From contig JAGPVP010000104.1 of assembly GCA_018066965.1 (NCBI GenBank), forward strand, positions 1 through 64,000: DNA of 64,000 nt, read 5' to 3'. The notes below the pieces were generated by a model that was not told the DNA's origin, did no database searches, and saw only the letters and a program-made list of their open reading frames with translations. Both the position numbers and the translations under genes were made by a program. Position 1 is the first letter of the stretch; each line of letters starts with the position of its first letter. This stretch comes from Zhongshania sp. GTDB lineage: Bacteria; Pseudomonadota; Gammaproteobacteria; Pseudomonadales; Spongiibacteraceae. This document shows, one piece after another, positions 1 through 64,000 of the stretch.

Positions 1-70
1 TTTCAGCACTGGCCATACTCAGTGTTAAGCAGCAGGCGGCGCTTACTAAAAACGCTTTTGTGTGTTGCAG
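1..70 (-). CDS. Partial exported protein, N-terminal signal peptide only
   Basis: Only the first codons of a minus-strand gene lie in the window; the rest is beyond position 1. The open frame reads like a Sec signal peptide: a basic start (QHTKAF), a hydrophobic core and an A-S-A cleavage motif before Glu. An in-frame TAA at 74-76 limits the start, and no ATG, GTG or TTG lies between that stop and the hydrophobic core. The only candidates are ATA (71-73) or CTG (68-70), with a GGAG Shine-Dalgarno at 80-83. An ATG at 14-16 would remove nearly the whole signal. The function is unknown and the CTG start is an inference. Confidence 0.35.
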   Translation of the reverse strand, partial: MQHTKAFLVSAACCLTLSMASAE

Positions 71-90
71 TATTTAGAACTCCAATTGTC

Positions 91-436
91 TAAGCGTACA
101 TATATAGAATTAGTGATAAATAACTTAACTGACAAATGTAAGCTGATGAGGCCGAGGGGCAATTATCAAAGCCTATACCTGACTAACCCAAGTTGCACTT
201 GCGAATATCATCCAGAGTTACTGTTTAACTATATCGAGTGTTGAGCAAGCTCTAGAGGGTAATGGCTACAGTAATTGTGGACTTCCCAGAGATTATTAGG
301 CACTTTCCAACTTGGAAATGCCTAGTTATGTGTCCGCTAATGTGACACTACAGCCAAACACTCCCAGTATCTAGCGGGCACTTCCTGATCCGCTAACAAC
401 CGGACAGAACGAATTTAAGCAACTTGCTAACAGTCT
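91..436. other. Intergenic stretch without recognisable gene
   Basis: AT-rich non-coding sequence lies between the edge gene and the brnA remnant. The one short plus-strand frame (62-244) resembles nothing I know and has no convincing ribosome site. The stretch holds one good inverted repeat (297-324) and a smaller one near 330-348. Confidence 0.5.
297..324. repeat. Hairpin-forming inverted repeat
   Basis: The arms TAGGCA(C)TTTCC and GGAAATGCCTA pair with one bulged C around an AACTT loop. No T-tract follows on either strand, so a standard terminator is unlikely. The role is unknown. Confidence 0.45.
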
Positions 437-645
437 TTACTGCCACTTCATCGTTAGATCTTTATGCGACTGCGCGCAATCACGCAGATAAAGATTTATT
501 AGGCTTTGATAGGGTACACCTTTGTCCTCCGCCAACCCTTTAAAATACTCGATCGTATCTTCATCAAGTCGGATGGCTACCTGCTTTTTAGCTTTTTGGC
601 GTAGGGGTTTGATTTGGACTTCGAGAAATCATAGCTGTCACGCAT
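437..645 (-). pseudogene. brnA: BrnA-family antitoxin, frameshifted
   Basis: BrnA is the ribbon-helix-helix (CopG-like) antitoxin of type II BrnT/BrnA modules; it neutralises the BrnT ribonuclease and represses its own operon. The first frame from ATG 645 reads MRDSYDFSKSKSNPYAKKLK and then hits a stop. The next frame continues with KQVAIRLDEDTIEYF, GVPYQSLINLYLRDCA and ends at 437-439. Joined, these give the full 69-residue BrnA pattern. The length (209 nt) is one base short of a whole number of codons. The break lies in an A5 run (585-589) where A6 would restore the frame. It is therefore a one-base deletion, a sequencing error in a homopolymer, or less likely programmed frameshifting. The start overlaps the end of the brnT remnant, as is usual for this pair. 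Confidence 0.75.
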
Positions 646-855
646 TTTTAGCACCGTCATATACTTTTCGTTCTGTTTTGTCTGCCTTTCGATCGGAGAT
701 AATACGAATAAATTCGCCCTCTCTTACACAATGACAGACGACCAATAGGCAAGAATGAATACTTGTTCCAAGCAAGATGAATCGAATGAGATGCGGTGAT
801 TTTTAACATTAGAGGTATCCTTGCTAGGATCCCATTCAAATCGCAAATGAGCCAT
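638..855 (-). pseudogene. brnT: BrnT-family toxin, degraded by internal deletion
   Basis: BrnT is a RelE-fold ribonuclease toxin. From ATG 855 the frame reads MAHLRFEWDPSKDTSNVKNH then RISFD, the typical BrnT N-terminus (FEWD..K...N..KH.I.F). In another frame the C-terminal half reads LLVVCHCVREGEFIRIIS then DRKADKTERKVYDGAKNA, matching the BrnT core (R-I-I-S-x-R-K-A). The join between them is out of frame and the middle is missing: 218 nt remain against about 270-280 expected. The frame from ATG 855 stops at a TAA near 724. The toxin is almost certainly inactive, which would relax selection on the antitoxin. Family assignment rests on motifs at both ends. Confidence 0.7.
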
Positions 856-858
856 GCT

Positions 859-889
859 TTGACCATAACTACATTGTATTTACAGTCAA
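859..889 (-). promoter_or_regulatory. Putative brnTA promoter and operator
   Basis: On the minus strand TTGACT (889-884) and TATGGT (867-862) are 16 nt apart, a plausible sigma-70 pair. The same segment is an imperfect inverted repeat, TTGACCATA (859-867) facing TACAGTCAA (881-889), 7 of 9 bases paired. BrnA is known to repress its own promoter, so this may be its operator. The predicted transcript would begin at or next to the brnT ATG. Inference only. Confidence 0.35.
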
Positions 890-976
890 GGGCTTAGAAC
901 GATACTATTCAAATGCATTGCCCATATTACAACAGCCAATCCCCGGTAAAAATTTTATGTAATGGTAGCGTATTAT

Positions 977-2758
977 CTATTCACCGACGGCATTCACATT
1001 GTCACAGCGACGCAACCAACGGTAGCCATAAGGCGCTAGTACAAGGCGGCATGTCTGACTGCGCATATCCGCACCGTCGTTTACGATATCCAGCCAGTGC
1101 GCGGACCCATCGAGGTTTAAATCTGCCAGCAAGATCTCTTGAGGCTCTGCGCTAATATTGTAAACAGCAACAATGGCCGCGCCACTGCTGTGACTTTCAC
1201 GACGAATACCAAACACCTGATCCCCCAAATGCAGGGGATACTGTGCGGCGTTTGGATGAAAGGCAGCTTGCGCTGAGCGCAGTGTGATCAGCTCTTTCAG
1301 GACTTTGAAAATTCTTGCGTGATGGCTATTGGTGCCTAGCTGAGATTCAAGGTCGTCTGCCACCCATTGATGACGATTTATAGAACGGTTGTGGCTGGTA
1401 TGTAGTACGCGATTTTCGTCGTTCTCGGTTGCCAACAGGCTGTGTATATAAAATGCTGGCACGCCCTGAACTGCTAACATCAAAGCGTGCGCACAAATAA
1501 AGCGCTGCTCTTGCAGACCATCTTCGCCGTCATTTTCGTTGTCTGGATGTAAATGGCGCCGCATGGCATCGAACAGGCTGATGTTTATTTCATAGGGTCT
1601 ATTTTCGCCGTTAGCCAAAGCCCGCCAAGACACCTTGCCACCACTCTTCTGCATTAGCGTGACTAGCTGATTAATTTCTATGTCATCGAGCAAGCCTTCG
1701 GCGGGGCGCAAACCAATACCATCATGCGAGGCGATGAAATTGAAATAAGTAGTGCCGTCTTGCGCCGCAGGCATGCCCATCATCCACGTTTTTAGCGCCT
1801 TGCAACTGCCGCTGACCATGGTGTTAATTAACAGCGGTGGTAAAGAAAAGTTATAAACCAAATGTGCTTCGTTGGCGTTACCGAAGTAGGCCAAGTTTTC
1901 TCGCAGTGGAATATTAGTTTCAGTAATAATTATTGCTTCAGGTACCGCGTGTTCAATCAAGGTTCTAACTAGCCGGACCGCCTCGTGGGTTTGCTCTAAA
2001 TTTAAGCTCGTTGTACCCGGTACTTTCCATAGAAACGCAACGGCGTCGAGGCGAAAAATTTTGACACCCATATCAAGATAATGACGAATAATTTTTACAA
2101 ACTCTAATAATACGGTGGGATTTTGAAAATTAAGGTCTACTTGATCATGACTAAAGGTACACCATACATGACGTTTGCCATCTAAAGTCTGTACTTCATT
2201 TAATAGCGGACTGGTGCGTGGCCTTACAACTTCGCTTAAATCTGTAGCCGGGTCTACTTCTACAAAATAGTCCATGCCTGGGTGGCGGCGTTGTTTAAAG
2301 TTTTCAAACCACACACTACGACTAGAGCAGTGGTTGATGACCAAGTCTGCCATTAAATCAAAATCGCGCGCGATGGCATTGATATCTTTCCAATCGCCTA
2401 AAGAGGGGTTCACTTCGACATAGTTTATTACTGAAAAACCGTCATCGGAGCTATAGGGATAAAACGGCAATATATGAACGCCGCTGATTAAACCGCGTAG
2501 TTCTCTGCGCAGAAAATCGTGCAAGGTATGTAATGGCCATTCCCCTTCACGCAGGATTGAGTCCCCGTAGGTAATGACTAGCGTGTCACTTTCGTCCCAC
2601 AGATTTTTGTGCGCCTCGGGCATAAAGCAGCGTTGATCTAGCGCCATGAGAGCAATCATTTCGTCTAGCAAAGCGCTCTTATCAAGGGCTGGATACAAAA
2701 CCTCTAGATGGGCGCTAAGTCGTTCACGTAAATGTTGCTGCGGCGCTAAATCTACCAT
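977..2758 (-). CDS. GH13 sugar phosphorylase, probable glucosylglycerate phosphorylase
   Basis: A 593-residue member of the sucrose-phosphorylase branch of glycoside hydrolase family 13 (GH13_18). The barrel motifs are clear: HILPFYPYSSDDGFSV near the N-terminus, the nucleophile region FRLDAVAFLWK (Asp238), the acid/base region ITETNIPL (Glu280) and ASHDGIGLRPAEG. Such enzymes use phosphate to split an alpha-glucoside into glucose 1-phosphate and an acceptor. Sequence alone does not fix the acceptor, but the gene directly follows a GpgS-like synthase (stop and start codons abut at 2758/2759), a phosphatase and a glycerate kinase. Glucosylglycerate is therefore the likely substrate, releasing glucose 1-phosphate and D-glycerate in the cytoplasm. 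It is the last gene of the operon. Sucrose phosphorylase is the main alternative. Confidence 0.85.
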   Translation of the reverse strand: MVDLAPQQHLRERLSAHLEVLYPALDKSALLDEMIALMALDQRCFMPEAHKNLWDESDTLVITYGDSILREGEWPLHTLHDFLRRELRGLISGVHILPFYPYSSDDGFSVINYVEVNPSLGDWKDINAIARDFDLMADLVINHCSSRSVWFENFKQRRHPGMDYFVEVDPATDLSEVVRPRTSPLLNEVQTLDGKRHVWCTFSHDQVDLNFQNPTVLLEFVKIIRHYLDMGVKIFRLDAVAFLWKVPGTTSLNLEQTHEAVRLVRTLIEHAVPEAIIITETNIPLRENLAYFGNANEAHLVYNFSLPPLLINTMVSGSCKALKTWMMGMPAAQDGTTYFNFIASHDGIGLRPAEGLLDDIEINQLVTLMQKSGGKVSWRALANGENRPYEINISLFDAMRRHLHPDNENDGEDGLQEQRFICAHALMLAVQGVPAFYIHSLLATENDENRVLHTSHNRSINRHQWVADDLESQLGTNSHHARIFKVLKELITLRSAQAAFHPNAAQYPLHLGDQVFGIRRESHSSGAAIVAVYNISAEPQEILLADLNLDGSAHWLDIVNDGADMRSQTCRLVLAPYGYRWLRRCDNVNAVGE

Positions 2759-3979
2759 TCAGGAGTATTCCTCATTATCTGCAACCACCGCAGCCATCAT
2801 GTCATCTAACAAGGTTGGCTCAGCGCTGCACACTCTGTTCCAGCTTGGAATAAAGGGGGTTTCCATGGGGTTTTCTAAAAACATATTACCGGCTTTTACA
2901 ATATTCTGAGCAAATAATTCGACTGCTTGTTCTTCGCGATGCAAGTCTAAGTCCAAGCCATTCATCACCGCGTCATTGCGATAACTATCGACAAAATCCA
3001 AGGCCACCCGATAGTAGGTTGCCTTTATAGAGCGAAAGGTTTCGCTATTGAACACCACACCGTTGGTTGCCAACTTTCTGAATACGGCTTTGGAAATGTC
3101 GATAGACATTTTTGATAAGCCACCGCCGTCATCTTCCTCAGACAAGTCCTGATGCTTGTGATCATAAACGTCAGCAATATCGACTTGGCACAAACGGTTG
3201 GTTGAATAATTGCGATACATTTCCGACAAGACACCAATTTCTAAACCCCAATCACTGGGGATTCGCAAATCGTTCAACACGTCTTTACGCATAGAAAACT
3301 CGCCCGACAAGGGGTAGCGATAACTGTCTAGATAATCTAAATAATCTAATGAACCAAATATCTTTTTTAGTGAGCGAATTAATGGCGTGACCAATAAACG
3401 GCTAACCCTACCGTTAATTTTCCCGTCGGCTACACGGGCGTAATAGCCTTTGCAAAATTCGTAGTTAAAGCCCGGATTCGCCACCGGATAAAACAACTGC
3501 GCCAACAGCCGCCGGTCATAAGTTAAAATATCGCAGTCGTGTAAGGCTATTGCCTCAGCTCGACCGGATGCTTGGATATAGCCAATACAAAACCACACGT
3601 TACGACCTTTACCGGGCTCTGCCGGTGATAGACCTCTACTTTTAAGGCGCTGATCTATCGCTTGTAAGCGCGGCCCGTCGTTCCACAATACACGGTGACG
3701 CTGAGGCAATCGGCTAAAGAATTTTAATGCATGGCGGTACTGCTCTTCGTTCGCTTGATCTAAGCCGATAATAATTTCATCGATGTAATCGACTTTAGCG
3801 ATTTCATCAATAATGGCCGTCAACGCAGTACCTTCCAGCTCTGAATATAAGGACGGTAAAATTAATGCCATAGGCCGCCGCTTAGAAAATGTTAACAACT
3901 CTGCCTCTAGATCTTCGACTGACCTATCGACCAAATTATGTAGCGTAGTAATAATGCCGTTCTGATAAAAATCGCCCAT
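2759..3979 (-). CDS. gpgS: Glucosyl-3-phosphoglycerate synthase-like glycosyltransferase
   Basis: A 406-residue GT-A-fold glycosyltransferase of the GpgS/MpgS type. It would join a nucleotide-activated sugar to 3-phosphoglycerate, the first step of glucosylglycerate synthesis. The metal-binding DxD motif is visible as ALHDCDI (Asp148-Cys-Asp150), within a region typical of the family (GKGRNVWFCIGY before it; YPLSGEFSMRKDVL after it). ATG 3979 is preceded by a purine-rich AAAACGAGA stretch. The gene lies between the phosphatase (65 nt upstream) and the phosphorylase (no gap). Specificity for glucose over mannose is inferred from the neighbouring glucosyl phosphorylase. Confidence 0.8.
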   Translation of the reverse strand: MGDFYQNGIITTLHNLVDRSVEDLEAELLTFSKRRPMALILPSLYSELEGTALTAIIDEIAKVDYIDEIIIGLDQANEEQYRHALKFFSRLPQRHRVLWNDGPRLQAIDQRLKSRGLSPAEPGKGRNVWFCIGYIQASGRAEAIALHDCDILTYDRRLLAQLFYPVANPGFNYEFCKGYYARVADGKINGRVSRLLVTPLIRSLKKIFGSLDYLDYLDSYRYPLSGEFSMRKDVLNDLRIPSDWGLEIGVLSEMYRNYSTNRLCQVDIADVYDHKHQDLSEEDDGGGLSKMSIDISKAVFRKLATNGVVFNSETFRSIKATYYRVALDFVDSYRNDAVMNGLDLDLHREEQAVELFAQNIVKAGNMFLENPMETPFIPSWNRVCSAEPTLLDDMMAAVVADNEEYS

Positions 3980-4044
3980 AAAAATCTCGTTTTATTTTTT
4001 AATATTGCTTAAATGCCCAGCACAATAATCGCTTGTGAAAGGTA

Positions 4045-4866
4045 TCACTTCAATAATTCTAGTAGCGTCTCATTCCAGCCCGCAGGGCCGCACTTCTCCG
4101 TCACTATGATGTCGCCATTCGGATCAGGTATCTCTGGTGGCTCGTGATGCTCAGACCTCACCACAACGCCAACATCCGCAAGGGCGAGCATCGCCACGTC
4201 GTTGCCACTGTCACCCAGAGCGATCACCCGTGGTGCGGGCCCTGTAGGGAATAAGCAAGAAACCAGCCACGACATTGCCACGCCTTTATTTGCCGGCCCC
4301 ATAATGTGGTAAAAACGACCGCCCTTAAGGGCCTGTAAACCAACCTCACGCAGATCGTTGCTAAACCGCTGCCATTGCTCGTCACTGTCTTGCCAGCAAA
4401 TTGGCTCGGAATAATGGCGCTGCAGGGCCAACTCAGCATCGGCAACATCCAAGCCGGTAATTTCCTGCAAATTTTGCGCATCAAAATCACTAAAGCCTAA
4501 AAACTGGTAGCCCTTTTCTTCCCGCCAGCCATGAAGCAAGGCAACAATGTCACCCCGCTTGGGGGCAAATTGCTTATGACGAGCGCCATCTACCCACTCC
4601 ATCTCTACATTCGCCAGTAAATCGCAGCCAGCAGGCACAACTACCGCCGCGCCATTTTCAACAATAAATGGATAGCGATTACCCAGTTTTTTAGAGAGAG
4701 GATTTAATTCCGCACAGGTTTTACTGGTATTTAACACCCAGATAATGGACTTCTCTTCTATAAGCGCCAAGGCTGGCAATGCGGCCGCAAAAGAGTAGTT
4801 GTTGTGATCTAAGAGGGTGCCGTCAAGGTCTGTAAAAATTACATCTGGGGTAAGCGCCATCGTCAT
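4045..4866 (-). CDS. HAD phosphatase, glucosyl/mannosyl-3-phosphoglycerate phosphatase family
   Basis: A 273-residue haloacid-dehalogenase phosphatase of the MpgP (Cof-like) group. Motif I is FTDLDGTLLD (Asp13 nucleophile, Asp15). Motif II includes LNTSKT. Motif IV is ALGDSGNDVAMLALAD near the C-terminus. It should remove the phosphate from glucosyl-3-phosphoglycerate to give glucosylglycerate, working right after GpgS. Its ATG overlaps the stop of the upstream kinase gene by four bases, indicating translational coupling. ATG 4860 is an alternative start two codons in. The general HAD assignment is secure; the substrate comes from context. Confidence 0.85.
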   Translation of the reverse strand: MTMALTPDVIFTDLDGTLLDHNNYSFAAALPALALIEEKSIIWVLNTSKTCAELNPLSKKLGNRYPFIVENGAAVVVPAGCDLLANVEMEWVDGARHKQFAPKRGDIVALLHGWREEKGYQFLGFSDFDAQNLQEITGLDVADAELALQRHYSEPICWQDSDEQWQRFSNDLREVGLQALKGGRFYHIMGPANKGVAMSWLVSCLFPTGPAPRVIALGDSGNDVAMLALADVGVVVRSEHHEPPEIPDPNGDIIVTEKCGPAGWNETLLELLK

Positions 4867-5771
4867 TTCGCCTCCTGATACTGCACATTCAAGATTTCGC
4901 GCTGTGTTCCCAGCGTCATTACGCAGTCAGCTGTGGCGGGTAGCGTATCAAGGCAGTGCCTTGTTAGGCGCTCATAGTGCTGTATAAATCGCAGTATTGC
5001 TGCGGCATCCATCAAGCCCGGCGTCATCGTCCCGGCAGCCTGACGTAGGGCCAGTTTGCGTTCTTGCTCGCCACGCCAATCTGCAACACAGTCAAAACTT
5101 GGCGCACACAGCATCAATAAATAATCCAATTCAGAAAATAAGACTTGGTAGTCATTCGCTAAGCAAGCGTTCACGTACTGCCGCCAGCGACTATCTAGAT
5201 CCTCTAGTCGCTCCAAATCATTTATCGCAACAGCCAACTCTGCAGACGTTTGCGGCGATGCGCCGACACACCAGCCCTCAAACACGATTAAATCTATTGG
5301 ACCGCTCAGCGTCGGCCAGCTCGATTCCGGCGCTCTATCATCACAGGCTTTATCAAAGCGTGGCAAATTCAAGGTTTGCCCTGCCCGAAGTGAACGCAGT
5401 TTTTCGATTGTCGCCAAGGCCAAAGGAATATCATGCGTGCCAGGCACACCGCGAGTACGTAACAAGGGGTGCGTCGTGTCTGCCAATTGCTGACGCTGGG
5501 CCAAGGTGAGATAGAAATCGTCTAGTGATAGCAATGCGACATTTAAGCCACCCTGCGTATGCAGATACCAATAAATGAATTCTGCGAGGGTTGATTTACC
5601 ACAGCCCTGAGAGCCGTGAATGCCTAATACCGGGACGCGCCCGCTTGTGCCCGGTATTGGGCGAAGTGTTTCGATAAAGGGAATAAAGCAACTTTCTGCC
5701 TGCTCCCGATAACTATCCGGCAGCTTCTCTTTGATAAGAAAGGCGCTCAGGGTATCCACAGCGTTAGACAA
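4863..5771 (-). CDS. D-glycerate 3-kinase (GLYK family)
   Basis: P-loop kinase resembling plant-type D-glycerate 3-kinase and yeast Tda10. It carries the Walker A loop GIHGSQGCGKST, the LLSLDDFYLT motif, RGVPGTHD and LIVFEGWCVG. It would phosphorylate the D-glycerate released by the phosphorylase, forming 3-phosphoglycerate, the acceptor used by GpgS, and so close the cycle. The start chosen is TTG 5771 (302 residues), which has a strong GGAGG seven bases upstream. The frame stays open to an ATG at 5840 (325 residues), but that N-terminus lacks a clear ribosome site and does not look conserved. First gene of the four-gene operon. Confidence 0.8.
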   Translation of the reverse strand: MSNAVDTLSAFLIKEKLPDSYREQAESCFIPFIETLRPIPGTSGRVPVLGIHGSQGCGKSTLAEFIYWYLHTQGGLNVALLSLDDFYLTLAQRQQLADTTHPLLRTRGVPGTHDIPLALATIEKLRSLRAGQTLNLPRFDKACDDRAPESSWPTLSGPIDLIVFEGWCVGASPQTSAELAVAINDLERLEDLDSRWRQYVNACLANDYQVLFSELDYLLMLCAPSFDCVADWRGEQERKLALRQAAGTMTPGLMDAAAILRFIQHYERLTRHCLDTLPATADCVMTLGTQREILNVQYQEAK

Positions 5772-5914
5772 AACATCCCTCCGTTGTACGCGTGTCGGTA
5801 TTAACCTTAGACCATTTTGGCAGCTAAGTACTACAAGCAAATTAAGCAGATTTCTTGCCAGATTTGACGGGACAGGTGATGGGGGAGTTTGACTGGGAAA
5901 AATGACAGGTAAAA

Positions 5915-5938
5915 AAAAGAGGCCGCGTGGCCTCTTTT
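5915..5938 (-). terminator. Rho-independent terminator of slyD
   Basis: A perfect ten-base-pair hairpin (arms AAAAGAGGCC and GGCCTCTTTT, four-base loop) is followed on the minus strand by a run of T residues, just past the slyD stop. On the plus strand the tail is shorter. Confidence 0.85.
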
Positions 5939-5953
5939 ATAACACTTACGCAA

Positions 5954-6439
5954 TCAGTGGTGATGACCGCCAGCGCCGTGTACATGGCCGTGACTAAGCT
6001 CTTCTTCGCTTGCCGCGCGCACTGCTTCAATGCTGACATCGAAGTTAAGCACTTGACCCGCTAGAGGGTGGTTTGCGTCAACGGTAACGTTCTCATCATC
6101 TACTTCTTTAACCACAACAGTCTGCATTTGACCGCCAGCGCCTTGCGCCTGGAATTGCATACCAACTTCGATTTGATCGACGCCTTGGAATGCGGAACGC
6201 GGCACAGGCTGAATCAGCTCTGGATTTAGTTCGCCGTAGCCATCTGCAGGCTGAACAGTGACTTTCATCGCATCGCCGATGGTTTTACCCGCCAACTCAT
6301 TCTCAAGCCCTGGAATGATGCCGCCGTGGCCGTGAAGATACGTTAGTGGATCCTGACCTTTTGAAGAATCAATTTCAGTGCCATTGTCATCAGTCAGGGT
6401 GTAGTGAAACGCCACTACGCAATCATTCGCAATAATCAT
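5954..6439 (-). CDS. slyD: FKBP-type peptidyl-prolyl isomerase SlyD
   Basis: A 161-residue cytoplasmic prolyl isomerase and chaperone. The FKBP half-domains (V.FHYTLTDDNGTEIDSS; PLTYLHGHGGIIPGLE) flank an insert-in-flap chaperone domain (about residues 65-130), followed by the typical DANHPLAGQVLNFDV segment. The C-terminus is histidine-rich (HGHVHGAGGHHH). In SlyD such tails bind nickel and other metals and help hydrogenase or urease maturation; here it is short and has no cysteines. ATG 6439 is preceded by GGGAGG. It is transcribed alone, with a strong terminator after it. Confidence 0.95.
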   Translation of the reverse strand: MIIANDCVVAFHYTLTDDNGTEIDSSKGQDPLTYLHGHGGIIPGLENELAGKTIGDAMKVTVQPADGYGELNPELIQPVPRSAFQGVDQIEVGMQFQAQGAGGQMQTVVVKEVDDENVTVDANHPLAGQVLNFDVSIEAVRAASEEELSHGHVHGAGGHHH

Positions 6440-6674
6440 GGGAGCCTCCCGTTAAAATAAGCCGACAAGCATGACAGTTTTGCCCGACGAGGTCACGCGA
6501 GGGCCATAATTTATTGGAAATTGGCCGATATTAAGGTCTTATTTGACGATATCGGCGAGCCATGCCGAAATTAGTGATTCCGAGATTGATGGCAGCCTAA
6601 GAATCAGTGACACCGCAACTATCACCTCTTACGAGGTTTTTCAGTGCCGCCAATCCCACGCAGTTCTCAGCAAC

Positions 6675-7622
6675 TCAATCGGGATTAGTAATTCCCTGCC
6701 CCACTTCAACAATACGGCGGCGCAACCAGATATGACCGGGGTCATGCTGTAATAAGGGGCTCCATGCCAGCTTTAGCTCGATGGGAATAATCATAAAGGG
6801 CGGCTTGCGTGTCGCCAGACGGGGATCTTCATCATACAAGCGCGCAACTTGGGTTGGCAGCGTGGCGATCAAATCTGGATGCTTAGCTAACAAAGCTGCT
6901 ACTTGATAATGGCGAGTAAACACCCGAATTTGGCGTTCGTGGCCACATTCTGCCAGAGCCTCATCTACCCAACCCAAACGCTGGCTGTCGCGCTGACTCA
7001 TTCCTCGACCGACACCCATACCGGTTTTACTTACCCAAATATGGGGCGCAGCCAAGAAGGCATCCATATCGAAATTATCTAAGGCCTTGTTCTCACTGCT
7101 CATCAAGCAAGAAAAACTATCGCGCCAGACAGTAGCTTGATGGAAGGACTGCGGCAGGCGATCAAAACGGTTGATCGCCATATCAATTTTACCCTGCTCT
7201 AAATCTTGGAAGGTAACGTCACTGGGCGTAAGAACGTCAAGCGTGATATTGGGCGCTTCGTCCCTCAGCTTAAATAACAAGGGCGCCAGTAAGGTCGACT
7301 CAGCGTAGTCACTTGCCATAATCCGAAATACGCGGGTACTTTTCGTCACCTCAAAATCAGATACCGGCAAGACCGCCTGCTCAACCGAGGACAATATATT
7401 ACGTACCTGCGGCTGCAGCTCTATGGCGCGCTCAGTCGGGGTCATGCCCTCACTGGTTCTGACCAACAACGGGTCGTTAAACAAATCACGTAGACGACGC
7501 AGGCCGTTGCTTAAGGCCGGCTGAGTAATTCCCAGCTGCTCCGCTGCACGGGTAACGTTTTTCTCCCGTAACAGAACGTCGAGGTAAACAAGTAGGTTTA
7601 AATCTATGCGCGACAGATTCAT
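6675..7622 (-). CDS. LysR-family regulator, NodD/NahR-like
   Basis: A 315-residue LysR-type DNA-binding regulator. The N-terminal winged helix-turn-helix (VTRAAEQLGITQPALSNGLR, residues about 23-42) and the following PLLVRTSEGMTPTERA are typical of the NodD/NahR/SyrM branch, which often senses aromatic or other small molecules. The C-terminal substrate-binding domain covers about residues 90-300. It lies just beyond the catabolic cluster beginning at 7838, on the same strand, not divergent from an obvious target. Control of that cluster is possible but unproven. Confidence 0.85.
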   Translation of the reverse strand: MNLSRIDLNLLVYLDVLLREKNVTRAAEQLGITQPALSNGLRRLRDLFNDPLLVRTSEGMTPTERAIELQPQVRNILSSVEQAVLPVSDFEVTKSTRVFRIMASDYAESTLLAPLLFKLRDEAPNITLDVLTPSDVTFQDLEQGKIDMAINRFDRLPQSFHQATVWRDSFSCLMSSENKALDNFDMDAFLAAPHIWVSKTGMGVGRGMSQRDSQRLGWVDEALAECGHERQIRVFTRHYQVAALLAKHPDLIATLPTQVARLYDEDPRLATRKPPFMIIPIELKLAWSPLLQHDPGHIWLRRRIVEVGQGITNPD

Positions 7623-7837
7623 GGAAGTAATGGCTCCGCATTTTTTTATAATACGGTGTGATTATGGGCGCTTTGCTGAACGGATACCAGAAATGCACCG
7701 AAAAATGCCCTATTTCCTCCGACTAACTCAGCTAGGCGCTTAAAATGATGTATTTGAGGGTTCAAATTTATCCTTTTCCCGCCGCATATTTACCCAAGGC
7801 ACATTTATACAGCGCCATGAGTAAAACCTTAAGATGC

Positions 7838-8317
7838 TCAGCCCGCCCCCACCACGTCGGCAATGCCCCCTGGCTTGGCTGATGCAGTGAAACCTGTCAT
7901 TCGAAACCACGCCTGCTCTCGTTCACTTTGACGTTGGGCAACTGCCAACAGCTTTGCATCAGCTCGTCCATTTAGCTCGATTGCTGCGTCGATTGCCGCT
8001 TGCTTGAGTTCGCGGCTTTGCTTACGTATTTCAGCCAAGCTACTGTCTGCGGTCAGAAGCGGAGATCGCCATAATTCATCCGCAATGTCAGCGCCATCAA
8101 CTGTGACCAAATCACGTAATAACTGATGATAGTCTGCAGCCTCTTCTCGCTCGTAGCGCAGCTCAAACTCTTGCACATCAATAAGCCAGGCCAGGGTGGC
8201 AGCAATCATGCCGGCCTGTTCTTGGGCAAAACGCGCCTCAGGCGGCAGGGCCGGAATAACAGAACGCTCCAACGACGCCTTCATGGATGCTAGTTGCTGA
8301 TTAACCGTCGGCGTCAT
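7838..8317 (-). CDS. Small helical protein of the catabolic cluster, unknown function
   Basis: A 159-residue soluble protein, mostly charged helix (for example LIDVQEFELRYEREEAADYH and SLAEIRKQSRELKQAAIDAA), with no signal peptide or membrane segment. I do not recognise the family. It starts one base after the stop of the APH-like kinase gene, so the two are coupled and probably act together; a partner or stabilising subunit of the kinase is a guess. Last gene of the minus-strand arm. Confidence 0.75.
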   Translation of the reverse strand: MTPTVNQQLASMKASLERSVIPALPPEARFAQEQAGMIAATLAWLIDVQEFELRYEREEAADYHQLLRDLVTVDGADIADELWRSPLLTADSSLAEIRKQSRELKQAAIDAAIELNGRADAKLLAVAQRQSEREQAWFRMTGFTASAKPGGIADVVGAG

Positions 8318-8318
8318 G

Positions 8319-9449
8319 CTACTGCTCCTCTAAAAGCATTGTGTTTAATTCGTTCACAAAATAAAAACCAAGGCCCGGCACAATATTCATCATGGTATCG
8401 AGGTGGGTCATGCGATCAGCTGCCAGTCTAGGGCCGGTGGCGCAGCAGGCGATAATCGCCCAATACATATTCAGCACGGTGTAATAACGCAAACGTTCGG
8501 GATCAACATGTAAACCAGAGAGCCGAGTGTATTCCTTAATGAAGGCATTTTTCTCGACTAGGCCGGCACAATAATAAGTACCATCTTCTACCGTACCGTA
8601 GCCAGGGAGCATGGCGTAAGCTAAGTCCATATGCCGATCACCGAGATAGCCTGCCTCCCAATCCAGTATCGCGGTTATTTCATCGGTGTCTTCGTCGAAT
8701 AAAAAATTGCCATTCCGATAGTCGCCATGCACTAAAGACACATGATCTACAACGGGGCGATTGCGCCACAACCACGCCCGCGCCAAAGCAACCGTAGGGT
8801 GCGCCTCAACAGCGTCTTCGTCCCACACTCTGTCCCAATGCGCCAAACTCCAATCTACTGCATCACTTGTGCCTTCACGGGGAATTAGCAGCGCAGACAA
8901 ATCCTTATCGCGCCAGTCCATGGTGTGCAAGGCGGCAAGATGTCGAATATATTGCGGCGCTAGTTTTTCGCGGTGCTTGCCATACACCGTACCCAATCCC
9001 GTTGCTTTACCCGCACCCTCTTTAGGCGACGCCACACCAGGGTTGAAAGAACATATCAGAGCTGGCCGGCCAAAATATTCATCGCTGTCACTAACCCAAA
9101 ATGCCTCAGGCACTGGGAGCACACCGGCAACGGCCTGAATAATTTGAAACTCACGCAGGCGACAGGTTTCGATCACTGAACACAGCGGGCTCATCCGCAA
9201 GATCATTTTAACGAGTTGACGATCTGCATTAGGGCGAAACAAATCAAAAACGTATTGCTCCATCGAGGCACCACCACTCAAGGCGTTTAAATTGCGCACC
9301 TCAAAAGTCTCGCCCACCTGCTCAGTTAAAAACCGGTCCAACTGATCAGAAATAAAAGAAACATCCGTAGGCTTATATTCCACCCTACCCCGCAGAGCCA
9401 TTTTTCGATCAAGCGCCGCCGCCAAGGTCGGCTCTATCACGGCGGCCAT
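8319..9449 (-). CDS. APH/ACAD10-like phosphotransferase
   Basis: A 376-residue protein of the aminoglycoside-phosphotransferase superfamily with a protein-kinase-like fold. Motifs: the catalytic loop LVHGDYRNGNFLF and the metal-binding ILDWEAGYLGDRHMDLAY, both in the C-terminal half; the N-terminal lobe begins NLNALSGGASMEQYVF. Relatives next to acyl-CoA or alcohol catabolic genes (ACAD10-like) phosphorylate hydroxylated catabolic intermediates rather than antibiotics. Its ATG overlaps the stop of the upstream oxidoreductase by one base (TAATG). A role in activating or eliminating a hydroxyl group in this pathway is inferred. Confidence 0.85.
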   Translation of the reverse strand: MAAVIEPTLAAALDRKMALRGRVEYKPTDVSFISDQLDRFLTEQVGETFEVRNLNALSGGASMEQYVFDLFRPNADRQLVKMILRMSPLCSVIETCRLREFQIIQAVAGVLPVPEAFWVSDSDEYFGRPALICSFNPGVASPKEGAGKATGLGTVYGKHREKLAPQYIRHLAALHTMDWRDKDLSALLIPREGTSDAVDWSLAHWDRVWDEDAVEAHPTVALARAWLWRNRPVVDHVSLVHGDYRNGNFLFDEDTDEITAILDWEAGYLGDRHMDLAYAMLPGYGTVEDGTYYCAGLVEKNAFIKEYTRLSGLHVDPERLRYYTVLNMYWAIIACCATGPRLAADRMTHLDTMMNIVPGLGFYFVNELNTMLLEEQ

Positions 9450-10510
9450 TACCGCGCCGCCTTTTGCGCACGAAATGCAGCGGTGGTCGACGCCAGTTGC
9501 GCAGGCGACGCACCGTGTAGCACAAGGTGATCTAAACCGGCGTCAATGTAATCTTGCAAACGTTTAGCACAGTGTTCCGCCGAGCCAACAACACAGCCAG
9601 TCTCGACCCATTCCCTGGGAATCATATAGCCAATATCGATTAATTCCTGCCGCGTAAAGGCCTGATCAGCAATCGCGTCTCCCTGCATTTTAGGGTGCGA
9701 CATAATCGCCTCCATCGCAGCGCGATCCCAACCGTTGGCCTTTAATAATTGCTCGGAAACACCGGGAAATGAGAAGTGCGTAATCATGCGGGCATTCATC
9801 ACCAGATGCTCTTCTTCTGGTGTCATTTCCGGCGCGCACAACATAGTGTTGTAGATTTTTAGGGAAGCGGGATCTCTGTCATGACGCTCACAAGCAGCAC
9901 GTAATTTTTTACAAATTTCGGCGGTAGCATCCACCGTTAATTCACAACCGATAAAAACCCCATCAAATAAACGAGCGCTTAAATCAATACCCATAGGGCC
10001 AGGCACCCAGCTTGAGAATATGATCGGCGGGCGCGGCGCCGTTGGCGGATCTGGCATACGCAAATTACTAAATTTACCTAAATCACCCTCGTAATTAACG
10101 GTCTTACCCGCCCACAAATCGATAAGAATTTGAGCGTAATCACCAAAGCCTCGCATAGTTGGTCTAAGCATGCCGCCCTTTTCATTTATGCCCCATAAAC
10201 CTCGGGCCAAACCAAGCAACAAGCGGTCACCAAAAATTTGCTGAAAGGTGGCACCCATTGCGGCAGTGACCGCCGGTGTGCGGGTACCTATAGCAACCGA
10301 ACCCATACCGAATTTAATGGTTTCGGTGCGCGCTGCCACTGCGCCAGCGTGAACCCCAAGTTCCTTCATGTCGAAACGTTCGGCAATCCACGCACTAGTT
10401 AAACCTATGCGTTCAGCCTCAACGGCCTCTTCCATAGCTCGGGCGGGGTCTTTAATTCGACCACCCAGCAAGTAAACACCCAACTCGTCTAAGGGACTTA
10501 ATTTTTCCAT
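9449..10510 (-). CDS. Luciferase-like (LLM) flavin/F420-dependent oxidoreductase
   Basis: A 353-residue single-domain TIM-barrel oxidoreductase of the bacterial-luciferase family, resembling a subgroup common in mycobacteria (TIGR03857-like). Visible features: ERIGLTSAWIAERFD near the N-terminus, TIKFGMGSVAIGTRTPA, then DRLLLGLARGLWG, and a C-terminal VGSAEHCAKRLQDYIDAG. Members use FMNH2 or coenzyme F420. F420 synthesis is unusual in gammaproteobacteria and no F420 gene is visible here, so the cofactor is open. ATG 10510 follows an AGGAGG site. Translationally coupled to the kinase after it. Confidence 0.85.
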   Translation of the reverse strand: MEKLSPLDELGVYLLGGRIKDPARAMEEAVEAERIGLTSAWIAERFDMKELGVHAGAVAARTETIKFGMGSVAIGTRTPAVTAAMGATFQQIFGDRLLLGLARGLWGINEKGGMLRPTMRGFGDYAQILIDLWAGKTVNYEGDLGKFSNLRMPDPPTAPRPPIIFSSWVPGPMGIDLSARLFDGVFIGCELTVDATAEICKKLRAACERHDRDPASLKIYNTMLCAPEMTPEEEHLVMNARMITHFSFPGVSEQLLKANGWDRAAMEAIMSHPKMQGDAIADQAFTRQELIDIGYMIPREWVETGCVVGSAEHCAKRLQDYIDAGLDHLVLHGASPAQLASTTAAFRAQKAAR

Positions 10511-10663
10511 AAAACCTCCTGCGAATATAATTTTTATTAATTGCGTTTGGTTGTTGCGCTAAATTTTATTGGGGAGTTCTAAATGCGAAAAATGGATTCC
10601 ACTCCGACCACTATTGATATAACAATCAATACTAGCGGAGATGGAAAACAATTAGCAAGCCCG

Positions 10664-11440
10664 TTAGGCAAGTAATATATTGTGACCGTAATCGACGGGG
10701 ATAATGACGCCATTAACAAAGCTTGACGCCTGACTGGTCAACAGCAATAAGGTACCTTCCAGTTCCTCCACATTGCCGATGCGCTTAGAAGGCAGTCTTG
10801 CAACTTCAGCCTGCCCTTGCTCTGTTTCAAAATACCAATCCACCATTTCGGTCATAAAATAGCCCGGTGCAATGGCATTGCAACGAATTTTAGTATCGAA
10901 CATATCCGCTGCAATTTGTTTGGTAAGTTGGTTCAAGGCTGCTTTTACACTGCCGTAGCAAGGTACATTTTTTAAGGTTTGAATGCCGGTGATAGAGGTG
11001 ATGTTAACGATACTACCCGGCACATCCAACGGAAGAAGACGCTTCGAGAATTCTCGTGCCATGCGCATGGTGCCAGTTAAATTTACATTGAGTAGGTTTC
11101 CCCACTCTTCATCCTCAACATCAGGAAAGGGTTTAAATTGAATCTGGCCTGCGTTATTAACCAAAATATCAACCACGCCAAATGCTTCGTAAGCTTGATC
11201 GAATACTTGTTTAACGCTTTCGGTGTTGCCGATATCCAGAGCATACGCGACGGCCTTACCACCTGCCTCGTTAATCTCCTTAGCCACTTGTTCCACTTTA
11301 TCTAAACGGCGCGCGGCGCATATCACGGTCGCCCCAGATTTCGCTAATGCTTTTGCAAAGCTGACGCCCATACCTGTGCCCGAGCCTGTCACCAAAGCAA
11401 CGCGACCTTTATTTGAGAACATATTTTCTAAATAAGACAT
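10664..11440 (-). CDS. Short-chain dehydrogenase/reductase
   Basis: A 258-residue classical SDR, an NAD(P)-dependent alcohol/ketone oxidoreductase. It has the nucleotide-binding motif TGSGTGMGVSFAKAL (residues about 19-33), NNAG, the catalytic serine in SIVNITSITG, and YGSVK for the Tyr/Lys pair. C-terminal residues include VDYGHN. The length is standard. It lies 153 nt upstream of the LLM gene and 56 nt after the DUF1214-like gene in the same direction. The substrate is unknown; a hydroxyl intermediate of the pathway is likely. Confidence 0.9.
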   Translation of the reverse strand: MSYLENMFSNKGRVALVTGSGTGMGVSFAKALAKSGATVICAARRLDKVEQVAKEINEAGGKAVAYALDIGNTESVKQVFDQAYEAFGVVDILVNNAGQIQFKPFPDVEDEEWGNLLNVNLTGTMRMAREFSKRLLPLDVPGSIVNITSITGIQTLKNVPCYGSVKAALNQLTKQIAADMFDTKIRCNAIAPGYFMTEMVDWYFETEQGQAEVARLPSKRIGNVEELEGTLLLLTSQASSFVNGVIIPVDYGHNILLA

Positions 11441-11496
11441 AGTATTTTTCCTTTGACTATTATTTTTAAACCGAATTTTTTATAAGAAATAGTGAA

Positions 11497-12702
11497 TTAA
11501 AGGCAAGCCCTTCTCACAACAGATTCCGCTCGCCGCCTCAATAAATCACTTCGTTGATCTGTGGTAATACGCAGTTTTCTGTCATCGACTATTGAAGAAA
11601 CCTCGGACAATTTAACCCGCCTGATTGTGGGTATGGGTGCCGTTTTCGCCCGAAAGTATCGCAGCGACAACAAACCCGTTCGATGATTAGCCGCATCCAA
11701 CCAATTCATAACACCGGGGTCTTCATGAGAAATTACCGCTCGAAACACCCCGTCTTGACCGAGTACAGCTTGAAAACCATTTATGGAGGTTTGACGGAGA
11801 TTCCAGTCCCGCGCATCCCAATACTGACTATACAACTGAATGCTCCAGTACTTAGCTTCTGGCGGCACCACCTCGATGATCAAGGCCTCATCAAGCTCGC
11901 ACTCGTAGTTGGCCTTGCCATAACGTAACTCAGCCCAGCCGATAGACACCTCATCAATCCGCACCGTGTTTATCGTGTCTTGGTAATAGCTCTGCACTTG
12001 CTCAGCAAAAAACGCCGGCAAGTTGTGCAACCAATCAATAAGTAAACGAGTACGCTGGGCAATAAGCTCCGGGGTAATGGCTGGCGCGGGGTAATGCGCG
12101 TCGTCACGGGTAATTTGCAACTGCGCAGGCTCTTCATTAATCCAGTCATAGAAATACTGACGGAAAATTAGATCGCCAAGACCATCGGGGATTTTCACCC
12201 AGTTGCCAGGCTGCTCGTTTTTACTGAGCACTATTTCGATATTGCCATCGGCATCGCATTCAAATTCGCTACAGCGATCAAACAAGGCCCAGCCACCAAT
12301 ATGGGCGAAATGCCCCTGGCGGGTTTCAATGTCCATCATATGCGCGGTGCCGCGACGGCCCTTGATGCGATACACATAGTCGCCGTGTATCGGCGCCCAC
12401 TGATAAAGCGCGTCTGCCGCCGGCAGACCGTACTGAATACGTGACGATAAAAAAGTGAAAAAACTGGGATACTCTGGGTTCCACGACTCCATTGTCATGG
12501 GAATGGCGCCAGCAACAAGTCGCGTTAAATACCGCACACCTTCGGCTCTGGCCATCTCATCAGTAATTCGAGGATCATCCCAAACAATACCTTGTAACTG
12601 CTTAATCGCCGCGCTTAATGCATCCCACAATTCTGGTGATTCCGTGCTTAGGGGCAAGCTATCGCCCCAACTATCTAGCTGGTAACTAATCATTTGTGAC
12701 AA
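11497..12702 (-). CDS. DUF1214-like protein
   Basis: A 401-residue soluble protein resembling DUF1214/DUF1254-type proteins in its C-terminal half (YWSIQLYSQYWDARDWNLRQ, then VFRAVISHEDPGVMNWLDAANHRTG). Related sequences often sit near sulfotransferase, LLM and TetR genes in actinobacteria and sphingomonads, but no enzyme activity is established for them to my knowledge. No signal peptide is visible. It lies 77 nt after the sulfotransferase gene on the same strand, so it belongs to the same operon. Function unknown. Confidence 0.75.
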   Translation of the reverse strand: MSQMISYQLDSWGDSLPLSTESPELWDALSAAIKQLQGIVWDDPRITDEMARAEGVRYLTRLVAGAIPMTMESWNPEYPSFFTFLSSRIQYGLPAADALYQWAPIHGDYVYRIKGRRGTAHMMDIETRQGHFAHIGGWALFDRCSEFECDADGNIEIVLSKNEQPGNWVKIPDGLGDLIFRQYFYDWINEEPAQLQITRDDAHYPAPAITPELIAQRTRLLIDWLHNLPAFFAEQVQSYYQDTINTVRIDEVSIGWAELRYGKANYECELDEALIIEVVPPEAKYWSIQLYSQYWDARDWNLRQTSINGFQAVLGQDGVFRAVISHEDPGVMNWLDAANHRTGLLSLRYFRAKTAPIPTIRRVKLSEVSSIVDDRKLRITTDQRSDLLRRRAESVVRRACL

Positions 12703-12779
12703 CTCCTAACTATTCATATGAAGGTAGCCAAGCTCTGATTAATCGCAGGAATTGCAATTAATCAGAGTGGTGTTAGTTG

Positions 12780-13973
12780 TTAGCCAAAAATTTTCAGATA
12801 CTCAGAAAACCGCGCCTTGATAGCATCTTCACTTAAGCCATACTCTTCAAGGGTATAGCTATACTCGCCCCAGTGATGTGCTGGGCGACTTTCATTATAG
12901 TTTTTGCATCCATCAATCGCTTCGGGCGTCATTTTGCGCCCTGCTTTTTCGTAAATTCGCTGAATAACGGCGACGGGGTCATCGCATATTTCTGAGAAAT
13001 TCGCATTCACAATACGATCTAGCGGAAGACAGTCGCGCACCGCTAAGTAGCGATCCGTCAGCGACGCCCAATACTCAAACCACTCCTGCCCAACCTCAAC
13101 AGGGTCAATATCGTCAGTCGTCGTTTTACGCAGCTCTTGAATGGTTGTCGCAAATGATGGCACTGTTTTTACTGGGTCGCGGTGACAATGAACTACCGTC
13201 GCATCAGGAAGATATTCAAACAGAATATCGAGGTAACCAATGTGCACAGGGGACTTCATAATCCACGGCCGGCCTTTGGCTCCGCCATCCTGCCACTGCA
13301 AATACTGCATCATTTCAAACAAAATTTTGTAGGTCGGACGCGGGTCGCACTTTACCGAAAACTCGCGAAATGTCGGCGCTCTCGCCAGCATTGCCGATAC
13401 CGCTGACTCAAAAGACATCTCCATAATAAAGAGTTCTTCATCAGGCTCTTGCGCCTCCATGGGATGACGCGCCATCCAACCCGGAAATTGGGTGCGGAAG
13501 GTATCTTCTATAATTTTTCCAAACTCAATACGACCAACTGGGTTGCCAGCTTCTTCATCAGGAAATGGCGCGGGATTCAATAAACGCCATACTTCTAAGC
13601 GCTGCACATCTGGGTCACCCGACATGACTCGCTGTAATTTTGAGGTTCCTGTTCGTGGTAGCCCCACCACCACAATCGGTGCGACAATTTTCTCATCGCG
13701 TATTTCTGGATGACGTTTTACATCATCGATATAGCGCAGGCGATTGACCAATAAACGCAGTATTTCCTGGCCTTGCCCGATTACACCACCTTCATGGAGG
13801 TTTGCTTCGTTACGTAGGGAATTACACAAAATTTCCAAACCCGTGGTAAATCCCATATCGCCAAAATCTGAAAGCCCAGTGGCGCTTTTTGCTGCCGCCA
13901 GCATGTCTTCAACATAGAATGGTATGGCTTCTGGCATTGCTGGAGCTTCTGCACTTGCTGCTTGATTCGTCAT
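12780..13973 (-). CDS. Sulfotransferase-family protein, copy 1
   Basis: A 397-residue protein with the PAPS-binding pattern of sulfotransferases: the 5'-phosphosulfate loop VVGLPRTGTSKLQ (about residues 103-115) and the 3'-phosphate region VVHCHRDPVKTVPS further on. It is clearly a paralogue of the protein at 16186-17364; both share an N-terminal FGDMGF motif, EVWRLLNPAPFPD/AFWRLWNPAPFPD and a C-terminal YSLEEFGLS/YTLEEYGLS motif. It heads the minus-strand arm. The family may transfer sulfate to a hydroxylated substrate; the acceptor cannot be told from sequence, and some bacterial members have no demonstrated sulfotransferase activity. Confidence 0.85.
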   Translation of the reverse strand: MTNQAASAEAPAMPEAIPFYVEDMLAAAKSATGLSDFGDMGFTTGLEILCNSLRNEANLHEGGVIGQGQEILRLLVNRLRYIDDVKRHPEIRDEKIVAPIVVVGLPRTGTSKLQRVMSGDPDVQRLEVWRLLNPAPFPDEEAGNPVGRIEFGKIIEDTFRTQFPGWMARHPMEAQEPDEELFIMEMSFESAVSAMLARAPTFREFSVKCDPRPTYKILFEMMQYLQWQDGGAKGRPWIMKSPVHIGYLDILFEYLPDATVVHCHRDPVKTVPSFATTIQELRKTTTDDIDPVEVGQEWFEYWASLTDRYLAVRDCLPLDRIVNANFSEICDDPVAVIQRIYEKAGRKMTPEAIDGCKNYNESRPAHHWGEYSYTLEEYGLSEDAIKARFSEYLKIFG

Positions 13974-14431
13974 TACATCACCTAAAGTTATTATTGATAA
14001 TCTAGCTAAAACTCATCGAAGTTTCTCGAAGCAGTCTCAAGCCACCATCGCCGACACAATTAAATAAGAAATTATCAACACGAATAGAATGTAAAACTCT
14101 AAAAATATTTTTAATTTTTATGAAAAATATCGACGACAACTTAAAGAAAACCGAGTTATTTTTATTTCGAGGATCAATATAGCAATGACAAGGAGAGTGG
14201 AACAAGGAAATGCAGGTCAGCTTTTAGGAATACAAATAGACATTACAAGCCACTGAATAATAAGGATTTTTTATACCACCTCAACAACCATTTTTATTTA
14301 AGAGTAACTTTTAGGGCGATTTACAGCAATCCCAGTAAATCACTCACTCACAATATATGGCTTTCATCTATAAAATTAGGTAAGTTATTTTCAAATATTG
14401 AAGATAATAAATTTTATCTCGCGATCCAAAT
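13974..14431. other. AT-rich intergenic region between sulfotransferase and tetR
   Basis: About 460 bases with no convincing gene. It is markedly richer in A and T than its surroundings. It must contain the promoter of the minus-strand arm (start 13973) and the end of the tetR transcript. The one frame on the minus strand (14002-14205) is low-complexity and has no family resemblance. Confidence 0.5.
14370..14417. repeat. Long imperfect inverted repeat downstream of tetR
   Basis: Outer arms ATAAAATT and AATTTTAT, and inner arms TTATTTTCA and TGAAGATAA, frame a short loop, giving an AT-rich hairpin just past the tetR stop codon. It may end the tetR transcript or protect its 3' end, but it lacks a GC-rich stem. 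Confidence 0.4.
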
Positions 14432-15082
14432 CTAGTCCGCAAATATGGCGTAGCACATTTTAGCTAGGGTATTACGAAACTCAGGATCATCAATAAAATC
14501 GATATTATCGCTAATTAAAGAATACACCATGAGCTGAGCTGCGCGGCCAAGGGCGTGAACACGCAACATATCATTACTGGAAGGTTTAAAGTCTGAACAT
14601 AATTTTAACTGTTCATAAATAAAGGATTCAGTAGAGCTTTCGGGGGCGATATTAACATCTAGCTCTTGCCAAGCATCCAGAAAGCCTTTGTGTTCAACAA
14701 GTAGTGTTTTATCAACTTCGAGCACTTTACGATGAATTTCAATAGACCAATCTAGCAGCCAATAAATAAATGACAGTACGGTGTGCTCTTTATCTCTTGG
14801 AAATTCTTGATAGCCCTTTAAATGCTGCGTTCTGATTACGAGGCGATAAACCTCAAACACAATAGTATCGAGATTGGGGAAATATTGATAAATGGACGAC
14901 TTTGGCACACCGGAAACCACTTCCAGCGTTGTTGTAGATAAAGCGCCACGACCGTGTTCTAACAAAATGCTATGCGCCGCCTCGACAATGGCATTAACAA
15001 CCTTGATAGATCGATCTTGTTTCGGCTGGCGACGCATTGCGTCATTGGGGCGAATAAGCTGATACGGCGTGTCTTTTTCCAT
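14432..15082 (-). CDS. TetR-family transcriptional regulator
   Basis: TetR-type repressor with an N-terminal helix-turn-helix (ALSTTTLEVVSGVPKSSIYQ then YFPNLDTIVFEVYR) and a variable ligand-binding C-terminal half. It is divergent from the DapB-like gene at 15145 and sits between the two arms of the cluster, so it likely controls one or both. The start is uncertain: ATG 15082 (216 residues) is chosen. An upstream TTG at 15106 would add eight residues, and ATG 15037 would still keep the DNA-binding domain. None has a strong ribosome site. Confidence 0.85.
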   Translation of the reverse strand: MEKDTPYQLIRPNDAMRRQPKQDRSIKVVNAIVEAAHSILLEHGRGALSTTTLEVVSGVPKSSIYQYFPNLDTIVFEVYRLVIRTQHLKGYQEFPRDKEHTVLSFIYWLLDWSIEIHRKVLEVDKTLLVEHKGFLDAWQELDVNIAPESSTESFIYEQLKLCSDFKPSSNDMLRVHALGRAAQLMVYSLISDNIDFIDDPEFRNTLAKMCYAIFAD

Positions 15083-15144
15083 TTTATTAGTAAGCACCAA
15101 AGCCAATAAATTTAAAACCCATTAACAAGACCGGAAATACTAAC

Positions 15145-16164
15145 ATGAAAACTTCAAACATCTCGCCGCGCATTGCAGTATATGGCCTCGGCTTTGTCGG
15201 TCAGCAACTTGCTGGCTTCGCCTTAGACAAAGGCTGGGAAATTGTCGGCGCCTACAATCGCGCCGGCGACAAGGTGGGCCAGGATCTCGGCACACTCATC
15301 GGCAGGGAGCCTATCGGTCTTTTAATAGAGGATTGCGAGGCAGCTAATTACTCGCAGCTAAACGCAGACCTAGCCTTTGTTGCGGTCTCTGATCGCCTAG
15401 AAGATAACTTCCCCTCATATCAGCGCCTAATGTCTGCGGGGGCAAACATTCTTTGTCACGGCGCAGAATCTTGTAATCCCCGCCGCCTCAACCCCGCGAT
15501 TGCAGAACAGATTCAGGCGCTGGCCCTTGAGCATGGCGTTACTTTCACCGGCAGCGGTATATGGGATATGACTCGGATTTGGGCCGGCATTCTGTCGGTA
15601 GGACCAAACACTGAAATCGAATCTATGACCCACACCTCCTTTACCGACATCGCTCGCCAAGGCGTGCACTTACTTCGCTTTTGTGGCGCCGGCTTGACGG
15701 TAAAAGAGTTTGAAGAAAAAAGCGTGGCCGGAAATGGTGGCTTAGGTGGCATCGCTATCATCCCACCACTGTGCGTGGCAGATGCCTTGGGGCTTGATGC
15801 CATCAACGTAAAAGAAAAAGTTGAACCCATCATTTGGGAAGAAGACCACCAAAGTCACTGGCTAAATGAAACCATACCTGCCGGCCATGTGGTCGGCACC
15901 AGAATGCACGTTGATATTACTACCCGAGAGGGAGTAACCCTACATAACTGTTTTGAATATAGGGACTTCAAGCCCAATGAGGTAGAGCAATTAATCTGGA
16001 AAGTGAAAGGCAAACCCAGCATGGAGGTGCGGATTGTGCGAGAGGCCTCTCATATGGCGTCGGCCAGCAGTTTGTTTAATCGCACCCCTGACGTACTGGC
16101 AGCCGAACCCGGTATCCGCGAAATTTGGACTTATCAGCCACTACGCTCCAGCGCTCTAAACTAA
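15145..16164 (+). CDS. DapB-like NAD(P)-dependent dehydrogenase
   Basis: A 339-residue protein with an N-terminal Rossmann fold (IAVYGLGFVGQQLAGFALDK) and a C-terminal half like the dihydrodipicolinate reductase / 2,4-diaminopentanoate dehydrogenase family (TGSGIWDMTRIWAGILS, VAGNGGLGGIAI). It is far from a true DapB, and related proteins are found beside sulfotransferase and LLM genes in mycobacteria. The product may be an oxidoreductase acting on an amine or carbonyl intermediate. First gene of the plus arm, directly followed by the second sulfotransferase. Confidence 0.8.
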   Translation: MKTSNISPRIAVYGLGFVGQQLAGFALDKGWEIVGAYNRAGDKVGQDLGTLIGREPIGLLIEDCEAANYSQLNADLAFVAVSDRLEDNFPSYQRLMSAGANILCHGAESCNPRRLNPAIAEQIQALALEHGVTFTGSGIWDMTRIWAGILSVGPNTEIESMTHTSFTDIARQGVHLLRFCGAGLTVKEFEEKSVAGNGGLGGIAIIPPLCVADALGLDAINVKEKVEPIIWEEDHQSHWLNETIPAGHVVGTRMHVDITTREGVTLHNCFEYRDFKPNEVEQLIWKVKGKPSMEVRIVREASHMASASSLFNRTPDVLAAEPGIREIWTYQPLRSSALN

Positions 16165-16185
16165 ATGAAGAAAAGGTACACAATA

Positions 16186-17364
16186 ATGACGCTTTCCCAA
16201 TCCGATATTTCTGCCGCTCTCGATCCCGATGCGCTGATGAATCAAGCAATCGAAATCAGCGGTCTACGCAGCTTTGGCGATATGGGTTTTATCGAGCCCA
16301 TGAAAATGCTGCTTAATAGCATCCCTCTGCATATCACACTCCACCAAGAGGGGCTTGAGAGTATTCAGGCAGATGTTGTGCGCTGCTTAGTCAATCGCCT
16401 GCGATTTCAACAAGACCTGAGTGCCCACCCAGAAATTCTGCAAGAGCAGGTTGATGATCCCATCATTGTTTTAGGCCTAGGTCGCTCTGGCACCACTAAA
16501 ATGCAAAAAATTCTGTCGGCGCCAGACAGTGTGCAAAAAATGGCGTTCTGGCGCTTATGGAATCCCGCCCCCTTTCCCGACGCAATCCCCGGTCAGCCAG
16601 ATCCGCGCATTGCTCAAGCGGGCAGTGCCAATTTGGTAGCAACAGACAACTCTGCGGTTCACGCCGCCCATCATATGGAAGAACAAGAAGTAGACGAAGA
16701 CTGGCTACTGGGCATGTTTACCTTTGACGACTGGATTTGGAATCAAATGGTATTCTCCCCAAGCTATTTAGACTGGGTTATGGCCCGCCCCAGCGCTGCC
16801 CCATTTGCCTACATGAAATCACTGGTGCAATACCTGCAATGGCAGGACGGCGGCAGAAAAGATCGGCCATGGGTGATGAAAGGTGTGGGCTATATCGCCC
16901 ATATGGAATCGCTGCTTGCCAACTTCCCCAAGGCCACAATTTTGCACACCCATCGCGACCCACTGCAAACCATTCCCTCGTGGGCTAAATTTGTCAGTGC
17001 GATGTGGACGCTAAGATCGGCACCTGTCGACAAGCATGAGATTGGTCGCGAAGTTATGCGTTACTGGGGCATGGCAATGGATCGCTACCTTGCCTCTAGG
17101 GACAAGTTGGGTTTGGATCGCTGCATCGTCGATGCTCGCTATGCGGATGTGCGGGAAAACCCCATGAGTATTGTCGAGCAAGTTTACGAGCGCGCCGGAC
17201 GCAAAATAACTGAGCCAGCGTATCAATCAATGGCAGCGTGGCACAGCAATAATGAACAGCACCGCTTTAGTAAACACGAATACTCTCTCGAAGAATTTGG
17301 TCTGAGTGAAGCGATGATTAACGAGCGCTTCGGCGATTATATTAGACGATTTATTCAACGCTGA
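16186..17364 (+). CDS. Sulfotransferase-family protein, copy 2
   Basis: A 392-residue paralogue of the protein at 12780-13973. PAPS-binding motifs: the loop IIVLGLGRSGTTKMQK and the region ILHTHRDPLQTIPSW. The start chosen is ATG 16186, preceded by AAAAGG at a normal distance; an in-frame ATG at 16165 directly abuts the previous stop and has no ribosome site. The N-terminal SFGDMGFIEPMKMLL and C-terminal HEYSLEEFGLSEAMI match the first copy, but the phosphosulfate loop differs (GRSGTT against PRTGTS). The two may act on different substrates or form one complex. Confidence 0.85.
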   Translation: MTLSQSDISAALDPDALMNQAIEISGLRSFGDMGFIEPMKMLLNSIPLHITLHQEGLESIQADVVRCLVNRLRFQQDLSAHPEILQEQVDDPIIVLGLGRSGTTKMQKILSAPDSVQKMAFWRLWNPAPFPDAIPGQPDPRIAQAGSANLVATDNSAVHAAHHMEEQEVDEDWLLGMFTFDDWIWNQMVFSPSYLDWVMARPSAAPFAYMKSLVQYLQWQDGGRKDRPWVMKGVGYIAHMESLLANFPKATILHTHRDPLQTIPSWAKFVSAMWTLRSAPVDKHEIGREVMRYWGMAMDRYLASRDKLGLDRCIVDARYADVRENPMSIVEQVYERAGRKITEPAYQSMAAWHSNNEQHRFSKHEYSLEEFGLSEAMINERFGDYIRRFIQR

Positions 17365-17436
17365 TTCGGAAGCACGTCCTGATTACTGGACGTCATTCGA
17401 CGCGAGCAAAGGCAACGTTATTTTATAAACACCCAA

Positions 17437-17463
17437 ATAAAAAAGGCCCGGAAAATCCGGGCC
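17437..17463 (-). terminator. Rho-independent terminator of glcB
   Basis: An eight-base-pair GC-rich stem (GGCCCGGA / TCCGGGCC, three-base loop) is followed on the minus strand by a run of T residues. It lies about 50 nt past the glcB stop and faces the end of the plus-strand sulfotransferase gene. Confidence 0.85.
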
Positions 17464-17510
17464 AAGCCTCACTGACAGGAACTGTTACAAGACGCGGGTT
17501 TTACTAAAAC

Positions 17511-19694
17511 TTAGCCCGCTTGCTTTGCTTTGTATTCAATACGACGGCGATGCAACACTGGCTCGGTATAGCCGCTTGGCTGCTCGCAACCTTTCAGCAC
17601 TAATTCCAATGCCGCCTGAAACGCCACGCTGTCGTCAAAATTATCGGCCATTGGTGTGTAGTCAGCGTCACTCGCGTTTTGGCGATCAACCACCGCCGCC
17701 ATGCGCTTCAAAGTTTCTAGCACCTGCGCCTCAGTACAAACACCGTGGCGCAACCAGTTGGCAATGTGCTGGCTAGAAATCCGCAGGGTTGCGCGGTCTT
17801 CCATCAAACCCACATCGTTAATGTCTGGCACTTTTGAACAGCCCACGCCGTTATCAATCCAGCGCACCACATAACCCAACATGCCCTGAGCATTGTTATC
17901 CAACTCTTGCTGGATTTCTGCTGCGTTCCAGCTTGGATTTTGCGCCACGGGGATAGTCAAAATATCATCCAGTGCAGCGCGTTGACGACTGGCCAATTGC
18001 TCCTGCACTGACAACACATTTACTTGGTGGTAGTGCATTACGTGCAAGGTAGCGGCAGTTGGCGAAGGCACCCAAGCGCAGTTGGCGCCAGCTTGCGGAT
18101 GGCCAATTTTGGCCTCCATCATCGCTGCCATTTCGTCTGGCATGGCCCACATCCCTTTACCGATTTGCGCATGACCGCTCAAACCGCAGGCCAAGCCAAT
18201 ATCGACGTTCCAATCTTCGTAGGCTTTGATCCACGCCTGCTGCTTCATATCCGCTTTGCGAACAAATGGCCCCGCTTCCATACTGGTGTGGATTTCATCA
18301 CCAGTGCGATCAAGGAAGCCGGTGTTAATAAAGATAACGCGCTCAGGTACTGCCGCAATACAGGCTTTCAAGTTCACCGTGGTGCGGCGCTCTTCATCCA
18401 TAATGCCGATTTTTAAGGTATTGCGCGCCAGACCAAAAGCGTCTTCAACCCGCGAGAACAATTCCGCCGCAAAGGCGACTTCCTCAGGCCCATGCATTTT
18501 TGGCTTAACAATATAAACGCTACCCGCGCGTGAATTGCGCAATGCGCCAGTTTGTTTAAGGTCGTGCATGGCTGCCAGCACAGTAACCATGGCATCCATG
18601 ATGCCTTCAGGCACTTCATTCCCATCGGCGTCAATGATCGCGCCGTTCGTCATCAAGTGACCAACATTACGCACCAACAATAAGCTGCGGCCGTGTAATA
18701 CCGTTTCGCCACCACCGGCAGCGGTGAAAACGCGGTCAGCGGCAAGCGTGCGAACTAGCTCTTTGCCGCCTTTCATAAAGGCTTCTTGAAGATCACCCTT
18801 CATTAGACCCAACCAGTTGCGGTAAACCTCAACTTTGTCGTCTGCATCTACGGCAGCAACCGAGTCTTCGCAGTCTTGAATTGTCGTCAACGCAGATTCC
18901 AGCACCACATCTTTCACGCGGGCCGCATCGTCTTTACCAATAGGATGCTGGTCATCAATCTGAATATCGATATGCAGACCATTATTGATCAGCAAAATAT
19001 TAGTCGGCGCAGCAGCGTCGCCCAAGTAGCCAACAAACTGCGAAGGATCTTCTAAGCCTGTGACGCTACCGTCGGCCAAAGTAACCGCTAATGCACCATC
19101 AACAACGCTATATAAAGTCGCACCTGTATGGCTGCCATCGCTCAAGCTGGCGTTCTGATCAAGGAAGCTACGGGCGTAAGCAATAACCTTAGCGCCGCGA
19201 ACAGGATTATAGCCTTTACCTTTATCAGCGCCATCGGCCTCTGAAATAACATTGGTGCCGTAGAGCGCATCATACAAACTGCCCCAGCGCGCATTGGCTG
19301 CGTTTAGCGCATAGCGCGCGTTCATTACTGGCACAACCAACTGCGGACCAGCCAACGTCGCGATTTCCTCATCTACATTTTCTGTAGAAACATTAAAATC
19401 CGCTGGTTCGGGCAGTAGGTAGTTTATTTCTTGCAGAAACGCTTTATATACTGCGGCATCGAATTTGCCCGCATTGGCGCGGTGCCAACCGTCGATCTGA
19501 GCCTGAATATTTTCGCGCTTTTGCAGTAATTCGCGATTTTTAGGCGCCAAATCTTTCAATATCTCTGCAAATGCAGCCCAAAAATTGTCGGGGCTTATAC
19601 CTGTACCAGGAGCAACTTCATCATTGACCAGGCGATAAAGTACATCGGCAATTTGAAGTCCGCTGTGCTGTACTCTGGAAATGGCCGAAGACAT
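17511..19694 (-). CDS. glcB: Malate synthase G
   Basis: A 727-residue malate synthase of the monomeric G type. It condenses glyoxylate with acetyl-CoA to malate, the second step of the glyoxylate shunt. Typical segments include [52 protein letters not shown] and [19 protein letters not shown], with the catalytic Arg and Asp regions among them. The start is ATG 19694 with AAAGGAG ahead; an in-frame ATG at 19715 lies upstream of that ribosome site. It is divergent from aceA, so the two enzymes of the shunt share one control region. Confidence 0.97.
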
Positions 19695-19739
19695 AAACAC
19701 TCCTTTTAAAATCAAAATTTGGCATTAATTTAAGCGACT

Positions 19740-19767
19740 ATCCTAGCAGCTGAGGATAATTCTGCAA
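19740..19767 (-). promoter_or_regulatory. Candidate glcB promoter
   Basis: On the minus strand TTGCAG (19767-19762) and TAGGAT (19745-19740) are separated by 16 nt, about 45 nt upstream of the glcB start. A sigma-70-like match by eye only. Confidence 0.35.
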
Positions 19768-19856
19768 ATTTATCCATATTATCACTGATATTTTTAATGT
19801 GAATAGTGTCGCCGTAATTAAAGGCTATACTGAGGCGAGTTAACACGTCTATTCAT

Positions 19857-19885
19857 TTGCGCTAAATCTCTTGTGTAGCTATATA
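19857..19885 (+). promoter_or_regulatory. Candidate aceA promoter
   Basis: TTGCGC (19857-19862) and TATATA (19880-19885) with a 17-nt spacer, about 140 nt upstream of aceA. The 330-nt gap between glcB and aceA otherwise shows AT-rich sequence and no gene. A match by eye only. Confidence 0.35.
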
Positions 19886-20024
19886 GATCTTTAACGGCGA
19901 TCACGCAAACATCATTCCCCGAATGAATACTCGAAATAATAACTATAAATTAGAAAAATTAAAGCGCGGCACGTAGACTAGCCACCATTACACCACCCAA
20001 CCCGCAACAAAATAGGGACTATAT

Positions 20025-21623
20025 ATGTCAACTCTAGACGCAGACATCCAGGCAGTTGCCTCTCTTAAAGAACAAGGCGGCAGCAGCTGGGACGCCATCA
20101 ACCCAGAATCTGCGGCACGTATGCGTGCACAGAACAAATTCAAAACGGGTTTAGACATCGCCAAATACACTGCCGACATCATGCGTGCAGACATGGCGGC
20201 GTTTGACAAAGACAAGACCAAATACACTCAGTCACTGGGTTGCTGGCACGGCTTCATTGGTCAACAGAAGATGATTTCTATTAAGAAACACTTCAACGGC
20301 CAAACTGATCGCCGCTACTTATACCTGTCTGGCTGGATGGTTGCAGCACTGCGCTCTGCCTTCGGTCCTCTGCCTGATCAATCAATGCATGAAAAAACCG
20401 TTGTTGCCGATCTGGTACGTGAGCTTTACACCTTCTTACGTCAAGCTGACGCACGTGAGCTGGGCGGCTTGTTCCGCGCACTAGACGCTGCTCGCGAAGC
20501 TGGTGACAAGGCTGAAGAAGCTAAAATTCAAGATCAAATCGACAACCACGTTACTCACGTAGTACCGATTGTTGCTGATATCGACGCTGGTTTCGGTAAC
20601 GCTGAAGCGACTTACCTGATGGCCAAGCAAATGATCGAAGCTGGCGCTTGCTGCCTGCAGATCGAAAACCAAGTTGCTGATGAAAAGCAGTGCGGCCACC
20701 AAGACGGTAAAGTAACTGTACCCCACGCTGACTTCCACAATAAGCTGCGCGCTCTGCGTTACGCTTTCTTGGAACTAGGTGTTGATAACGGCGTTATCGT
20801 TGCACGTACTGACTCTGAAGGCGCTGGCCTGACTAAAGAAATCGCGGTTGTTAAAGAGCGCGGCGATCAAGGCGATATCTACAACTCATTCCTAGACGTT
20901 GAAGAAATTGACGTGGCGGATATGGCTGAAGGCGATGTGTGCTTCAACCGTGACGGCAAGCTGGTTCGTCCTAAGCGTCTGCCTTCTGGTTTATACCAGT
21001 TCCGTCAAGGAACTGGCCATGAGCGTTGCGTATTCGACTGTATCGAAGCGATCAATGCTGGTGCTGACCTATTGTGGATTGAAACTGCTGTTCCGACTGT
21101 GCACGAAATCAAAGGCATGATGGACGACGTTCGCAAAATTCACCCAGATGCTAAGTTGGTGTACAACAACTCACCGTCTTTCAACTGGACGCTGAACTTC
21201 CGTCAACAAGCTTACGATGCCATGGTTGAAGCTGGCGAAGACGTTTCTGCTTACGATCGCACTGCTCTAATGAGCGCTGAATACGACGATACTGCGCTAG
21301 CGGCTACTGCTGATGAACGCATCAAGACCTTCCAAGCAGATACTGCTCGCGAAGCGAACGTATTCCACCACCTGATCACTCTGCCGACTTACCACACTGC
21401 AGCACTGTCTACTGACAATCTTGCAAAAGAGTACTTCGGTGAGCAAGGCATGCTGGGCTATGTTGCCGGCGTACAACGTAAAGAAATTCGCCAGGGTATT
21501 GCCTGTGTTAAACACCAAAACATGTCTGGTTCAGACATGGGTGATGACCACAAAGAATACTATGCTGGTGAACTTGCACTTAAAGCTGGCGGCGCGAAAA
21601 ACACATCTAACCAGTTCAACTAA
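20025..21623 (+). CDS. aceA: Isocitrate lyase
   Basis: A 532-residue isocitrate lyase that splits isocitrate into glyoxylate and succinate, the first step of the glyoxylate shunt. The active-site loop is KQCGHQDGKVTVPH, and PIVADIDAGFGNAEATYLM binds the metal. The length fits the long proteobacterial form (about 530 residues) rather than the 430-residue E. coli form. Its codon use looks biased, as expected for high expression. It ends with a structured 3' region and a strong terminator. Growth on acetate, fatty acids or alkanes would require it; flux competition with isocitrate dehydrogenase is set by AceK at 24225. Confidence 0.97.
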   Translation: MSTLDADIQAVASLKEQGGSSWDAINPESAARMRAQNKFKTGLDIAKYTADIMRADMAAFDKDKTKYTQSLGCWHGFIGQQKMISIKKHFNGQTDRRYLYLSGWMVAALRSAFGPLPDQSMHEKTVVADLVRELYTFLRQADARELGGLFRALDAAREAGDKAEEAKIQDQIDNHVTHVVPIVADIDAGFGNAEATYLMAKQMIEAGACCLQIENQVADEKQCGHQDGKVTVPHADFHNKLRALRYAFLELGVDNGVIVARTDSEGAGLTKEIAVVKERGDQGDIYNSFLDVEEIDVADMAEGDVCFNRDGKLVRPKRLPSGLYQFRQGTGHERCVFDCIEAINAGADLLWIETAVPTVHEIKGMMDDVRKIHPDAKLVYNNSPSFNWTLNFRQQAYDAMVEAGEDVSAYDRTALMSAEYDDTALAATADERIKTFQADTAREANVFHHLITLPTYHTAALSTDNLAKEYFGEQGMLGYVAGVQRKEIRQGIACVKHQNMSGSDMGDDHKEYYAGELALKAGGAKNTSNQFN

Positions 21624-21645
21624 GTTGAACTAGCTTAGACGTGAA

Positions 21646-21680
21646 GTACCCCGATAATCGCTTCGGCATTACTGGGGTAC
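21646..21680 (+). other. Structured 3' hairpin with TTCG loop after aceA
   Basis: GTACCCC (21646-21652) pairs with GGGGTAC (21674-21680); inside, AAT(C)GC pairs with GCATT around a TTCG tetraloop. No T-tract follows, so it is not itself a terminator. It may stabilise the aceA mRNA end. Confidence 0.5.
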
Positions 21681-21721
21681 AGTTTAGAGCAGGATATCTA
21701 GCACTAGACTTTCCGTCACAG

Positions 21722-21759
21722 AAAAAAGGCGACCCCTTGCAAAAGGCGTCGCCTTTTTT
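21722..21759 (+). terminator. Rho-independent terminator of aceA
   Basis: The twelve-base arms AAAAAAGGCGAC and GTCGCCTTTTTT surround a 14-base loop, and the right arm ends in six T residues. About 100 nt past the aceA stop. Confidence 0.85.
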
Positions 21760-21867
21760 ATGAATGAAATAGAATGACCATTAACGATCCCGTCAAAAGT
21801 ATTGAATAGCTTTTTACGCTAGAATTCCAAATGCTTACTACCTCAAACTGATTGAGTGATTTCGAAT

Positions 21868-22431
21868 ATGGCTGACACACCTACTTTTCTTAAAGACGCT
21901 AAAGATTTATTGAGCGAACAAGGCTTCGCTGCAAGTAACACTTGGTATCACGGCACCTCGTCGGCGCTTGTCAACTCAATCAAAGCACAGGGCTTAAAAC
22001 GCTCCGGCGATAAAGCGCTAAAAGAAGCCGCAAAGAAAACCATGGCAACCATCGGCAATGACTATACCGAATCAGTGGAACCGGTTTTTTTAACGCAAAG
22101 TAAAGAATTGGCCTTTTACTGGGCAGAGCAAACCGTGCGAAACCGCAGCGTGCGTATTGAAGGCGAAGAACACCCCGTGGTGTTTGCCGTAGATCTGCCA
22201 CAAGACCTAAACGCCAATGTTAAGCCAGACGTCGGCGCAGCGAGCTTGCTACTTTTAAAAGAGGGCGAAGAGTTCATGGCCTACTTGGCCGGCATTTATC
22301 AGGAAAGCGGTTTAGGCGCGCCAGACATAGATTTAATGAAGGCTGAGCGCATGGAGTATTTACACAAATTAGGCATGGCATACTATGACGCTGACATCGA
22401 CAGCGCATGCTTAACTCTTATTAACAGCTAA
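21868..22431 (+). CDS. Small ADP-ribosyltransferase-like protein, unknown function
   Basis: A 187-residue cytoplasmic protein, start ATG 21868 (a GTG at 21856 is possible). The N-terminal WYHGTSSALVNSIKAQGL (about residues 26-43) resembles the NAD-binding strand of ADP-ribosyltransferase-fold proteins (H-G-T-S followed by I-x-x-x-G-L). The later VFLTQSKELAFYWAEQ (73-88) resembles the common L-T-x-x-x-x-x-A-x-x-Y/W-A block. A third-motif glutamate could be among the acidic residues near 136-138 (EGEEF). No toxin signal, immunity gene or partner is seen. It lies alone between aceA and rraA behind the aceA terminator. The fold is inferred; the function is not known. Confidence 0.7.
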   Translation: MADTPTFLKDAKDLLSEQGFAASNTWYHGTSSALVNSIKAQGLKRSGDKALKEAAKKTMATIGNDYTESVEPVFLTQSKELAFYWAEQTVRNRSVRIEGEEHPVVFAVDLPQDLNANVKPDVGAASLLLLKEGEEFMAYLAGIYQESGLGAPDIDLMKAERMEYLHKLGMAYYDADIDSACLTLINS

Positions 22432-22514
22432 ATCACGCCACGAAAGACGAGAGATGTAAAAGAAGGCATATTAGTCATTCTCGTTTTCCATAATCCGTCC
22501 TAGCAGGAGCCATT

Positions 22515-22994
22515 ATGAGCACTATCTCTACCCCCGACCTCTGTGATGAGCACGGCGACAAAGTCCGTGTAATAGAAGGCGCCTTTCGTCATTACGGTGG
22601 CAGCCAAAATTTTAGTGGCCCGATCGCCACCATAAAATGCTTTGAAGACAATTCCAAAGTTGCTGAACGCGTAAAAGAAGCCGGAAATGGCCGCGTACTC
22701 GTCGTGGATGGCGGCGCTTCACCAAGACGCTCACTGCTGGGCGACAATCTTGCAAAAGCAGCCGTAGATAACGGTTGGGCCGGCATTGTGATTTACGGCT
22801 ACCTTCGTGACGTCGAAGAAATTGCCCCCATGCCCATCGGCATCATGGCCCTTGGCAGCGTGCCCCGCAAAACGGAAAAGCTAGGTGATGGCCGCTGCGA
22901 TGTGCAACTCGAATTTGGTGGCACTAGCATAAATCCCGGCGAATACCTCTATGCCGACCTAAGCGGTATCATCGTGTCTGCGAACGCCTTATAG
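22515..22994 (+). CDS. rraA: RraA-family protein (ribonuclease E activity regulator A)
   Basis: A 159-residue member of the RraA/MenG-like family. In E. coli RraA binds RNase E and reduces its activity. Landmarks: STPDLCDEHGDKV at the start, GGSQNFSGPIATIKCFEDNS, VVDGGASPRRSLLGDNLA and GWAGIVIYGYLRDVEEI. Length (about 160) and sequence match RraA well. Homologues elsewhere in the family are aldolases (HMG/CHA aldolase), which have extra residues at the N-terminus. ATG 22515 is preceded by AGGAG. Confidence 0.9.
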   Translation: MSTISTPDLCDEHGDKVRVIEGAFRHYGGSQNFSGPIATIKCFEDNSKVAERVKEAGNGRVLVVDGGASPRRSLLGDNLAKAAVDNGWAGIVIYGYLRDVEEIAPMPIGIMALGSVPRKTEKLGDGRCDVQLEFGGTSINPGEYLYADLSGIIVSANAL

Positions 22995-23067
22995 TCAGCA
23001 AATGAGCTACTCTGTCACCCTAAGACCTCACCTTAACTAAAAATAAAACTAAATGCGGGAGACGCAC

Positions 23068-24102
23068 ATGAAACTCGGACTACTACTCGGCTACTCTGGC
23101 GCGAAGCTGTCGCTGCCAATGGATACCGTTAAGCAGGCAGAAACCCTCGGCTTTGATTCGGTATGGACAGCCGAGGCCTACGGCTCCGACGCCGTTACTC
23201 CCGCTGCGTGGATATTAGCGCAAACCAGCAAAATTAAGGTTGGCACCGCTATTATGCAAATGCCAGCGCGCACCCCTGCGATGTGTGCGATGACCGCCAT
23301 GAGCCTAGATCAACTCTCTGGCGGACGTTTTATTGTTGGGCTCGGCGCATCTGGCCCGCAGGTAGTCGAAGGCTGGCACGGTGTCCCTTATGGTAAGCCG
23401 GTCACCCGCACCCGCGAATATATTCAAATTATGAAAAAGATTTTTGAGCGCGAAGGCCCCGTAGAATTTGACGGCGGCATGTACCAAATGCCCTATAAGG
23501 GCCCTGGCGCAACCGGCCTTGGAAAACCTTTAAAATCTATTTTGCACGGCGACCCAAGCATTCCCATTTACACCGCATCAATCACCCCGGCCGGCGTTTC
23601 TGCGTCGGCAGAGGTCGCTGACGGTGTCTTCCCCGTGTGGATGAGCCCAGAAAAATATTCCGTGCTTGAACCCAGTATTACCAAAGGCTTAGAAAAATCC
23701 GGTCGCAACAAAGCTGACTTCGATGTTGCCCCCTTTGTCGGCGTGATCATGGACGACAATATCGACGGCTGCCGTTATTTCATCAAAGACTTCCTTGCCC
23801 TCTACATTGGCGGTATGGGCGCAAAAGGTAAAAACTTCTACACCGACTATGCTTCTCGCATGGGCTACGGTGACGCCGCAGAGCAAGTACAAGATTTATA
23901 TTTAGCAGGCAAAAAAGATGAAGCCCGTAATGCCGTACCTGACGCACTGGTAGACGAAATTGCCTTAGTTGGACCAGAAGGCCGTATTCGTGAACGCGCT
24001 GCCGACTGGAAGGCCGCATCGAAACGCGGCGAAGTAAATTCCATGCTGCTTAACTGCGCGCAGCCAGAAGCGATGGAAGTCATGGCCGATTGCTTCCTTT
24101 AA
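23068..24102 (+). CDS. Luciferase-like (LLM) oxidoreductase, second copy
   Basis: A 344-residue single-domain LLM oxidoreductase, start ATG 23068 with GGGAG upstream (in-frame ATG 23053 lies before it). Motifs: MKLGLLLGYSG, ETLGFDSVWTAEAYGSDAV, KIKVGTAIMQMPARTPA and QLSGGRFIVGLGASGPQVVE. It resembles mycobacterial F420-dependent types more than it resembles the protein at 9449-10510, from which it differs widely. The cofactor (FMN or F420) cannot be settled here. It is followed by a large inverted repeat and then aceK, with no clear operon partner. Confidence 0.85.
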   Translation: MKLGLLLGYSGAKLSLPMDTVKQAETLGFDSVWTAEAYGSDAVTPAAWILAQTSKIKVGTAIMQMPARTPAMCAMTAMSLDQLSGGRFIVGLGASGPQVVEGWHGVPYGKPVTRTREYIQIMKKIFEREGPVEFDGGMYQMPYKGPGATGLGKPLKSILHGDPSIPIYTASITPAGVSASAEVADGVFPVWMSPEKYSVLEPSITKGLEKSGRNKADFDVAPFVGVIMDDNIDGCRYFIKDFLALYIGGMGAKGKNFYTDYASRMGYGDAAEQVQDLYLAGKKDEARNAVPDALVDEIALVGPEGRIRERAADWKAASKRGEVNSMLLNCAQPEAMEVMADCFL

Positions 24103-24109
24103 CGGGAGA

Positions 24110-24181
24110 CGCTTGACGGGAGACGGAAGATGCAAGGCAGAAGACAAAGCCTTCCTTGCATTCTGCACCTCCCGTCCAGCG
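24110..24181. repeat. Large imperfect inverted repeat
   Basis: The arms, about 32 nt each (CGCTTGACGGGAG and GATGCAAGG on the left; CCTTGCAT and CTCCCGTCCAGCG on the right), fold into one long hairpin in the gap before aceK. A short direct repeat ACGGGAGACG occurs twice at its left edge (24102 and 24115). There is no T-tract. It could be a REP/MITE-like element or a processed 3' structure. Confidence 0.6.
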
Positions 24182-24224
24182 TTCGCAGTAAACTAACAGC
24201 AACACTCAAGGACAACACCACAAC

Positions 24225-25958
24225 GTGACCACTAATACTCGCCGGCTAGCCATGGCCATTTTGAATGGCTTTGATGCATTTTTTGCAGAATACAAAAACA
24301 TCACTCTGGGCGCCCAAGCTCGCTTTGAGGCAGCTGACTGGCACGGCGCACAAAAAGCCATTCGCGACCGCTTAGCGCTGTGGAAACAGAAACGCTCCAT
24401 CGTGGCCGAGGCTGCCTACACTATCACCGGTGGCAGTGTAGAGAATCGCGATAACTGGGAAATTGCCAAACAAGAATACGGCGAGCTAATTCAAAATCAC
24501 GACAATTACGAAATTGCCCAATCCTTTTTCAACTCGATTTATTGCTCAGTTTTCGACCACGAAAAAATTCGCGACATACACACCTTCGCATTAACGTCGA
24601 ATCAAGAGCGCCCGCCCACTGCCAGCGACTCTATACTCAAGCGCTACCGTTTTGACGGCGCCAACGCCGTAGACATTGTTAGGTCAATGCTAGACGACTG
24701 TGAATTTAATATTCCGTGGGAAGATCAACAACGTGACGTTGGCTTTATTATGGAAGTGGTTAATCGCGAGCTTATCCCCAAAATTCGCGACAAAGACAAA
24801 GACGTCTACGTAGAAACATTGGAGTCATTATTCTTCCGCAACAAGGCGGCGTATTTAGTGGGCCGCATTGTTAGCGGCGATTTTACTATGCCCTTCGTAT
24901 TACCTATTTTACACAGTGAAAATAAATCTATATTCGTCGACACGGTATTACACGACCCAGACGACATCTCTATTCTATTCAGTTTTAGCCGCAGCTATTT
25001 CATGGTCGATACGTCGATACCCTCGGAGTACATCGCCTTCTTACATCGGCTTATGCCGAATAAAGAAATCTTCGAGCTGTATAGCGCTATCGGCATGCCC
25101 AAGCACGGTAAAACCGAGTTCTATCGCTTTGCCGTAGACGACACCAGCAGCAGCGAAGAACCCTATATTATCGCGCCAGGTATTAAAGGCATGGTCATGC
25201 TGGTATTCACCCGCCCCGACTTCGGCTATGTATACAAGGTTATAAAGGACCGTTTCACGCCGCCCAAAGACATGAGCCAAGAACATGTTCGCCAATGTTA
25301 CAGCTTAGTAAAGCGCTGGGATCGCGGCGGTCGCATGGCAGATACTCAAGAATTTAATAATTTGGCCTTTGATCGCCGCCGTTTTTCTGACGAACTGATT
25401 GCCGAACTTGAAAAAGAAGCGCCGTCTAAAATTAGCGTTAGCGGCAATGCATTGTTACTCAAGCACGTTTATATAGAACGTAAAATGATTCCCCTAAACC
25501 TATACCTCAAAGACTGCGACGAGCAGCAACTAGAGAGCGTGATGGGCGAATACGGTAATGCCATTAAACAACTAGCCGCCGGTAATATTTTTCCCGGTGA
25601 CATGTTACTCAAAAACTTTGGCGTGACCCGTCACGGCCGAGTGGTGTTTTACGATTACGATGAGATTTGTCCGCTCACCGATTGTAATTTCCGCAAACTG
25701 CCAGAACCTAAAAACGACGAGCAAGCCATGGCAACCCAGCCTTGGTACGAAGTAAAACCCGAAGACGTTTTTCCTGAAGAATTTAGATTATTTTTCTCTG
25801 GAAACCAGCGCGCCAAAAAAGTATTCGACGCCCTGCACAGCGATCTCTATGACCCGGCTTACTGGCAGGGATTACAAGAAACCATTCGCAACGGCTATGT
25901 TGCCGATGTATTCCCATACCGTAAAAAACAGCGTTTTCAGCAGCGGCCATCACTCTAA
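24225..25958 (+). CDS. aceK: Isocitrate dehydrogenase kinase/phosphatase
   Basis: A 577-residue bifunctional enzyme that phosphorylates isocitrate dehydrogenase to inactivate it and also reverses this, directing isocitrate into the glyoxylate shunt. The ATP-binding loop APGIKGMVMLVFTRPDFGYV and downstream VYKVIKDRF are typical, as are FGVTRHGRVVFYDYDEICPL for catalysis and the C-terminal PEEFRLFF. The start is GTG 24225, with AAGGAC about 12 nt before. In enterobacteria aceK is in the aceBAK operon; here it is 2.6 kb from aceA with three genes and a terminator between, so it is probably transcribed separately. Confidence 0.96.
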   Translation: MTTNTRRLAMAILNGFDAFFAEYKNITLGAQARFEAADWHGAQKAIRDRLALWKQKRSIVAEAAYTITGGSVENRDNWEIAKQEYGELIQNHDNYEIAQSFFNSIYCSVFDHEKIRDIHTFALTSNQERPPTASDSILKRYRFDGANAVDIVRSMLDDCEFNIPWEDQQRDVGFIMEVVNRELIPKIRDKDKDVYVETLESLFFRNKAAYLVGRIVSGDFTMPFVLPILHSENKSIFVDTVLHDPDDISILFSFSRSYFMVDTSIPSEYIAFLHRLMPNKEIFELYSAIGMPKHGKTEFYRFAVDDTSSSEEPYIIAPGIKGMVMLVFTRPDFGYVYKVIKDRFTPPKDMSQEHVRQCYSLVKRWDRGGRMADTQEFNNLAFDRRRFSDELIAELEKEAPSKISVSGNALLLKHVYIERKMIPLNLYLKDCDEQQLESVMGEYGNAIKQLAAGNIFPGDMLLKNFGVTRHGRVVFYDYDEICPLTDCNFRKLPEPKNDEQAMATQPWYEVKPEDVFPEEFRLFFSGNQRAKKVFDALHSDLYDPAYWQGLQETIRNGYVADVFPYRKKQRFQQRPSL

Positions 25959-25973
25959 AACAAGCAGACACAA

Positions 25974-25996
25974 AAAAGGGCGCATTGCGCCCTTTT
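25974..25996. terminator. Bidirectional terminator between aceK and the barrel gene
   Basis: The stem AAAAGGGCGC / GCGCCCTTTT with a three-base loop lies between convergent genes. It gives a T-tail of four on the plus strand and six on the minus strand, so it can end both transcripts. Confidence 0.85.
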
Positions 25997-26024
25997 CTAA
26001 TTTACTGCACTGAGTTTTACGTGT

Positions 26025-26624
26025 TTAAAACTGCAAACGCGCATTAATACCCACTGAATCAGTATCGTAATCACCCACAAAACTGCGGCTAATATTACCC
26101 GCTACCGAAAACTGCGGCACGATGTAAACCCGTAAACCTGCTCCCAATACTGCACCGGCATCAGAGTCGCCATCCACATCTTGGTAAGCTAGACCTGCGT
26201 TTAAATTACCTTCAATATTATTGGTAAGCCACGTACGCGACGTGACCCCACCCGTTAAGGTATCAATATCGATATTATCTAAAGCTGGGTTTGTGCTTTC
26301 AGATTCGGCAAAACTATAGTCTAAAGCCATCACCAAGTCGGTACGGTCAGACATTTTCATTGGGTGACCAACACCGATACTTACCGTGTCAAATTCAAGA
26401 TTTCTGTTGTAATCCAGATTGCCGATTGAGCCGCGAACAAAAATATTTCTATCTAAGGCCAATGAGCCGCCACCGTAAATTTGATCGGCATCTTGGTTGT
26501 CGACCTCGACATCAGCAAAACCACCTTCAACATAGGTATAGCTAAAATCCTTTGCCAATAAAGGCCCTGCTGCCATTGCACTCGCAAAACCTGCGGCAAG
26601 TAATATCGCTTTTTTGTTTAACAT
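26025..26624 (-). CDS. Outer-membrane beta-barrel protein
   Basis: A 199-residue exported protein. The signal peptide (KKAILLAAGFASAMAAGPLLA, cleavage near residue 24) is followed by alternating strands such as FSYTYVEGGFADVEVDN, VRGSIGNLDYNRN and VAGNISRSFVGDYDTDSVGI. It ends with a C-terminal phenylalanine (ARLQF), the usual signal for outer-membrane insertion. An eight-strand barrel of the OmpA-like/OprF-N type would fit the length. Function unknown; monocistronic, with a shared terminator downstream. Confidence 0.8.
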   Translation of the reverse strand: MLNKKAILLAAGFASAMAAGPLLAKDFSYTYVEGGFADVEVDNQDADQIYGGGSLALDRNIFVRGSIGNLDYNRNLEFDTVSIGVGHPMKMSDRTDLVMALDYSFAESESTNPALDNIDIDTLTGGVTSRTWLTNNIEGNLNAGLAYQDVDGDSDAGAVLGAGLRVYIVPQFSVAGNISRSFVGDYDTDSVGINARLQF

Positions 26625-26754
26625 GATTTTCGCTCTCCATAGTGTAGATAGCGATTTAGACTGCGTTTAAACAAACAGTTCCTATTATTTTTGCAGTCGT
26701 GAATTATTACCATTGTCATAAAAATAATGAACTATTTATAAAAATGCTGCATCA

Positions 26755-27192
26755 CTAGGCTTCAAGTAAAAAGGTGACTGGACCGTCGTTGAGCAAACTA
26801 ATCTGCATGTCGACACCAAACTGACCACATGCGACTATACCGTGCTTTGCTCGCAATTCTGCCAAAGCAAATTCATATAACTGTTCTGCACGAGGGGGCT
26901 CCGCGGCCGTTGAAAATCCAGGGCGCAAACCCTTTTTAGTATCTGCCGCCAGGGTAAATTGTGATACCAGCAACACACCGCCGCGAATATCGGCAACGGA
27001 TTTATTCATTCGGCCCGCGTCATCAGCAAACACTCTGTAAGCTAAGATTCGCGACATCAGCTTTATTACTGCATCTTCGTTATCTGCTTTCTCTAGACCA
27101 AGAAACACCAACAATCCCTGTTCTATGGCGCCAACACATTCGTCATTTACGTCTACACGTGCTGAGCGCACGCGCTGTAATAATGCTTTCAT
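26755..27192 (-). CDS. dtd: D-aminoacyl-tRNA deacylase
   Basis: A 145-residue DTD. It hydrolyses D-amino acids from mischarged tRNA and so protects translation. The family signatures LLVSQFTLAAD and a C-terminal NDGPVTFLLE (the Gly-cisPro-type motif) are both present, and the length is the usual 145. It starts 59 nt from the end of the peptidase gene upstream on the same strand, so co-transcription is possible. Confidence 0.95.
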   Translation of the reverse strand: MKALLQRVRSARVDVNDECVGAIEQGLLVFLGLEKADNEDAVIKLMSRILAYRVFADDAGRMNKSVADIRGGVLLVSQFTLAADTKKGLRPGFSTAAEPPRAEQLYEFALAELRAKHGIVACGQFGVDMQISLLNDGPVTFLLEA

Positions 27193-27250
27193 TTACCCTC
27201 TACTTTCATTCAAATCTACATATATTCAGTAGCGACCTTAAACATTAACG

Positions 27251-28222
27251 CTAATAGCTTAATTCGCCATTACTCAGTAAGTCGGCAATGTCGTTAGTCG
27301 CCTTCACTAAAGCATCAGAAATACTGGGTTCAAATGCGGAGTGGCCCGCATCGCGAACTATATGCAGCTCAGCACTTGGCCACAACTGGTGAAGTTCTAC
27401 TGCACTTTCTAGAGGGCAAATCATATCGTAACGGCCGTGCACGATAATGCCGGGAATGTTTTCTATCGCCGCCATATTTCTGAGCAGCTGATTTTCCTCC
27501 ATAAATGCATCATTAACGAAGTAATGGGTTTCTATATGCGACATCGCGACGGCAGTATGCGCATCCATTAAATGATCTTGGACGTCGTGATGTGGGCGCA
27601 GCGTTGAACAGCGGGCCTCCCATAGCGACCATGCTTTTGCGGCCGACATCCTCGCCACTTCATTCTCGCCATGTAGCACGCGGTGATAGGCTTGAATTCG
27701 ATTTTCCCCATCACGCGGCGCAACGCAGTCATTAAAATCCTGCCAGTAATCCGGGAACACTCTGCTCGCGCCACCCTCGGCATAAAACCAAGTCAGCTCT
27801 CTGGGGCGACACAAAAATATGCCGCGCAATATCAATGCTTGCACCCGATCAGCGTAGACCTGCGCATAAGCGAGACTCAAAGTAGAACCCCAAGAACCAC
27901 CAAACAGCACCCATTTATCAATATTCAGATACTGCCGAATGTGCTCCATGTCTGAAATGAGCGCAGGCGTGGAGTTATCTTCTAGGCAGGCATGAGGTTC
28001 AGAACGACCGCAGCCGCGCTGATCAAATAATATTATTCGATACCGTTCCGGGTCGAAAAAGCAGCGTGCTCGCGGGCTACACCCAGCGCCGGGGCCGCCA
28101 TGAACAAATAACACGGGAATACCATCGGGATTACCAGACTCTTCCACATACAATACATGCGGAGCTTGGACTGGCAATTGATGTGTTTTAAAGGGCTTTA
28201 TATCGGGAAACAAGGTGAGCAT
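27251..28222 (-). CDS. pip: Proline iminopeptidase
   Basis: A 323-residue alpha/beta-hydrolase that removes N-terminal proline from peptides in the cytoplasm. The oxyanion motif VHGGPGAGCS, the nucleophile elbow GGSWGSTLSLAYAQ, the acid in VHGRYDMICPL and the histidine in DAGHSAFEP make a complete catalytic set. The chosen start, ATG 28222 (MLTLFPDIKPF), agrees with pseudomonad homologues; an upstream GTG at 28234 would add four residues. Confidence 0.92.
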   Translation of the reverse strand: MLTLFPDIKPFKTHQLPVQAPHVLYVEESGNPDGIPVLFVHGGPGAGCSPRARCFFDPERYRIILFDQRGCGRSEPHACLEDNSTPALISDMEHIRQYLNIDKWVLFGGSWGSTLSLAYAQVYADRVQALILRGIFLCRPRELTWFYAEGGASRVFPDYWQDFNDCVAPRDGENRIQAYHRVLHGENEVARMSAAKAWSLWEARCSTLRPHHDVQDHLMDAHTAVAMSHIETHYFVNDAFMEENQLLRNMAAIENIPGIIVHGRYDMICPLESAVELHQLWPSAELHIVRDAGHSAFEPSISDALVKATNDIADLLSNGELSY

Positions 28223-28289
28223 AGCGTTGACCACATCCAGTTAATGCACTGGATCAGTGTAGCGCAGACAGCGGCTTAACGCTTAGAGG

Positions 28290-28319
28290 AAAAAATCGGC
28301 GGCCTTGAACGGCCGCCGA
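28290..28319 (-). terminator. Rho-independent terminator of typA
   Basis: A nine-base-pair, very GC-rich stem (TCGGCGGCC / GGCCGCCGA, six-base loop), followed on the minus strand by a run of T residues. Located just after the typA stop. Confidence 0.85.
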
Positions 28320-28356
28320 GGAACCACTTACTTAATATAAGCAGCTATTTACTGAA

Positions 28357-30171
28357 TTACTTAGGCGCGCGTTTGCGCTCATTCTCTTTCAGTAGTTTCT
28401 TACGCAGACGAATGCTCTTCGGTGTTACTTCCACCAGCTCATCGTCTTCAATAAACTCAAGAGCTTGCTCAAGAGTGTGCTTGATATGCGGCGACAAGGT
28501 TAAGGCTTCATCGGTGCCTGAAGCGCGAACGTTGGTAAGCTGCTTAGCACGCGTGGGGTTAACCACCAAGTCGTTATTACGGTTGTGAAGACCGATAATC
28601 TGACCTTCATACACTTCCGCAGCATGACCCATAAATAAGCGACCGCGATCTTGCAGGTTGAACAAACCGTAGCTCAGCGTCTTACCACCAACCATGGAAA
28701 CCATTACGCCATTCTGACGACCGGCTAGGTCACCACCTTTCACTTCACCGTAGTGATCGAAAACGGTAGTCATGATGCCGCTACCAGAGGTCATAGTTAG
28801 GAACTGACCACGGAAACCGATCAAGCCACGCGCAGGAGCAATAAACTCAAGCTTTACGCGACCTTTGCCGTCCGGCTCCATATTGCTCATCTCGGCTTTA
28901 CGCAAGCCAAGCTCTTCCATGACCGAACCTTGATGCTGCTCTTCAACGTCAATAACAACGTGTTCAAAAGGTTCTTGAACCACGCCATCGACCATCTTCT
29001 GTACTACTTCCGGACGAGAAACGCCCATTTCGAAACCTTCGCGACGCATGGTTTCAATCAGTACTGAAAGATGTAATTCACCACGACCAGACACTTTAAA
29101 TTTATCTGGCGTCTCACCTTGCTCAACACGCAGGGCCACGTTGTGAATTAACTCTTGATCTAGGCGATCGCGAATATTACGCGAGGTAACAAACTTGCCT
29201 TCTTTTCCAGCAAACGGTGAATCGTTTACTTGGAAGGTCATGCTTACCGTTGGCTCATCTACGCTCAGTGGCGGCAACGCCTCAGGATGGCTAGGCGCGC
29301 AAAGCGTGTCAGATATATTCAGACCTTCAATACCCGTCACACAAACGATCTCGCCCGCCTTACCTTCAGGCACTTCAACCCGCTCAAGACCGTAGTAGCC
29401 CATCACGGTTAGCACTTTACACTTGCGAGTCTTGCCATCGGCACCAACCACAATCAACTGATCATTGGCTTTCATGGTGCCGCGAGTAACACGACCAACA
29501 CCGATTACGCCAACATAGCTATTGTAATCAAGGGCCGAAATTTGCATTTGCAGTGGACCAACAGCATCAACTTCTGGCGTCGGTACTTTGTCTACAATCA
29601 TCTGGAACAGCGGTGTCATGTCTTCAGCCAGATTTTCAAAATCTAGGCCGGCAATACCATTAATTGCCGAAGCAAAGATAATGGGGAAGTCCAGCTGTTC
29701 GTCTGTCGCACCAAGGCGGTCAAACAAATCAAATACTTGGTCAACCACCCAGTCAGGACGCGCACCGGGACGGTCAACTTTGTTAACAACCACAATGGGG
29801 TTAAGACCTTGCTCGAAGGCCTTTTGAGTTACAAAGCGCGTTTGCGGCATAGGGCCGTCAACCGCGTCAACCAACAGCAATACGCTGTCGACCATCGACA
29901 AAACGCGCTCTACCTCACCACCGAAGTCGGCGTGACCAGGGGTATCAACGATGTTGATACGGTAGCCGTTCCACTCGATTGCGGTGTTTTTCGCAAGAAT
30001 GGTAATACCGCGCTCTTTCTCCTGGTCGTTGGAGTCCATGATCCGCTCGGAATCTTGGTTGCGGCGGTCAAGGGTTCCCGACTGGCTCAACAGTTTATCC
30101 ACCAATGTGGTTTTACCGTGGTCGACGTGGGCGATAATGGCGACGTTTCTTAACTTACTGACTTCACTCAT
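28357..30171 (-). CDS. typA: Translational GTPase TypA/BipA
   Basis: A 604-residue ribosome-binding GTPase that helps 50S assembly and translation under stress. The G domain shows [16 protein letters not shown] (G1), RGITI (G2), [15 protein letters not shown] (G3) and [12 protein letters not shown] (G4), followed by the usual EF-G-like domains and a C-terminal TypA region ([20 protein letters not shown] then [14 protein letters not shown]). Length and motifs are typical. It is divergent from the symporter gene. Confidence 0.97.
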
Positions 30172-30459
30172 AATTTAGAAATTCCGGATGGACATTTTTG
30201 CTATCTGTGTACGCAGGCATTCACACAAATAGCGGGGCTGGCAATTTCGCCATTTAAAATAAGGTCGCGATTATAGCGGGTTTATTAACCAAACACATGA
30301 TTTATGCCGTGCATTTTACAGCTAACAAGCAAAAATTAACGACATAGCAGCACCTTATGGTCCTTAATTGCTCAATGACAAGCACCTCTTGGGCATAATG
30401 CCGATAGCCGTTACAATCAAATGAAAGCTGACTACATTCCGCAACGGATGCCGATCACA

Positions 30460-31770
30460 ATGAGCACCAATGTCACATGGAAGGGCCGCTGGACCTTTAT
30501 TCTTGCCGCTACAGGCTCTGCCGTTGGGCTCGGTAATATTTGGAAATTCCCTTACATCACCGGCGAATATGGCGGCGGCGCGTTTGTTCTTGTCTATTTG
30601 GCGTGCATTTTACTCATTGGCATACCGGTGATGATTGCAGAAATCATGGTCGGCAGAGCAGGTCGTAGCGACCCCGTTCACAGTATGAGTAAAATGGGGA
30701 AAGCTGCGGGCAGAAGCGCCAACTGGGGCGCAGTCGGGGCCATTGGTATTTTGGCCGGCCTGATGATTATGATGTTTTACAGCGTGGTTGCCGGTTGGGC
30801 GCTAGACTACGTTGCACAAAGTATTAGCGGTAACTACCATCAAGCCACAACCGCGACAATCGAGCAAAACTTTAGCCTACTACTCAGCGACCCCTCCGAG
30901 CAATTAATCTGGCATAGCATGTTCTGTCTTATTACCGCCTCGATTGTGGCAGGCGGCGTAACCAATGGCATTGGCAAATCCGTCGATATTCTAATGCCCA
31001 TTCTGTTCGGCTGCCTATTGTTGCTATTGGGCTATAGCTGGCTCAATGGCGACTTTAGCGCTGGCTTGCACTTCATGTTCGACACCGACTTTAGCAAATT
31101 GAATAGTGAAGCGATTATTGTAGCCATGGGCCACGCCTTCTTTACCTTAAGTTTAGGTATGGGTGCCATCATGGCATATGGCGCCTATTTTCCCGGCAAA
31201 ACCTCGATTGGAAAAACCGTTTTAACCATCGCAATTTTAGACACCGTCATCGCACTCGTTGCGGGCATGGCCATGTTTCCACTGGTATTTGCCAACGGCC
31301 TCACCCCCAGCCAAGGCCCCGGCTTAATGTTTGTCACCCTGCCCATCGCGTTTTCCACCATGAACGGCGGCCAGTTCTTTGGCACCATTTTCTTCGCGCT
31401 GGTCAGCATCGCTGCGCTCAGCTCATCAATCTCATTGATTGAGCCAGGGGTGGCTTGGCTAGAAAAATACGGCGTGAAACGGCCGCTATCGACATTCAGC
31501 TTAACGGGGGTCGCCTGGCTTGGCGGCATAGCATGCATTTACTATGGCGAGGTTTTTGATGCCCTAGACTACATCACTGCCAACATCATGCTACCGCTGG
31601 GCGGCTTGCTAATTGCAGTGTTTGTTGGCCGTATACTGTCGCGCAGCACGGTAGCGCAAGAAGTCGGCATGGGAACTGGGGCGCTCTTTAAAAGCTGGTG
31701 GTTTGTGCTCCGCTATCTCGCTCCCATCGGTATTATTCTGATCTTTTTAAACAGCCTTAAACTTATCTAA
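30460..31770 (+). CDS. Sodium-dependent transporter of the SNF (NSS) family
   Basis: A 436-residue inner-membrane sodium:neurotransmitter-type symporter. The TM1 signature GSAVGLGNIWKFPY and the following GGGAFVLVYLACILLIG are clear, and about eleven hydrophobic segments follow, as in bacterial members. The substrate may be an amino acid, but it cannot be read from sequence. The start is uncertain: ATG 30460 (MSTNVTWKG) matches family N-termini, while in-frame ATG codons at 30421 and 30448 would add 13 or 4 residues. A small gene follows 14 nt later. Confidence 0.88.
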   Translation: MSTNVTWKGRWTFILAATGSAVGLGNIWKFPYITGEYGGGAFVLVYLACILLIGIPVMIAEIMVGRAGRSDPVHSMSKMGKAAGRSANWGAVGAIGILAGLMIMMFYSVVAGWALDYVAQSISGNYHQATTATIEQNFSLLLSDPSEQLIWHSMFCLITASIVAGGVTNGIGKSVDILMPILFGCLLLLLGYSWLNGDFSAGLHFMFDTDFSKLNSEAIIVAMGHAFFTLSLGMGAIMAYGAYFPGKTSIGKTVLTIAILDTVIALVAGMAMFPLVFANGLTPSQGPGLMFVTLPIAFSTMNGGQFFGTIFFALVSIAALSSSISLIEPGVAWLEKYGVKRPLSTFSLTGVAWLGGIACIYYGEVFDALDYITANIMLPLGGLLIAVFVGRILSRSTVAQEVGMGTGALFKSWWFVLRYLAPIGIILIFLNSLKLI

Positions 31771-31784
31771 ACAGGATTCTCTTT

Positions 31785-32228
31785 GTGCGTAATATCACTT
31801 TAAATGTGTTTGTAATTTCTGGTCTGCTCGGCTTTGGGGGGCTTTATTATTACAGTGGTGAAGTCGAAGACCATTACAAAGCGAACGCTGACCGCTATTT
31901 AAAAGCCTCGCTAGAAAAAATTTCGAGCTGGGACGTAAACGACTTGAAAGCAGAGCTTGGCAAAGAAACACTGGAAGAGGTTAGCGACCAACAACTGCAG
32001 GACTTAACCGCAAGCTATCGGCACTTGGGTGCATTTACCAGTATGGACGAGCCAATTTTCTCGCGCTTAAGCGGGGCGCTGTCCATTCTTAACCACCCAC
32101 CAAAGCTGAGCTATAGCAGCAATGTACGTTTTGAGCACGGTAGCGCGATCATGACCGCCACGCTCACATTAGAAAATCAGCATTTTAAATACTACAATTT
32201 AAACCTAGGTAAACCCGCTAGCGAATAA
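31785..32228 (+). CDS. Small membrane-anchored protein downstream of the transporter
   Basis: A 147-residue protein with a GTG start (31785) behind ACAGGA. An N-terminal hydrophobic segment (ITLNVFVISGLLGFGGLYYY) is followed by a charged, likely periplasmic part with helices (YLKASLEKISSWDVNDLKAE). The rest looks like a small mixed fold without a signature I know. It lies 14 nt after the symporter, so they are likely one transcript. It could be an accessory subunit, but that is a guess. Confidence 0.65.
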   Translation: MRNITLNVFVISGLLGFGGLYYYSGEVEDHYKANADRYLKASLEKISSWDVNDLKAELGKETLEEVSDQQLQDLTASYRHLGAFTSMDEPIFSRLSGALSILNHPPKLSYSSNVRFEHGSAIMTATLTLENQHFKYYNLNLGKPASE

Positions 32229-32233
32229 ATGCG

Positions 32234-32659
32234 CTAACTCAGAGTGCACTCATGTAACTGAGCGCGCTCTGAGTCACCTATCGGCGCCGGACGGTGTTGC
32301 CTATCAATGCAAACCAAGGTGATTTCGCCCTCGGCAACTAGCTCGCTGCCATCCTCAGAATACAAGCGCTGTAATAACCTAAAACTACTATTGCCAATAT
32401 GAGCCACCCACGCTTTGGCGCGCAAACGCTTGTCGTGATGCCACTCCTTTCTAAAATTTAACCCGATGGCGGCAACAATCATCCCAGATAATTCTTTTCC
32501 TTGACCCATGCCAAAGCCGGTATTTGCCATCCACTGCACTCGCGCCTCTTCTAGATACCGAAAATACTGAACATGGTTAATATGCCCCATGCTGTCTTGA
32601 TCGGCCCAGCGCGGTGAAATTAATACGTCGAATAAAGCGGGTGTCAAAATGTCGGTCAT
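32234..32659 (-). CDS. Acyl-CoA thioesterase, hotdog fold
   Basis: A 141-residue 4-hydroxybenzoyl-CoA thioesterase-type protein. The motif PRWADQDSMGHINHVQYFRY holds the catalytic Asp and the FADMGH-like pattern. It overlaps the end of thiI by four bases (ATGA), so the two are translated together even though no shared pathway is known. Substrate unknown; YbgC-type short-chain thioesterases are closest in motif. Confidence 0.88.
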   Translation of the reverse strand: MTDILTPALFDVLISPRWADQDSMGHINHVQYFRYLEEARVQWMANTGFGMGQGKELSGMIVAAIGLNFRKEWHHDKRLRAKAWVAHIGNSSFRLLQRLYSEDGSELVAEGEITLVCIDRQHRPAPIGDSERAQLHECTLS

Positions 32660-34110
32660 GACGGACGATACACCTTCACATTAGTAAAACCCTGCTCAAC
32701 CAAGTGCGAGGCGTGCAAACGGCTCATCACGCCCTTCTCGCAATAAAGCAGGTAAATGCGCGATTGATCTAGCGCTGCAAAGCCGCGATGCAATTCATAA
32801 AATGGCACCGTTTGCACTTCAGCGTTGATCAGCTTTAATGGCTTGCGATCCACTTCATCTGGGTGGCGCACATCTAGTATTACCGACCCCGACACAGGAA
32901 TAGACAACACTTCGACGTCAACGACTGTTTTGTCTTCGTCTGCCAATTGGTCAATATTAATAAAATCCGCGGCGGCAATAGCACGCTCCAGAACGGAGAA
33001 ATCAAAATTCGCTTCCTGCGCGGCAATCTTTTCTGGCTTGGCTCGGGTGGTTGGTTTCACCGATATCACACCGCAGTATTCCGGCATATTCGCGGCAAAT
33101 TCTTCGGTGCCGATCTGCGCAGCGATTTTAATTATATCGAGCTTATCCATGGTGATCAGCGGTCTAAGCACAAGGGTATCGGTGACTTGGTCTATCACTG
33201 AGAGGTTTTGCAGGGTTTGACTGGACACCTGTGCGACCGCCTCGCCGGTCACTAGCGCAGGCACCTCTAACTGCGCCGCGACGTCGGACGCCGCCCGCAA
33301 CATCATGCGTTTGAGGATAACCCCCATTTGCGAATTCTCGACATTTTTGAGGATCTCGCCAACCACTTCCTCAAAGGGCACACTGACAAACTTAACTCGA
33401 TGCGACGCACCGTATTTAAGCCACAAATACAGCGCCACTTCTTTTACGCCTACCTCGTGCTCACGACCGCCGAGATTAAAAAAGCAAAAATGCGTGCGCA
33501 TACCGCGCTTCATCGTCATATAGCTAGACACGGTGGAATCAAAACCACCGGAGATCAGCGACATCACCGCGTCGACCGTACCCAAGGGAAAGCCACCCAG
33601 CCCCTCGATTCGGCGATTAACGATATAGACCAACTGGTTACGCACCTCAATACGCACGGTGACATCGGGTTTATGCAAATCGACACCCGCCGATTCAACA
33701 TGCTGATTCAGACCACCACCGACATAGCGCTCCACTTCGCTGGAGTTAAAATCATGCTGACCAACACGTTTGCAGCGAACCACAAAGGTCTTACCCCGCA
33801 AACTATCGCCCACCGCGTCACGGGTTTTTTCATAAATATTGTGCACATCCACCAAAGGGTATTCGACAACTTCGATAACGTGAGCAATGCCCGGCGTTTG
33901 GCACAAAACCGTCACAAAACCCTGCAACACAACCGGGTCAGTGCTGTCGGTTTCTAAGGTGATACGATCCCAGTCACGAACAATGACGAGGTTCGGGTCA
34001 AGGGGTAAAAGTAATTTACGGAGGTTATCCCTAAGCTGCTGAGTAAATTTCTTACGCACCGGCTTACTTTTAATAATGATTTCGGGAAACAGTTTGACGA
34101 TAAATTTCAT
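32656..34110 (-). CDS. thiI: tRNA 4-thiouridine sulfurtransferase / thiazole sulfur carrier enzyme ThiI
   Basis: A 484-residue enzyme that puts sulfur into tRNA uridine 8 and into the thiamine thiazole. The order is NFLD/THUMP domain (N-terminal third), PP-loop ATPase with ISGGFDSTVSSY, and a C-terminal rhodanese domain with the active cysteine at about 457 (LLYCEKGVMSR). The rhodanese domain marks the gammaproteobacterial form, which supports thiamine synthesis as well as tRNA modification. Lies upstream of the thioesterase on the same strand. Confidence 0.95.
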   Translation of the reverse strand: MKFIVKLFPEIIIKSKPVRKKFTQQLRDNLRKLLLPLDPNLVIVRDWDRITLETDSTDPVVLQGFVTVLCQTPGIAHVIEVVEYPLVDVHNIYEKTRDAVGDSLRGKTFVVRCKRVGQHDFNSSEVERYVGGGLNQHVESAGVDLHKPDVTVRIEVRNQLVYIVNRRIEGLGGFPLGTVDAVMSLISGGFDSTVSSYMTMKRGMRTHFCFFNLGGREHEVGVKEVALYLWLKYGASHRVKFVSVPFEEVVGEILKNVENSQMGVILKRMMLRAASDVAAQLEVPALVTGEAVAQVSSQTLQNLSVIDQVTDTLVLRPLITMDKLDIIKIAAQIGTEEFAANMPEYCGVISVKPTTRAKPEKIAAQEANFDFSVLERAIAAADFINIDQLADEDKTVVDVEVLSIPVSGSVILDVRHPDEVDRKPLKLINAEVQTVPFYELHRGFAALDQSRIYLLYCEKGVMSRLHASHLVEQGFTNVKVYRPS

Positions 34111-34329
34111 TAAAGGGTCGCATCGGTAAATGGGCAGCTATTATAGCCGTCCCCTGCCTGCGGTGCAGCCCAAAGGGGTTGATGCACCATATAAGACCAT
34201 AAATTTTATTTGCGCACCAAAATAGGTCGCTATTTTAGCAGCCACGCACAATCTTTAATCACCGCAGACGACAAAATATTCCCGCGCTCAGACAGCAAGC
34301 ACAATTAAACGGCATATATATTGCTTTTC

Positions 34330-34345
34330 GGGTTCACAGATTGCT
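34330..34345 (+). promoter_or_regulatory. Candidate sigma-54 promoter of glnA
   Basis: GG (34331-34332) and GC (34343-34344) are the correct ten bases apart, and the -12 part reads TTGCT. The -24 part (GGGTTC) is a weak match to TGGCAC. The predicted transcript starts about 80 nt before the glnA ATG, similar to glnAp2 in E. coli. A TATAAT at 34373-34378 could serve a second, sigma-70 promoter. The rest of the 327-nt gap before glnA shows no gene. Confidence 0.35.
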
Positions 34346-34437
34346 CCGCTATGCGGCACAATACGTTGCGAATATAATCATCATCAACTCGGCCTAGCCG
34401 ATTTTTAACAGACGCTCTATTCTGGAGGACGTACATA

Positions 34438-35844
34438 ATGTCAGAGAACACTCTGAAGTTAATCGCCGATAATGACGTGAAATGGGCCGACATGCGGTTC
34501 ACAGACACTAAAGGCAAAGAGCAGCACGTCACTATTCCGGCTACTGAAGTGAATGCCGGTTTTTTTGAAGACGGCAAAATGTTTGACGGCTCGTCAATCG
34601 CAGGCTGGAAAGGCATTAACGAGTCAGACATGATTCTCATGCCAGACGACTCCGCATCTGTTTTAGACCCGTTCACCGAAGAATCAACCATTATCATCCG
34701 CTGCAACATTGTAGAACCTTCTACTATGCAGGGTTACAACCGCGACCCACGCTCTATCGCTCAGCGCGCTGAAGACTTTATGCGCTCAAGCGGCATCGCT
34801 GACAACGCGCTATTTGGACCAGAGCCTGAATTCTTCATTTTCGACGACGTAAAATGGAAAGTGGCAATGGAAGGCGCTAGCTACTCTATCGCGTCTGACG
34901 AAGCGGCATGGAAATCTGGCGACAACTTTGAAGAAGGCAACACCGGTCACCGCCCAGGCGTTAAAGGTGGCTACTTCCCCGTACCACCGGTCGACAGCCT
35001 CCACGACCTCCGTGGCGCTATGTGTAATGCCATGAGCGACATGGGCCTGACCATTGAAGTACATCACCACGAAGTGGGTACTGCGGGTCAGTGCGAAATC
35101 GGCGTTGGTCCTAACACCTGCGTTAAGAAAGCGGATGAAGTACAGGTTCTTAAGTACTGTGTACACAATGTGGCTCACGCCTACGGCAAAACCGCAACCT
35201 TCATGCCTAAACCTATTGTTGGTGACAACGGTAGCGGCATGCACGTTCATATGTCTTTAAGCAAAGATGGCACAAACCTATTTGCTGGCGACGTTTACGG
35301 TGGATTGTCTGAAACTGCCCTGTTCTACATTGGCGGTGTTATCAAGCACGCTCGCGCTATCAACGCCTTCACCAACGCCTCTACTAACTCGTATAAGCGT
35401 CTGGTTCCTGGCTTTGAAGCACCTGTTATGCTGGCTTACTCAGCGCGTAACCGCTCTGCGTCAATCCGCATTCCGTTTGTACCAAACCCAAAAGCACGTC
35501 GCGTCGAAGTACGCTTCCCAGACCCATCTGCTAACCCATACCTCGCGTTTGCGGTATTGCTGATGGCTGGTCTAGACGGTATCAAAAACAAGATTCACCC
35601 TGGCGATGCTGCTGACAAAGATCTTTACGATCTACCCGCAGAAGAAGCCGCGGCAATCCCAACTGTTGCCTCTAGCCTAGAGCAAGCCCTGCAAGCACTA
35701 GACGCAGACCGCTCGTTCTTAACTGCCGGCGGTGTATTCGACGACGATACTATCGACGCTTACATTGCACTGAAGTCACAAGAAGTAGAGCGCCTAGCCA
35801 TGACAACTCACCCAGTTGAGTTCGACATGTACTACAGCGTGTAA
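34438..35844 (+). CDS. glnA: Glutamine synthetase type I
   Basis: A 468-residue GSI that makes glutamine from glutamate, ammonia and ATP. Landmarks are [12 protein letters not shown] near residue 50, [42 protein letters not shown] and the adenylylation site NLYDLP-like [10 protein letters not shown] (Tyr about 398). The adenylylation loop implies control by GlnE/PII. RBS GGAGG lies before ATG 34438. A strong terminator follows, so glnL and glnG are transcribed separately though close by. Confidence 0.98.
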
Positions 35845-35865
35845 TACTTGTTAGCGCTTTAAAAG

Positions 35866-35889
35866 AACCCGCCGCTGGCGGGTTTTTTT
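35866..35889 (+). terminator. Rho-independent terminator of glnA
   Basis: The stem AACCCGCC / GGCGGGTT with a GCT loop runs into seven T residues, 21 nt past the glnA stop. Confidence 0.9.
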
Positions 35890-35952
35890 ATGCTTGTAGC
35901 AAAACCAATCTAGCGACATCATAAAGCTCATCGCCAAGCCGCCGGAACTCAT

Positions 35953-36450
35953 ATGTATCGCCTATTATTGTTAAGCTGCTTTTTTGCACTGTATATTCCA
36001 GCACTCAACGCCGAGATATATCGCTACACCGACGAACATGGCCACACCGTGTATTCCGACAAAGCCCCCAAAAACGTTGAGCCCTTTTCCCTACCCGACC
36101 TAAACACGACTCCGGCAGTAGAGATTGACGAACCTCAACGCAAAACATCCAAAGCCATCGACCTCGACAACTACACAATCCACATAAGCGCGCCCAGTGA
36201 CGGCGCCATCATTCCCAATGGCCTTATTCCCACTACCGTCACGGTCAGCACCGACCAAGCACTGCGCAAAGGTCAGCAAATACGAATCAGCCTAGACGGT
36301 CGCGAACTCAACACATCGACGTCAACATCGCACACCATTCCTCGACTTGCCCGCGGCCAGCACCAAATCAGCGCCAATATTATTGATCGCAACGGTAAAA
36401 GCCTTGCTGGAAGCCGTATTCAAATCATGGTTTACCGACCTGGCAATTAA
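35953..36450 (+). CDS. DUF4124 domain protein, exported
   Basis: A 165-residue protein with a signal peptide (LLLLSCFFALYIPALNA) followed at once by the DUF4124 motif EIYRYTDEHGHTVYSDKAP. The second half (about residues 75-160) has an Ig-like look (HISAPSDGAIIPNGLIPTTV; ISLDGRELN). DUF4124 proteins often occur beside glnA/glnLG in gammaproteobacteria, but their function is unknown to me. Periplasmic location inferred from the signal. Confidence 0.8.
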   Translation: MYRLLLLSCFFALYIPALNAEIYRYTDEHGHTVYSDKAPKNVEPFSLPDLNTTPAVEIDEPQRKTSKAIDLDNYTIHISAPSDGAIIPNGLIPTTVTVSTDQALRKGQQIRISLDGRELNTSTSTSHTIPRLARGQHQISANIIDRNGKSLAGSRIQIMVYRPGN

Positions 36451-36684
36451 TCCCTTCACCCTTATTTTTAAGTATTTGTTTGCCCTTTGTTGGTGCATAC
36501 TGTCGAATCTCTTCCATTTTCGCCCCAAAAAACAGCTCGACGCTTACCTAGATAAAAGCCCCATAACAGGGCCTTAACGCACGACAGGCGTAGAAATTTG
36601 TTGATTCACCTATAAAATTTCACCACTTTCGCTTGGCCTAGAAATTGCTTCAAGGCAAGACATAACGAATCTACTGGCGATGCT

Positions 36685-37758
36685 ATGCCCCCGAACAACA
36701 TCTACCATCAAATTCTCGATAACTTGAAAACAGCGATCCTGTTAGTCGAGCCGAACCTGACCGTCAGCTATATCAATCCGGCGGCAGAGTCACTGCTGGC
36801 AGTATCTGATCAACGCATTCACGGCGAGGCCATTACCAAACTTTTTCACGAACAAGAAGACACGCTCGTAAAACTCCTCGACGCCATTAACAATTGCGAG
36901 GCCTACACCAAACGAGAAACCGTGCTAACTCTGCGTTCCGGCACCGAAATCACCGTAGATTACGCAGTTACGCCAGTAACTGAAAATCGCCGCACCTCGC
37001 TGATCATTGAATTGCAGCCATTAGACCGACTGATTCGGATTAGCCGCGAAGAAGGCCTGCTGTCATCACAGCAAAACAGCCAAGCGCTGATTCGCGGCAT
37101 CGCCCACGAAGTTAAAAACCCCCTTGGCGGTCTGCGCGGCGCAGCCCAATTATTAGCGCGCGAACTTAGCGATCCAAAGCTGCACGACTACACCAATATT
37201 ATTATTGAAGAGGCTGACCGCCTGCGGAATTTGGTCGACACCATGCTCGGCCCCCACCGCGCACCAGAAAAGAAAAAGACCAATATTCATGAAGTTTTAG
37301 AACGAGTACGGCAACTAGTCGAGGCCGAAAGCGACGGTAGCATTCGCATTATTCGCGACTACGACCCCAGTATTCCGGACATACTCGGCGACCGCGAGCA
37401 ACTTATCCAAGCGTTCCTAAATGTTATTCGCAATGCCCAGCAAGCGCTGCGGCAAGATTCACCAGGCGATAGCGATCCAACCATCATTATCCGAACCCGC
37501 ACACTGCGCCAACTTACCATTGGCACACATCGGCACCGCTTAGTCTGCAGCACCGACATCGTCGACAACGGACCAGGCATTCCCGCCGATCTACGCGCAT
37601 CCATCTTCTTACCGATGGTTAGCGGACGCGCCGAAGGCACCGGCCTTGGGCTGTCTATCGCGCAATCAATACTCAACCAACATAACGGACTTATCGAATG
37701 TCGTAGCGAACCCGGCAACACCGTGTTCTCGCTACACATTCCCCTGGAGCACGCCTAA
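36685..37758 (+). CDS. glnL: Nitrogen-regulation sensor kinase NtrB
   Basis: A 357-residue soluble histidine kinase/phosphatase that acts on NtrC under control of PII. An N-terminal PAS domain (VEPNLTVSYINPAAESLL) is followed by the H box GIAHEVKNPLGGLRGAAQLL with His141, and an ATPase domain with NGPGIPADL and GTGLGLSIAQ. It overlaps glnG by one base (TAATG), so NtrB and NtrC are produced together. Confidence 0.95.
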   Translation: MPPNNIYHQILDNLKTAILLVEPNLTVSYINPAAESLLAVSDQRIHGEAITKLFHEQEDTLVKLLDAINNCEAYTKRETVLTLRSGTEITVDYAVTPVTENRRTSLIIELQPLDRLIRISREEGLLSSQQNSQALIRGIAHEVKNPLGGLRGAAQLLARELSDPKLHDYTNIIIEEADRLRNLVDTMLGPHRAPEKKKTNIHEVLERVRQLVEAESDGSIRIIRDYDPSIPDILGDREQLIQAFLNVIRNAQQALRQDSPGDSDPTIIIRTRTLRQLTIGTHRHRLVCSTDIVDNGPGIPADLRASIFLPMVSGRAEGTGLGLSIAQSILNQHNGLIECRSEPGNTVFSLHIPLEHA

Positions 37759-39179
37759 TGAGCCAAGCCAACTCCGTCTGGATAGCCGACGACGACCGAT
37801 CGATACGCTGGGTACTTGAAAAAGCCCTCACCCAAGCGGGCATCATTACTCGCTGCTTTGAAAATGGCGACGAACTGCTCGGACACCTTGAAGGGGAAGT
37901 ACCCGACGCCATCATAAGCGACATTCGCATGCCGGGCATTGACGGCTTAAAACTGCTATCCCGAATTACCGCCGCACACCCAGGCCTACCCGTTATTATT
38001 ACGACGGCACACTCGGACCTAGATAGCGCGGTAGCGTCATATCAAGGCGGCGCGTTTGAGTACCTACCCAAACCCTTTGACGTAGATGAAGCCGTCGCCA
38101 CCACCCAGCGCGCGCTCCAGCATGCCAATAAAAATCGTAATTTACTCCCTGAGCAAGCCCCGCTTGAACCCACCGAAATCATCGGTGAAGCGCCGGCAAT
38201 GCAGGAGGTTTTTCGCGCTATTGGTCGCCTATCACAGTCCAACATTACCGTGCTGATCAACGGTGAATCGGGTACCGGTAAAGAGCTCGTGGCGCAGGCA
38301 TTACATCGCCACAGCCCACGCGCTACCAAACCCTTTATTGCCTTGAACATGGCGGCCATTCCCAAAGACTTAATGGAGTCTGAGCTATTTGGCCATGAAA
38401 AAGGCGCCTTCACCGGTGCCAGTGCACAGCGCCGTGGCCGCTTTGAACAAGCCAACCTTGGCACACTGTTTTTAGATGAAATCGGCGACATGCCCGCCGA
38501 CACCCAAACTCGATTACTGCGGGTTTTAGCAGACGGTGAATTCTACCGCGTCGGCGGCCACACCCCCGTTAAAGTGGATGTGCGCATCATTGCCGCGACC
38601 CATCAAAACCTTGAGAAGCTGGTCAAAAACAACACCTTCCGAGAAGACCTTTTTCACCGTCTCAATGTTATCCGCATTCATTTACCACGCCTGTCTGAGC
38701 GCCGGGAAGACATTCCCAAGCTCATGCAGCATTTCTTCACCCGCGCCGGCAATGAACTAAACGTAGAGCCAAAACGCCTGCGCCCAGAAACAGAAGAGTA
38801 CCTCTGCCAAATGGAATGGCAGGGCAACGTTCGTCAACTAGAAAACACCTGCCGCTGGTTGACCGTAATGGCCGCCGGTCGTGAAATCCACATCGACGAC
38901 CTTCCACCAGAGCTACTCGAAAGACCCCAAGGCGAAGCCGCACCGGCGTCAAACTGGCAGGACAATCTCAAACGCTGGGCAGATCAAGAATTAATGCTCG
39001 GGCGGGAAAAGTTACTAGATCGCGCCGTACCGCAGTTCGAACGAATTATGATTGAAGCCGCACTGCGATACACCCACGGACGCCGCCGCGATGCCGCCAA
39101 CTTACTAGGCTGGGGCCGCAACACCCTGACTCGTAAAATTAAAGAATTGGGTATGGGCGGCGATGATGACGATGATTGA
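37758..39179 (+). CDS. glnG: Nitrogen-regulation response regulator NtrC
   Basis: A 473-residue sigma-54 activator. The receiver domain has DDDRSIRW and the phosphoacceptor Asp55 in SDIRMPGIDG. The AAA+ domain has NGESGTGKELVAQ (Walker A), GAFTGA for sigma-54 contact and LFLDEIGDMP (Walker B). The C-terminal Fis-like helix-turn-helix is AANLLGWGRNTLTRKIKELG. The protein ends in GGDDDDD, an unusually acidic tail. It activates glnA and other nitrogen genes in response to low glutamine. Confidence 0.96.
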   Translation: MSQANSVWIADDDRSIRWVLEKALTQAGIITRCFENGDELLGHLEGEVPDAIISDIRMPGIDGLKLLSRITAAHPGLPVIITTAHSDLDSAVASYQGGAFEYLPKPFDVDEAVATTQRALQHANKNRNLLPEQAPLEPTEIIGEAPAMQEVFRAIGRLSQSNITVLINGESGTGKELVAQALHRHSPRATKPFIALNMAAIPKDLMESELFGHEKGAFTGASAQRRGRFEQANLGTLFLDEIGDMPADTQTRLLRVLADGEFYRVGGHTPVKVDVRIIAATHQNLEKLVKNNTFREDLFHRLNVIRIHLPRLSERREDIPKLMQHFFTRAGNELNVEPKRLRPETEEYLCQMEWQGNVRQLENTCRWLTVMAAGREIHIDDLPPELLERPQGEAAPASNWQDNLKRWADQELMLGREKLLDRAVPQFERIMIEAALRYTHGRRRDAANLLGWGRNTLTRKIKELGMGGDDDDD

Positions 39180-39189
39180 TATCATCGTC
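39168..39189 (+). repeat. Perfect hairpin spanning the glnG stop codon
   Basis: GACGATGAT (39168-39176) and ATCATCGTC (39181-39189) form a nine-base-pair stem, and the TGA stop codon lies in the four-base loop. There is no T-tract. It encodes the acidic tail of NtrC and may end or protect the glnLG transcript. Confidence 0.5.
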
Positions 39190-39195
39190 TGAGCT

Positions 39196-39453
39196 TTAGT
39201 TTCGTCCTACGGGGCAATCTAATAATTCCGCACCATTCCCCATGGCGGCCACAGTGTAGATGCCGCGCTGTGCGACACCACTAAAATTATCCCCAGCAGC
39301 GTAACCACAATTTATTTCTAGCTCCATAAGAAGACGACTAAGCGCCGTATGCAGTTTATAAAATGGCATCGGCAACCTGCCACTAAGGTGGGTATTTTGG
39401 GGCTTCTGCGGCGGCTTAAAACTAAGCCGCAATTCTATATAGTCTCTCGCCAT
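39196..39453 (-). CDS. Possible small protein, unrecognised
   Basis: An 85-residue minus-strand frame with ATG 39453 preceded by AAAAGG at a normal distance. The sequence (for example LHTALSRLLMELEINCGYAA and SGVAQRGIYTVAAMG) matches no family I know. It has no signal peptide or clear membrane segment. It may be a genuine small gene, a remnant, or chance. Confidence 0.2.
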   Translation of the reverse strand: MARDYIELRLSFKPPQKPQNTHLSGRLPMPFYKLHTALSRLLMELEINCGYAAGDNFSGVAQRGIYTVAAMGNGAELLDCPVGRN

Positions 39454-39487
39454 ACCCGCACCTTTTATATCTCGTCATACTCGACTC

Positions 39488-39521
39488 CGATCGGGTATCC
39501 AGGTGAGCGGGTAGCGAATGC
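39488..39521 (-). repeat. Dispersed intergenic repeat, left copy
   Basis: The reverse complement reads GCATTCGCT, a variable spot, then TCACCTGGATACCCGATCG. The same unit occurs on the plus strand at 39829-39862 with a few substitutions. The unit looks like the GATCC/TCGGGG repeats seen between genes in many proteobacteria. Confidence 0.6.
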
Positions 39522-39828
39522 TTTTAGGCGCCAGTCGTCGGACACGGTATTTTACCCCGCTTTTGAACTCACCGAGCATCGCAGAAATTCAATGAGATGC
39601 TTTCAGAGAGGACTGCCTGAACCGAAGGGTAAGACACGTGGTGCCGAATAACTTAGTCGCCCAGCTAGGACGAAATAACGGCCAGCAGGAATATCATTAA
39701 AGGGAATAATTTATAAACTCAAAGCTTTTCCGCCTAGAGCTATTACCCTTACCCCGAGGTATCCCCAAATCCCTTGAGTATCCACATACCTCAGGCGTGG
39801 AGCTACGTCTTCATCATCAAAGCCAATG

Positions 39829-39862
39829 GCATTCGCTGCGCTTCACCTGGATCCCCGATCGG
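39829..39862 (+). repeat. Dispersed intergenic repeat, right copy
   Basis: GCATTCGCT, a variable spot, TTCACCTGGATCCCCGATCGG, inverted relative to the copy at 39488-39521. It continues into a G-rich tract with GGGGATGACG twice. The two copies bound a 375-nt segment without a recognised gene. Confidence 0.6.
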
Positions 39863-39998
39863 GGTCGGGGATGACGGGGTTTTGAAGGGCCGGGGATGAC
39901 GCGGCCCGATGCCGCGTGATGCGGCGTGATGTGTCGGGGAGCTTAGTCTTTCGTCGGGAATGACGGAGTGTTTTGTCATCCTCAACAACTCGACTCCA

Positions 39999-40655
39999 CT
40001 ACTGCGGAGGATCAATATGCGGCCCGAGCGTAGTATTAACTCGAAACCAACCCGCTATGCTGTAACGCAATCGACTGGCGGTGGTGACTTCATGAGGGAA
40101 GCGGTCGCTCAAGAACACCACCAAGGTGCCCATCAAGGGTGATATTTTTGCGATGGGTTCAACGCCATCTTCGTACATCACCAAATGCCCGCCGTCGGCG
40201 ACAGCCCAATTTGGATTTAAATAAAACACGGTAGACAGCACCCGGTTCGTTCGGCCCTTAAACGCGTCGACGTGCTTTTTATAAAATGCACCGGGAACAT
40301 AGCGGGCAAAATGGCATTCGTAGTCAAACAACCCCATAAACAAGCGTCGGTTCAAGCCTACGCGCAGGGTTTCCATCCACGCTAAATAGCTCGCCTCTAC
40401 CTCGTCGCCTGAGCTCAGCCAGCGAATTTCATCATTGCGCACAAAGGGATTCAACTGAAACTCGCCAGCGCGCCCCACGCCAGCAGGGCGAAACACGTCG
40501 TCTTCAAAACTGGCAATGCGCGTGAACAAGGCGTCACTCAAATTGAGCGGTAAAGCGACGGGCAGCACAACATAACCCGTTCCGGTGAGGGCGTCGGCGA
40601 TACGATCAAAAACCAGCTCCGCATCTAGCGTCGATGTCAGTAGTTCAGCTTCCAC
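39999..40655 (-). CDS. 2-oxoglutarate/Fe(II)-dependent dioxygenase
   Basis: A 218-residue prolyl-4-hydroxylase-like oxygenase (SM-20/P4Hc type). The iron ligands are His128 and Asp130 in FYKKHVDAF and His188 in FPHEV; Arg197 in RLRYSIAGWF would hold 2-oxoglutarate. RVLSTVFYLNPNW and GGHLVMY are typical core strands. All key residues are present. The substrate is unknown; bacterial relatives hydroxylate proline in proteins such as EF-Tu. Single gene next to a repeat region. Confidence 0.88.
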   Translation of the reverse strand: MEAELLTSTLDAELVFDRIADALTGTGYVVLPVALPLNLSDALFTRIASFEDDVFRPAGVGRAGEFQLNPFVRNDEIRWLSSGDEVEASYLAWMETLRVGLNRRLFMGLFDYECHFARYVPGAFYKKHVDAFKGRTNRVLSTVFYLNPNWAVADGGHLVMYEDGVEPIAKISPLMGTLVVFLSDRFPHEVTTASRLRYSIAGWFRVNTTLGPHIDPPQ

Positions 40656-40758
40656 AGCCCAATCCCTGAAAAAACTGCATAATTACTCTTAAGCTAGCCG
40701 CTGTCACTTATTAATTTTTATTAGCCGCTGTGATTAATACCACGCGTAAATTTACTAT

Positions 40759-41652
40759 TTAGCGCAGGTGTCGCAAGGCTACCACCAAGTCTGGAATAAA
40801 CTGCAAATAGCTGCCGTACTGCCAAAGTTGGGTCGAAATAGACGGTCGCAATTCGCGCTCTACTTGGTCGATTAAACCGTGCAGACGCCGCCGGCCTTGA
40901 ACGCGGTTCACGGCAACTTCAATCACTGGCGCCAACAATGGTGTTGCCACCAGCATTACCGCAAAGCCGGCAACCGCACCACTTAACGCCACCCAACCGG
41001 GCACCCCAAACCACCCCGCCCACAATGCCGCCCACGCACTTTGCTGACTAAGATATACGCTGCTGGCCGCCGACATACCAATCATCGACGCGCTGCCAAA
41101 GGCAATTTTATCGCTCACACCCCGCCCCAACAGGCCCACACTTAAAAACACTAATAAATCGCGACTGCTATCGTGCTGCAAGCCCATTTGCGCCACCGCC
41201 GCCTGAAGCCGTTTGGCTGCGCGCTCGCTATCATAGGGTGCCAAGATGGATTGCAAGCGTGCAATATCACCCGATTGGTAATCTGGATGGCCGCGCAACT
41301 GCGCAAGTAAAAGCGCCTGCAATGCCGGTAAGTCTAAGATCTGCTCAGCCAAAATATCGGCTACCGCTTGCTCTTTGCCGGTGAGCTTTCTAAACACCGG
41401 CTGCCCGCGCTGCCCCGCCCGACGCAGTAATCGCCACAGTGCGCGGGGAATATTCATTAAATCTGCGGGAACATCAGCCTTATTGTGCCAATGCCTAGCA
41501 GAAACTGCGGACACAGATCGAAAATAGCGCTGATGCACATCATCTACCCGCGCATGGGCCGCCGCAAAATGCGTGCTCAAGGCCAGCTGTAAGTTTGCCT
41601 GCCAGTGTGCCTCTGCCTCGCTGAACGCTGAAGTTTGCTTATCTGTACTCAC
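40759..41652 (-). CDS. Membrane protein of unknown function
   Basis: A 297-residue protein. The first two thirds are soluble and helical (LLRRAGQRGQPVFRKLTGKE; ILDLPALQALLLAQLRG). The rest has two hydrophobic stretches (IAFGSASMIGMSAASSVYLS region; WVALSGAVAGFAVMLVATPL) before a charged tail. I do not recognise a family. It is divergent from argA, 96 nt away. Confidence 0.7.
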   Translation of the reverse strand: MSTDKQTSAFSEAEAHWQANLQLALSTHFAAAHARVDDVHQRYFRSVSAVSARHWHNKADVPADLMNIPRALWRLLRRAGQRGQPVFRKLTGKEQAVADILAEQILDLPALQALLLAQLRGHPDYQSGDIARLQSILAPYDSERAAKRLQAAVAQMGLQHDSSRDLLVFLSVGLLGRGVSDKIAFGSASMIGMSAASSVYLSQQSAWAALWAGWFGVPGWVALSGAVAGFAVMLVATPLLAPVIEVAVNRVQGRRRLHGLIDQVERELRPSISTQLWQYGSYLQFIPDLVVALRHLR

Positions 41653-41748
41653 AAATTATCGCTCTGTATAAAGCGCATAAAAATGGCTTGTAAGCCCATG
41701 ACATTACACACAAAATGAAGGCTTAAACTCATAACACATACTGCTGCC

Positions 41749-43059
41749 ATGTCAGAACATACCGATTACGTAAAATGGTTCCGCAACTCTGCGCCGTATA
41801 TTAATACTCACCGCGGTAAAACATTTGTAGTTATGTTTGGCGGTGAAGCCGTTGCGCACCCAAACTTTGCCAACATTGTGCATGATATTGCGCTGCTCAA
41901 CAGCCTTGGCGTAAAACTTGTGTTGGTGCACGGCGCGCGCCCGCAAATCGAAGAGCGGGTTCGCGACGCCGGCATTGAAAGCCGCTACCACAATGATCTG
42001 CGCATTACGGATGATATAGAACTGCGCTATGTAACCGACGCGGCGGGTTCGCTGCGCGCTCATATAGAAGCTTTGCTATCGATGGGCGTAGCCAACTCGC
42101 CCATGCACGGCGCAGCTATACGGGTGTGCTCTGGCAATTATGTTACCGCTCGCCCGATTGGGGTAGTAGACGGAGTCGATTTACGGCACACCGGTATGGT
42201 CCGAAAAATTGACGCCCAAGCTGTGCAACAACAACTGAATCATCAGCACGTTGTTATATTGTCGCCACTGGGTTACTCCCCCACTGGCGAAGTATTTAAC
42301 CTCACCGCTGAAGACGTTGCGGTGCATACCGCCGCCGCACTAAAAGCTGACAAGCTCATTTTATTTACCGCCGCCGCGGGCTTACTCGACAGCGAGCAGG
42401 AATTGATACGGCAGTGCGAATACCGCGATGTTGATCGTGAATTAGAACAACAGGTCGCACTGCGCAGCGACAGCATTGTACAAGCAGTGGTCGATGCGGG
42501 TGACCTTGGTATTAATCGCTGCCACATGGTGTCGTTCCAAGAAGATGGCGCACTGCTGCAAGAACTCTTTAGCCGTGACGGCGCCGGCACGCTCATCACG
42601 CAAGAACACTACGAGCAATTTATGACCGCCGATATCGACGATGTCGGTGGCCTGCTCGCGATTATTGAACCCCTAGAAGCAAAAGGTGTATTACTAAAAC
42701 GCTCGCGAGAATTATTAGAAAACGAAATTGAACACTTTAAAATTTTAGTTCGCGACGGCATGGTCGTCGCCTGTGCAGCGCTATACCCGTATCCAGAACA
42801 ACGCAGCGGAGAGATCGCCTGCGTTGCTACGCATCCGGATTATCGCGGCGCTGATCGGGCCGAACGATTATTAGAGTTGCTTGAAAAAGAAGCTCGTAAA
42901 AAGGGCTTAGATTCCGTGTTTGTGCTCACCACTCAAACCGCGCATTGGTTTCAAGAGCAGGGCTATGTGGAATGCCAAATAGACGATCTGCCTCCGGCTA
43001 AAAAGCAGCTCTACAATTTTCAACGCAAATCCAAAGCGTTTATTAAGACTTTAAATTGA
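41749..43059 (+). CDS. argA: Amino-acid N-acetyltransferase (N-acetylglutamate synthase)
   Basis: A 436-residue enzyme for the first step of arginine synthesis: glutamate plus acetyl-CoA to N-acetylglutamate. The N-terminal two thirds are an amino-acid-kinase domain (GKTFVVMFGGEAVAH; LVLVHGARPQIEERV) that binds arginine as feedback inhibitor. The C-terminal GNAT domain covers about residues 290-436 (GEIACVATHPDYRGADRAE then RLLELLEKEA). Length and order match classical ArgA. The start of rsmE is one base after its stop. Confidence 0.96.
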   Translation: MSEHTDYVKWFRNSAPYINTHRGKTFVVMFGGEAVAHPNFANIVHDIALLNSLGVKLVLVHGARPQIEERVRDAGIESRYHNDLRITDDIELRYVTDAAGSLRAHIEALLSMGVANSPMHGAAIRVCSGNYVTARPIGVVDGVDLRHTGMVRKIDAQAVQQQLNHQHVVILSPLGYSPTGEVFNLTAEDVAVHTAAALKADKLILFTAAAGLLDSEQELIRQCEYRDVDRELEQQVALRSDSIVQAVVDAGDLGINRCHMVSFQEDGALLQELFSRDGAGTLITQEHYEQFMTADIDDVGGLLAIIEPLEAKGVLLKRSRELLENEIEHFKILVRDGMVVACAALYPYPEQRSGEIACVATHPDYRGADRAERLLELLEKEARKKGLDSVFVLTTQTAHWFQEQGYVECQIDDLPPAKKQLYNFQRKSKAFIKTLN

Positions 43060-43060
43060 T

Positions 43061-43798
43061 ATGCGCGTACCACGAATTTATGTTGAACAAGACCTTGCCA
43101 CTGGCCAAACGCTAACACTCGACGAGCGCGCCGCCCACTACGTGTCGCAGGTGCTGCGCATGCGCGCTGGCCGCGAACTTATTTTGTTTAATGGCGACGG
43201 CCACGCCTACCCAGCAACGATAAGCGAAGCGGGAAAAAAATTAGTCAGCTGCCTGCTTAGCGATCAAACCCTGCCCGCAGCGCCACCCTCGCCATTGAAT
43301 ATCGAGCTTGCGATTGGCATTTCTAAAGGCGACCGCTTTGACTGGGTAATACAAAAAGCCACTGAGCTTGGCGTGAGTAAAATTACACCGCTATTTACTG
43401 AGCGCGTCGATGTAAAACTCAGCGGCGAACGCCAAGAAAAGAAACAGCGTCACTGGCAGCAAATTATGATCAGTGCCTGCGAGCAAAGTGGCCGCAATGA
43501 TTTAGTCGACATAGGCGACGCCTGTCGTTTAGACGATTGGTACTCAAGCCTAAGCAGCGATATTAAATTGGTATTGTGCCCCAGCTTGAATGAGCAACTC
43601 GCAGTTAATAACGACGCCGCAAATAACATCACATTGCTGGTTGGCCCTGAGGGCGGACTCAGCGATGAAGAAATTGCCTACAGCCTTAAGCAAGGCTTTC
43701 TCGCCCTGCAATTAGGCCCGCGAGTACTGCGCACAGAAACAGCCCCGATCGCGGCCATTAGTATTGTTCAACATCGCTGGGGAGACATGGGCTGGTAA
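43061..43798 (+). CDS. rsmE: 16S rRNA (uracil1498-N3)-methyltransferase
   Basis: A 245-residue SPOUT methyltransferase that adds a methyl group to U1498 of 16S rRNA. The trefoil-knot SAM site LLVGPEGGLSDEEIAYSLKQ and the C-terminal GPRVLRTETAPIAAISIVQ are diagnostic, and the N-terminal PUA-like domain begins MRVPRIYVEQ. It lies directly behind argA, likely in the same transcript. Confidence 0.95.
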   Translation: MRVPRIYVEQDLATGQTLTLDERAAHYVSQVLRMRAGRELILFNGDGHAYPATISEAGKKLVSCLLSDQTLPAAPPSPLNIELAIGISKGDRFDWVIQKATELGVSKITPLFTERVDVKLSGERQEKKQRHWQQIMISACEQSGRNDLVDIGDACRLDDWYSSLSSDIKLVLCPSLNEQLAVNNDAANNITLLVGPEGGLSDEEIAYSLKQGFLALQLGPRVLRTETAPIAAISIVQHRWGDMGW

Positions 43799-43821
43799 TT
43801 GGGTAAGCGTACTTATACCCG

Positions 43822-44283
43822 CTACAAGGCGGCTATAAGTTCTTCTTCAAGCGCATCCCAATCAGGAATCATTAACGGCACATCTAAAGCGCGAACGTGG
43901 CTCTGAATGAGAGAGCTAGGCTCGCCATCCAAATGGCTAATATCGCTCTCACGCAGGCGCGCAATACGCGGCACACCACTCAATACCAAAGCAAAAAACG
44001 GCATTTTTTGGCGATCAGTAATACCGTGTAATACCGCCATTTGCCGCAACACCAAGTTCTTTGGCAACTCGCCTTCTAACAAGCCTTCAAAACTGATTAC
44101 CGGAATTTCTTGCTCGCGCCAAACCATATAGCCCAATAAAAATGGCGACGACACCGCCGAGCTTAATTGTCCCGCCAAGATCACTTCGGCCACCGCCGCA
44201 TTAGGCACCAACAAGCCACGTCCAACCAAGGGTAAAATAATATTTGTCAGCACCGACGACGATGTTCCCGCTACTGTGTTCAT
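43822..44283 (-). CDS. chpC: CheW-like protein ChpC
   Basis: A 153-residue CheW-domain protein that ends the chemosensory operon. Features are LPLVGRGLLVPNAAVAEVI at the N-terminus, YMVWREQEIPVISFEGLL in the middle and a C-terminal acidic tail. Its start overlaps the stop of chpA by four bases (ATGA). In Pseudomonas ChpC links additional receptors to ChpA; the same is likely here. Confidence 0.82.
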   Translation of the reverse strand: MNTVAGTSSSVLTNIILPLVGRGLLVPNAAVAEVILAGQLSSAVSSPFLLGYMVWREQEIPVISFEGLLEGELPKNLVLRQMAVLHGITDRQKMPFFALVLSGVPRIARLRESDISHLDGEPSSLIQSHVRALDVPLMIPDWDALEEELIAAL

Positions 44284-47200
44284 GCGCTCACCAAACCAGA
44301 CGTCACTTCATCAATCGCCTTTAATAATTGAATTTCCTGGTAAGGTTTACCGAGGAAATTATGCACCCCTAAGGCAAACGCGCGCTGGCGATGCTTTTGA
44401 CCGGTACGCGAACTAATCATAATAATTGGAATATCTTTCATGCGCGGATTACTGCGCACTCGGCTCGCCACTTCAAAACCGTCCATGCGCGGCATTTCTA
44501 TATCGAGCAAAATGACGTCGGGTAAACGCTCGCTGCCTTGGAGCTGATTGATAGCGTCGAGGCCATCTCGCGCCAACACCACTTCCATATGTTGACGAGC
44601 AAGTAAGCGCGAGGTCACTTTTCTTACCGTCACCGAATCATCGACCACCATTATTAAGCGATTATTCTTTCTGGCTAGGGCCGGTTGCGACTGCAACTGA
44701 TTACCCGCCAAGCGTCGCGCAACATCGGCGCGAATACTCGCCAGCATGTCTAGAATAACAACCACACTACCATCACCCAATACGGTTGCGCCCGACAAAC
44801 CCGGCACCGCAGCAAATTGCGGCCCCAGCGTTTTTACCACCACTTCGCGAGAACCCAGCAGCGAATCGACTTGGATCGCCGTTGGCGGCTCGGCATTGCG
44901 AATTAATAACACCGGACGCGATTCTAACTGCCCCTCAAGATGGGCGACGCGACCTGCATCGAGCAAATTACCCATGTAACGCAATTTATATTGCTGTCCG
45001 GCGTACTCAAAATCTGGGCCGCCCTCTTGATAATACACATCCAACTCATAAGGGCTAACCCGCACAATGCCTTCGATATTGTTCAAAGGCACCGCGTATA
45101 TCTCGCCACCCACGCTCACCATCAAGGCGCGGTTTACCGACACCGTAAAGGGCAGACGAATCTCAAAGCGGGAACCGCGACCAGCTTCGGTCTGAATTTC
45201 TATCGCGCCGCCCAGCTGTTTAATCTCGCTGCGCACCACGTCCATACCCACGCCGCGGCCAGAGATTTGAGTAATGTTTTTTGCCGTACTAAAACCCGCG
45301 TGGAAAATATAATCCAGTAACTGCCGCTCACTAAGCTCTGCGTCGGCAGAGATCAATTTCAGCTCTTCGGCACGACGCCGCACCGCTTGCAAATCAATAC
45401 CGCCACCGTCGTCGCTAATAACAATCACGACATCGCCACCTTGGCGATCAAAGCGCATACTAATTTCGCCAACTGCAGGCTTACCTGCCGCCTCGCGAAC
45501 GTCTTGGGGCTCAATACCATGATCTATAGCGTTGCGCAGCATGTGCTCTAGCGCAGGAATAATTCGCTCTAATACCCGGCGATCCATCTCGCCTTCGGCA
45601 TTGTAAACATTAAACTCAACCGGCTTATCTAGCTCACTGCCGATTTGCCTAACACCCCGACGCAGCCTTGGCACCATGCGCGAGAAATGCACCAACTGCG
45701 AACGCATTAAGCCTTCTTGCAATTCGGTGTTTACCCGCGATTGCTGAATCAGCAAAGTTTCCATGTCGCGGCTTTTTTCCAACAGCGTGCCGCGCAAATC
45801 CACTAGATCAGATGCCGACTCTAATAGCGATCTCGACAATTGCTGCAACTGTGAGTAGCGGTCAAACTCCAGCGGGTCAAAACCGTCAGCACCCTCGCTT
45901 TCAACCTGCTCTTGGCGGAAAATAATTTGGGCTTCGGTTTCTATATCCATGCGCCGCACTTGACTCTGCAAGCGCTCGACGGTGATTTCCATTTCTTCCA
46001 AGGAGAAATGAATTTCGTTGACCTGTTCTTCAACTCGACCACGGGCAATAGACGTTTCACCAGCCAAGTTAATCAGTCGCTCAAGCAGTGGCGACGGCAC
46101 CTTAATCATTTCTTGCGGCGTTGCTCTGGCCATTGATGACGCCAGCGAACCCTCGTGACTAATCTCGGTGTCGCTTATTAAGCTCGGCAGTAATTCCTGA
46201 TCTGGTATTGTGAACAATGCCTGCGCCACCGCGTGTTCATCTTCAGCATCGCTGCCCGCGATCTCACTTAACGGTATCGCGCCGGTTGGGTCGTCGATGG
46301 CGGCAATACTACTCACCAGCCGATCTTGGAATTGCTGCACCAGATTAAAAAATTCGTCGCCGCCGGTATTGCGATGCGCAACGGCGGACGCGATGGCAGT
46401 TTCAAAATTATGACTGAGGTCGCCGACCGCCATCAGTCCCGATAACCTCGCGCCGCCTTTTAAGGTGTGCAGGTAACGTTGAATATTATCGAGATGAACC
46501 AATTCATCTCGCTCACCCGACCAGTAGTGAATAGATTCATCGAGGCTCTCTAATAGATCTGCCGCCTCTTCTAAGAAAATCTCCAGTATCTCTACATCAA
46601 TACCATCATCGATTGCTACTGGATCTGCCGCAGACTTGTCGACAGTAGCGGAATCTTTCGCAGAAGGTGTTTCTGAAATAAGGTCATCAGCAAGTGGGGC
46701 GCGCTCGATAAACTCACTTTCTTGCAGCACGTCGCCATCGCGATCAACAGCTACCTCGCTGAGATCAACATTGCGAATGCGATCAATCAAGCCGCTGTTT
46801 TCAGCTACAGTCTGTTCGGCCGCCAACTGATTTAAATAATCCATCAGTTGTTCTAAGGCTTCATTCACCAAGGCAACAAACCGTCTTGGCACAGGCTCTG
46901 TCGCGTGACTGAGCAACACTTGCAAGGCCTGCGCAAGCTCGGCCACTGCCTCGCAATTAATATCTTCTGCGCGCTGGGCAAACACGCCCATGGTTTGCGC
47001 GTACTCCACCAACGTCGTGGCGCCAACATGTTGCTGCTCACTAAGAATGTCTAGCAAGCCCTGCACGCCATCGCTATTGTTAGCCAAAAACGCATCTAAC
47101 GCACCGGCCGCCAACTCACCACGTGCGCCACGGTCAACCGCAAATTCCGCCTCGTGAATAAGCTGCACTGACAGCGCATTAATAGATGACAATAGGGTTT

Positions 47201-49646
47201 TAGGGGTATGCAAAGAGGACACCGGCGTGTCAGCCAATTGCTTAACCATAAGCCGGACTTGGCGCACTACGTCAGAGATCAACGCCACTAAACTTTCGCC
47301 CGCCGCAACCCGCATAGAGCGCAGCTCTTTTACCAAGCCTTCCAACGGCGTAATGATATTGGCAACCGGCCACACCTCGGCCATTTTCGACGAGCCTTTC
47401 AGCGTGTGCAAAGCGCGCTGCACTTCGTCAGTCAGACGCGCCGGATAACTGTCTACACTATCGACATAGGCTTCCAAGACCCGCAAATGAGTGTCTGCCT
47501 CTCCCATGAAAATCGCAGTCAAGCCGTCTTCGTCGACACCGGAACCCACACTGGACTGCGGAATTTGTTCCTGTGCCAAGGCGCTTGCAAACGTCATCAA
47601 ACCGTCAACTGACGATGCCGGTAATTCATGCCCTTCAGCTAAGGCCGCAATCATATCAGGCAGCAGAGCGGTGACGTTTTCAACCAATTGCAGACGGGCA
47701 TCATCCATCACAAAATGGCTGTTCACCACCTTGTTCAGCATCGCCTCAACCGACCACGCCAACTCGCCAATTTGCATGGCGCCAACCATTCGACCACTGC
47801 CTTTTAAGGTGTGGAAAGCGCGGCGCACTAGTGCCAGATAATCATCAGAATCGAGCCGCTCCTGCCAAATGGGCAGAGTTTCATTTAATAGCGCCAACAC
47901 CTCCCTAGATTCCTCTAGAAAGACATCAATAATTTCAGGATCAAGTACAACGCTCGCGCCGGTATTGATCTGAGCCACAGACGTCCCGCTAAGCGCATTT
48001 TTATTCGGCCAAGGCAGAATATTCGCGGCATCGATCGAGCTAATACGCACCGGATAACCCAAGCGTGCCACGCAGGCTTCGGCACCTATCAGCAAGGCCT
48101 CGTCGTCGTACTGGCGACCATTGCCGCTGCGCTCAAGGTAGTAATCTACCGAAGTCAACGCATCGGCCAAGGCATCGAGAGCCTGCCAATCCGGCACCAA
48201 TTGTTGCGAAATAATATTTGTTGCGAGGTATTCCGCGCAGTTTTCCAAGACCGCCGCCGGCGCTGAAAAACCTACCGAACTCATCAGCGCGGCCAACTCC
48301 CGTAGCTGTGCTGGAACGGCATTTAAATGACTGCTCTGCCACTGCTCTGACACATAGGCAATGATCGCTTCTTGTGCGTCGAACAATACCGAACGGCTTT
48401 GCGCAACCACGTTGCGCACACTGACATCAGCAGGTGCTGCGCTGCCCTCTGGCACTGCTGCGGGCGACAACACGTCCGCATTCGTCGATAGACGCTCGGC
48501 CAAGCGCTGCAAAGAAGTTGCCACCGCCTGCATCTGCTGGCCCGCCAAACCCCGCTGCACCTGCTCTATAATCGCCTTTAAAGGATAGAGCGATTCAACC
48601 CAACCAAGCACGGCCAGGGCATCGCCAATATTGGCGCAGCGACTCATCAATTGCTCGTTGTCTGAAACTGCGCTGGCAGCTGCCAGCAATTCGGCGACCA
48701 CCGCTTGCCGCGCCAACTCGGCAAACGGCGCAGTGTGAATATCTTTAACGCTTACACCGTCAAACAATCCTGCCAGACCGTGTTTCTCGCGCGCGTCTTT
48801 AATATAGCGCGACGTTGCGGGGCTACTCGCAATATAAAATAAAATATCTTTAAGTAATGGCTGCGACACTGGGCGCTGCGCCGCGCGCATGCCGTCGTCC
48901 ACGAGCACTTCCAGCTCCACGCCCAGACGCCCCAATAAATTGCGGACCGCAAAATGATTGGCTATTGATTCGTTGAGCAAGCCTTCAATTAATCCCAGCG
49001 CCGACAACCACAGTACTTGCTGAGGCTGCCCGCCACACAATTTGGCCGCACGTCCCGACGCTTTGCCGAGATACATCAAGCTCGGTTTGTCGTCATCGCC
49101 GCGCAAATACGCCTGCAAGGCTATGTGATACATCTTCCGTAACTTGCCCGCCAACTCGGTAAACGTCTGCGGCGACAAGCTCGCCACATCAGCGGAGAAG
49201 TCTGGCGTTAAATCTAACCGGGGATTAAATAACAGCGACGACGATAATAAAGGCTGATCGTTAGCTGCACGCAACTCGTTAAATATAATAATTAACGACG
49301 CGGGTAATTCATTTTTACTATCGTTAACTCGGCGCAAATAGGCTGGCAATTCATCTGCGCTGGTTTGCACCGCCGCTAGCACATCGCGCTGCCGACCCGC
49401 GACATACTTGCCCGCACTGGCCGCCGCAATACTGCGCTCCATCTCTTCGACCAGTAACGCAGCGCCACTGAACTCAATCATTCGCAAGCTACCCTGCACC
49501 TGATGCAAGAGCATACTCGCCCGATCTAAAGAAACATCGTGGGCGTTGTGAAGAAAATCATCTATCAGTGGCACACACTGACCAAGGGCGTCGGAAATTT
49601 CTCCCGCAACCCACTCAAGCGCAATATAGTCTCGGCGATCAGTCAT
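44280..49646 (-). CDS. chpA: Hybrid CheA-type histidine kinase ChpA (PilL)
   Basis: A 1788-residue kinase hub of the Pil-Chp system controlling type IV pilus activity. A degenerate N-terminal Pt domain (MLLHQVQGSLRMIE, His48) precedes three canonical HPt domains with HTLKG at about His612, His747 and His1060. Then come dimerisation and ATPase regions with MLRNAIDHGIEP (N box) and GRGVGMDVVRSEI, a CheW-like domain, and a C-terminal receiver with VVDDSVTVRKVTS and Asp1715 in LLDIEMPRMDGFE. It is shorter than the roughly 2,470-residue P. aeruginosa ChpA, with fewer visible phosphotransfer domains. First gene after pilJ. Confidence 0.93.
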   Translation of the reverse strand: MTDRRDYIALEWVAGEISDALGQCVPLIDDFLHNAHDVSLDRASMLLHQVQGSLRMIEFSGAALLVEEMERSIAAASAGKYVAGRQRDVLAAVQTSADELPAYLRRVNDSKNELPASLIIIFNELRAANDQPLLSSSLLFNPRLDLTPDFSADVASLSPQTFTELAGKLRKMYHIALQAYLRGDDDKPSLMYLGKASGRAAKLCGGQPQQVLWLSALGLIEGLLNESIANHFAVRNLLGRLGVELEVLVDDGMRAAQRPVSQPLLKDILFYIASSPATSRYIKDAREKHGLAGLFDGVSVKDIHTAPFAELARQAVVAELLAAASAVSDNEQLMSRCANIGDALAVLGWVESLYPLKAIIEQVQRGLAGQQMQAVATSLQRLAERLSTNADVLSPAAVPEGSAAPADVSVRNVVAQSRSVLFDAQEAIIAYVSEQWQSSHLNAVPAQLRELAALMSSVGFSAPAAVLENCAEYLATNIISQQLVPDWQALDALADALTSVDYYLERSGNGRQYDDEALLIGAEACVARLGYPVRISSIDAANILPWPNKNALSGTSVAQINTGASVVLDPEIIDVFLEESREVLALLNETLPIWQERLDSDDYLALVRRAFHTLKGSGRMVGAMQIGELAWSVEAMLNKVVNSHFVMDDARLQLVENVTALLPDMIAALAEGHELPASSVDGLMTFASALAQEQIPQSSVGSGVDEDGLTAIFMGEADTHLRVLEAYVDSVDSYPARLTDEVQRALHTLKGSSKMAEVWPVANIITPLEGLVKELRSMRVAAGESLVALISDVVRQVRLMVKQLADTPVSSLHTPKTLLSSINALSVQLIHEAEFAVDRGARGELAAGALDAFLANNSDGVQGLLDILSEQQHVGATTLVEYAQTMGVFAQRAEDINCEAVAELAQALQVLLSHATEPVPRRFVALVNEALEQLMDYLNQLAAEQTVAENSGLIDRIRNVDLSEVAVDRDGDVLQESEFIERAPLADDLISETPSAKDSATVDKSAADPVAIDDGIDVEILEIFLEEAADLLESLDESIHYWSGERDELVHLDNIQRYLHTLKGGARLSGLMAVGDLSHNFETAIASAVAHRNTGGDEFFNLVQQFQDRLVSSIAAIDDPTGAIPLSEIAGSDAEDEHAVAQALFTIPDQELLPSLISDTEISHEGSLASSMARATPQEMIKVPSPLLERLINLAGETSIARGRVEEQVNEIHFSLEEMEITVERLQSQVRRMDIETEAQIIFRQEQVESEGADGFDPLEFDRYSQLQQLSRSLLESASDLVDLRGTLLEKSRDMETLLIQQSRVNTELQEGLMRSQLVHFSRMVPRLRRGVRQIGSELDKPVEFNVYNAEGEMDRRVLERIIPALEHMLRNAIDHGIEPQDVREAAGKPAVGEISMRFDRQGGDVVIVISDDGGGIDLQAVRRRAEELKLISADAELSERQLLDYIFHAGFSTAKNITQISGRGVGMDVVRSEIKQLGGAIEIQTEAGRGSRFEIRLPFTVSVNRALMVSVGGEIYAVPLNNIEGIVRVSPYELDVYYQEGGPDFEYAGQQYKLRYMGNLLDAGRVAHLEGQLESRPVLLIRNAEPPTAIQVDSLLGSREVVVKTLGPQFAAVPGLSGATVLGDGSVVVILDMLASIRADVARRLAGNQLQSQPALARKNNRLIMVVDDSVTVRKVTSRLLARQHMEVVLARDGLDAINQLQGSERLPDVILLDIEMPRMDGFEVASRVRSNPRMKDIPIIMISSRTGQKHRQRAFALGVHNFLGKPYQEIQLLKAIDEVTSGLVSA

Positions 49647-49760
49647 GTCGTTGGACTCTACATTCCCTTTTCATCGCGATGGATGCCATGTCGCCGAACA
49701 CAACAGCAACGGCGCAATGTACGTCACATTCGCTAGTCACTGACTCGGCAACAATAGCAA

Positions 49761-51794
49761 TCAGAGCTGCTGCTCTGGCAGAGTGAAACCCGCCACCGAG
49801 CTACGCAAATCGTTGGTCATTTCTGCCAACGCCCCGATTGATCTGGCGGTTTCGGTTGAGCCCGCCGATGTTTGCGAAGTAATTTGCTGAATGACCTGCA
49901 TCGTTGATGATATTTGTCCCGCCGATACGGCTTGATCAGCAGCCGCGCTAGAGATGTTCTGAATCAGCTCCGCCAGCTCCTGCGAAACGGTTTCGATTTC
50001 AGTGAGGGCAGTACCTGCATCCTGCGCTAGACGCGCCCCACGCACCACCTCAGATGTGGTTTGTTCCATCGAAATAACCGCTTCATTGGTATCTGACTGG
50101 ATAGTTTTTACCAAGGCTTCAATCTGTTTCGTTGCACCTGATGACCGCTCAGCTAGACGCTGTACTTCATCCGCAACAACCGCGAAACCACGGCCCGCAT
50201 CACCCGCCATCGACGCCTGAATCGCCGCGTTCAATGCCAAAATATTGGTTTGGTCGGCAATATCATTAATCAGCGAGACTATGTCACCGATCTCTTGCGA
50301 GGACTCACCCAGACGTTTAATACGCTTGGAAGTTTCCTGAATCTGCTCGCGAATATTGTCCATGCCTTTAATCGTGTTCTGTACAACCTCTGCACCGGTA
50401 TTGGCGATGGCCACCGAACGCTGCGCAACCGCCGCTGATTCGCGTGCGTTTGACGATACGCGGTCGATGGTTTGCGCCATTTCTGAAATCGCCGCTGACG
50501 CACCGGCAATTTCTTTAGCCTGACTTTCTGAAGCCTGCGCCAAAGTTAAGGCGGTAGACTGCGAACTCTGTGCCGCAGACGATACCTCTACCGCAGTTTC
50601 GTTAATCTGCGATACGAGCACCCGCAATTGGTCGATGGTGTAGTTGATCGAGTCGGCAATGGCGCCAGTGAAATCTTCGGTTACCGTTGCCGAGGTAGTG
50701 AGGTCACCATCGGCCAAATCCGCCAGCTCGTCGAGTAGGCGCAAAATTGCGGTCTGGTTTCTTTCATTGGCATCTGCTGTTTCGCGCAAACGCATTTGGG
50801 TGTTGCGCATAGACTGCCATGCAAACACCGCCAAACCAATTAAGATAACGCCCACAAAAACCAAGGCGCTGGCAAAAGATAGTGGCCGTTTGTCAGATAA
50901 TTTTGCAATTGACGACGACAAGCTACTCGTCACTTGCGTAATTTCAGGTACTTTAGCCGAAATCAAAATAGCGGCTTCTGAGGATTTCAAAAGCTCAGGT
51001 GAGACTTCAAAAATACGTTCCATTGACCCGCTAAGTTGCTGGAATGACCCCGCAATAGCACCCAAAATTTTCTGCGCTGCACTATTGGTGACACGCTCAA
51101 CACCGATGGCGCTATTACCGGTAAGCATGCCGTTTAGCACGGTCGCAAATTCGCTAGCATCAATAGTAAATTGCTCTGCGGCTTGGGTGGCCGCATCGCC
51201 ACCACCAATCATACGATCTACGTGACGACCAATACGCTCAGCCAACCAAGACTGACGCTGGGCAATGGCAACCTGCTTTGCTGAAGCGCCATTTTTTAAT
51301 AAAATTTCTACTACTTTATTGTTGTTTTGCTGTAACTCTGGAAGCTGTTGGCTGAGGTTTCCGGCAACTTGATACAAAAAGATGATGCGTTCACTATTAC
51401 TGGTGATGGTGTCCGAGGCGCTATTTACCTGCGCCCACAAAACATTGAGACGGTCTATATCTGAACCCAACATGGCCGCAGGCGATGGCAAACCTTTGCT
51501 GCCGTCGACTAACTTGCTGCGCGCCTGTTCAAAATTTCGTTGTGCCCGGGCCAGCGCATCGAAACTACCCTGATCACCCAGCGCCGCCTCTCTAGAGGTA
51601 TTCGCTATTTGCTGAGCGTACAAACGCATTTCACTGGTTAGCTCCAAGTAACGCTGATCATAATCTGCGTCGCGCAGAATAATGAAGGTGTTTAGACCTG
51701 CGCCCACGAAGCCCGCTAAAATAATTATAACGAGCACACTCACAACTCGGCTGCTTCGCAACCGTGTTAAAGCGCCTTGATTACCTGCTTTCAT
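49761..51794 (-). CDS. pilJ: Methyl-accepting chemotaxis protein PilJ
   Basis: A 677-residue inner-membrane chemoreceptor. TM1 ([20 protein letters not shown]) lies near residue 18 and TM2 ([20 protein letters not shown]) near residue 300, bounding a periplasmic sensor with PilJ-type helical repeats. A HAMP-like region and a signalling domain follow, with the hairpin tip [20 protein letters not shown] and [14 protein letters not shown]. It senses pilin interaction or a surface signal and passes it to ChpA through PilI. There is no pilK gene between it and chpA. Confidence 0.93.
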
Positions 51795-51842
51795 TTCCCC
51801 GAACTCCCAGTGCGATATTAGGTATTGTGTAAAATCCCGCGC

Positions 51843-52382
51843 TTATGCTGCCACGGTGTAAAAATTATCATCTTCTATTAATTGTACCGGCCGAAAAACC
51901 AGCCACTGCCGCTGACCGTGTTGATACGCACCCTGAACGTAGTTTGCCAAGTGGGTATCTTTTACATCGCAATCCAAGCGATAGGTTTCAGCATTAAAAT
52001 GCTGCATACCAAACACGTCATCAACAATAAGACCTAAATATATCTCGCCTTTTTCAATAACCAACACTCGGCGGTGGCGCTGCTCGACCGCTATTCGCTC
52101 ACCAATAAATGCCGTTAAATCTACTAGCGGCAGCAAGCGCCCCCGAACATTTGCAACGCCTTTCACCCATGGCTTCACGCCGGGTAGGCGAGTCACCGCT
52201 GGCTCAGTCAATACTTCAGCAATATCATCCATGGCGGTAACACAGTACTGATCGCCAAGGCGAAAACCGACACCGCTCCATGTAATCGCAAGTTTGTCGC
52301 GGGCGCTCGGCAAGGCCGTAAAGCCTTCACGGCACCTAGCCCCAAGGCTCTGCAAATAATCAAATGACGATGTGTTAGACAT
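51843..52382 (-). CDS. pilI: CheW-like coupling protein PilI
   Basis: A 179-residue CheW adaptor linking PilJ to ChpA. Landmarks: WSGVGFRLGDQYCVTAMDDI, the conserved RLPGVKPWVKGVANVRGRLL and VLVIEKGEIYLGLIVDDVFG. Length and position between pilH and pilJ match pilI. Confidence 0.92.
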   Translation of the reverse strand: MSNTSSFDYLQSLGARCREGFTALPSARDKLAITWSGVGFRLGDQYCVTAMDDIAEVLTEPAVTRLPGVKPWVKGVANVRGRLLPLVDLTAFIGERIAVEQRHRRVLVIEKGEIYLGLIVDDVFGMQHFNAETYRLDCDVKDTHLANYVQGAYQHGQRQWLVFRPVQLIEDDNFYTVAA

Positions 52383-52401
52383 TGTTCACTCAGTGCCGCT
52401 A

Positions 52402-52764
52402 CTAATTAAGTACTGCATCAATCGCTTTCAGCAGCCCTTTGCTATCAATGGGTTTGGTCAAATAGCCCTTTGCGCCTTGGCGCTGCCCCCACAAGCGATC
52501 GGTCTCTTGATCTTTGGTGGTGACAATAATCACCGGAATACCGCTGGTGTCAGGGTCGCGACTGAGCTGACGCGTTGCCTGAAAGCCATTTAAACCAGGC
52601 ATCACAATATCCATCAACACCACATCAGGCATTTCTTGTTTAGCAATATCTAGGCCTAGTTCACCGCTTTCCGCCGTTAAAACTTCATAGCCATTTTTAC
52701 TGAGGATTTCTGAGATCTTAAAAATTTCGGTTGGCGAATCATCAATTATTAATACCCGTGGCAT
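52402..52764 (-). CDS. pilH: Single-domain response regulator PilH
   Basis: A 120-residue CheY-like protein; ATG 52764 has GAGGG eight bases ahead (an in-frame start at 52803 would add an unrelated stretch). It has LIIDDSPTEIFKI, the phosphoacceptor Asp in VLMDIVMPGLNGFQA, VTTKDQETDRLWG and the final Lys in YLTKPIDSKGLL. In Pseudomonas PilH balances PilG, acting on the retraction side. Confidence 0.93.
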   Translation of the reverse strand: MPRVLIIDDSPTEIFKISEILSKNGYEVLTAESGELGLDIAKQEMPDVVLMDIVMPGLNGFQATRQLSRDPDTSGIPVIIVTTKDQETDRLWGQRQGAKGYLTKPIDSKGLLKAIDAVLN

Positions 52765-52868
52765 TCTTTTTCCCTCATCGATAGCGCCGCAATAGCGGCA
52801 CATAACGCAGCCTTAAATCGAACATCGTGATCGATTTGATAATTTATGTGACTGGGCAAATACGCTCA

Positions 52869-53261
52869 TTAAACATGCGCAGGCTGTACGTGATTCTGAA
52901 TTGCTTCAAGCAATTCACCCTTACTAAAAGGCTTGGTCAAATATTGATCTGATCCGACAATACGACCCTTCGCTTTATCGAACAAGCCGTCCTTACTGGA
53001 CAGCATAATCACCGGCGTAGACTTGAATTCAGTATTATTTTTAATCAAGGCGCAGGTCTGATAACCGTCAAGGCGCGGCATCATAATGTCGACAAAGATA
53101 ATATCTGGCTTAGTATCGGCAATCTTTGCCAAGGCGTCAAAGCCATCCACTGCCGTCACTACGGTACAACCTTCTTTTGCTAATAAGGTTTCAGTGGTAC
53201 GACGAATCGTTTTGCTATCGTCGATAATCATAACTTTTAGGTCGGAAAAATTAACTTCCAT
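52869..53261 (-). CDS. pilG: Single-domain response regulator PilG
   Basis: A 130-residue CheY-like protein and first gene of the chemosensory operon. It has MIIDDSKTIRRTTETLL, Asp in IFVDIMMPRLDGYQT, MLSSKDGLFDKAKGRIVGSD and YLTKPFSKGELL. PilG receives phosphate from ChpA and promotes pilus extension and cAMP signalling in Pseudomonas. Divergent from gshB. Confidence 0.94.
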   Translation of the reverse strand: MEVNFSDLKVMIIDDSKTIRRTTETLLAKEGCTVVTAVDGFDALAKIADTKPDIIFVDIMMPRLDGYQTCALIKNNTEFKSTPVIMLSSKDGLFDKAKGRIVGSDQYLTKPFSKGELLEAIQNHVQPAHV

Positions 53262-53505
53262 AAGAGTGGTTAACCTTGTGAAGCTTGCATATTAATGCGC
53301 CAACATTCCAATGTCTTATCGCACGGTGTTGGTTTTTTTACCACGTTAACACCGCCGACACCATCATCCTGTAGGGTCAGCCAAGCAAAAATGCGTGAAT
53401 AGACAAACTTTCGCGCTTTTTGCGGTATTCTATGGCCAGTAATTATTAACGCAGCACGTGTGCAGAATAAAGCCTATTTATGAAATTTTAGACACAGGTA
53501 TCAAA

Positions 53506-54462
53506 ATGACTATTCGCCTTGGCGTAGTGATGGACCCCATCGAACACGTCGCTTACAAAAAAGACTCTACCTTGGCCATGCTCTGGGCCGCCGCTGCACG
53601 CGGCTGGGACATTAGCTATATGACCCTCGCCGACCTTTATGTGAGCGGTGGCCAGGCAAGAGCCTCGGCGCGGCCATTGCGCGTGTTTAAAGATCCAGCG
53701 CATTTCTACGAGCTTGATGCTGGCGCCGATATTGCCCTTGGCGACCTCGATGTCATTCTAATGCGCAAAGACCCCCCGTTTGACAATGAATTCCTGTACG
53801 CAACCCATATTCTTGAATTGGCGGAAACCCAAGGGGCCTGGGTTGTTAACAAACCGCGCAGCCTGCGCGACTGCAACGAAAAGCTGTTTGCGCTGCAATT
53901 CCCGCAGTGTGGCCCCGTGCATCTTGTCAGCCGCGACCAGGCTAGATTGCGCGCCTTTCACGCCGAACACGGCGACGTCATTATGAAACCGCTAGACGGC
54001 ATGGGCGGCAGCTCAATATTCAGGCTCAAACCCGACGACGCCAATGTTGGCGTTATTTTAGAAACCCTCACCAACCACGGCCAAATCACCATCATGGCGC
54101 AGGTGTATCTGCCCGAAATTCGCGATGGCGACAAACGTATTTTGCTGATTGATGGCGAGCCCGTACCGTATTGCCTAGCCCGCATACCAGCCAAGGGCGA
54201 GACCCGTGGCAACCTCGCCGCTGGTGGCACCGGTAGAGCACAGCCCCTCAGTGACGCGGATCGCCGCATCGCCGCCGAAGTTGGCCCAGTTGCCCGCGAA
54301 AAAGGCTTGCTGTTTGTCGGCCTAGACGTTATCGGCGACTCACTCACAGAGATTAACGTCACCAGTCCAACCTGCATTCGCGAGATCGACGCTCAATTTG
54401 GCACCGACATAGCAGGACAATTAATGGACTGTATCGCCGCCAAACTCACCAGCGCGAAGTAA
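53506..54462 (+). CDS. gshB: Glutathione synthetase
   Basis: A 318-residue ATP-grasp ligase that joins gamma-glutamylcysteine and glycine. Start ATG 53506 (MTIRLGVVMDPIEHVAYKKD, typical of GshB); the upstream in-frame part from 53458 has no such match. The ATP-grasp motifs GDVIMKPLDGMGGSSIFRL, ILLIDGEPVPYCLARIPAKG and GLLFVGLDVIGDSLTEINVT are complete. It precedes a TonB gene by eight nt, as in Pseudomonas. Confidence 0.96.
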   Translation: MTIRLGVVMDPIEHVAYKKDSTLAMLWAAAARGWDISYMTLADLYVSGGQARASARPLRVFKDPAHFYELDAGADIALGDLDVILMRKDPPFDNEFLYATHILELAETQGAWVVNKPRSLRDCNEKLFALQFPQCGPVHLVSRDQARLRAFHAEHGDVIMKPLDGMGGSSIFRLKPDDANVGVILETLTNHGQITIMAQVYLPEIRDGDKRILLIDGEPVPYCLARIPAKGETRGNLAAGGTGRAQPLSDADRRIAAEVGPVAREKGLLFVGLDVIGDSLTEINVTSPTCIREIDAQFGTDIAGQLMDCIAAKLTSAK

Positions 54463-54470
54463 TTTATTCA

Positions 54471-55355
54471 ATGACCCCTGCGGCGACCTCATTTATAGAC
54501 GATCAAGCCCCACCAGAAAGGCTGGGGTTTATTATTGCGGTCGCCACCGCCATGCACCTTGCACTTATATTGGGCATTACCTTTGCCCCGCCTGAGGCGC
54601 GGATTAAATTACCCAGCCTTGAGATCACCTTGGCGCAATACCAAAGTAAAACCGCACCAGACACAGCCGATTATTTAGCGCAGTACGATCAGATCGGCAG
54701 CGGCACCTTAGAAGATAAAGCGGAACTCACTACTACCACCACCAGCGCCTTTCACGACAATACCGTGCAAGATGAGGAAGCGCTGAAATTAGCGCGGTCG
54801 GTGCCAGACACCGCCGGCGCGACGCTGCTAAGTACCACCGCAGCATCAAACCGCAATAGCAAACCACAGCAAACACGTATGCTGCACCAACAACAGCAAT
54901 GGAATGGCAGCGACGAGAACAACCAGCTCAGTGAAAATATTTCTGCCTTAGAAGCCCAGCTGGAACAGCTCAACCAAAATTATGCGCGTATGCCACGTCC
55001 CAAATTCATCACCTCGGTCGCCACCAAAGGCTCACCCGACGCGATGTATTTAAACCGCTGGGAAAAACGTGTCGAAACTGTCGGCAATGCCAATTACCCC
55101 GAAGAAGCGCGCCGCCAAGGAATAGAGGGCGAACTGCGACTCTTACTCATGCTCATGCCTGATGGCCGCATAGATGAAGTGCGTATTCTCAGCAGCTCTG
55201 GCAACCCCATACTAGACCGAGCAGCACATCGTATTGTTCGTCTAGCTGCCCCGTTTGAGGCGATTCCCAGCGATGTGCTCGACGGTAAAAATCGCCTCGG
55301 CATAGTTCGCACCTGGCGCTTTGAGCGCCAATCGCTCAAGACCAACCAAAGCTAA
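54471..55355 (+). CDS. TonB-family energy transducer, TonB3-like
   Basis: A 294-residue TonB-type protein with one inner-membrane helix (FIIAVATAMHLALILGITF, about residues 20-38). A variable, Thr/Gln-rich periplasmic linker has a helical segment (NISALEAQLEQLNQNY). The C-terminal TonB domain includes NANYPEEARRQGIEGELRLL and RIVRLAAPFEAIP. The linker is not Pro-Lys-rich as in classical TonB. Its place after gshB and near pilG matches tonB3 of P. aeruginosa, which is required for twitching motility. Confidence 0.85.
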   Translation: MTPAATSFIDDQAPPERLGFIIAVATAMHLALILGITFAPPEARIKLPSLEITLAQYQSKTAPDTADYLAQYDQIGSGTLEDKAELTTTTTSAFHDNTVQDEEALKLARSVPDTAGATLLSTTAASNRNSKPQQTRMLHQQQQWNGSDENNQLSENISALEAQLEQLNQNYARMPRPKFITSVATKGSPDAMYLNRWEKRVETVGNANYPEEARRQGIEGELRLLLMLMPDGRIDEVRILSSSGNPILDRAAHRIVRLAAPFEAIPSDVLDGKNRLGIVRTWRFERQSLKTNQS

Positions 55356-55416
55356 ATTCGTCGCTAATATCAGCTAGCGGCTTGTGTTTGTAGCAAATTC
55401 ACCGATACTTAGGAAC

Positions 55417-55986
55417 ATGACAGACACCGCCTTCTCATCATTTAAAAATCACTTTTTGATCGCCCTGCCCGCGCTCAAAGACGGCATTTTTACTCACAGC
55501 ATTACTTATCTCTGCGAGCACGACGAACAGGGTGCCATGGGCATTATTATCAATCACCCACTGAATATGGACGTGGATGAAATACTGGAACAGCTAGAAC
55601 TCGAAGGGCACATCCACAATCACCAACAACCGGTCTACGCCGGTGGCCCAGTGCATACGGATCGCGGCTTTGTATTGCACCGCCGCGACGGTAAACACTG
55701 GGACGCCAGCGTAGACGTTACCGATACCGTGACGCTAACTACATCACTGGATATTCTGAGCGCCATTGCCCGCGACTGCGGCCCAAGCCAAAGCCTTATC
55801 GCACTTGGCTACGCTGGCTGGGATGCCGGTCAATTAGAAGAAGAACTCCAAGACAATACCTGGTTAACCGTACCCGCCAGCGACCACGTACTGTTTGAGG
55901 TTGCTGCGGAGCACAAGGTCGATGCGGCCCTCGCGATTCTCGGTATCAATTTTTCGCAAATCGCGCCCGATAGCGGTCACGCCTAA
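55417..55986 (+). CDS. yqgE: YqgE/AlgH family protein
   Basis: A 189-residue cytoplasmic protein of the UPF0301 group. It has FLIALPALKDGIFTHSITYL, GAMGIIINHPLN and VYAGGPVHTDRGFVLH, all conserved. Its biochemical role is not settled; in Pseudomonas AlgH affects alginate regulation. ATG 55417 is chosen by homology; a GTG at 55384 would add eleven residues. It precedes ruvX, as in many proteobacteria. Confidence 0.9.
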   Translation: MTDTAFSSFKNHFLIALPALKDGIFTHSITYLCEHDEQGAMGIIINHPLNMDVDEILEQLELEGHIHNHQQPVYAGGPVHTDRGFVLHRRDGKHWDASVDVTDTVTLTTSLDILSAIARDCGPSQSLIALGYAGWDAGQLEEELQDNTWLTVPASDHVLFEVAAEHKVDAALAILGINFSQIAPDSGHA

Positions 55987-56002
55987 GGAAACATCCCTCT
56001 CA

Positions 56003-56425
56003 ATGACTGACAAACCCCAAACTCTGCTCAGCTTTGATTTTGGCCTGCGCTGGATTGGCTGTGCCATTGGCCAAACCCTAACCGGCACAGCCAGTCCACA
56101 AGCCTCACTGCAAGCCAAAGATGGTATTCCACGCTGGGAGGATATTGAAAAAATACTGGCCGAATGGAAACCCGACGCGGTGGTGGTGGGACTGCCACTG
56201 AATATGGACGGCAGCGTGTCTGAGATGTCCTTGCGGGCCCGTAAATTCGGTAATCGCATACACGGGCGCTTTGGCATTGCCGTACATTTCGCCGATGAGC
56301 GTTTAAGTAGTTTCGAGGCCCGCGGCGACATTATTGACGACACCGGCTCCCGCGACTTTAAAAACCAATCTGTCGACAGCCGCAGCGCCGCCATTATTTT
56401 AGAAAGCTGGATGCGCCAATCCTAG
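56003..56425 (+). CDS. ruvX: RuvX/YqgF Holliday-junction resolvase-like nuclease
   Basis: A 140-residue RNase H-fold protein. Motifs LLSFDFGLRWIGCAIGQ (first Asp), VVVGLPLNMDGSVSEMS and HFADERLSSFEA match YqgF, and the C-terminal Asp lies in SVDSRSAAIILESW. YqgF acts in 16S rRNA maturation or resolves junctions. ATG 56003 is preceded by AAGGA just inside the end of yqgE. An upstream in-frame ATG at 55895 lies inside yqgE and is not likely. Confidence 0.92.
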   Translation: MTDKPQTLLSFDFGLRWIGCAIGQTLTGTASPQASLQAKDGIPRWEDIEKILAEWKPDAVVVGLPLNMDGSVSEMSLRARKFGNRIHGRFGIAVHFADERLSSFEARGDIIDDTGSRDFKNQSVDSRSAAIILESWMRQS

Positions 56426-56440
56426 CTCAAAATACCAGCC

Positions 56441-57598
56441 CTAGCGCCGGTAGCTGCCCCGCGGCGGCGGCTTGCCAGACGCGTCTTCTTGCATGGTCAA
56501 ACCACCTGCTATTTTGCGCATTTGCTCTGGGTTATTGTCTGCCCCCAATTTAATTAACAAGCGCAAATCATTGGCCGAATCGGCGTGGGCGATGGCGTCT
56601 TCGTAGGTAATATCGCCGCTCACATACAAATTGTATAGCGCCTGATCAAAGGTCTGCATGCCCTGCTCGGTCGACTGCCGCATAAGGTCCTTTACAGCCG
56701 CCACATCGCCCTTGCGAATTAAATCTGCGGCCAAGGGCGTATTCAGTAAAATCTCCACACAAGCTCGGCGACCCTGACCATCGCGGGTTGGAATAAGCTG
56801 CTGCGCCACCATGGCCTTAAGATTTAATGACAAGTCCATCCACAGCTGCTGGTGCCGATCAGCGGGGAAAAAATGCAGGATACGGTCTAGTGCTTGGTTG
56901 GCATTGTTGGCGTGCAGGGTACACAAACACAAATGCCCAGTTTCAGCGAAGGTAATCGCCTGCTCCATGGCTTCGCGGGTACGCACCTCGCCAATCATAA
57001 TAACGTCGGGGGCTTGGCGAAGCATATTCTTCAGCGCCACCTCAAACGATTCGGTATCAATACCCACTTCACGCTGAGTCACAATACAGCCGCGATGCTG
57101 GTGCACAAATTCAATGGGATCTTCTACGGTAATAATATGACCGCGGGAATTTTCATTGCGATGGCCGATCATCGCCGCCAGCGACGTTGATTTACCGGTG
57201 CCGGTCGCACCGACAAAAATAATCAGCCCGCGCTTGGTCATCGCCAGCTCTTTCACCTGTTCAGGCAAGCCAAGCTCGTCGGGGCTGGGAATATTCGTCT
57301 CTATGCGCCGTAGCACCATGCCAACCAAATTGCGCTGGTAAAAAGCACTGACCCGAAAACGCCCAATTCCCCGTGCGCTTATCGCGAAGTTACATTCTTT
57401 ATCCCGCACAAACTCGCGTCGCTGCTGCTCATTCATCACCCCGAATACGACTTCGCGGGTCTGCTCAGGACTTAAGGCATTGCTGCTCATTGGCACCAAC
57501 TGGCCATTCACTTTTATTGACGGCGCGACACCTGCGGATATAAACAAATCCGAGGCGCCTTTTTCCTGCATTATTCTTAAGAGCTTCTCAATTTCCAA
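56441..57598 (-). CDS. pilU: Pilus retraction ATPase PilU
   Basis: A 385-residue secretion-type hexameric ATPase, a PilT paralogue that aids retraction of type IV pili. Walker A is FVGATGTGKSTSLAAMI, followed by the Asp box ITVEDPIEFVHQHRGCIVTQ, Walker B VIMIGEVRT and the His box TGHLCLCTLHANN. The PilU-like C-terminal extension (EQMRKIAGGLTMQEDA) distinguishes it from PilT. Lies 40 nt downstream of pilT on the minus strand. Confidence 0.96.
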   Translation of the reverse strand: MEIEKLLRIMQEKGASDLFISAGVAPSIKVNGQLVPMSSNALSPEQTREVVFGVMNEQQRREFVRDKECNFAISARGIGRFRVSAFYQRNLVGMVLRRIETNIPSPDELGLPEQVKELAMTKRGLIIFVGATGTGKSTSLAAMIGHRNENSRGHIITVEDPIEFVHQHRGCIVTQREVGIDTESFEVALKNMLRQAPDVIMIGEVRTREAMEQAITFAETGHLCLCTLHANNANQALDRILHFFPADRHQQLWMDLSLNLKAMVAQQLIPTRDGQGRRACVEILLNTPLAADLIRKGDVAAVKDLMRQSTEQGMQTFDQALYNLYVSGDITYEDAIAHADSANDLRLLIKLGADNNPEQMRKIAGGLTMQEDASGKPPPRGSYRR

Positions 57599-57637
57599 AA
57601 TACAGTTCCTTCATACGCGGCGGCCATTCTGAGAGCA

Positions 57638-58672
57638 TCAGAAATTTTCTGGGAAACGGGCTTTAAGGCGCGCCGCGTCACGGGTAATCAAACGTTTCTG
57701 CAATAGCGTTTTTAGGCACTGATCCATAGTTTGCATGCCCATCGACGCACCGGACTGAATGGCGGAATACATTTGCGCCACCTTGTCTTCACGAATCAAG
57801 TTACGAATAGCGGGGGTGCCAATCATGATTTCGTGGGCCGCAACCCGACCGCCCTCTGGCCTTTTCAGCAGCGTTTGTGAAATAACGCCCTGCAGCGATT
57901 CCGACAACATCGAGCGCACCATCGCCTTTTCCTCACCGGGGAATACGTCCACCACCCGGTCAATCGTTTTCGCCGCAGAGGTCGTGTGCAGGGTGCCAAA
58001 CACCAAATGCCCAGTCTCTGCCGCCGTCAAAGCTAGCCTAATAGTTTCTAAATCTCGCAATTCGCCGACCAGTATAATGTCGGGGTCTTCACGCAGTGCC
58101 GAGCGCAATGCCTCGCTAAAACCGTGGGTATCGCGGTGAACTTCACGCTGGTTAAGCAGGCATTTTTTGGATTCGTGAACAAATTCTATGGGGTCTTCGA
58201 TGGTTAAAATATGATCGAATTTATTGTCATTAATATAATCAATCATCGCCGCTAGCGTGGTCGATTTACCCGAACCGGTCGGGCCAGTCACCAATACTAA
58301 GCCCCGTGGAATCATGGAAATATCTTTAAATACTTGGCCCATACCAAGGTCTTCCAGCGACAAAACCTTGGAGGGAATGGTACGGAATACCGCGCCAGCA
58401 CCGCGGTTTTGGTTAAACGCATTCACCCTAAAGCGCGCCACACCGGGCACTTCAAACGAGAAGTCGGTTTCTAAAAACTCTTCGTAATCGCGGCGCTGGC
58501 GATCGTTCATAATTTCATAAATCAGGCTGTGTACTTCACGGTGCTCTAGCGGCGGTAAATTAATCCGGCGCACATCGCCATCCACCCTAATCATCGGCGG
58601 CAGTCCCGCCGACAAATGTAGATCCGAGGCGTTTTGTTTGGCGCTAAAGGCCAGTAATTCTGTGATATCCAT
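57638..58672 (-). CDS. pilT: Pilus retraction ATPase PilT
   Basis: A 344-residue hexameric ATPase that powers pilus retraction and twitching. It has LLAFSAKQNASDLHLSAGLP at the N-terminus, Walker A VTGPTGSGKSTTLAAMI, ILTIEDPIEFVHE and Walker B IILVGELRDLET, and the His box TGHLVFGTLHTTSAAKTIDR. Start ATG 58672 has AGGA six bases ahead; an upstream TTG at 58684 is less likely. Opposite to the flanking yggS gene. Confidence 0.97.
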   Translation of the reverse strand: MDITELLAFSAKQNASDLHLSAGLPPMIRVDGDVRRINLPPLEHREVHSLIYEIMNDRQRRDYEEFLETDFSFEVPGVARFRVNAFNQNRGAGAVFRTIPSKVLSLEDLGMGQVFKDISMIPRGLVLVTGPTGSGKSTTLAAMIDYINDNKFDHILTIEDPIEFVHESKKCLLNQREVHRDTHGFSEALRSALREDPDIILVGELRDLETIRLALTAAETGHLVFGTLHTTSAAKTIDRVVDVFPGEEKAMVRSMLSESLQGVISQTLLKRPEGGRVAAHEIMIGTPAIRNLIREDKVAQMYSAIQSGASMGMQTMDQCLKTLLQKRLITRDAARLKARFPENF

Positions 58673-58889
58673 GCAAGTCCTCAAACGGCATCAAGCTGTT
58701 GCGAGCAAAAACGCCCGCTAAAAATTATCGTCGCGCCAAAATACGTGGCAGCATTGGTCTGCGGCCTAGCCCTGTACTCTAAATATAATCAGTTCAAAAC
58801 TGTATAACGCGCGGTGATTGCCGTACAGCACAATGTTTTATTTTAAGTCTCTACAGCACTGTCCACCGGCATCAGGCATAATCTACACC

Positions 58890-59597
58890 ATGAGCACACA
58901 CGCCGACATATCAGCCAATATAGCAGCAATTCAGGCGCGAATAGCCGCGGCCTGCCAACTTTATCAACGCCAATCGCCACCCATACTCATGGCCGTGACC
59001 AAAACCCGCACCGCGACTGAAATAAGCGCGGCCATTCAGGCCGGCATCACTGATATTGGCGAGAACTACCTGCAAGAAGCCCTTAACAAGCAGGCCGAAT
59101 TGGCCAATCAAGCGCTGTGCTGGCACTTTATTGGCCCCATTCAAACCAATAAAACCCGCGCCATTGCCCACCATTTCGACTGGGTACACAGTGTTGATCG
59201 CGCCAAAGTCATCACCCGACTCAACGATCAACGCCCCACCGAGTTAGCGCCTTTAAATATTTGCCTACAGGTAAATATAAACGACGAAACGAGCAAGGCT
59301 GGCGTCGCAGCTGAAGAGGTTGCAGAACTCGCCGCCTTAGTCATGAGTCAGCCACAATTAAGGCTGCGAGGGCTGATGGCCATCCCCGCGAATACTGACG
59401 ATAGTCAGCAGCAGCGGAAAAACTTTGCCGCCCTGCGATCAATTTTCACAGAACTGCAGCAGAATTTTCCAAACGCAGCACTCGATACGCTGTCTATGGG
59501 CATGTCAGCCGATATGGAATCGGCCATCGCCGAAGGCGCAAGCATTGTGCGTATTGGCAGTGATATTTTTGGCCCGCGACCAACACTCAAACCCTGA
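58890..59597 (+). CDS. yggS: PLP-binding protein YggS (PLPBP)
   Basis: A 235-residue single-domain PLP homeostasis protein with an alanine-racemase-like barrel. The PLP lysine is Lys38 in ILMAVTKTRTATEI; GENYLQEALNKQAEL, WHFIGPIQTNKTRAI and TLSMGMSADMESAIAEGA follow. ATG 58890 is chosen; the in-frame segment from 58818 is not like the family. YggS next to proC is a widely conserved pair and both serve proline and amino-acid balance. Confidence 0.94.
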   Translation: MSTHADISANIAAIQARIAAACQLYQRQSPPILMAVTKTRTATEISAAIQAGITDIGENYLQEALNKQAELANQALCWHFIGPIQTNKTRAIAHHFDWVHSVDRAKVITRLNDQRPTELAPLNICLQVNINDETSKAGVAAEEVAELAALVMSQPQLRLRGLMAIPANTDDSQQQRKNFAALRSIFTELQQNFPNAALDTLSMGMSADMESAIAEGASIVRIGSDIFGPRPTLKP

Positions 59598-59709
59598 TCT
59601 GGCGCGCACTGACTGCCAGTATTAAAACGGGGCTGATATACTGCCGGCGGAATTTCCAGCCTGCGCGTCATTTAAAGCACAGCTGGCATTACGTTAATGG
59701 GGAAATAAA

Positions 59710-60537
59710 GTGGAAGATATGCGAATTGGCTTCATTGGTGGCGGCAATATGGCCTCCAGCATTATCGGCGGCTTGGTTGCCAGCGGCATGGCCGCGAACA
59801 ACATCTGGGCCAGCGATCCCAATGCCGACAGCTTAGCCAAACTCAAAGAAGTAGCCGCAGTGAATACCGGCAACGATAACAAGGCGCTGATCGCCCAAGT
59901 GAATGTATTGATTTTGGCAGTTAAGCCCCAAATCATGAAACTGGTCGCCCAAGACATCGCCGCCGCGGTTCAAGAACACCAGCCACTGGTCATTACCATT
60001 GCCGCTGGCGTTACCGGCACTAGCCTCGCAGGCTGGTTAGGTGGTAGCCCCGCCATTGTGCGGTGCATGCCAAATACCCCGGCATTAGTTCGCTGCGGCG
60101 CAACGGGGCTGTATGCCAATAGCCAAGTTAGCGCAGCACAACGTCAACAGGCTGCCACCATTTTAGAAGCGGTCGGACTGGCCCTTTGGGTAGACCAAGA
60201 AGATCAACTCGATATCGTCACTGCGGTATCTGGCAGCGGCCCGGCGTATTTCTTTTTAGTTATGGAAGCCATGCAAGCTGCTGGTCGCGACATGGGTTTA
60301 AGTGACGAAGTTGCCAAGCAACTCACTCTGCAAACCGCCTTGGGCGCAGCGCAAATGGCCATCGCCAGCGACGTAGATACCGCCGAATTGCGCCGCCGCG
60401 TGACCTCGCCAAAAGGCACCACCGAGCGCGCCATCAACATCTTAGAAGATGGTGGCTTACGCCAATTATTTGCACACGCTCTCGACGGCGCTCGTATTCG
60501 CGCTGAAGAACTCGCTATTGAACTTGAAGGAGAATAA
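59710..60537 (+). CDS. proC: Pyrroline-5-carboxylate reductase
   Basis: A 275-residue NAD(P)H-dependent enzyme that makes proline from pyrroline-5-carboxylate. The Rossmann motif is IGFIGGGNMASSIIGGL; LILAVKPQIM and the C-terminal GSGPAYFFLVMEAM are conserved. The start is GTG 59710 with GGGGA six bases before; ATG 59719 (shorter by three) is possible. Followed by yggT after five bases. Confidence 0.95.
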   Translation: MEDMRIGFIGGGNMASSIIGGLVASGMAANNIWASDPNADSLAKLKEVAAVNTGNDNKALIAQVNVLILAVKPQIMKLVAQDIAAAVQEHQPLVITIAAGVTGTSLAGWLGGSPAIVRCMPNTPALVRCGATGLYANSQVSAAQRQQAATILEAVGLALWVDQEDQLDIVTAVSGSGPAYFFLVMEAMQAAGRDMGLSDEVAKQLTLQTALGAAQMAIASDVDTAELRRRVTSPKGTTERAINILEDGGLRQLFAHALDGARIRAEELAIELEGE

Positions 60538-60542
60538 GGCGC

Positions 60543-61130
60543 ATGACAGCCGCTGCTGAAATCACCATGATGCTGCTCAACACCGTTGTCAGCTTAGCTA
60601 TTGCTGCATTTTTATTGCGTATGATTCTGCAATTAGTGCGCGCGGATTTTTACAATCCCATCTGCCAATTCTTGGTTAAAGTCACCAACCCACTGGTTAT
60701 ACCGCTGCGTAAAATCATTCCCAGCGTGGGCAAGGTCGACACCGCCTCATTACTGCTGGCATTGATTGCACAGGCCGTGGGTATCGCGCTGCTATTTCAA
60801 CTTTTCGGCGGCGGCTTCCCCAATCCCGCGCAACTTTTAATCTGGTCCGTTATTGGTCTATGTAGTGCGTTATTGAACCTGTACTTTTTTGCCATTATCG
60901 GCAATATCATCATGAGCTGGGTCGCTCAGGGCGGTAATCACCCCGCAGCCCAAATCCTGTATCAAATTACTGAACCAGTGATGGCACCTTTCCGCAAATT
61001 ACTCCCTGCAATGGGCGGTTTGGACCTATCACCGATTTTTGTATTTTTATGCATTAAAGTCCTAGAAGTCATGTTGCGCCATGCGGCAGGAGCCGCCGCT
61101 CTGCCTAGAGGCTTAATAATGGGGCTGTAA
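60543..61130 (+). CDS. yggT: YggT-family inner-membrane protein
   Basis: A 195-residue protein with two YggT repeats, each with two membrane helices (LLRMILQLVRADFYNPICQF and LYFFAIIGNIIMSWVAQGGN). YggT proteins are near proC and affect osmotic or K+ handling in some species; the exact role is uncertain. Overlaps neither neighbour; the next gene starts three bases on. Confidence 0.88.
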   Translation: MTAAAEITMMLLNTVVSLAIAAFLLRMILQLVRADFYNPICQFLVKVTNPLVIPLRKIIPSVGKVDTASLLLALIAQAVGIALLFQLFGGGFPNPAQLLIWSVIGLCSALLNLYFFAIIGNIIMSWVAQGGNHPAAQILYQITEPVMAPFRKLLPAMGGLDLSPIFVFLCIKVLEVMLRHAAGAAALPRGLIMGL

Positions 61131-61133
61131 ACC

Positions 61134-61442
61134 GTGGTCGAGCTGCCCGCATTTTATCGCTGGCAAGATGGCAATTTGATCTTGTTCTGCCATATTCAAC
61201 CTGGGGCCAGTGCCGATGAATTCGCAGGGCAACACGGCGACAGATTGAAAATAAGGCTTCGTTCAGCGGCGGTAGACGGCAAGGCCAATGCGGGCTTAAT
61301 TGCATTTATCGCCAAAGAATTTAGCCTTAGCAAACAGGCCGTAACGCTGACCGCCGGTACACAAAGCAGACAGAAAACGCTTAAAATTTCGGCACCAAGG
61401 AAAATACCCGCGGCGCTGACAATGGTAATCGCAGCAAGGTAA
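61134..61442 (+). CDS. yggU: DUF167 (YggU) protein
   Basis: A 102-residue small cytoplasmic protein; HIQPGASADEFAGQHGDRLK, RSAAVDGKANAGLIAFIAKE and VTLTAGTQSRQKTLKIS are the family's conserved parts. GTG start 61134 with GGGG nine bases ahead. Function unknown; the yggT-yggU pair is often seen together. Confidence 0.88.
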   Translation: MVELPAFYRWQDGNLILFCHIQPGASADEFAGQHGDRLKIRLRSAAVDGKANAGLIAFIAKEFSLSKQAVTLTAGTQSRQKTLKISAPRKIPAALTMVIAAR

Positions 61443-61522
61443 AACCGCTTTAAATAGCGATCACCACACGCTCAAACCGCCGGTGATACTGCAAATACCG
61501 GCTAACAAGGATATTGGTCCAC

Positions 61523-62707
61523 ATGACACAAGCTCCGCCCAGCACACAAACTGCGGATAATAATAGTGTTGGCATTGTTGTGCCGCAAACGCTGCACTTT
61601 GATCAGCCTTTACAGCTGGCCTGTGGCCGCGCCTTGCCCGAGCACGACATTATTTATGAAACCTATGGCAAATTAAACGCAGACAAATCCAATGGCATCT
61701 TAATTTGTCACGCGCTAAGCGGGCATCACCACGCCGCCGGTAAACACAGCGAAGATGATCGCAAAACCGGTTGGTGGGACAGCTGCATCGGCCCGGGCAA
61801 ACCTATAGACACCAATGTTTTCTTTGTACTTAGCATTAATAATATCGGCGGCTGCAACGGCTCGACTGGGCCGACCTCGATCAACCCAGACACCGGCAAA
61901 CCTTGGGGGCCAGACTTTCCACCGCTGCGCTGTCGCGACTGGGTAGAAAGCCAATACCTGATGATGCAGCACTTTGGCATCACCCAGTGGGCCGCGATCA
62001 TCGGCGGCAGCTTGGGCGGCATGCAGGCGATGCGCTGGGCACTGGAATACCCCGATGCGCTGCGTCACTGCATTGTCATTGCGTCTGCCATGAAGCTGTC
62101 TGCCCAGAACATCGCGTTTAATGAAATTGCCCGACGAGCCATCACCTCGGACGCCAATTTTTATGAAGGCCGCTATCTTGAGCACAACACCCTGCCAAAG
62201 CAGGGGCTGGCACTAGCGCGCATGGTTGGTCATATCACCTATCTGTCTGAAGACGGCATGAAGCAAAAATTTGGCCGCGAACTCAAAACCGGCAATCTCT
62301 CACTCGGCTCAAGCTCAGATACCGCGGTGGAGTTCGAGGTAGAAAGTTATTTGCGCTATCAGGGCGAAGCCTTCTCTGGCAGTTTCGACGCCAACACTTA
62401 TCTGCTCATGACCAAGGCACTGGATTACTACGACCTCGCCAGAGAGTATAACGACGATCCCGTGACCGCCTTTAAGCAAGCCACATGTTCATTTATGGTG
62501 GTCTCATTCACCACCGATTGGCGCTTTGCACCGGCGCGCTCGCGGGAAATTGTCGATGCTCTAGTCGCCGCCGACAAGGCGGTCAGCTACGCAGAAATAG
62601 AAGCGGATCACGGTCACGACGCTTTCTTAATTCCCATTCCACGTTATATGGATGTCTTTCACGCCTATATGAAACGACTCAAACAGGAGATTGGCCATGC
62701 GTTTTGA
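61523..62707 (+). CDS. metX: Homoserine O-acyltransferase MetX
   Basis: A 394-residue alpha/beta-hydrolase that activates homoserine for methionine synthesis. It carries [20 protein letters not shown], the nucleophile elbow [19 protein letters not shown] and a C-terminal [10 protein letters not shown]. In Pseudomonas this gene pairs with metW and the enzyme transfers succinyl rather than acetyl; the same may hold here, so the acyl donor is open. ATG 61523 is eleven bases after AAGGA; an in-frame TTG at 61514 is too close to that site. Its end overlaps metW. Confidence 0.94.
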
Positions 62708-63287
62708 CCTCACCCTGATTCAGCCGTGGATTAACGCCAACAGCCGCGTTCTCGACCTTGGTTGCGGCGACGGTATGCTGCTAGAAACGCTGAGCAAAGA
62801 GAAAAATGTTTCTGGCGTCGGTCTTGAAATCGACCCCGACAACATCACCCTGTCACTAGCTCGCGGTGTGAACGTCATCGAACACGACCTTAACGTCGGC
62901 TTGGGCAATTTCCGCGACGACAGCTTCGACATGGTGGTCATGACACTGGCACTGCAAACCCTGCGCTATCCACATTTAGTCATCGACGAGATGCTGCGGG
63001 TAGGCCGCGAATGCATTGTTACCTTCCCCAATTTTGGCCACTGGCGCAGCCGCTGGTATTTGGGACATCGCGGCAAAATGCCGGTATCAAAATTCCTGCC
63101 TTACACGTGGTACGACACGCCAAATATTCACTTTTGTACGGTGAAGGATTTTGAAGCGCTATGCGATGACAAGAACATCCGAATTTTAAATAGCAGCGTC
63201 ATCGGCGCTGACAACAGTCAATCGGCCCTCGCCAATCGCTTCCCGAACTTGCTGGGTGTGACGGCGGTTTACCACATCAGTAAATAA
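62697..63287 (+). CDS. metW: Methionine biosynthesis protein MetW
   Basis: A 196-residue methyltransferase-fold protein. [18 protein letters not shown] is the SAM-site motif; [20 protein letters not shown] and [20 protein letters not shown] are typical of MetW. It forms a complex with MetX and is required for its activity in related bacteria. ATG 62697 lies within the last codons of metX and follows CAGGAGA. Confidence 0.94.
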
Positions 63288-63295
63288 CACAGAGC

Positions 63296-63769
63296 ATGAC
63301 TATGAAATCATCACTTCGTTTTTCTGTAATCCTCACCCTGTTATTCAGCGCGGCATTTAGCCTAGCTGCGCAGGCGCAAGAAGCACCGCCAGTAACGCAG
63401 ACCAGCACAAACTTCGGTAAAGACACCGTGCATTACAGCGTGTTAAACACCGCCTTTCTCACCCCGCAGGTCGCTAAAAGTTACGGCATTGTGCGTGGTG
63501 ACAATAAATTCCTCGTCAATGTTTCGGTTCGCCGCCAACTCGACACCAGCAACATTGCCGTGCGCGCCAAAGTCAAAGGCACTAGCTCAGACCTAATTCA
63601 CCGCAATCCGCTGGATTTCAGAGAAATCATCGAGCAAGACGCCATTTACTATATTGCCGAATTTGAGCTCAGCAACGACGAGCGCCAAGACTTCCGTCTT
63701 TCGGTGAACGTAGACAATCGTCCCAGCTACGATATTCAGTTCAACAAAATGATGTATTTAGAAGAGTAA
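63296..63769 (+). CDS. DUF4426 exported protein
   Basis: A 157-residue protein with a signal peptide (FSVILTLLFSAAFSLAAQAQ). The body (NFGKDTVHYSVLNTAFLTPQ; SVRRQLDTSNIAVRAKVKG) matches DUF4426, a family found after metW in pseudomonads and relatives. Function unknown; periplasmic. A second ATG at 63302 is also possible. Confidence 0.85.
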   Translation: MTMKSSLRFSVILTLLFSAAFSLAAQAQEAPPVTQTSTNFGKDTVHYSVLNTAFLTPQVAKSYGIVRGDNKFLVNVSVRRQLDTSNIAVRAKVKGTSSDLIHRNPLDFREIIEQDAIYYIAEFELSNDERQDFRLSVNVDNRPSYDIQFNKMMYLEE

Positions 63770-63781
63770 GCGGAAACTATT

Positions 63782-64000
63782 GTGGCCTTATCACCTGACA
63801 ACACAGTTGTGCTCGCCAGCGGCAATCGCGGCAAGCTGCTAGAACTCGGCAATTTATTAGGCGGCTTAGGGATCACGCTTCTCAGCCAAGCCGATTTTAA
63901 CGTGATAGAGGCCGACGAAACCGGCCTTAGCTTTATTGAAAACGCCATCCTTAAAGCCCGTAATGCCGCACGGCAATCCGGCCACGCCGCGCTCGCTGAC
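63782..64000 (+). CDS. rdgB: Non-canonical purine NTP pyrophosphatase RdgB, 5' part
   Basis: A GTG start (63782) opens a frame that runs through the window end; 73 codons are present out of about 200. [18 protein letters not shown] is the nucleotide-binding start of the HAM1/RdgB family, and [20 protein letters not shown] is the next conserved block. The enzyme removes dITP, XTP and ITP. Order metW-DUF4426-rdgB matches Pseudomonas. Confidence 0.9.

Follow-up and report, generated by a model that had tools for sequence, protein, structure and literature searches.

A conserved, modular sulfotransferase and F420-kinase locus of Zhongshania with a putative role in small-molecule modification

Gene content and organization of the locus

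The window, a stretch of 64,000 nucleotides from a genome very close to that of Zhongshania aliphaticivorans, contains a locus of nine genes (Table 1), all of which are intact open reading frames at the positions assigned to them by an earlier sequence-only reading. Their spacing is operon-like: sm and aph are 1 nt apart, aph and llm overlap by 1 nt, the dapB-like gene and st2 abut with a gap of 0 nt, and the gaps are 56 nt between sdr and the DUF1214 gene and 77 nt between the DUF1214 gene and st1. The gap between st1 and tetR is 458 nt. Two sulfotransferases had been described as lying around a TetR regulator; both copies are present, but the regulator heads the minus arm and is not a centre of symmetry.

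Table 1. Features of the locus, with coordinates in the window
Feature	Coordinates	Strand	Description	Family match
sm	7838..8317	-	cassette gene 3; helical kinase partner, 159 aa	no Pfam family
aph	8319..9449	-	cassette gene 2; APH/LvaA-like small-molecule kinase	PF01636, 78 bits
llm	9449..10510	-	cassette gene 1; LLM oxidoreductase, F420-dependent family TIGR03857	Bac_luciferase PF00296, 136 bits
sdr	10664..11440	-	core gene; short-chain dehydrogenase	PF00106, 185 bits
DUF1214 protein	11497..12702	-	core gene	PF06742, 44 bits
st1	12780..13973	-	core gene; PAPS-type sulfotransferase	Sulfotransfer_3 PF13469, 118 bits
non-coding block upstream of st1	14201..14220	.	candidate operator or leader; conserved by eye, four species	
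tetR	14432..15106	-	core gene; TetR-like regulator	TetR_N PF00440, 21.2 bits
dapB-like	15145..16164	+	core gene; native-amine-dehydrogenase-family oxidoreductase	DAP_DH_C PF19328, 39 bits
st2	16165..17364	+	optional second sulfotransferase	Sulfotransfer_3, 102 bits

By sequence, tetR is only weakly identified as such, since its score lies below the PF00440 cut-off of 24 bits. Orthologues with 61-100% identity occupy the equivalent position in relatives, and, judged against them, the protein probably starts 8 codons after the TTG. The conserved block in the tetR-st1 spacer, recognized in an alignment of the window with loci L036, L037 and L038, is a possible operator or leader.

Conservation and modularity

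Among 21 genomes of the family that were searched, eight, including that of the window, possess a DUF1214 orthologue, and a five-gene core (DapB-like / TetR–sulfotransferase–DUF1214–SDR) is present in all eight, with the DapB-like gene interrupted in one of them. In Z. marina the locus has the same gene order, at 86-97% identity, and a second st-DUF1214-SDR module is found elsewhere in the window's own genome (C40; 48/48/58% identity). The homologues are thus not always scattered but keep the core order in 8/8 genomes, and the locus is a real cluster, as had been proposed, in the sense of a conserved neighbourhood of genes. Because the order in Z. marina is identical and the five-gene core is universal among these eight genomes, the clustering is not attributable to chance. 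That the genes are chance neighbours with unrelated roles, which would accord with the separability of the cassette and ST2, is extremely improbable, being disfavoured by this conservation of order and by the recurrence of modules both within the same genome and across phyla.

The proposal of one single pathway is unsupported, because the LLM–kinase–small protein cassette is detachable and ST2 is optional: ST2 occurs at five of the eight core loci, and the cassette occurs in two of the eight core genomes and is absent from one 98%-identical strain. The description of the combination as unusual in a gammaproteobacterium was too strong, as ST-DUF1214(-SDR) sets are found in Solimonas, Nevskia, Panacagrimonas, Hydrocarboniphaga and Spongiibacter, and FbiC in 19 of the 21 family genomes. 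The suggested likeness to mycobacterial clusters has a partial parallel in a plasmid of Tsukamurella (order Mycobacteriales), which carries DUF1214-SDR-sulfotransferase, and plasmids of N. resinovorum and Croceicoccus carry DUF1214, LLM, kinase and sulfotransferase genes inside 21 kb.

Sulfotransferases and the DUF1214 protein

ST1 and ST2 are diverged paralogues (37% identical) that pass the PF13469 cut-off of 27 and retain intact motifs, GLPRTGT and HRDP..S in ST1 and GLGRSGT and HRDP..S in ST2, which we take to be the 5'-phosphosulfate loop and the 3'-phosphate R...S motif. The PAPS-motif residues R107, G109, R265 and S273 are invariant among 43 sulfotransferases, and ST1 matches PDB entry 2zq5 with E 1.2e-35. 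Genes of PAPS metabolism accompany some homologous loci: the order is DUF1214-ST-VOC-CysQ-CysD-CysN in Paraburkholderia sprentiae, CysC/CysD are divergent from DUF1214-SDR-ST in Tsukamurella, and CysQ and DUF1214 are 4.5-6.3 kb apart in N. aromaticivorans, ES2-1 and THN1. An APS-kinase-domain gene lies in the flanks examined at 9 of 74 DUF1214 loci; these nine, with Neomelitea among them, represent two lineages only (Spongiibacteraceae and Solimonas), and no such gene was seen at four further Zhongshania loci of this kind (L060, L079, L089, L106). Among ten DUF1214 plasmid regions examined, six have no sulfotransferase, including three with CysQ alone, and three have neither sulfotransferase nor PAPS/PAP genes (one, L159, by search). 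PAPS genes were not found inside the cluster, and queries with CysQ, CysD and CysC had no matches in the whole 64-kb window at E 1e-5; APS kinase is encoded on another contig of the same genome. The sulfotransferase assignment is backed by the intact PAPS motifs and by the PAPS/PAP genes adjoining some homologous loci, and the presence of PAPS-making or PAP-recycling genes at such loci makes PAPS-dependent sulfonation likely.

Sulfotransferase and DUF1214 genes adjoin on the same strand in 55 of the 74 DUF1214 loci, the pair being found in several phyla (Proteobacteria, Myxococcota, Acidobacteria, Actinobacteria). The neighbour test found no same-strand sulfotransferase at the other 19, some of which are on short contigs, and at 23 of the 74 a neighbouring sulfotransferase is joined by a same-strand SDR within 1.6 kb. 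The structure model of the DUF1214 protein (pLDDT 90) has the fold of 6ans, an uncharacterised protein (Z 41.6), and no lyase is among its clear fold matches; no paper on "sulfotransferase" with "DUF1214" was found in the literature searched. It is a speculative and improbable idea that ST1 and DUF1214 form a deoxygenation pair, in which sulfate would be placed as a leaving group on an unactivated hydroxyl and expelled by DUF1214 acting as a lyase, in parallel with an LvaA/ACAD11-like phosphate route of the cassette; if it is true, a widespread domain gains a catalytic role.

Oxidoreductases, kinase and small helical protein

The dehydrogenase previously labelled DapB-like is present, but it is closer to native amine dehydrogenases: its best match in the PDB is 6iaq (E 3.4e-30, residues 9-327), followed by 7xdu and the amine dehydrogenase 6iau, and Glu108 of its HGAES motif aligns with a Glu of 6iaq. 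In the available text of PMC11164908, the P3 Glu of native amine dehydrogenases is catalytic, and Glu108 would, from the alignment, be the P3 Glu. The match to 6iaq and 6iau spans the whole protein and aligns a Glu at the catalytic position, but it reaches only about 100 bits and places the protein in the family by sequence.

Hydroxylation of the substrate, one of the steps formerly proposed, is not borne out, since the nine genes include no hydroxylase and the LLM enzyme falls in an F420-dependent family. It matches TIGR03857 with 330 bits (cut-off 218.4), and its closest PDB structure is the F420-dependent reductase 1z69; F420 synthesis is encoded in the same genome by a cluster on contig C90 (NpdG, CofE, CofD, CofC and CofGH, all above NCBIfam cut-offs). 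Across the order, FbiC occurs in 24 of 29 genomes with the LLM versus 59 of 264 without it (Fisher p 1.7e-10, kinship ignored). An APH kinase gene neighbours the LLM gene in 8 of 9 plasmid regions examined, and adjoins it at only 10 of 30 order-level loci with 1.5-kb flanks, including the window and Z. marina.

The catalytic motifs HGDYRNGN and LDWE of the kinase are intact, corresponding to HxDxxxxN and D(W/F)E, which we take to be those of APH-fold kinases, and its PDB matches are weak, including ACAD11 (8v3v, E 2e-7). The small protein is all-helical in its AlphaFold model (mean pLDDT 85) and has no Pfam or NCBIfam match; DUF6285 (PF19802), presumably the family of LvaB, does not match it at E up to 10, and hhalign gives a probability of 4%. 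Its homologues were found at ten loci in 6 of the 21 family genomes, the window's own included, and an APH kinase gene is directly 5' in 10/10. A related pair in the same genome (kinase 35% and small protein 24% identical) lies inside a meta-cleavage cluster. The intact catalytic motif and the constant partner protein back the kinase assignment.

Proposed function and alternatives

From the gene content, conservation and separability observed here, together with intact catalytic motifs, the capacity for F420 and PAPS and pairings that recur across phyla, we infer the chemistry and regulation of a TetR-controlled, modular small-molecule-modifying locus. In this explanation, held with moderate confidence, the SDR or the DapB-like enzyme would produce a hydrophobic alcohol or amine for the core to sulfonate, and the F420-kinase cassette would phosphorylate a hydroxyl, probably of a molecule related to the fat-like substrate of the core. 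The SDR and the DapB-like enzyme would interconvert a ketone and an alcohol or amine on the hydrophobic substrate; ST1 would transfer sulfonate from PAPS to the resulting group; DUF1214, a frequent sulfotransferase partner, would act on or present the sulfonated intermediate; and ST2, where present, would sulfonate a second position or product. The LLM enzyme would reduce a substrate bond with F420H2, and the kinase with its small helical partner would phosphorylate the hydroxyl much as LvaA-LvaB do. The best reading, suggested from the outset, combines small-molecule sulfonation with phosphorylation and is backed by the PAPS motifs, the PAPS/PAP neighbours, the kinase motif and the partner protein. 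The sulfate and phosphate may be either retained (conjugation) or lost (activation for elimination).

Retention would suit a detoxification system, in which a TetR-type sensor detects a toxic hydrophobic compound, reductases make alcohols or amines, and the sulfotransferases and kinase tag the end products as in phase II metabolism. This possible but rather unlikely alternative fits the divergence of tetR from the oxidoreductase-sulfotransferase pair, the broad specificity of the enzyme families and the variable presence of ST2 and the cassette, and has a precedent in the bacterial cholesterol sulfonation by BT_0416, near putative PAPS genes, described in the available text of PMC9417993; against it, the nine genes include no exporter, and homologous sets share clusters with genes of beta-oxidation or steroid type (FadD3, thiolase, MaoC), or with genes for MaoC, CoA-transferase and P450.

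Loss of the groups would imply catabolic activation, which is considered unlikely: sulfate esters (from ST1 and DUF1214) and phosphate esters (from the APH kinase and sm) would be leaving groups, allowing unreactive hydroxyls to be taken off while a sterol, a terpenoid or a hydroxy fatty acid is degraded, the part that phosphate plays for LvaA/LvaC and ACAD10/11. It is favoured by the kinase-sm relative in the meta-cleavage cluster and by four actinobacterial LLM-kinase pairs near MaoC, thiolase or alcohol dehydrogenase genes. Rv3529c-Rv3530c-Rv3531c of M. tuberculosis, which we take to be a sulfotransferase-SDR-DUF1214-like set, point the same way. These neighbouring genes are in the cholesterol gene list, with a possible oxidoreductase, in the available text of PMC6429209; and phosphorylation of 4-hydroxyacyl-CoA by LvaA and ACAD10/11, followed by elimination of the phosphate, is a precedent in what is available of PMC12440821 and PMC11342911. 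Against catabolic activation, the nine genes include no acyl-CoA dehydrogenase or acyl-CoA ligase, one ACAD query and one FadD3 query had no matches in the window, the clear fold matches of DUF1214 lack a lyase, and a KstD-like protein scores under the cut-off and lies, by eye, outside any steroid cluster. No steroid/cholesterol (KstR-type) ring-degradation genes are among the nine; searches of the window with a KstD-like protein, extradiol dioxygenase, acetaldehyde dehydrogenase, aldolase and FadD3 gave no matches, and an HsaD-like query had a single 52-residue match.

That the locus makes a sulfated lipid or secondary metabolite is quite improbable: the two sulfotransferases and the possible amine dehydrogenase look like tailoring enzymes, but the nine genes include no core biosynthetic enzyme such as a PKS, NRPS or terpene synthase.

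Significance and comparison with known systems

The sulfotransferase–DUF1214 pair, found in multiple phyla and linked at some loci to PAPS supply, places DUF1214 in a biochemical setting that can be tested. The cassette is a concrete candidate use of F420 in marine gammaproteobacteria, and close relatives with and without it permit direct comparison of its function; the reason for F420 production in Proteobacteria is among the open questions named in the available text of a 2021 review (PMC8498797).

The TIGR03857 LLM-phosphotransferase pairs of Rhodococcus, Streptomyces, Pseudonocardia, Novosphingobium and Croceicoccus share with the window the LLM family (31-40% identity in members aligned) and the adjoining APH kinase; those of Rhodococcus DK180, R. 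rhodochrous, R. qingshengii and Streptomyces are divergent and near MaoC or alcohol dehydrogenase genes. Unlike the window, eight such loci have no small protein annotated directly after the kinase, and their kinases are only 19-24% identical to that of the window. The lva operon of Pseudomonas putida (LvaA-LvaB) and ACAD10/11, as presented in the available parts of PMC6692424, PMC12440821 and PMC11342911, have in common with the window an APH-type kinase with intact motifs and a small partner protein directly after it, but the nine genes include no acyl-CoA dehydrogenase, synthetase or LvaC, and sm is not detectably a DUF6285 protein. The order ST-DUF1214-SDR of the window differs from DUF1214-SDR-ST in Tsukamurella. 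The BT_0416 cholesterol sulfotransferase cluster of Bacteroides, in the portion of PMC9417993 available, combines a PAPS sulfotransferase gene, putative PAPS-synthesis genes beside it and a hydrophobic alcohol substrate, a gene layout that recurs in the related modules of P. sprentiae and Tsukamurella; the window has no adjacent PAPS genes, and adds DUF1214, an SDR and an amine-dehydrogenase-like enzyme.

A conserved, modular accessory locus

The accessory locus is real, conserved and modular. The genome that carries it comprises 3.66 Mb in 127 contigs (84% complete, 6% contamination), and of the named records found Zhongshania aliphaticivorans BC9_2A is the nearest, with 98.2% DNA identity over 11.8 kb extending from the SDR gene through a flank read from sequence as malate-synthase-like and isocitrate-lyase-like. 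Gene order shared with BC9_2A and Z. marina speaks against an artefact of binning. A DUF1214 orthologue with at least 62% identity is present in 8 of the 21 Spongiibacteraceae genomes, that of the window included, and the order of the core (dapB-like/tetR–st1–duf1214–sdr) is unchanged in all eight, being taken for two of them from the BC9_2A and Z. marina records, which are equated with the family genomes G006 and G013. The second sulfotransferase gene (st2) accompanies the core in five of the eight genomes, and a cassette encoding an LLM oxidoreductase, an APH kinase and a 159-aa small protein (llm–aph–sm) in two, those of the window and of Z. marina. G004 carries an insert within its DapB-like gene, and the ORFs of this insert read as an IS21-type element.

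In BC9_2A, sdr is followed by lysR, with an unmatched spacer of approximately 200 bp replacing the three cassette genes. The cassette is cleanly missing from this 98%-identical strain, so that closely related genomes with and without it are available for comparison. The cassette of Z. marina aligns together with its flanks as a single block of 86% identity. Judged from these alignments, vertical descent with loss in BC9_2A would be the simplest history; gain is possible.

Positions of features of the locus and of related regions
Feature	Sequence	Locus	Positions
llm–aph–sm cassette	window		7838-10510
Non-coding block between tetR and st1	window		14201-14220
Site of the missing cassette	BC9_2A	L035	12040-12294
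Split DapB-like gene	genome G004	L192	8940-12640
Second sulfotransferase–DUF1214–SDR region	own contig C40	L020	5913-12529
Kinase–sm pair and meta-cleavage cluster	own contig C113	L019	836-8711
F420 biosynthesis cluster	own contig C90	L032	4491-10212

Gene content and family assignment

The family scan of the window covered nine genes plus the LysR gene, and the remainder was reached by specific queries and scripts. All nine genes of the sequence-only reading are intact ORFs where it placed them, and its family names hold except that sm matches no family and that the labels "DapB-like" and "LLM" required correction; the TetR label corresponds to a Pfam match of 21.2 bits, slightly below the cut-off of 24. 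The best matches of the DapB-like protein among solved proteins belong to the native amine dehydrogenase family (6iaq, which we take to be MsmeAmDH, E 3.4e-30; and 6iau), and the glutamate of its HGAES motif is aligned at the expected catalytic place. PMC11164908 describes the catalytic role of that glutamate in amine dehydrogenases and identifies 6IAU as CfusAmDH. Participation in lysine synthesis was rejected, since the closest solved proteins are either amine dehydrogenases or entries of the same family that are titled "dihydrodipicolinate reductase" and unnamed. No annotated sulfotransferase lies beside the plasmid-borne DapB homologues in the 4 of 14 records read. The gaps between genes are operon-like (1 nt and -1 nt in sm–aph–llm, 0 nt in dapB–st2), and the non-coding block between tetR and st1, which is conserved in four species and by eye more so than its surroundings, is possibly an operator or leader element.

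The sulfotransferase–DUF1214 unit and its possible link to PAPS

Parts of the locus recur elsewhere in the genome. On contig C40, an APH kinase, a DUF7064 protein and an AraC-type regulator precede a paralogous sulfotransferase, DUF1214 protein and SDR that share 48%, 48% and 58% identity, respectively, with those of the window; on contig C113, a DUF1214 gene adjoins a sulfotransferase gene. Among 74 DUF1214 loci in the named-genome collection, 55 have a sulfotransferase neighbour on the same strand, and in 23 a sulfotransferase is accompanied by an SDR; in the other 19 no same-strand sulfotransferase neighbour was found, several contigs ending nearby. The sulfotransferase-bearing loci include those of Solimonas, Nevskia, Panacagrimonas, Spongiibacter, Myxococcota, Acidobacteria and Acidimicrobiia. 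Clustering of the neighbours of the 74 loci returned mainly known genes and presumably spurious ORFs (e.g., one of 449 aa). The parts of the locus belong to known families. It is set apart by how they are combined, by a sulfotransferase–DUF1214 unit that recurs across phyla and by an F420–kinase cassette that is detachable.

After exclusion of 13 DUF1214 loci and one sulfotransferase locus in which the match contained a stop or X, and omission of further rows, 51 DUF1214 and 43 sulfotransferase sequences were aligned. Residues R107, G109, H170, E179, K240, R265 and S273 are invariant among the sulfotransferases, and the motifs (presumably those named P-loop and 3'-PB) are intact in both copies of the window, which, from their sequences, look like genuine sulfotransferases; 2zq5 and 2z6v are presumably the mycobacterial enzymes STF1 and STF9.

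Genes that make the sulfonate donor PAPS or act on PAP lie near DUF1214 in some homologous regions. P. sprentiae has the consecutive genes DUF1214–ST–VOC–CysQ–CysD–CysN, and on a Tsukamurella plasmid a regulator and CysD–CysC are divergent from DUF1214–SDR–ST. In N. aromaticivorans, ES2-1 and THN1, the distance between CysQ and DUF1214 is 4.5-6.3 kb, with no sulfotransferase seen in these CysQ-bearing stretches. The 10 plasmid DUF1214 regions sampled from 28 records (two without annotation, examined by similarity search) include five with a PAPS/PAP gene, four with a sulfotransferase and three with neither. APS-kinase domains are matched in the flanks of 9 of the 74 DUF1214 loci (a raw count), all in Spongiibacteraceae or Solimonas, and in none of four further Zhongshania loci of the same type. 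The single APS kinase of the genome is on contig C27, and none is found within the 64-kb window. A 233-aa neighbour on C113, considered as a candidate CysQ, has no similarity to it and was rejected.

The DUF1214 model is confident (pLDDT 90). Its matches above Z 8 are 6ans, on which 358 residues superimpose with Z 41.6 and rmsd 2.0, and VPA0735 and VPA0106, with Z of approximately 13; the titles of these three state no function. Across the 51 aligned sequences twenty positions are invariant, including R52, R57, R61, R181 and R348, and the candidate arginine-rich site that they may outline would suit an anionic ligand.

The F420–kinase cassette

The LLM protein belongs to the F420-dependent family TIGR03857 (330 bits against a cut-off of 218), and on this match, together with the presence of F420 genes, a role as a hydroxylase was rejected. 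Contig C90 encodes NpdG, CofE, CofD, CofC and fused CofGH (FbiC), all above NCBIfam cut-offs, a complete F420 biosynthesis cluster in a marine gammaproteobacterium. A Pfam match to CofD alone is insufficient evidence for F420 because the family also matches in E. coli. FbiC is encoded by 19 of the 21 Spongiibacteraceae genomes and, among 293 Pseudomonadales genomes, by 24 of 29 with LLM versus 59 of 264 without (Fisher p 1.7e-10, ignoring kinship); the five LLM genomes without FbiC are G064, G078, G220, G277 and G295, of which four are less than 90% complete. An APH kinase adjoins LLM in eight of nine plasmid regions sampled from 13 records, the exception being M. avium. At the level of the order, where 30 loci have flanks of 1.5 kb, only 10 show this neighbour, and two of these are the window and Z. 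marina. Plasmids of N. resinovorum and Croceicoccus hold DUF1214, LLM–kinase and sulfotransferase genes within at most 21 kb.

The kinase keeps the motifs HGDYRNGN and LDWE. Its putative partner sm is predicted to be all-helical, and a Pfam search up to E 10 assigned it to no family; a structure search returned no significant match. An APH kinase gene is directly 5' of the sm homologue in 10 of 10 loci found, and an APH-type kinase gene is upstream of DUF6285 in 9 of 9 (L139-L147), which makes DUF6285 likely to be a general kinase-partner family. A claim of identity between sm and LvaB/DUF6285 was rejected despite the same position, profile comparison giving 4% probability; the two families, having no detectable homology, may be separate solutions to one partner role. 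On C113, a kinase–sm pair and a DUF7064/7065 protein lie beside a meta-cleavage cluster, in which an extradiol-type dioxygenase and an HsaD-like hydrolase score below equivalog cut-offs and an acetaldehyde dehydrogenase and an aldolase above them.

Predicted pathway and comparison with known systems

In the likeliest mechanism, the sulfotransferases would sulfonate an alcohol or amine that the SDR and the amine-dehydrogenase-like enzyme had set. Where the optional cassette is present, LLM would most likely reduce a related substrate with F420H2 and the APH kinase, with sm, phosphorylate a related substrate. Steroids are a possible substrate class, to which the pointers come from other loci and genomes: the N. 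aromaticivorans DUF1214 region has a steroid-type context, a KstD-like protein (below cut-off) is encoded elsewhere in the window genome, and Rv3529c–Rv3531c appear in a cholesterol gene list in PMC6429209. Queries for ring degradation gave no convincing match in the window.

Phosphorylation by LvaA and ACAD10/11 is a precedent for the phosphate step of the cassette: according to PMC12440821 and PMC11342911, a 4-hydroxyacyl-CoA is phosphorylated and the phosphate can then be eliminated, and PMC6692424 reports that LvaA interacts with LvaB, a 12-kDa protein. The boldest reading, by analogy, is that sulfate may serve as a leaving group with DUF1214, as phosphate does in LvaA and ACAD10/11. The cluster differs from the lva operon in having no acyl-CoA dehydrogenase and so is not an lva-type operon, but it may work partly like one.
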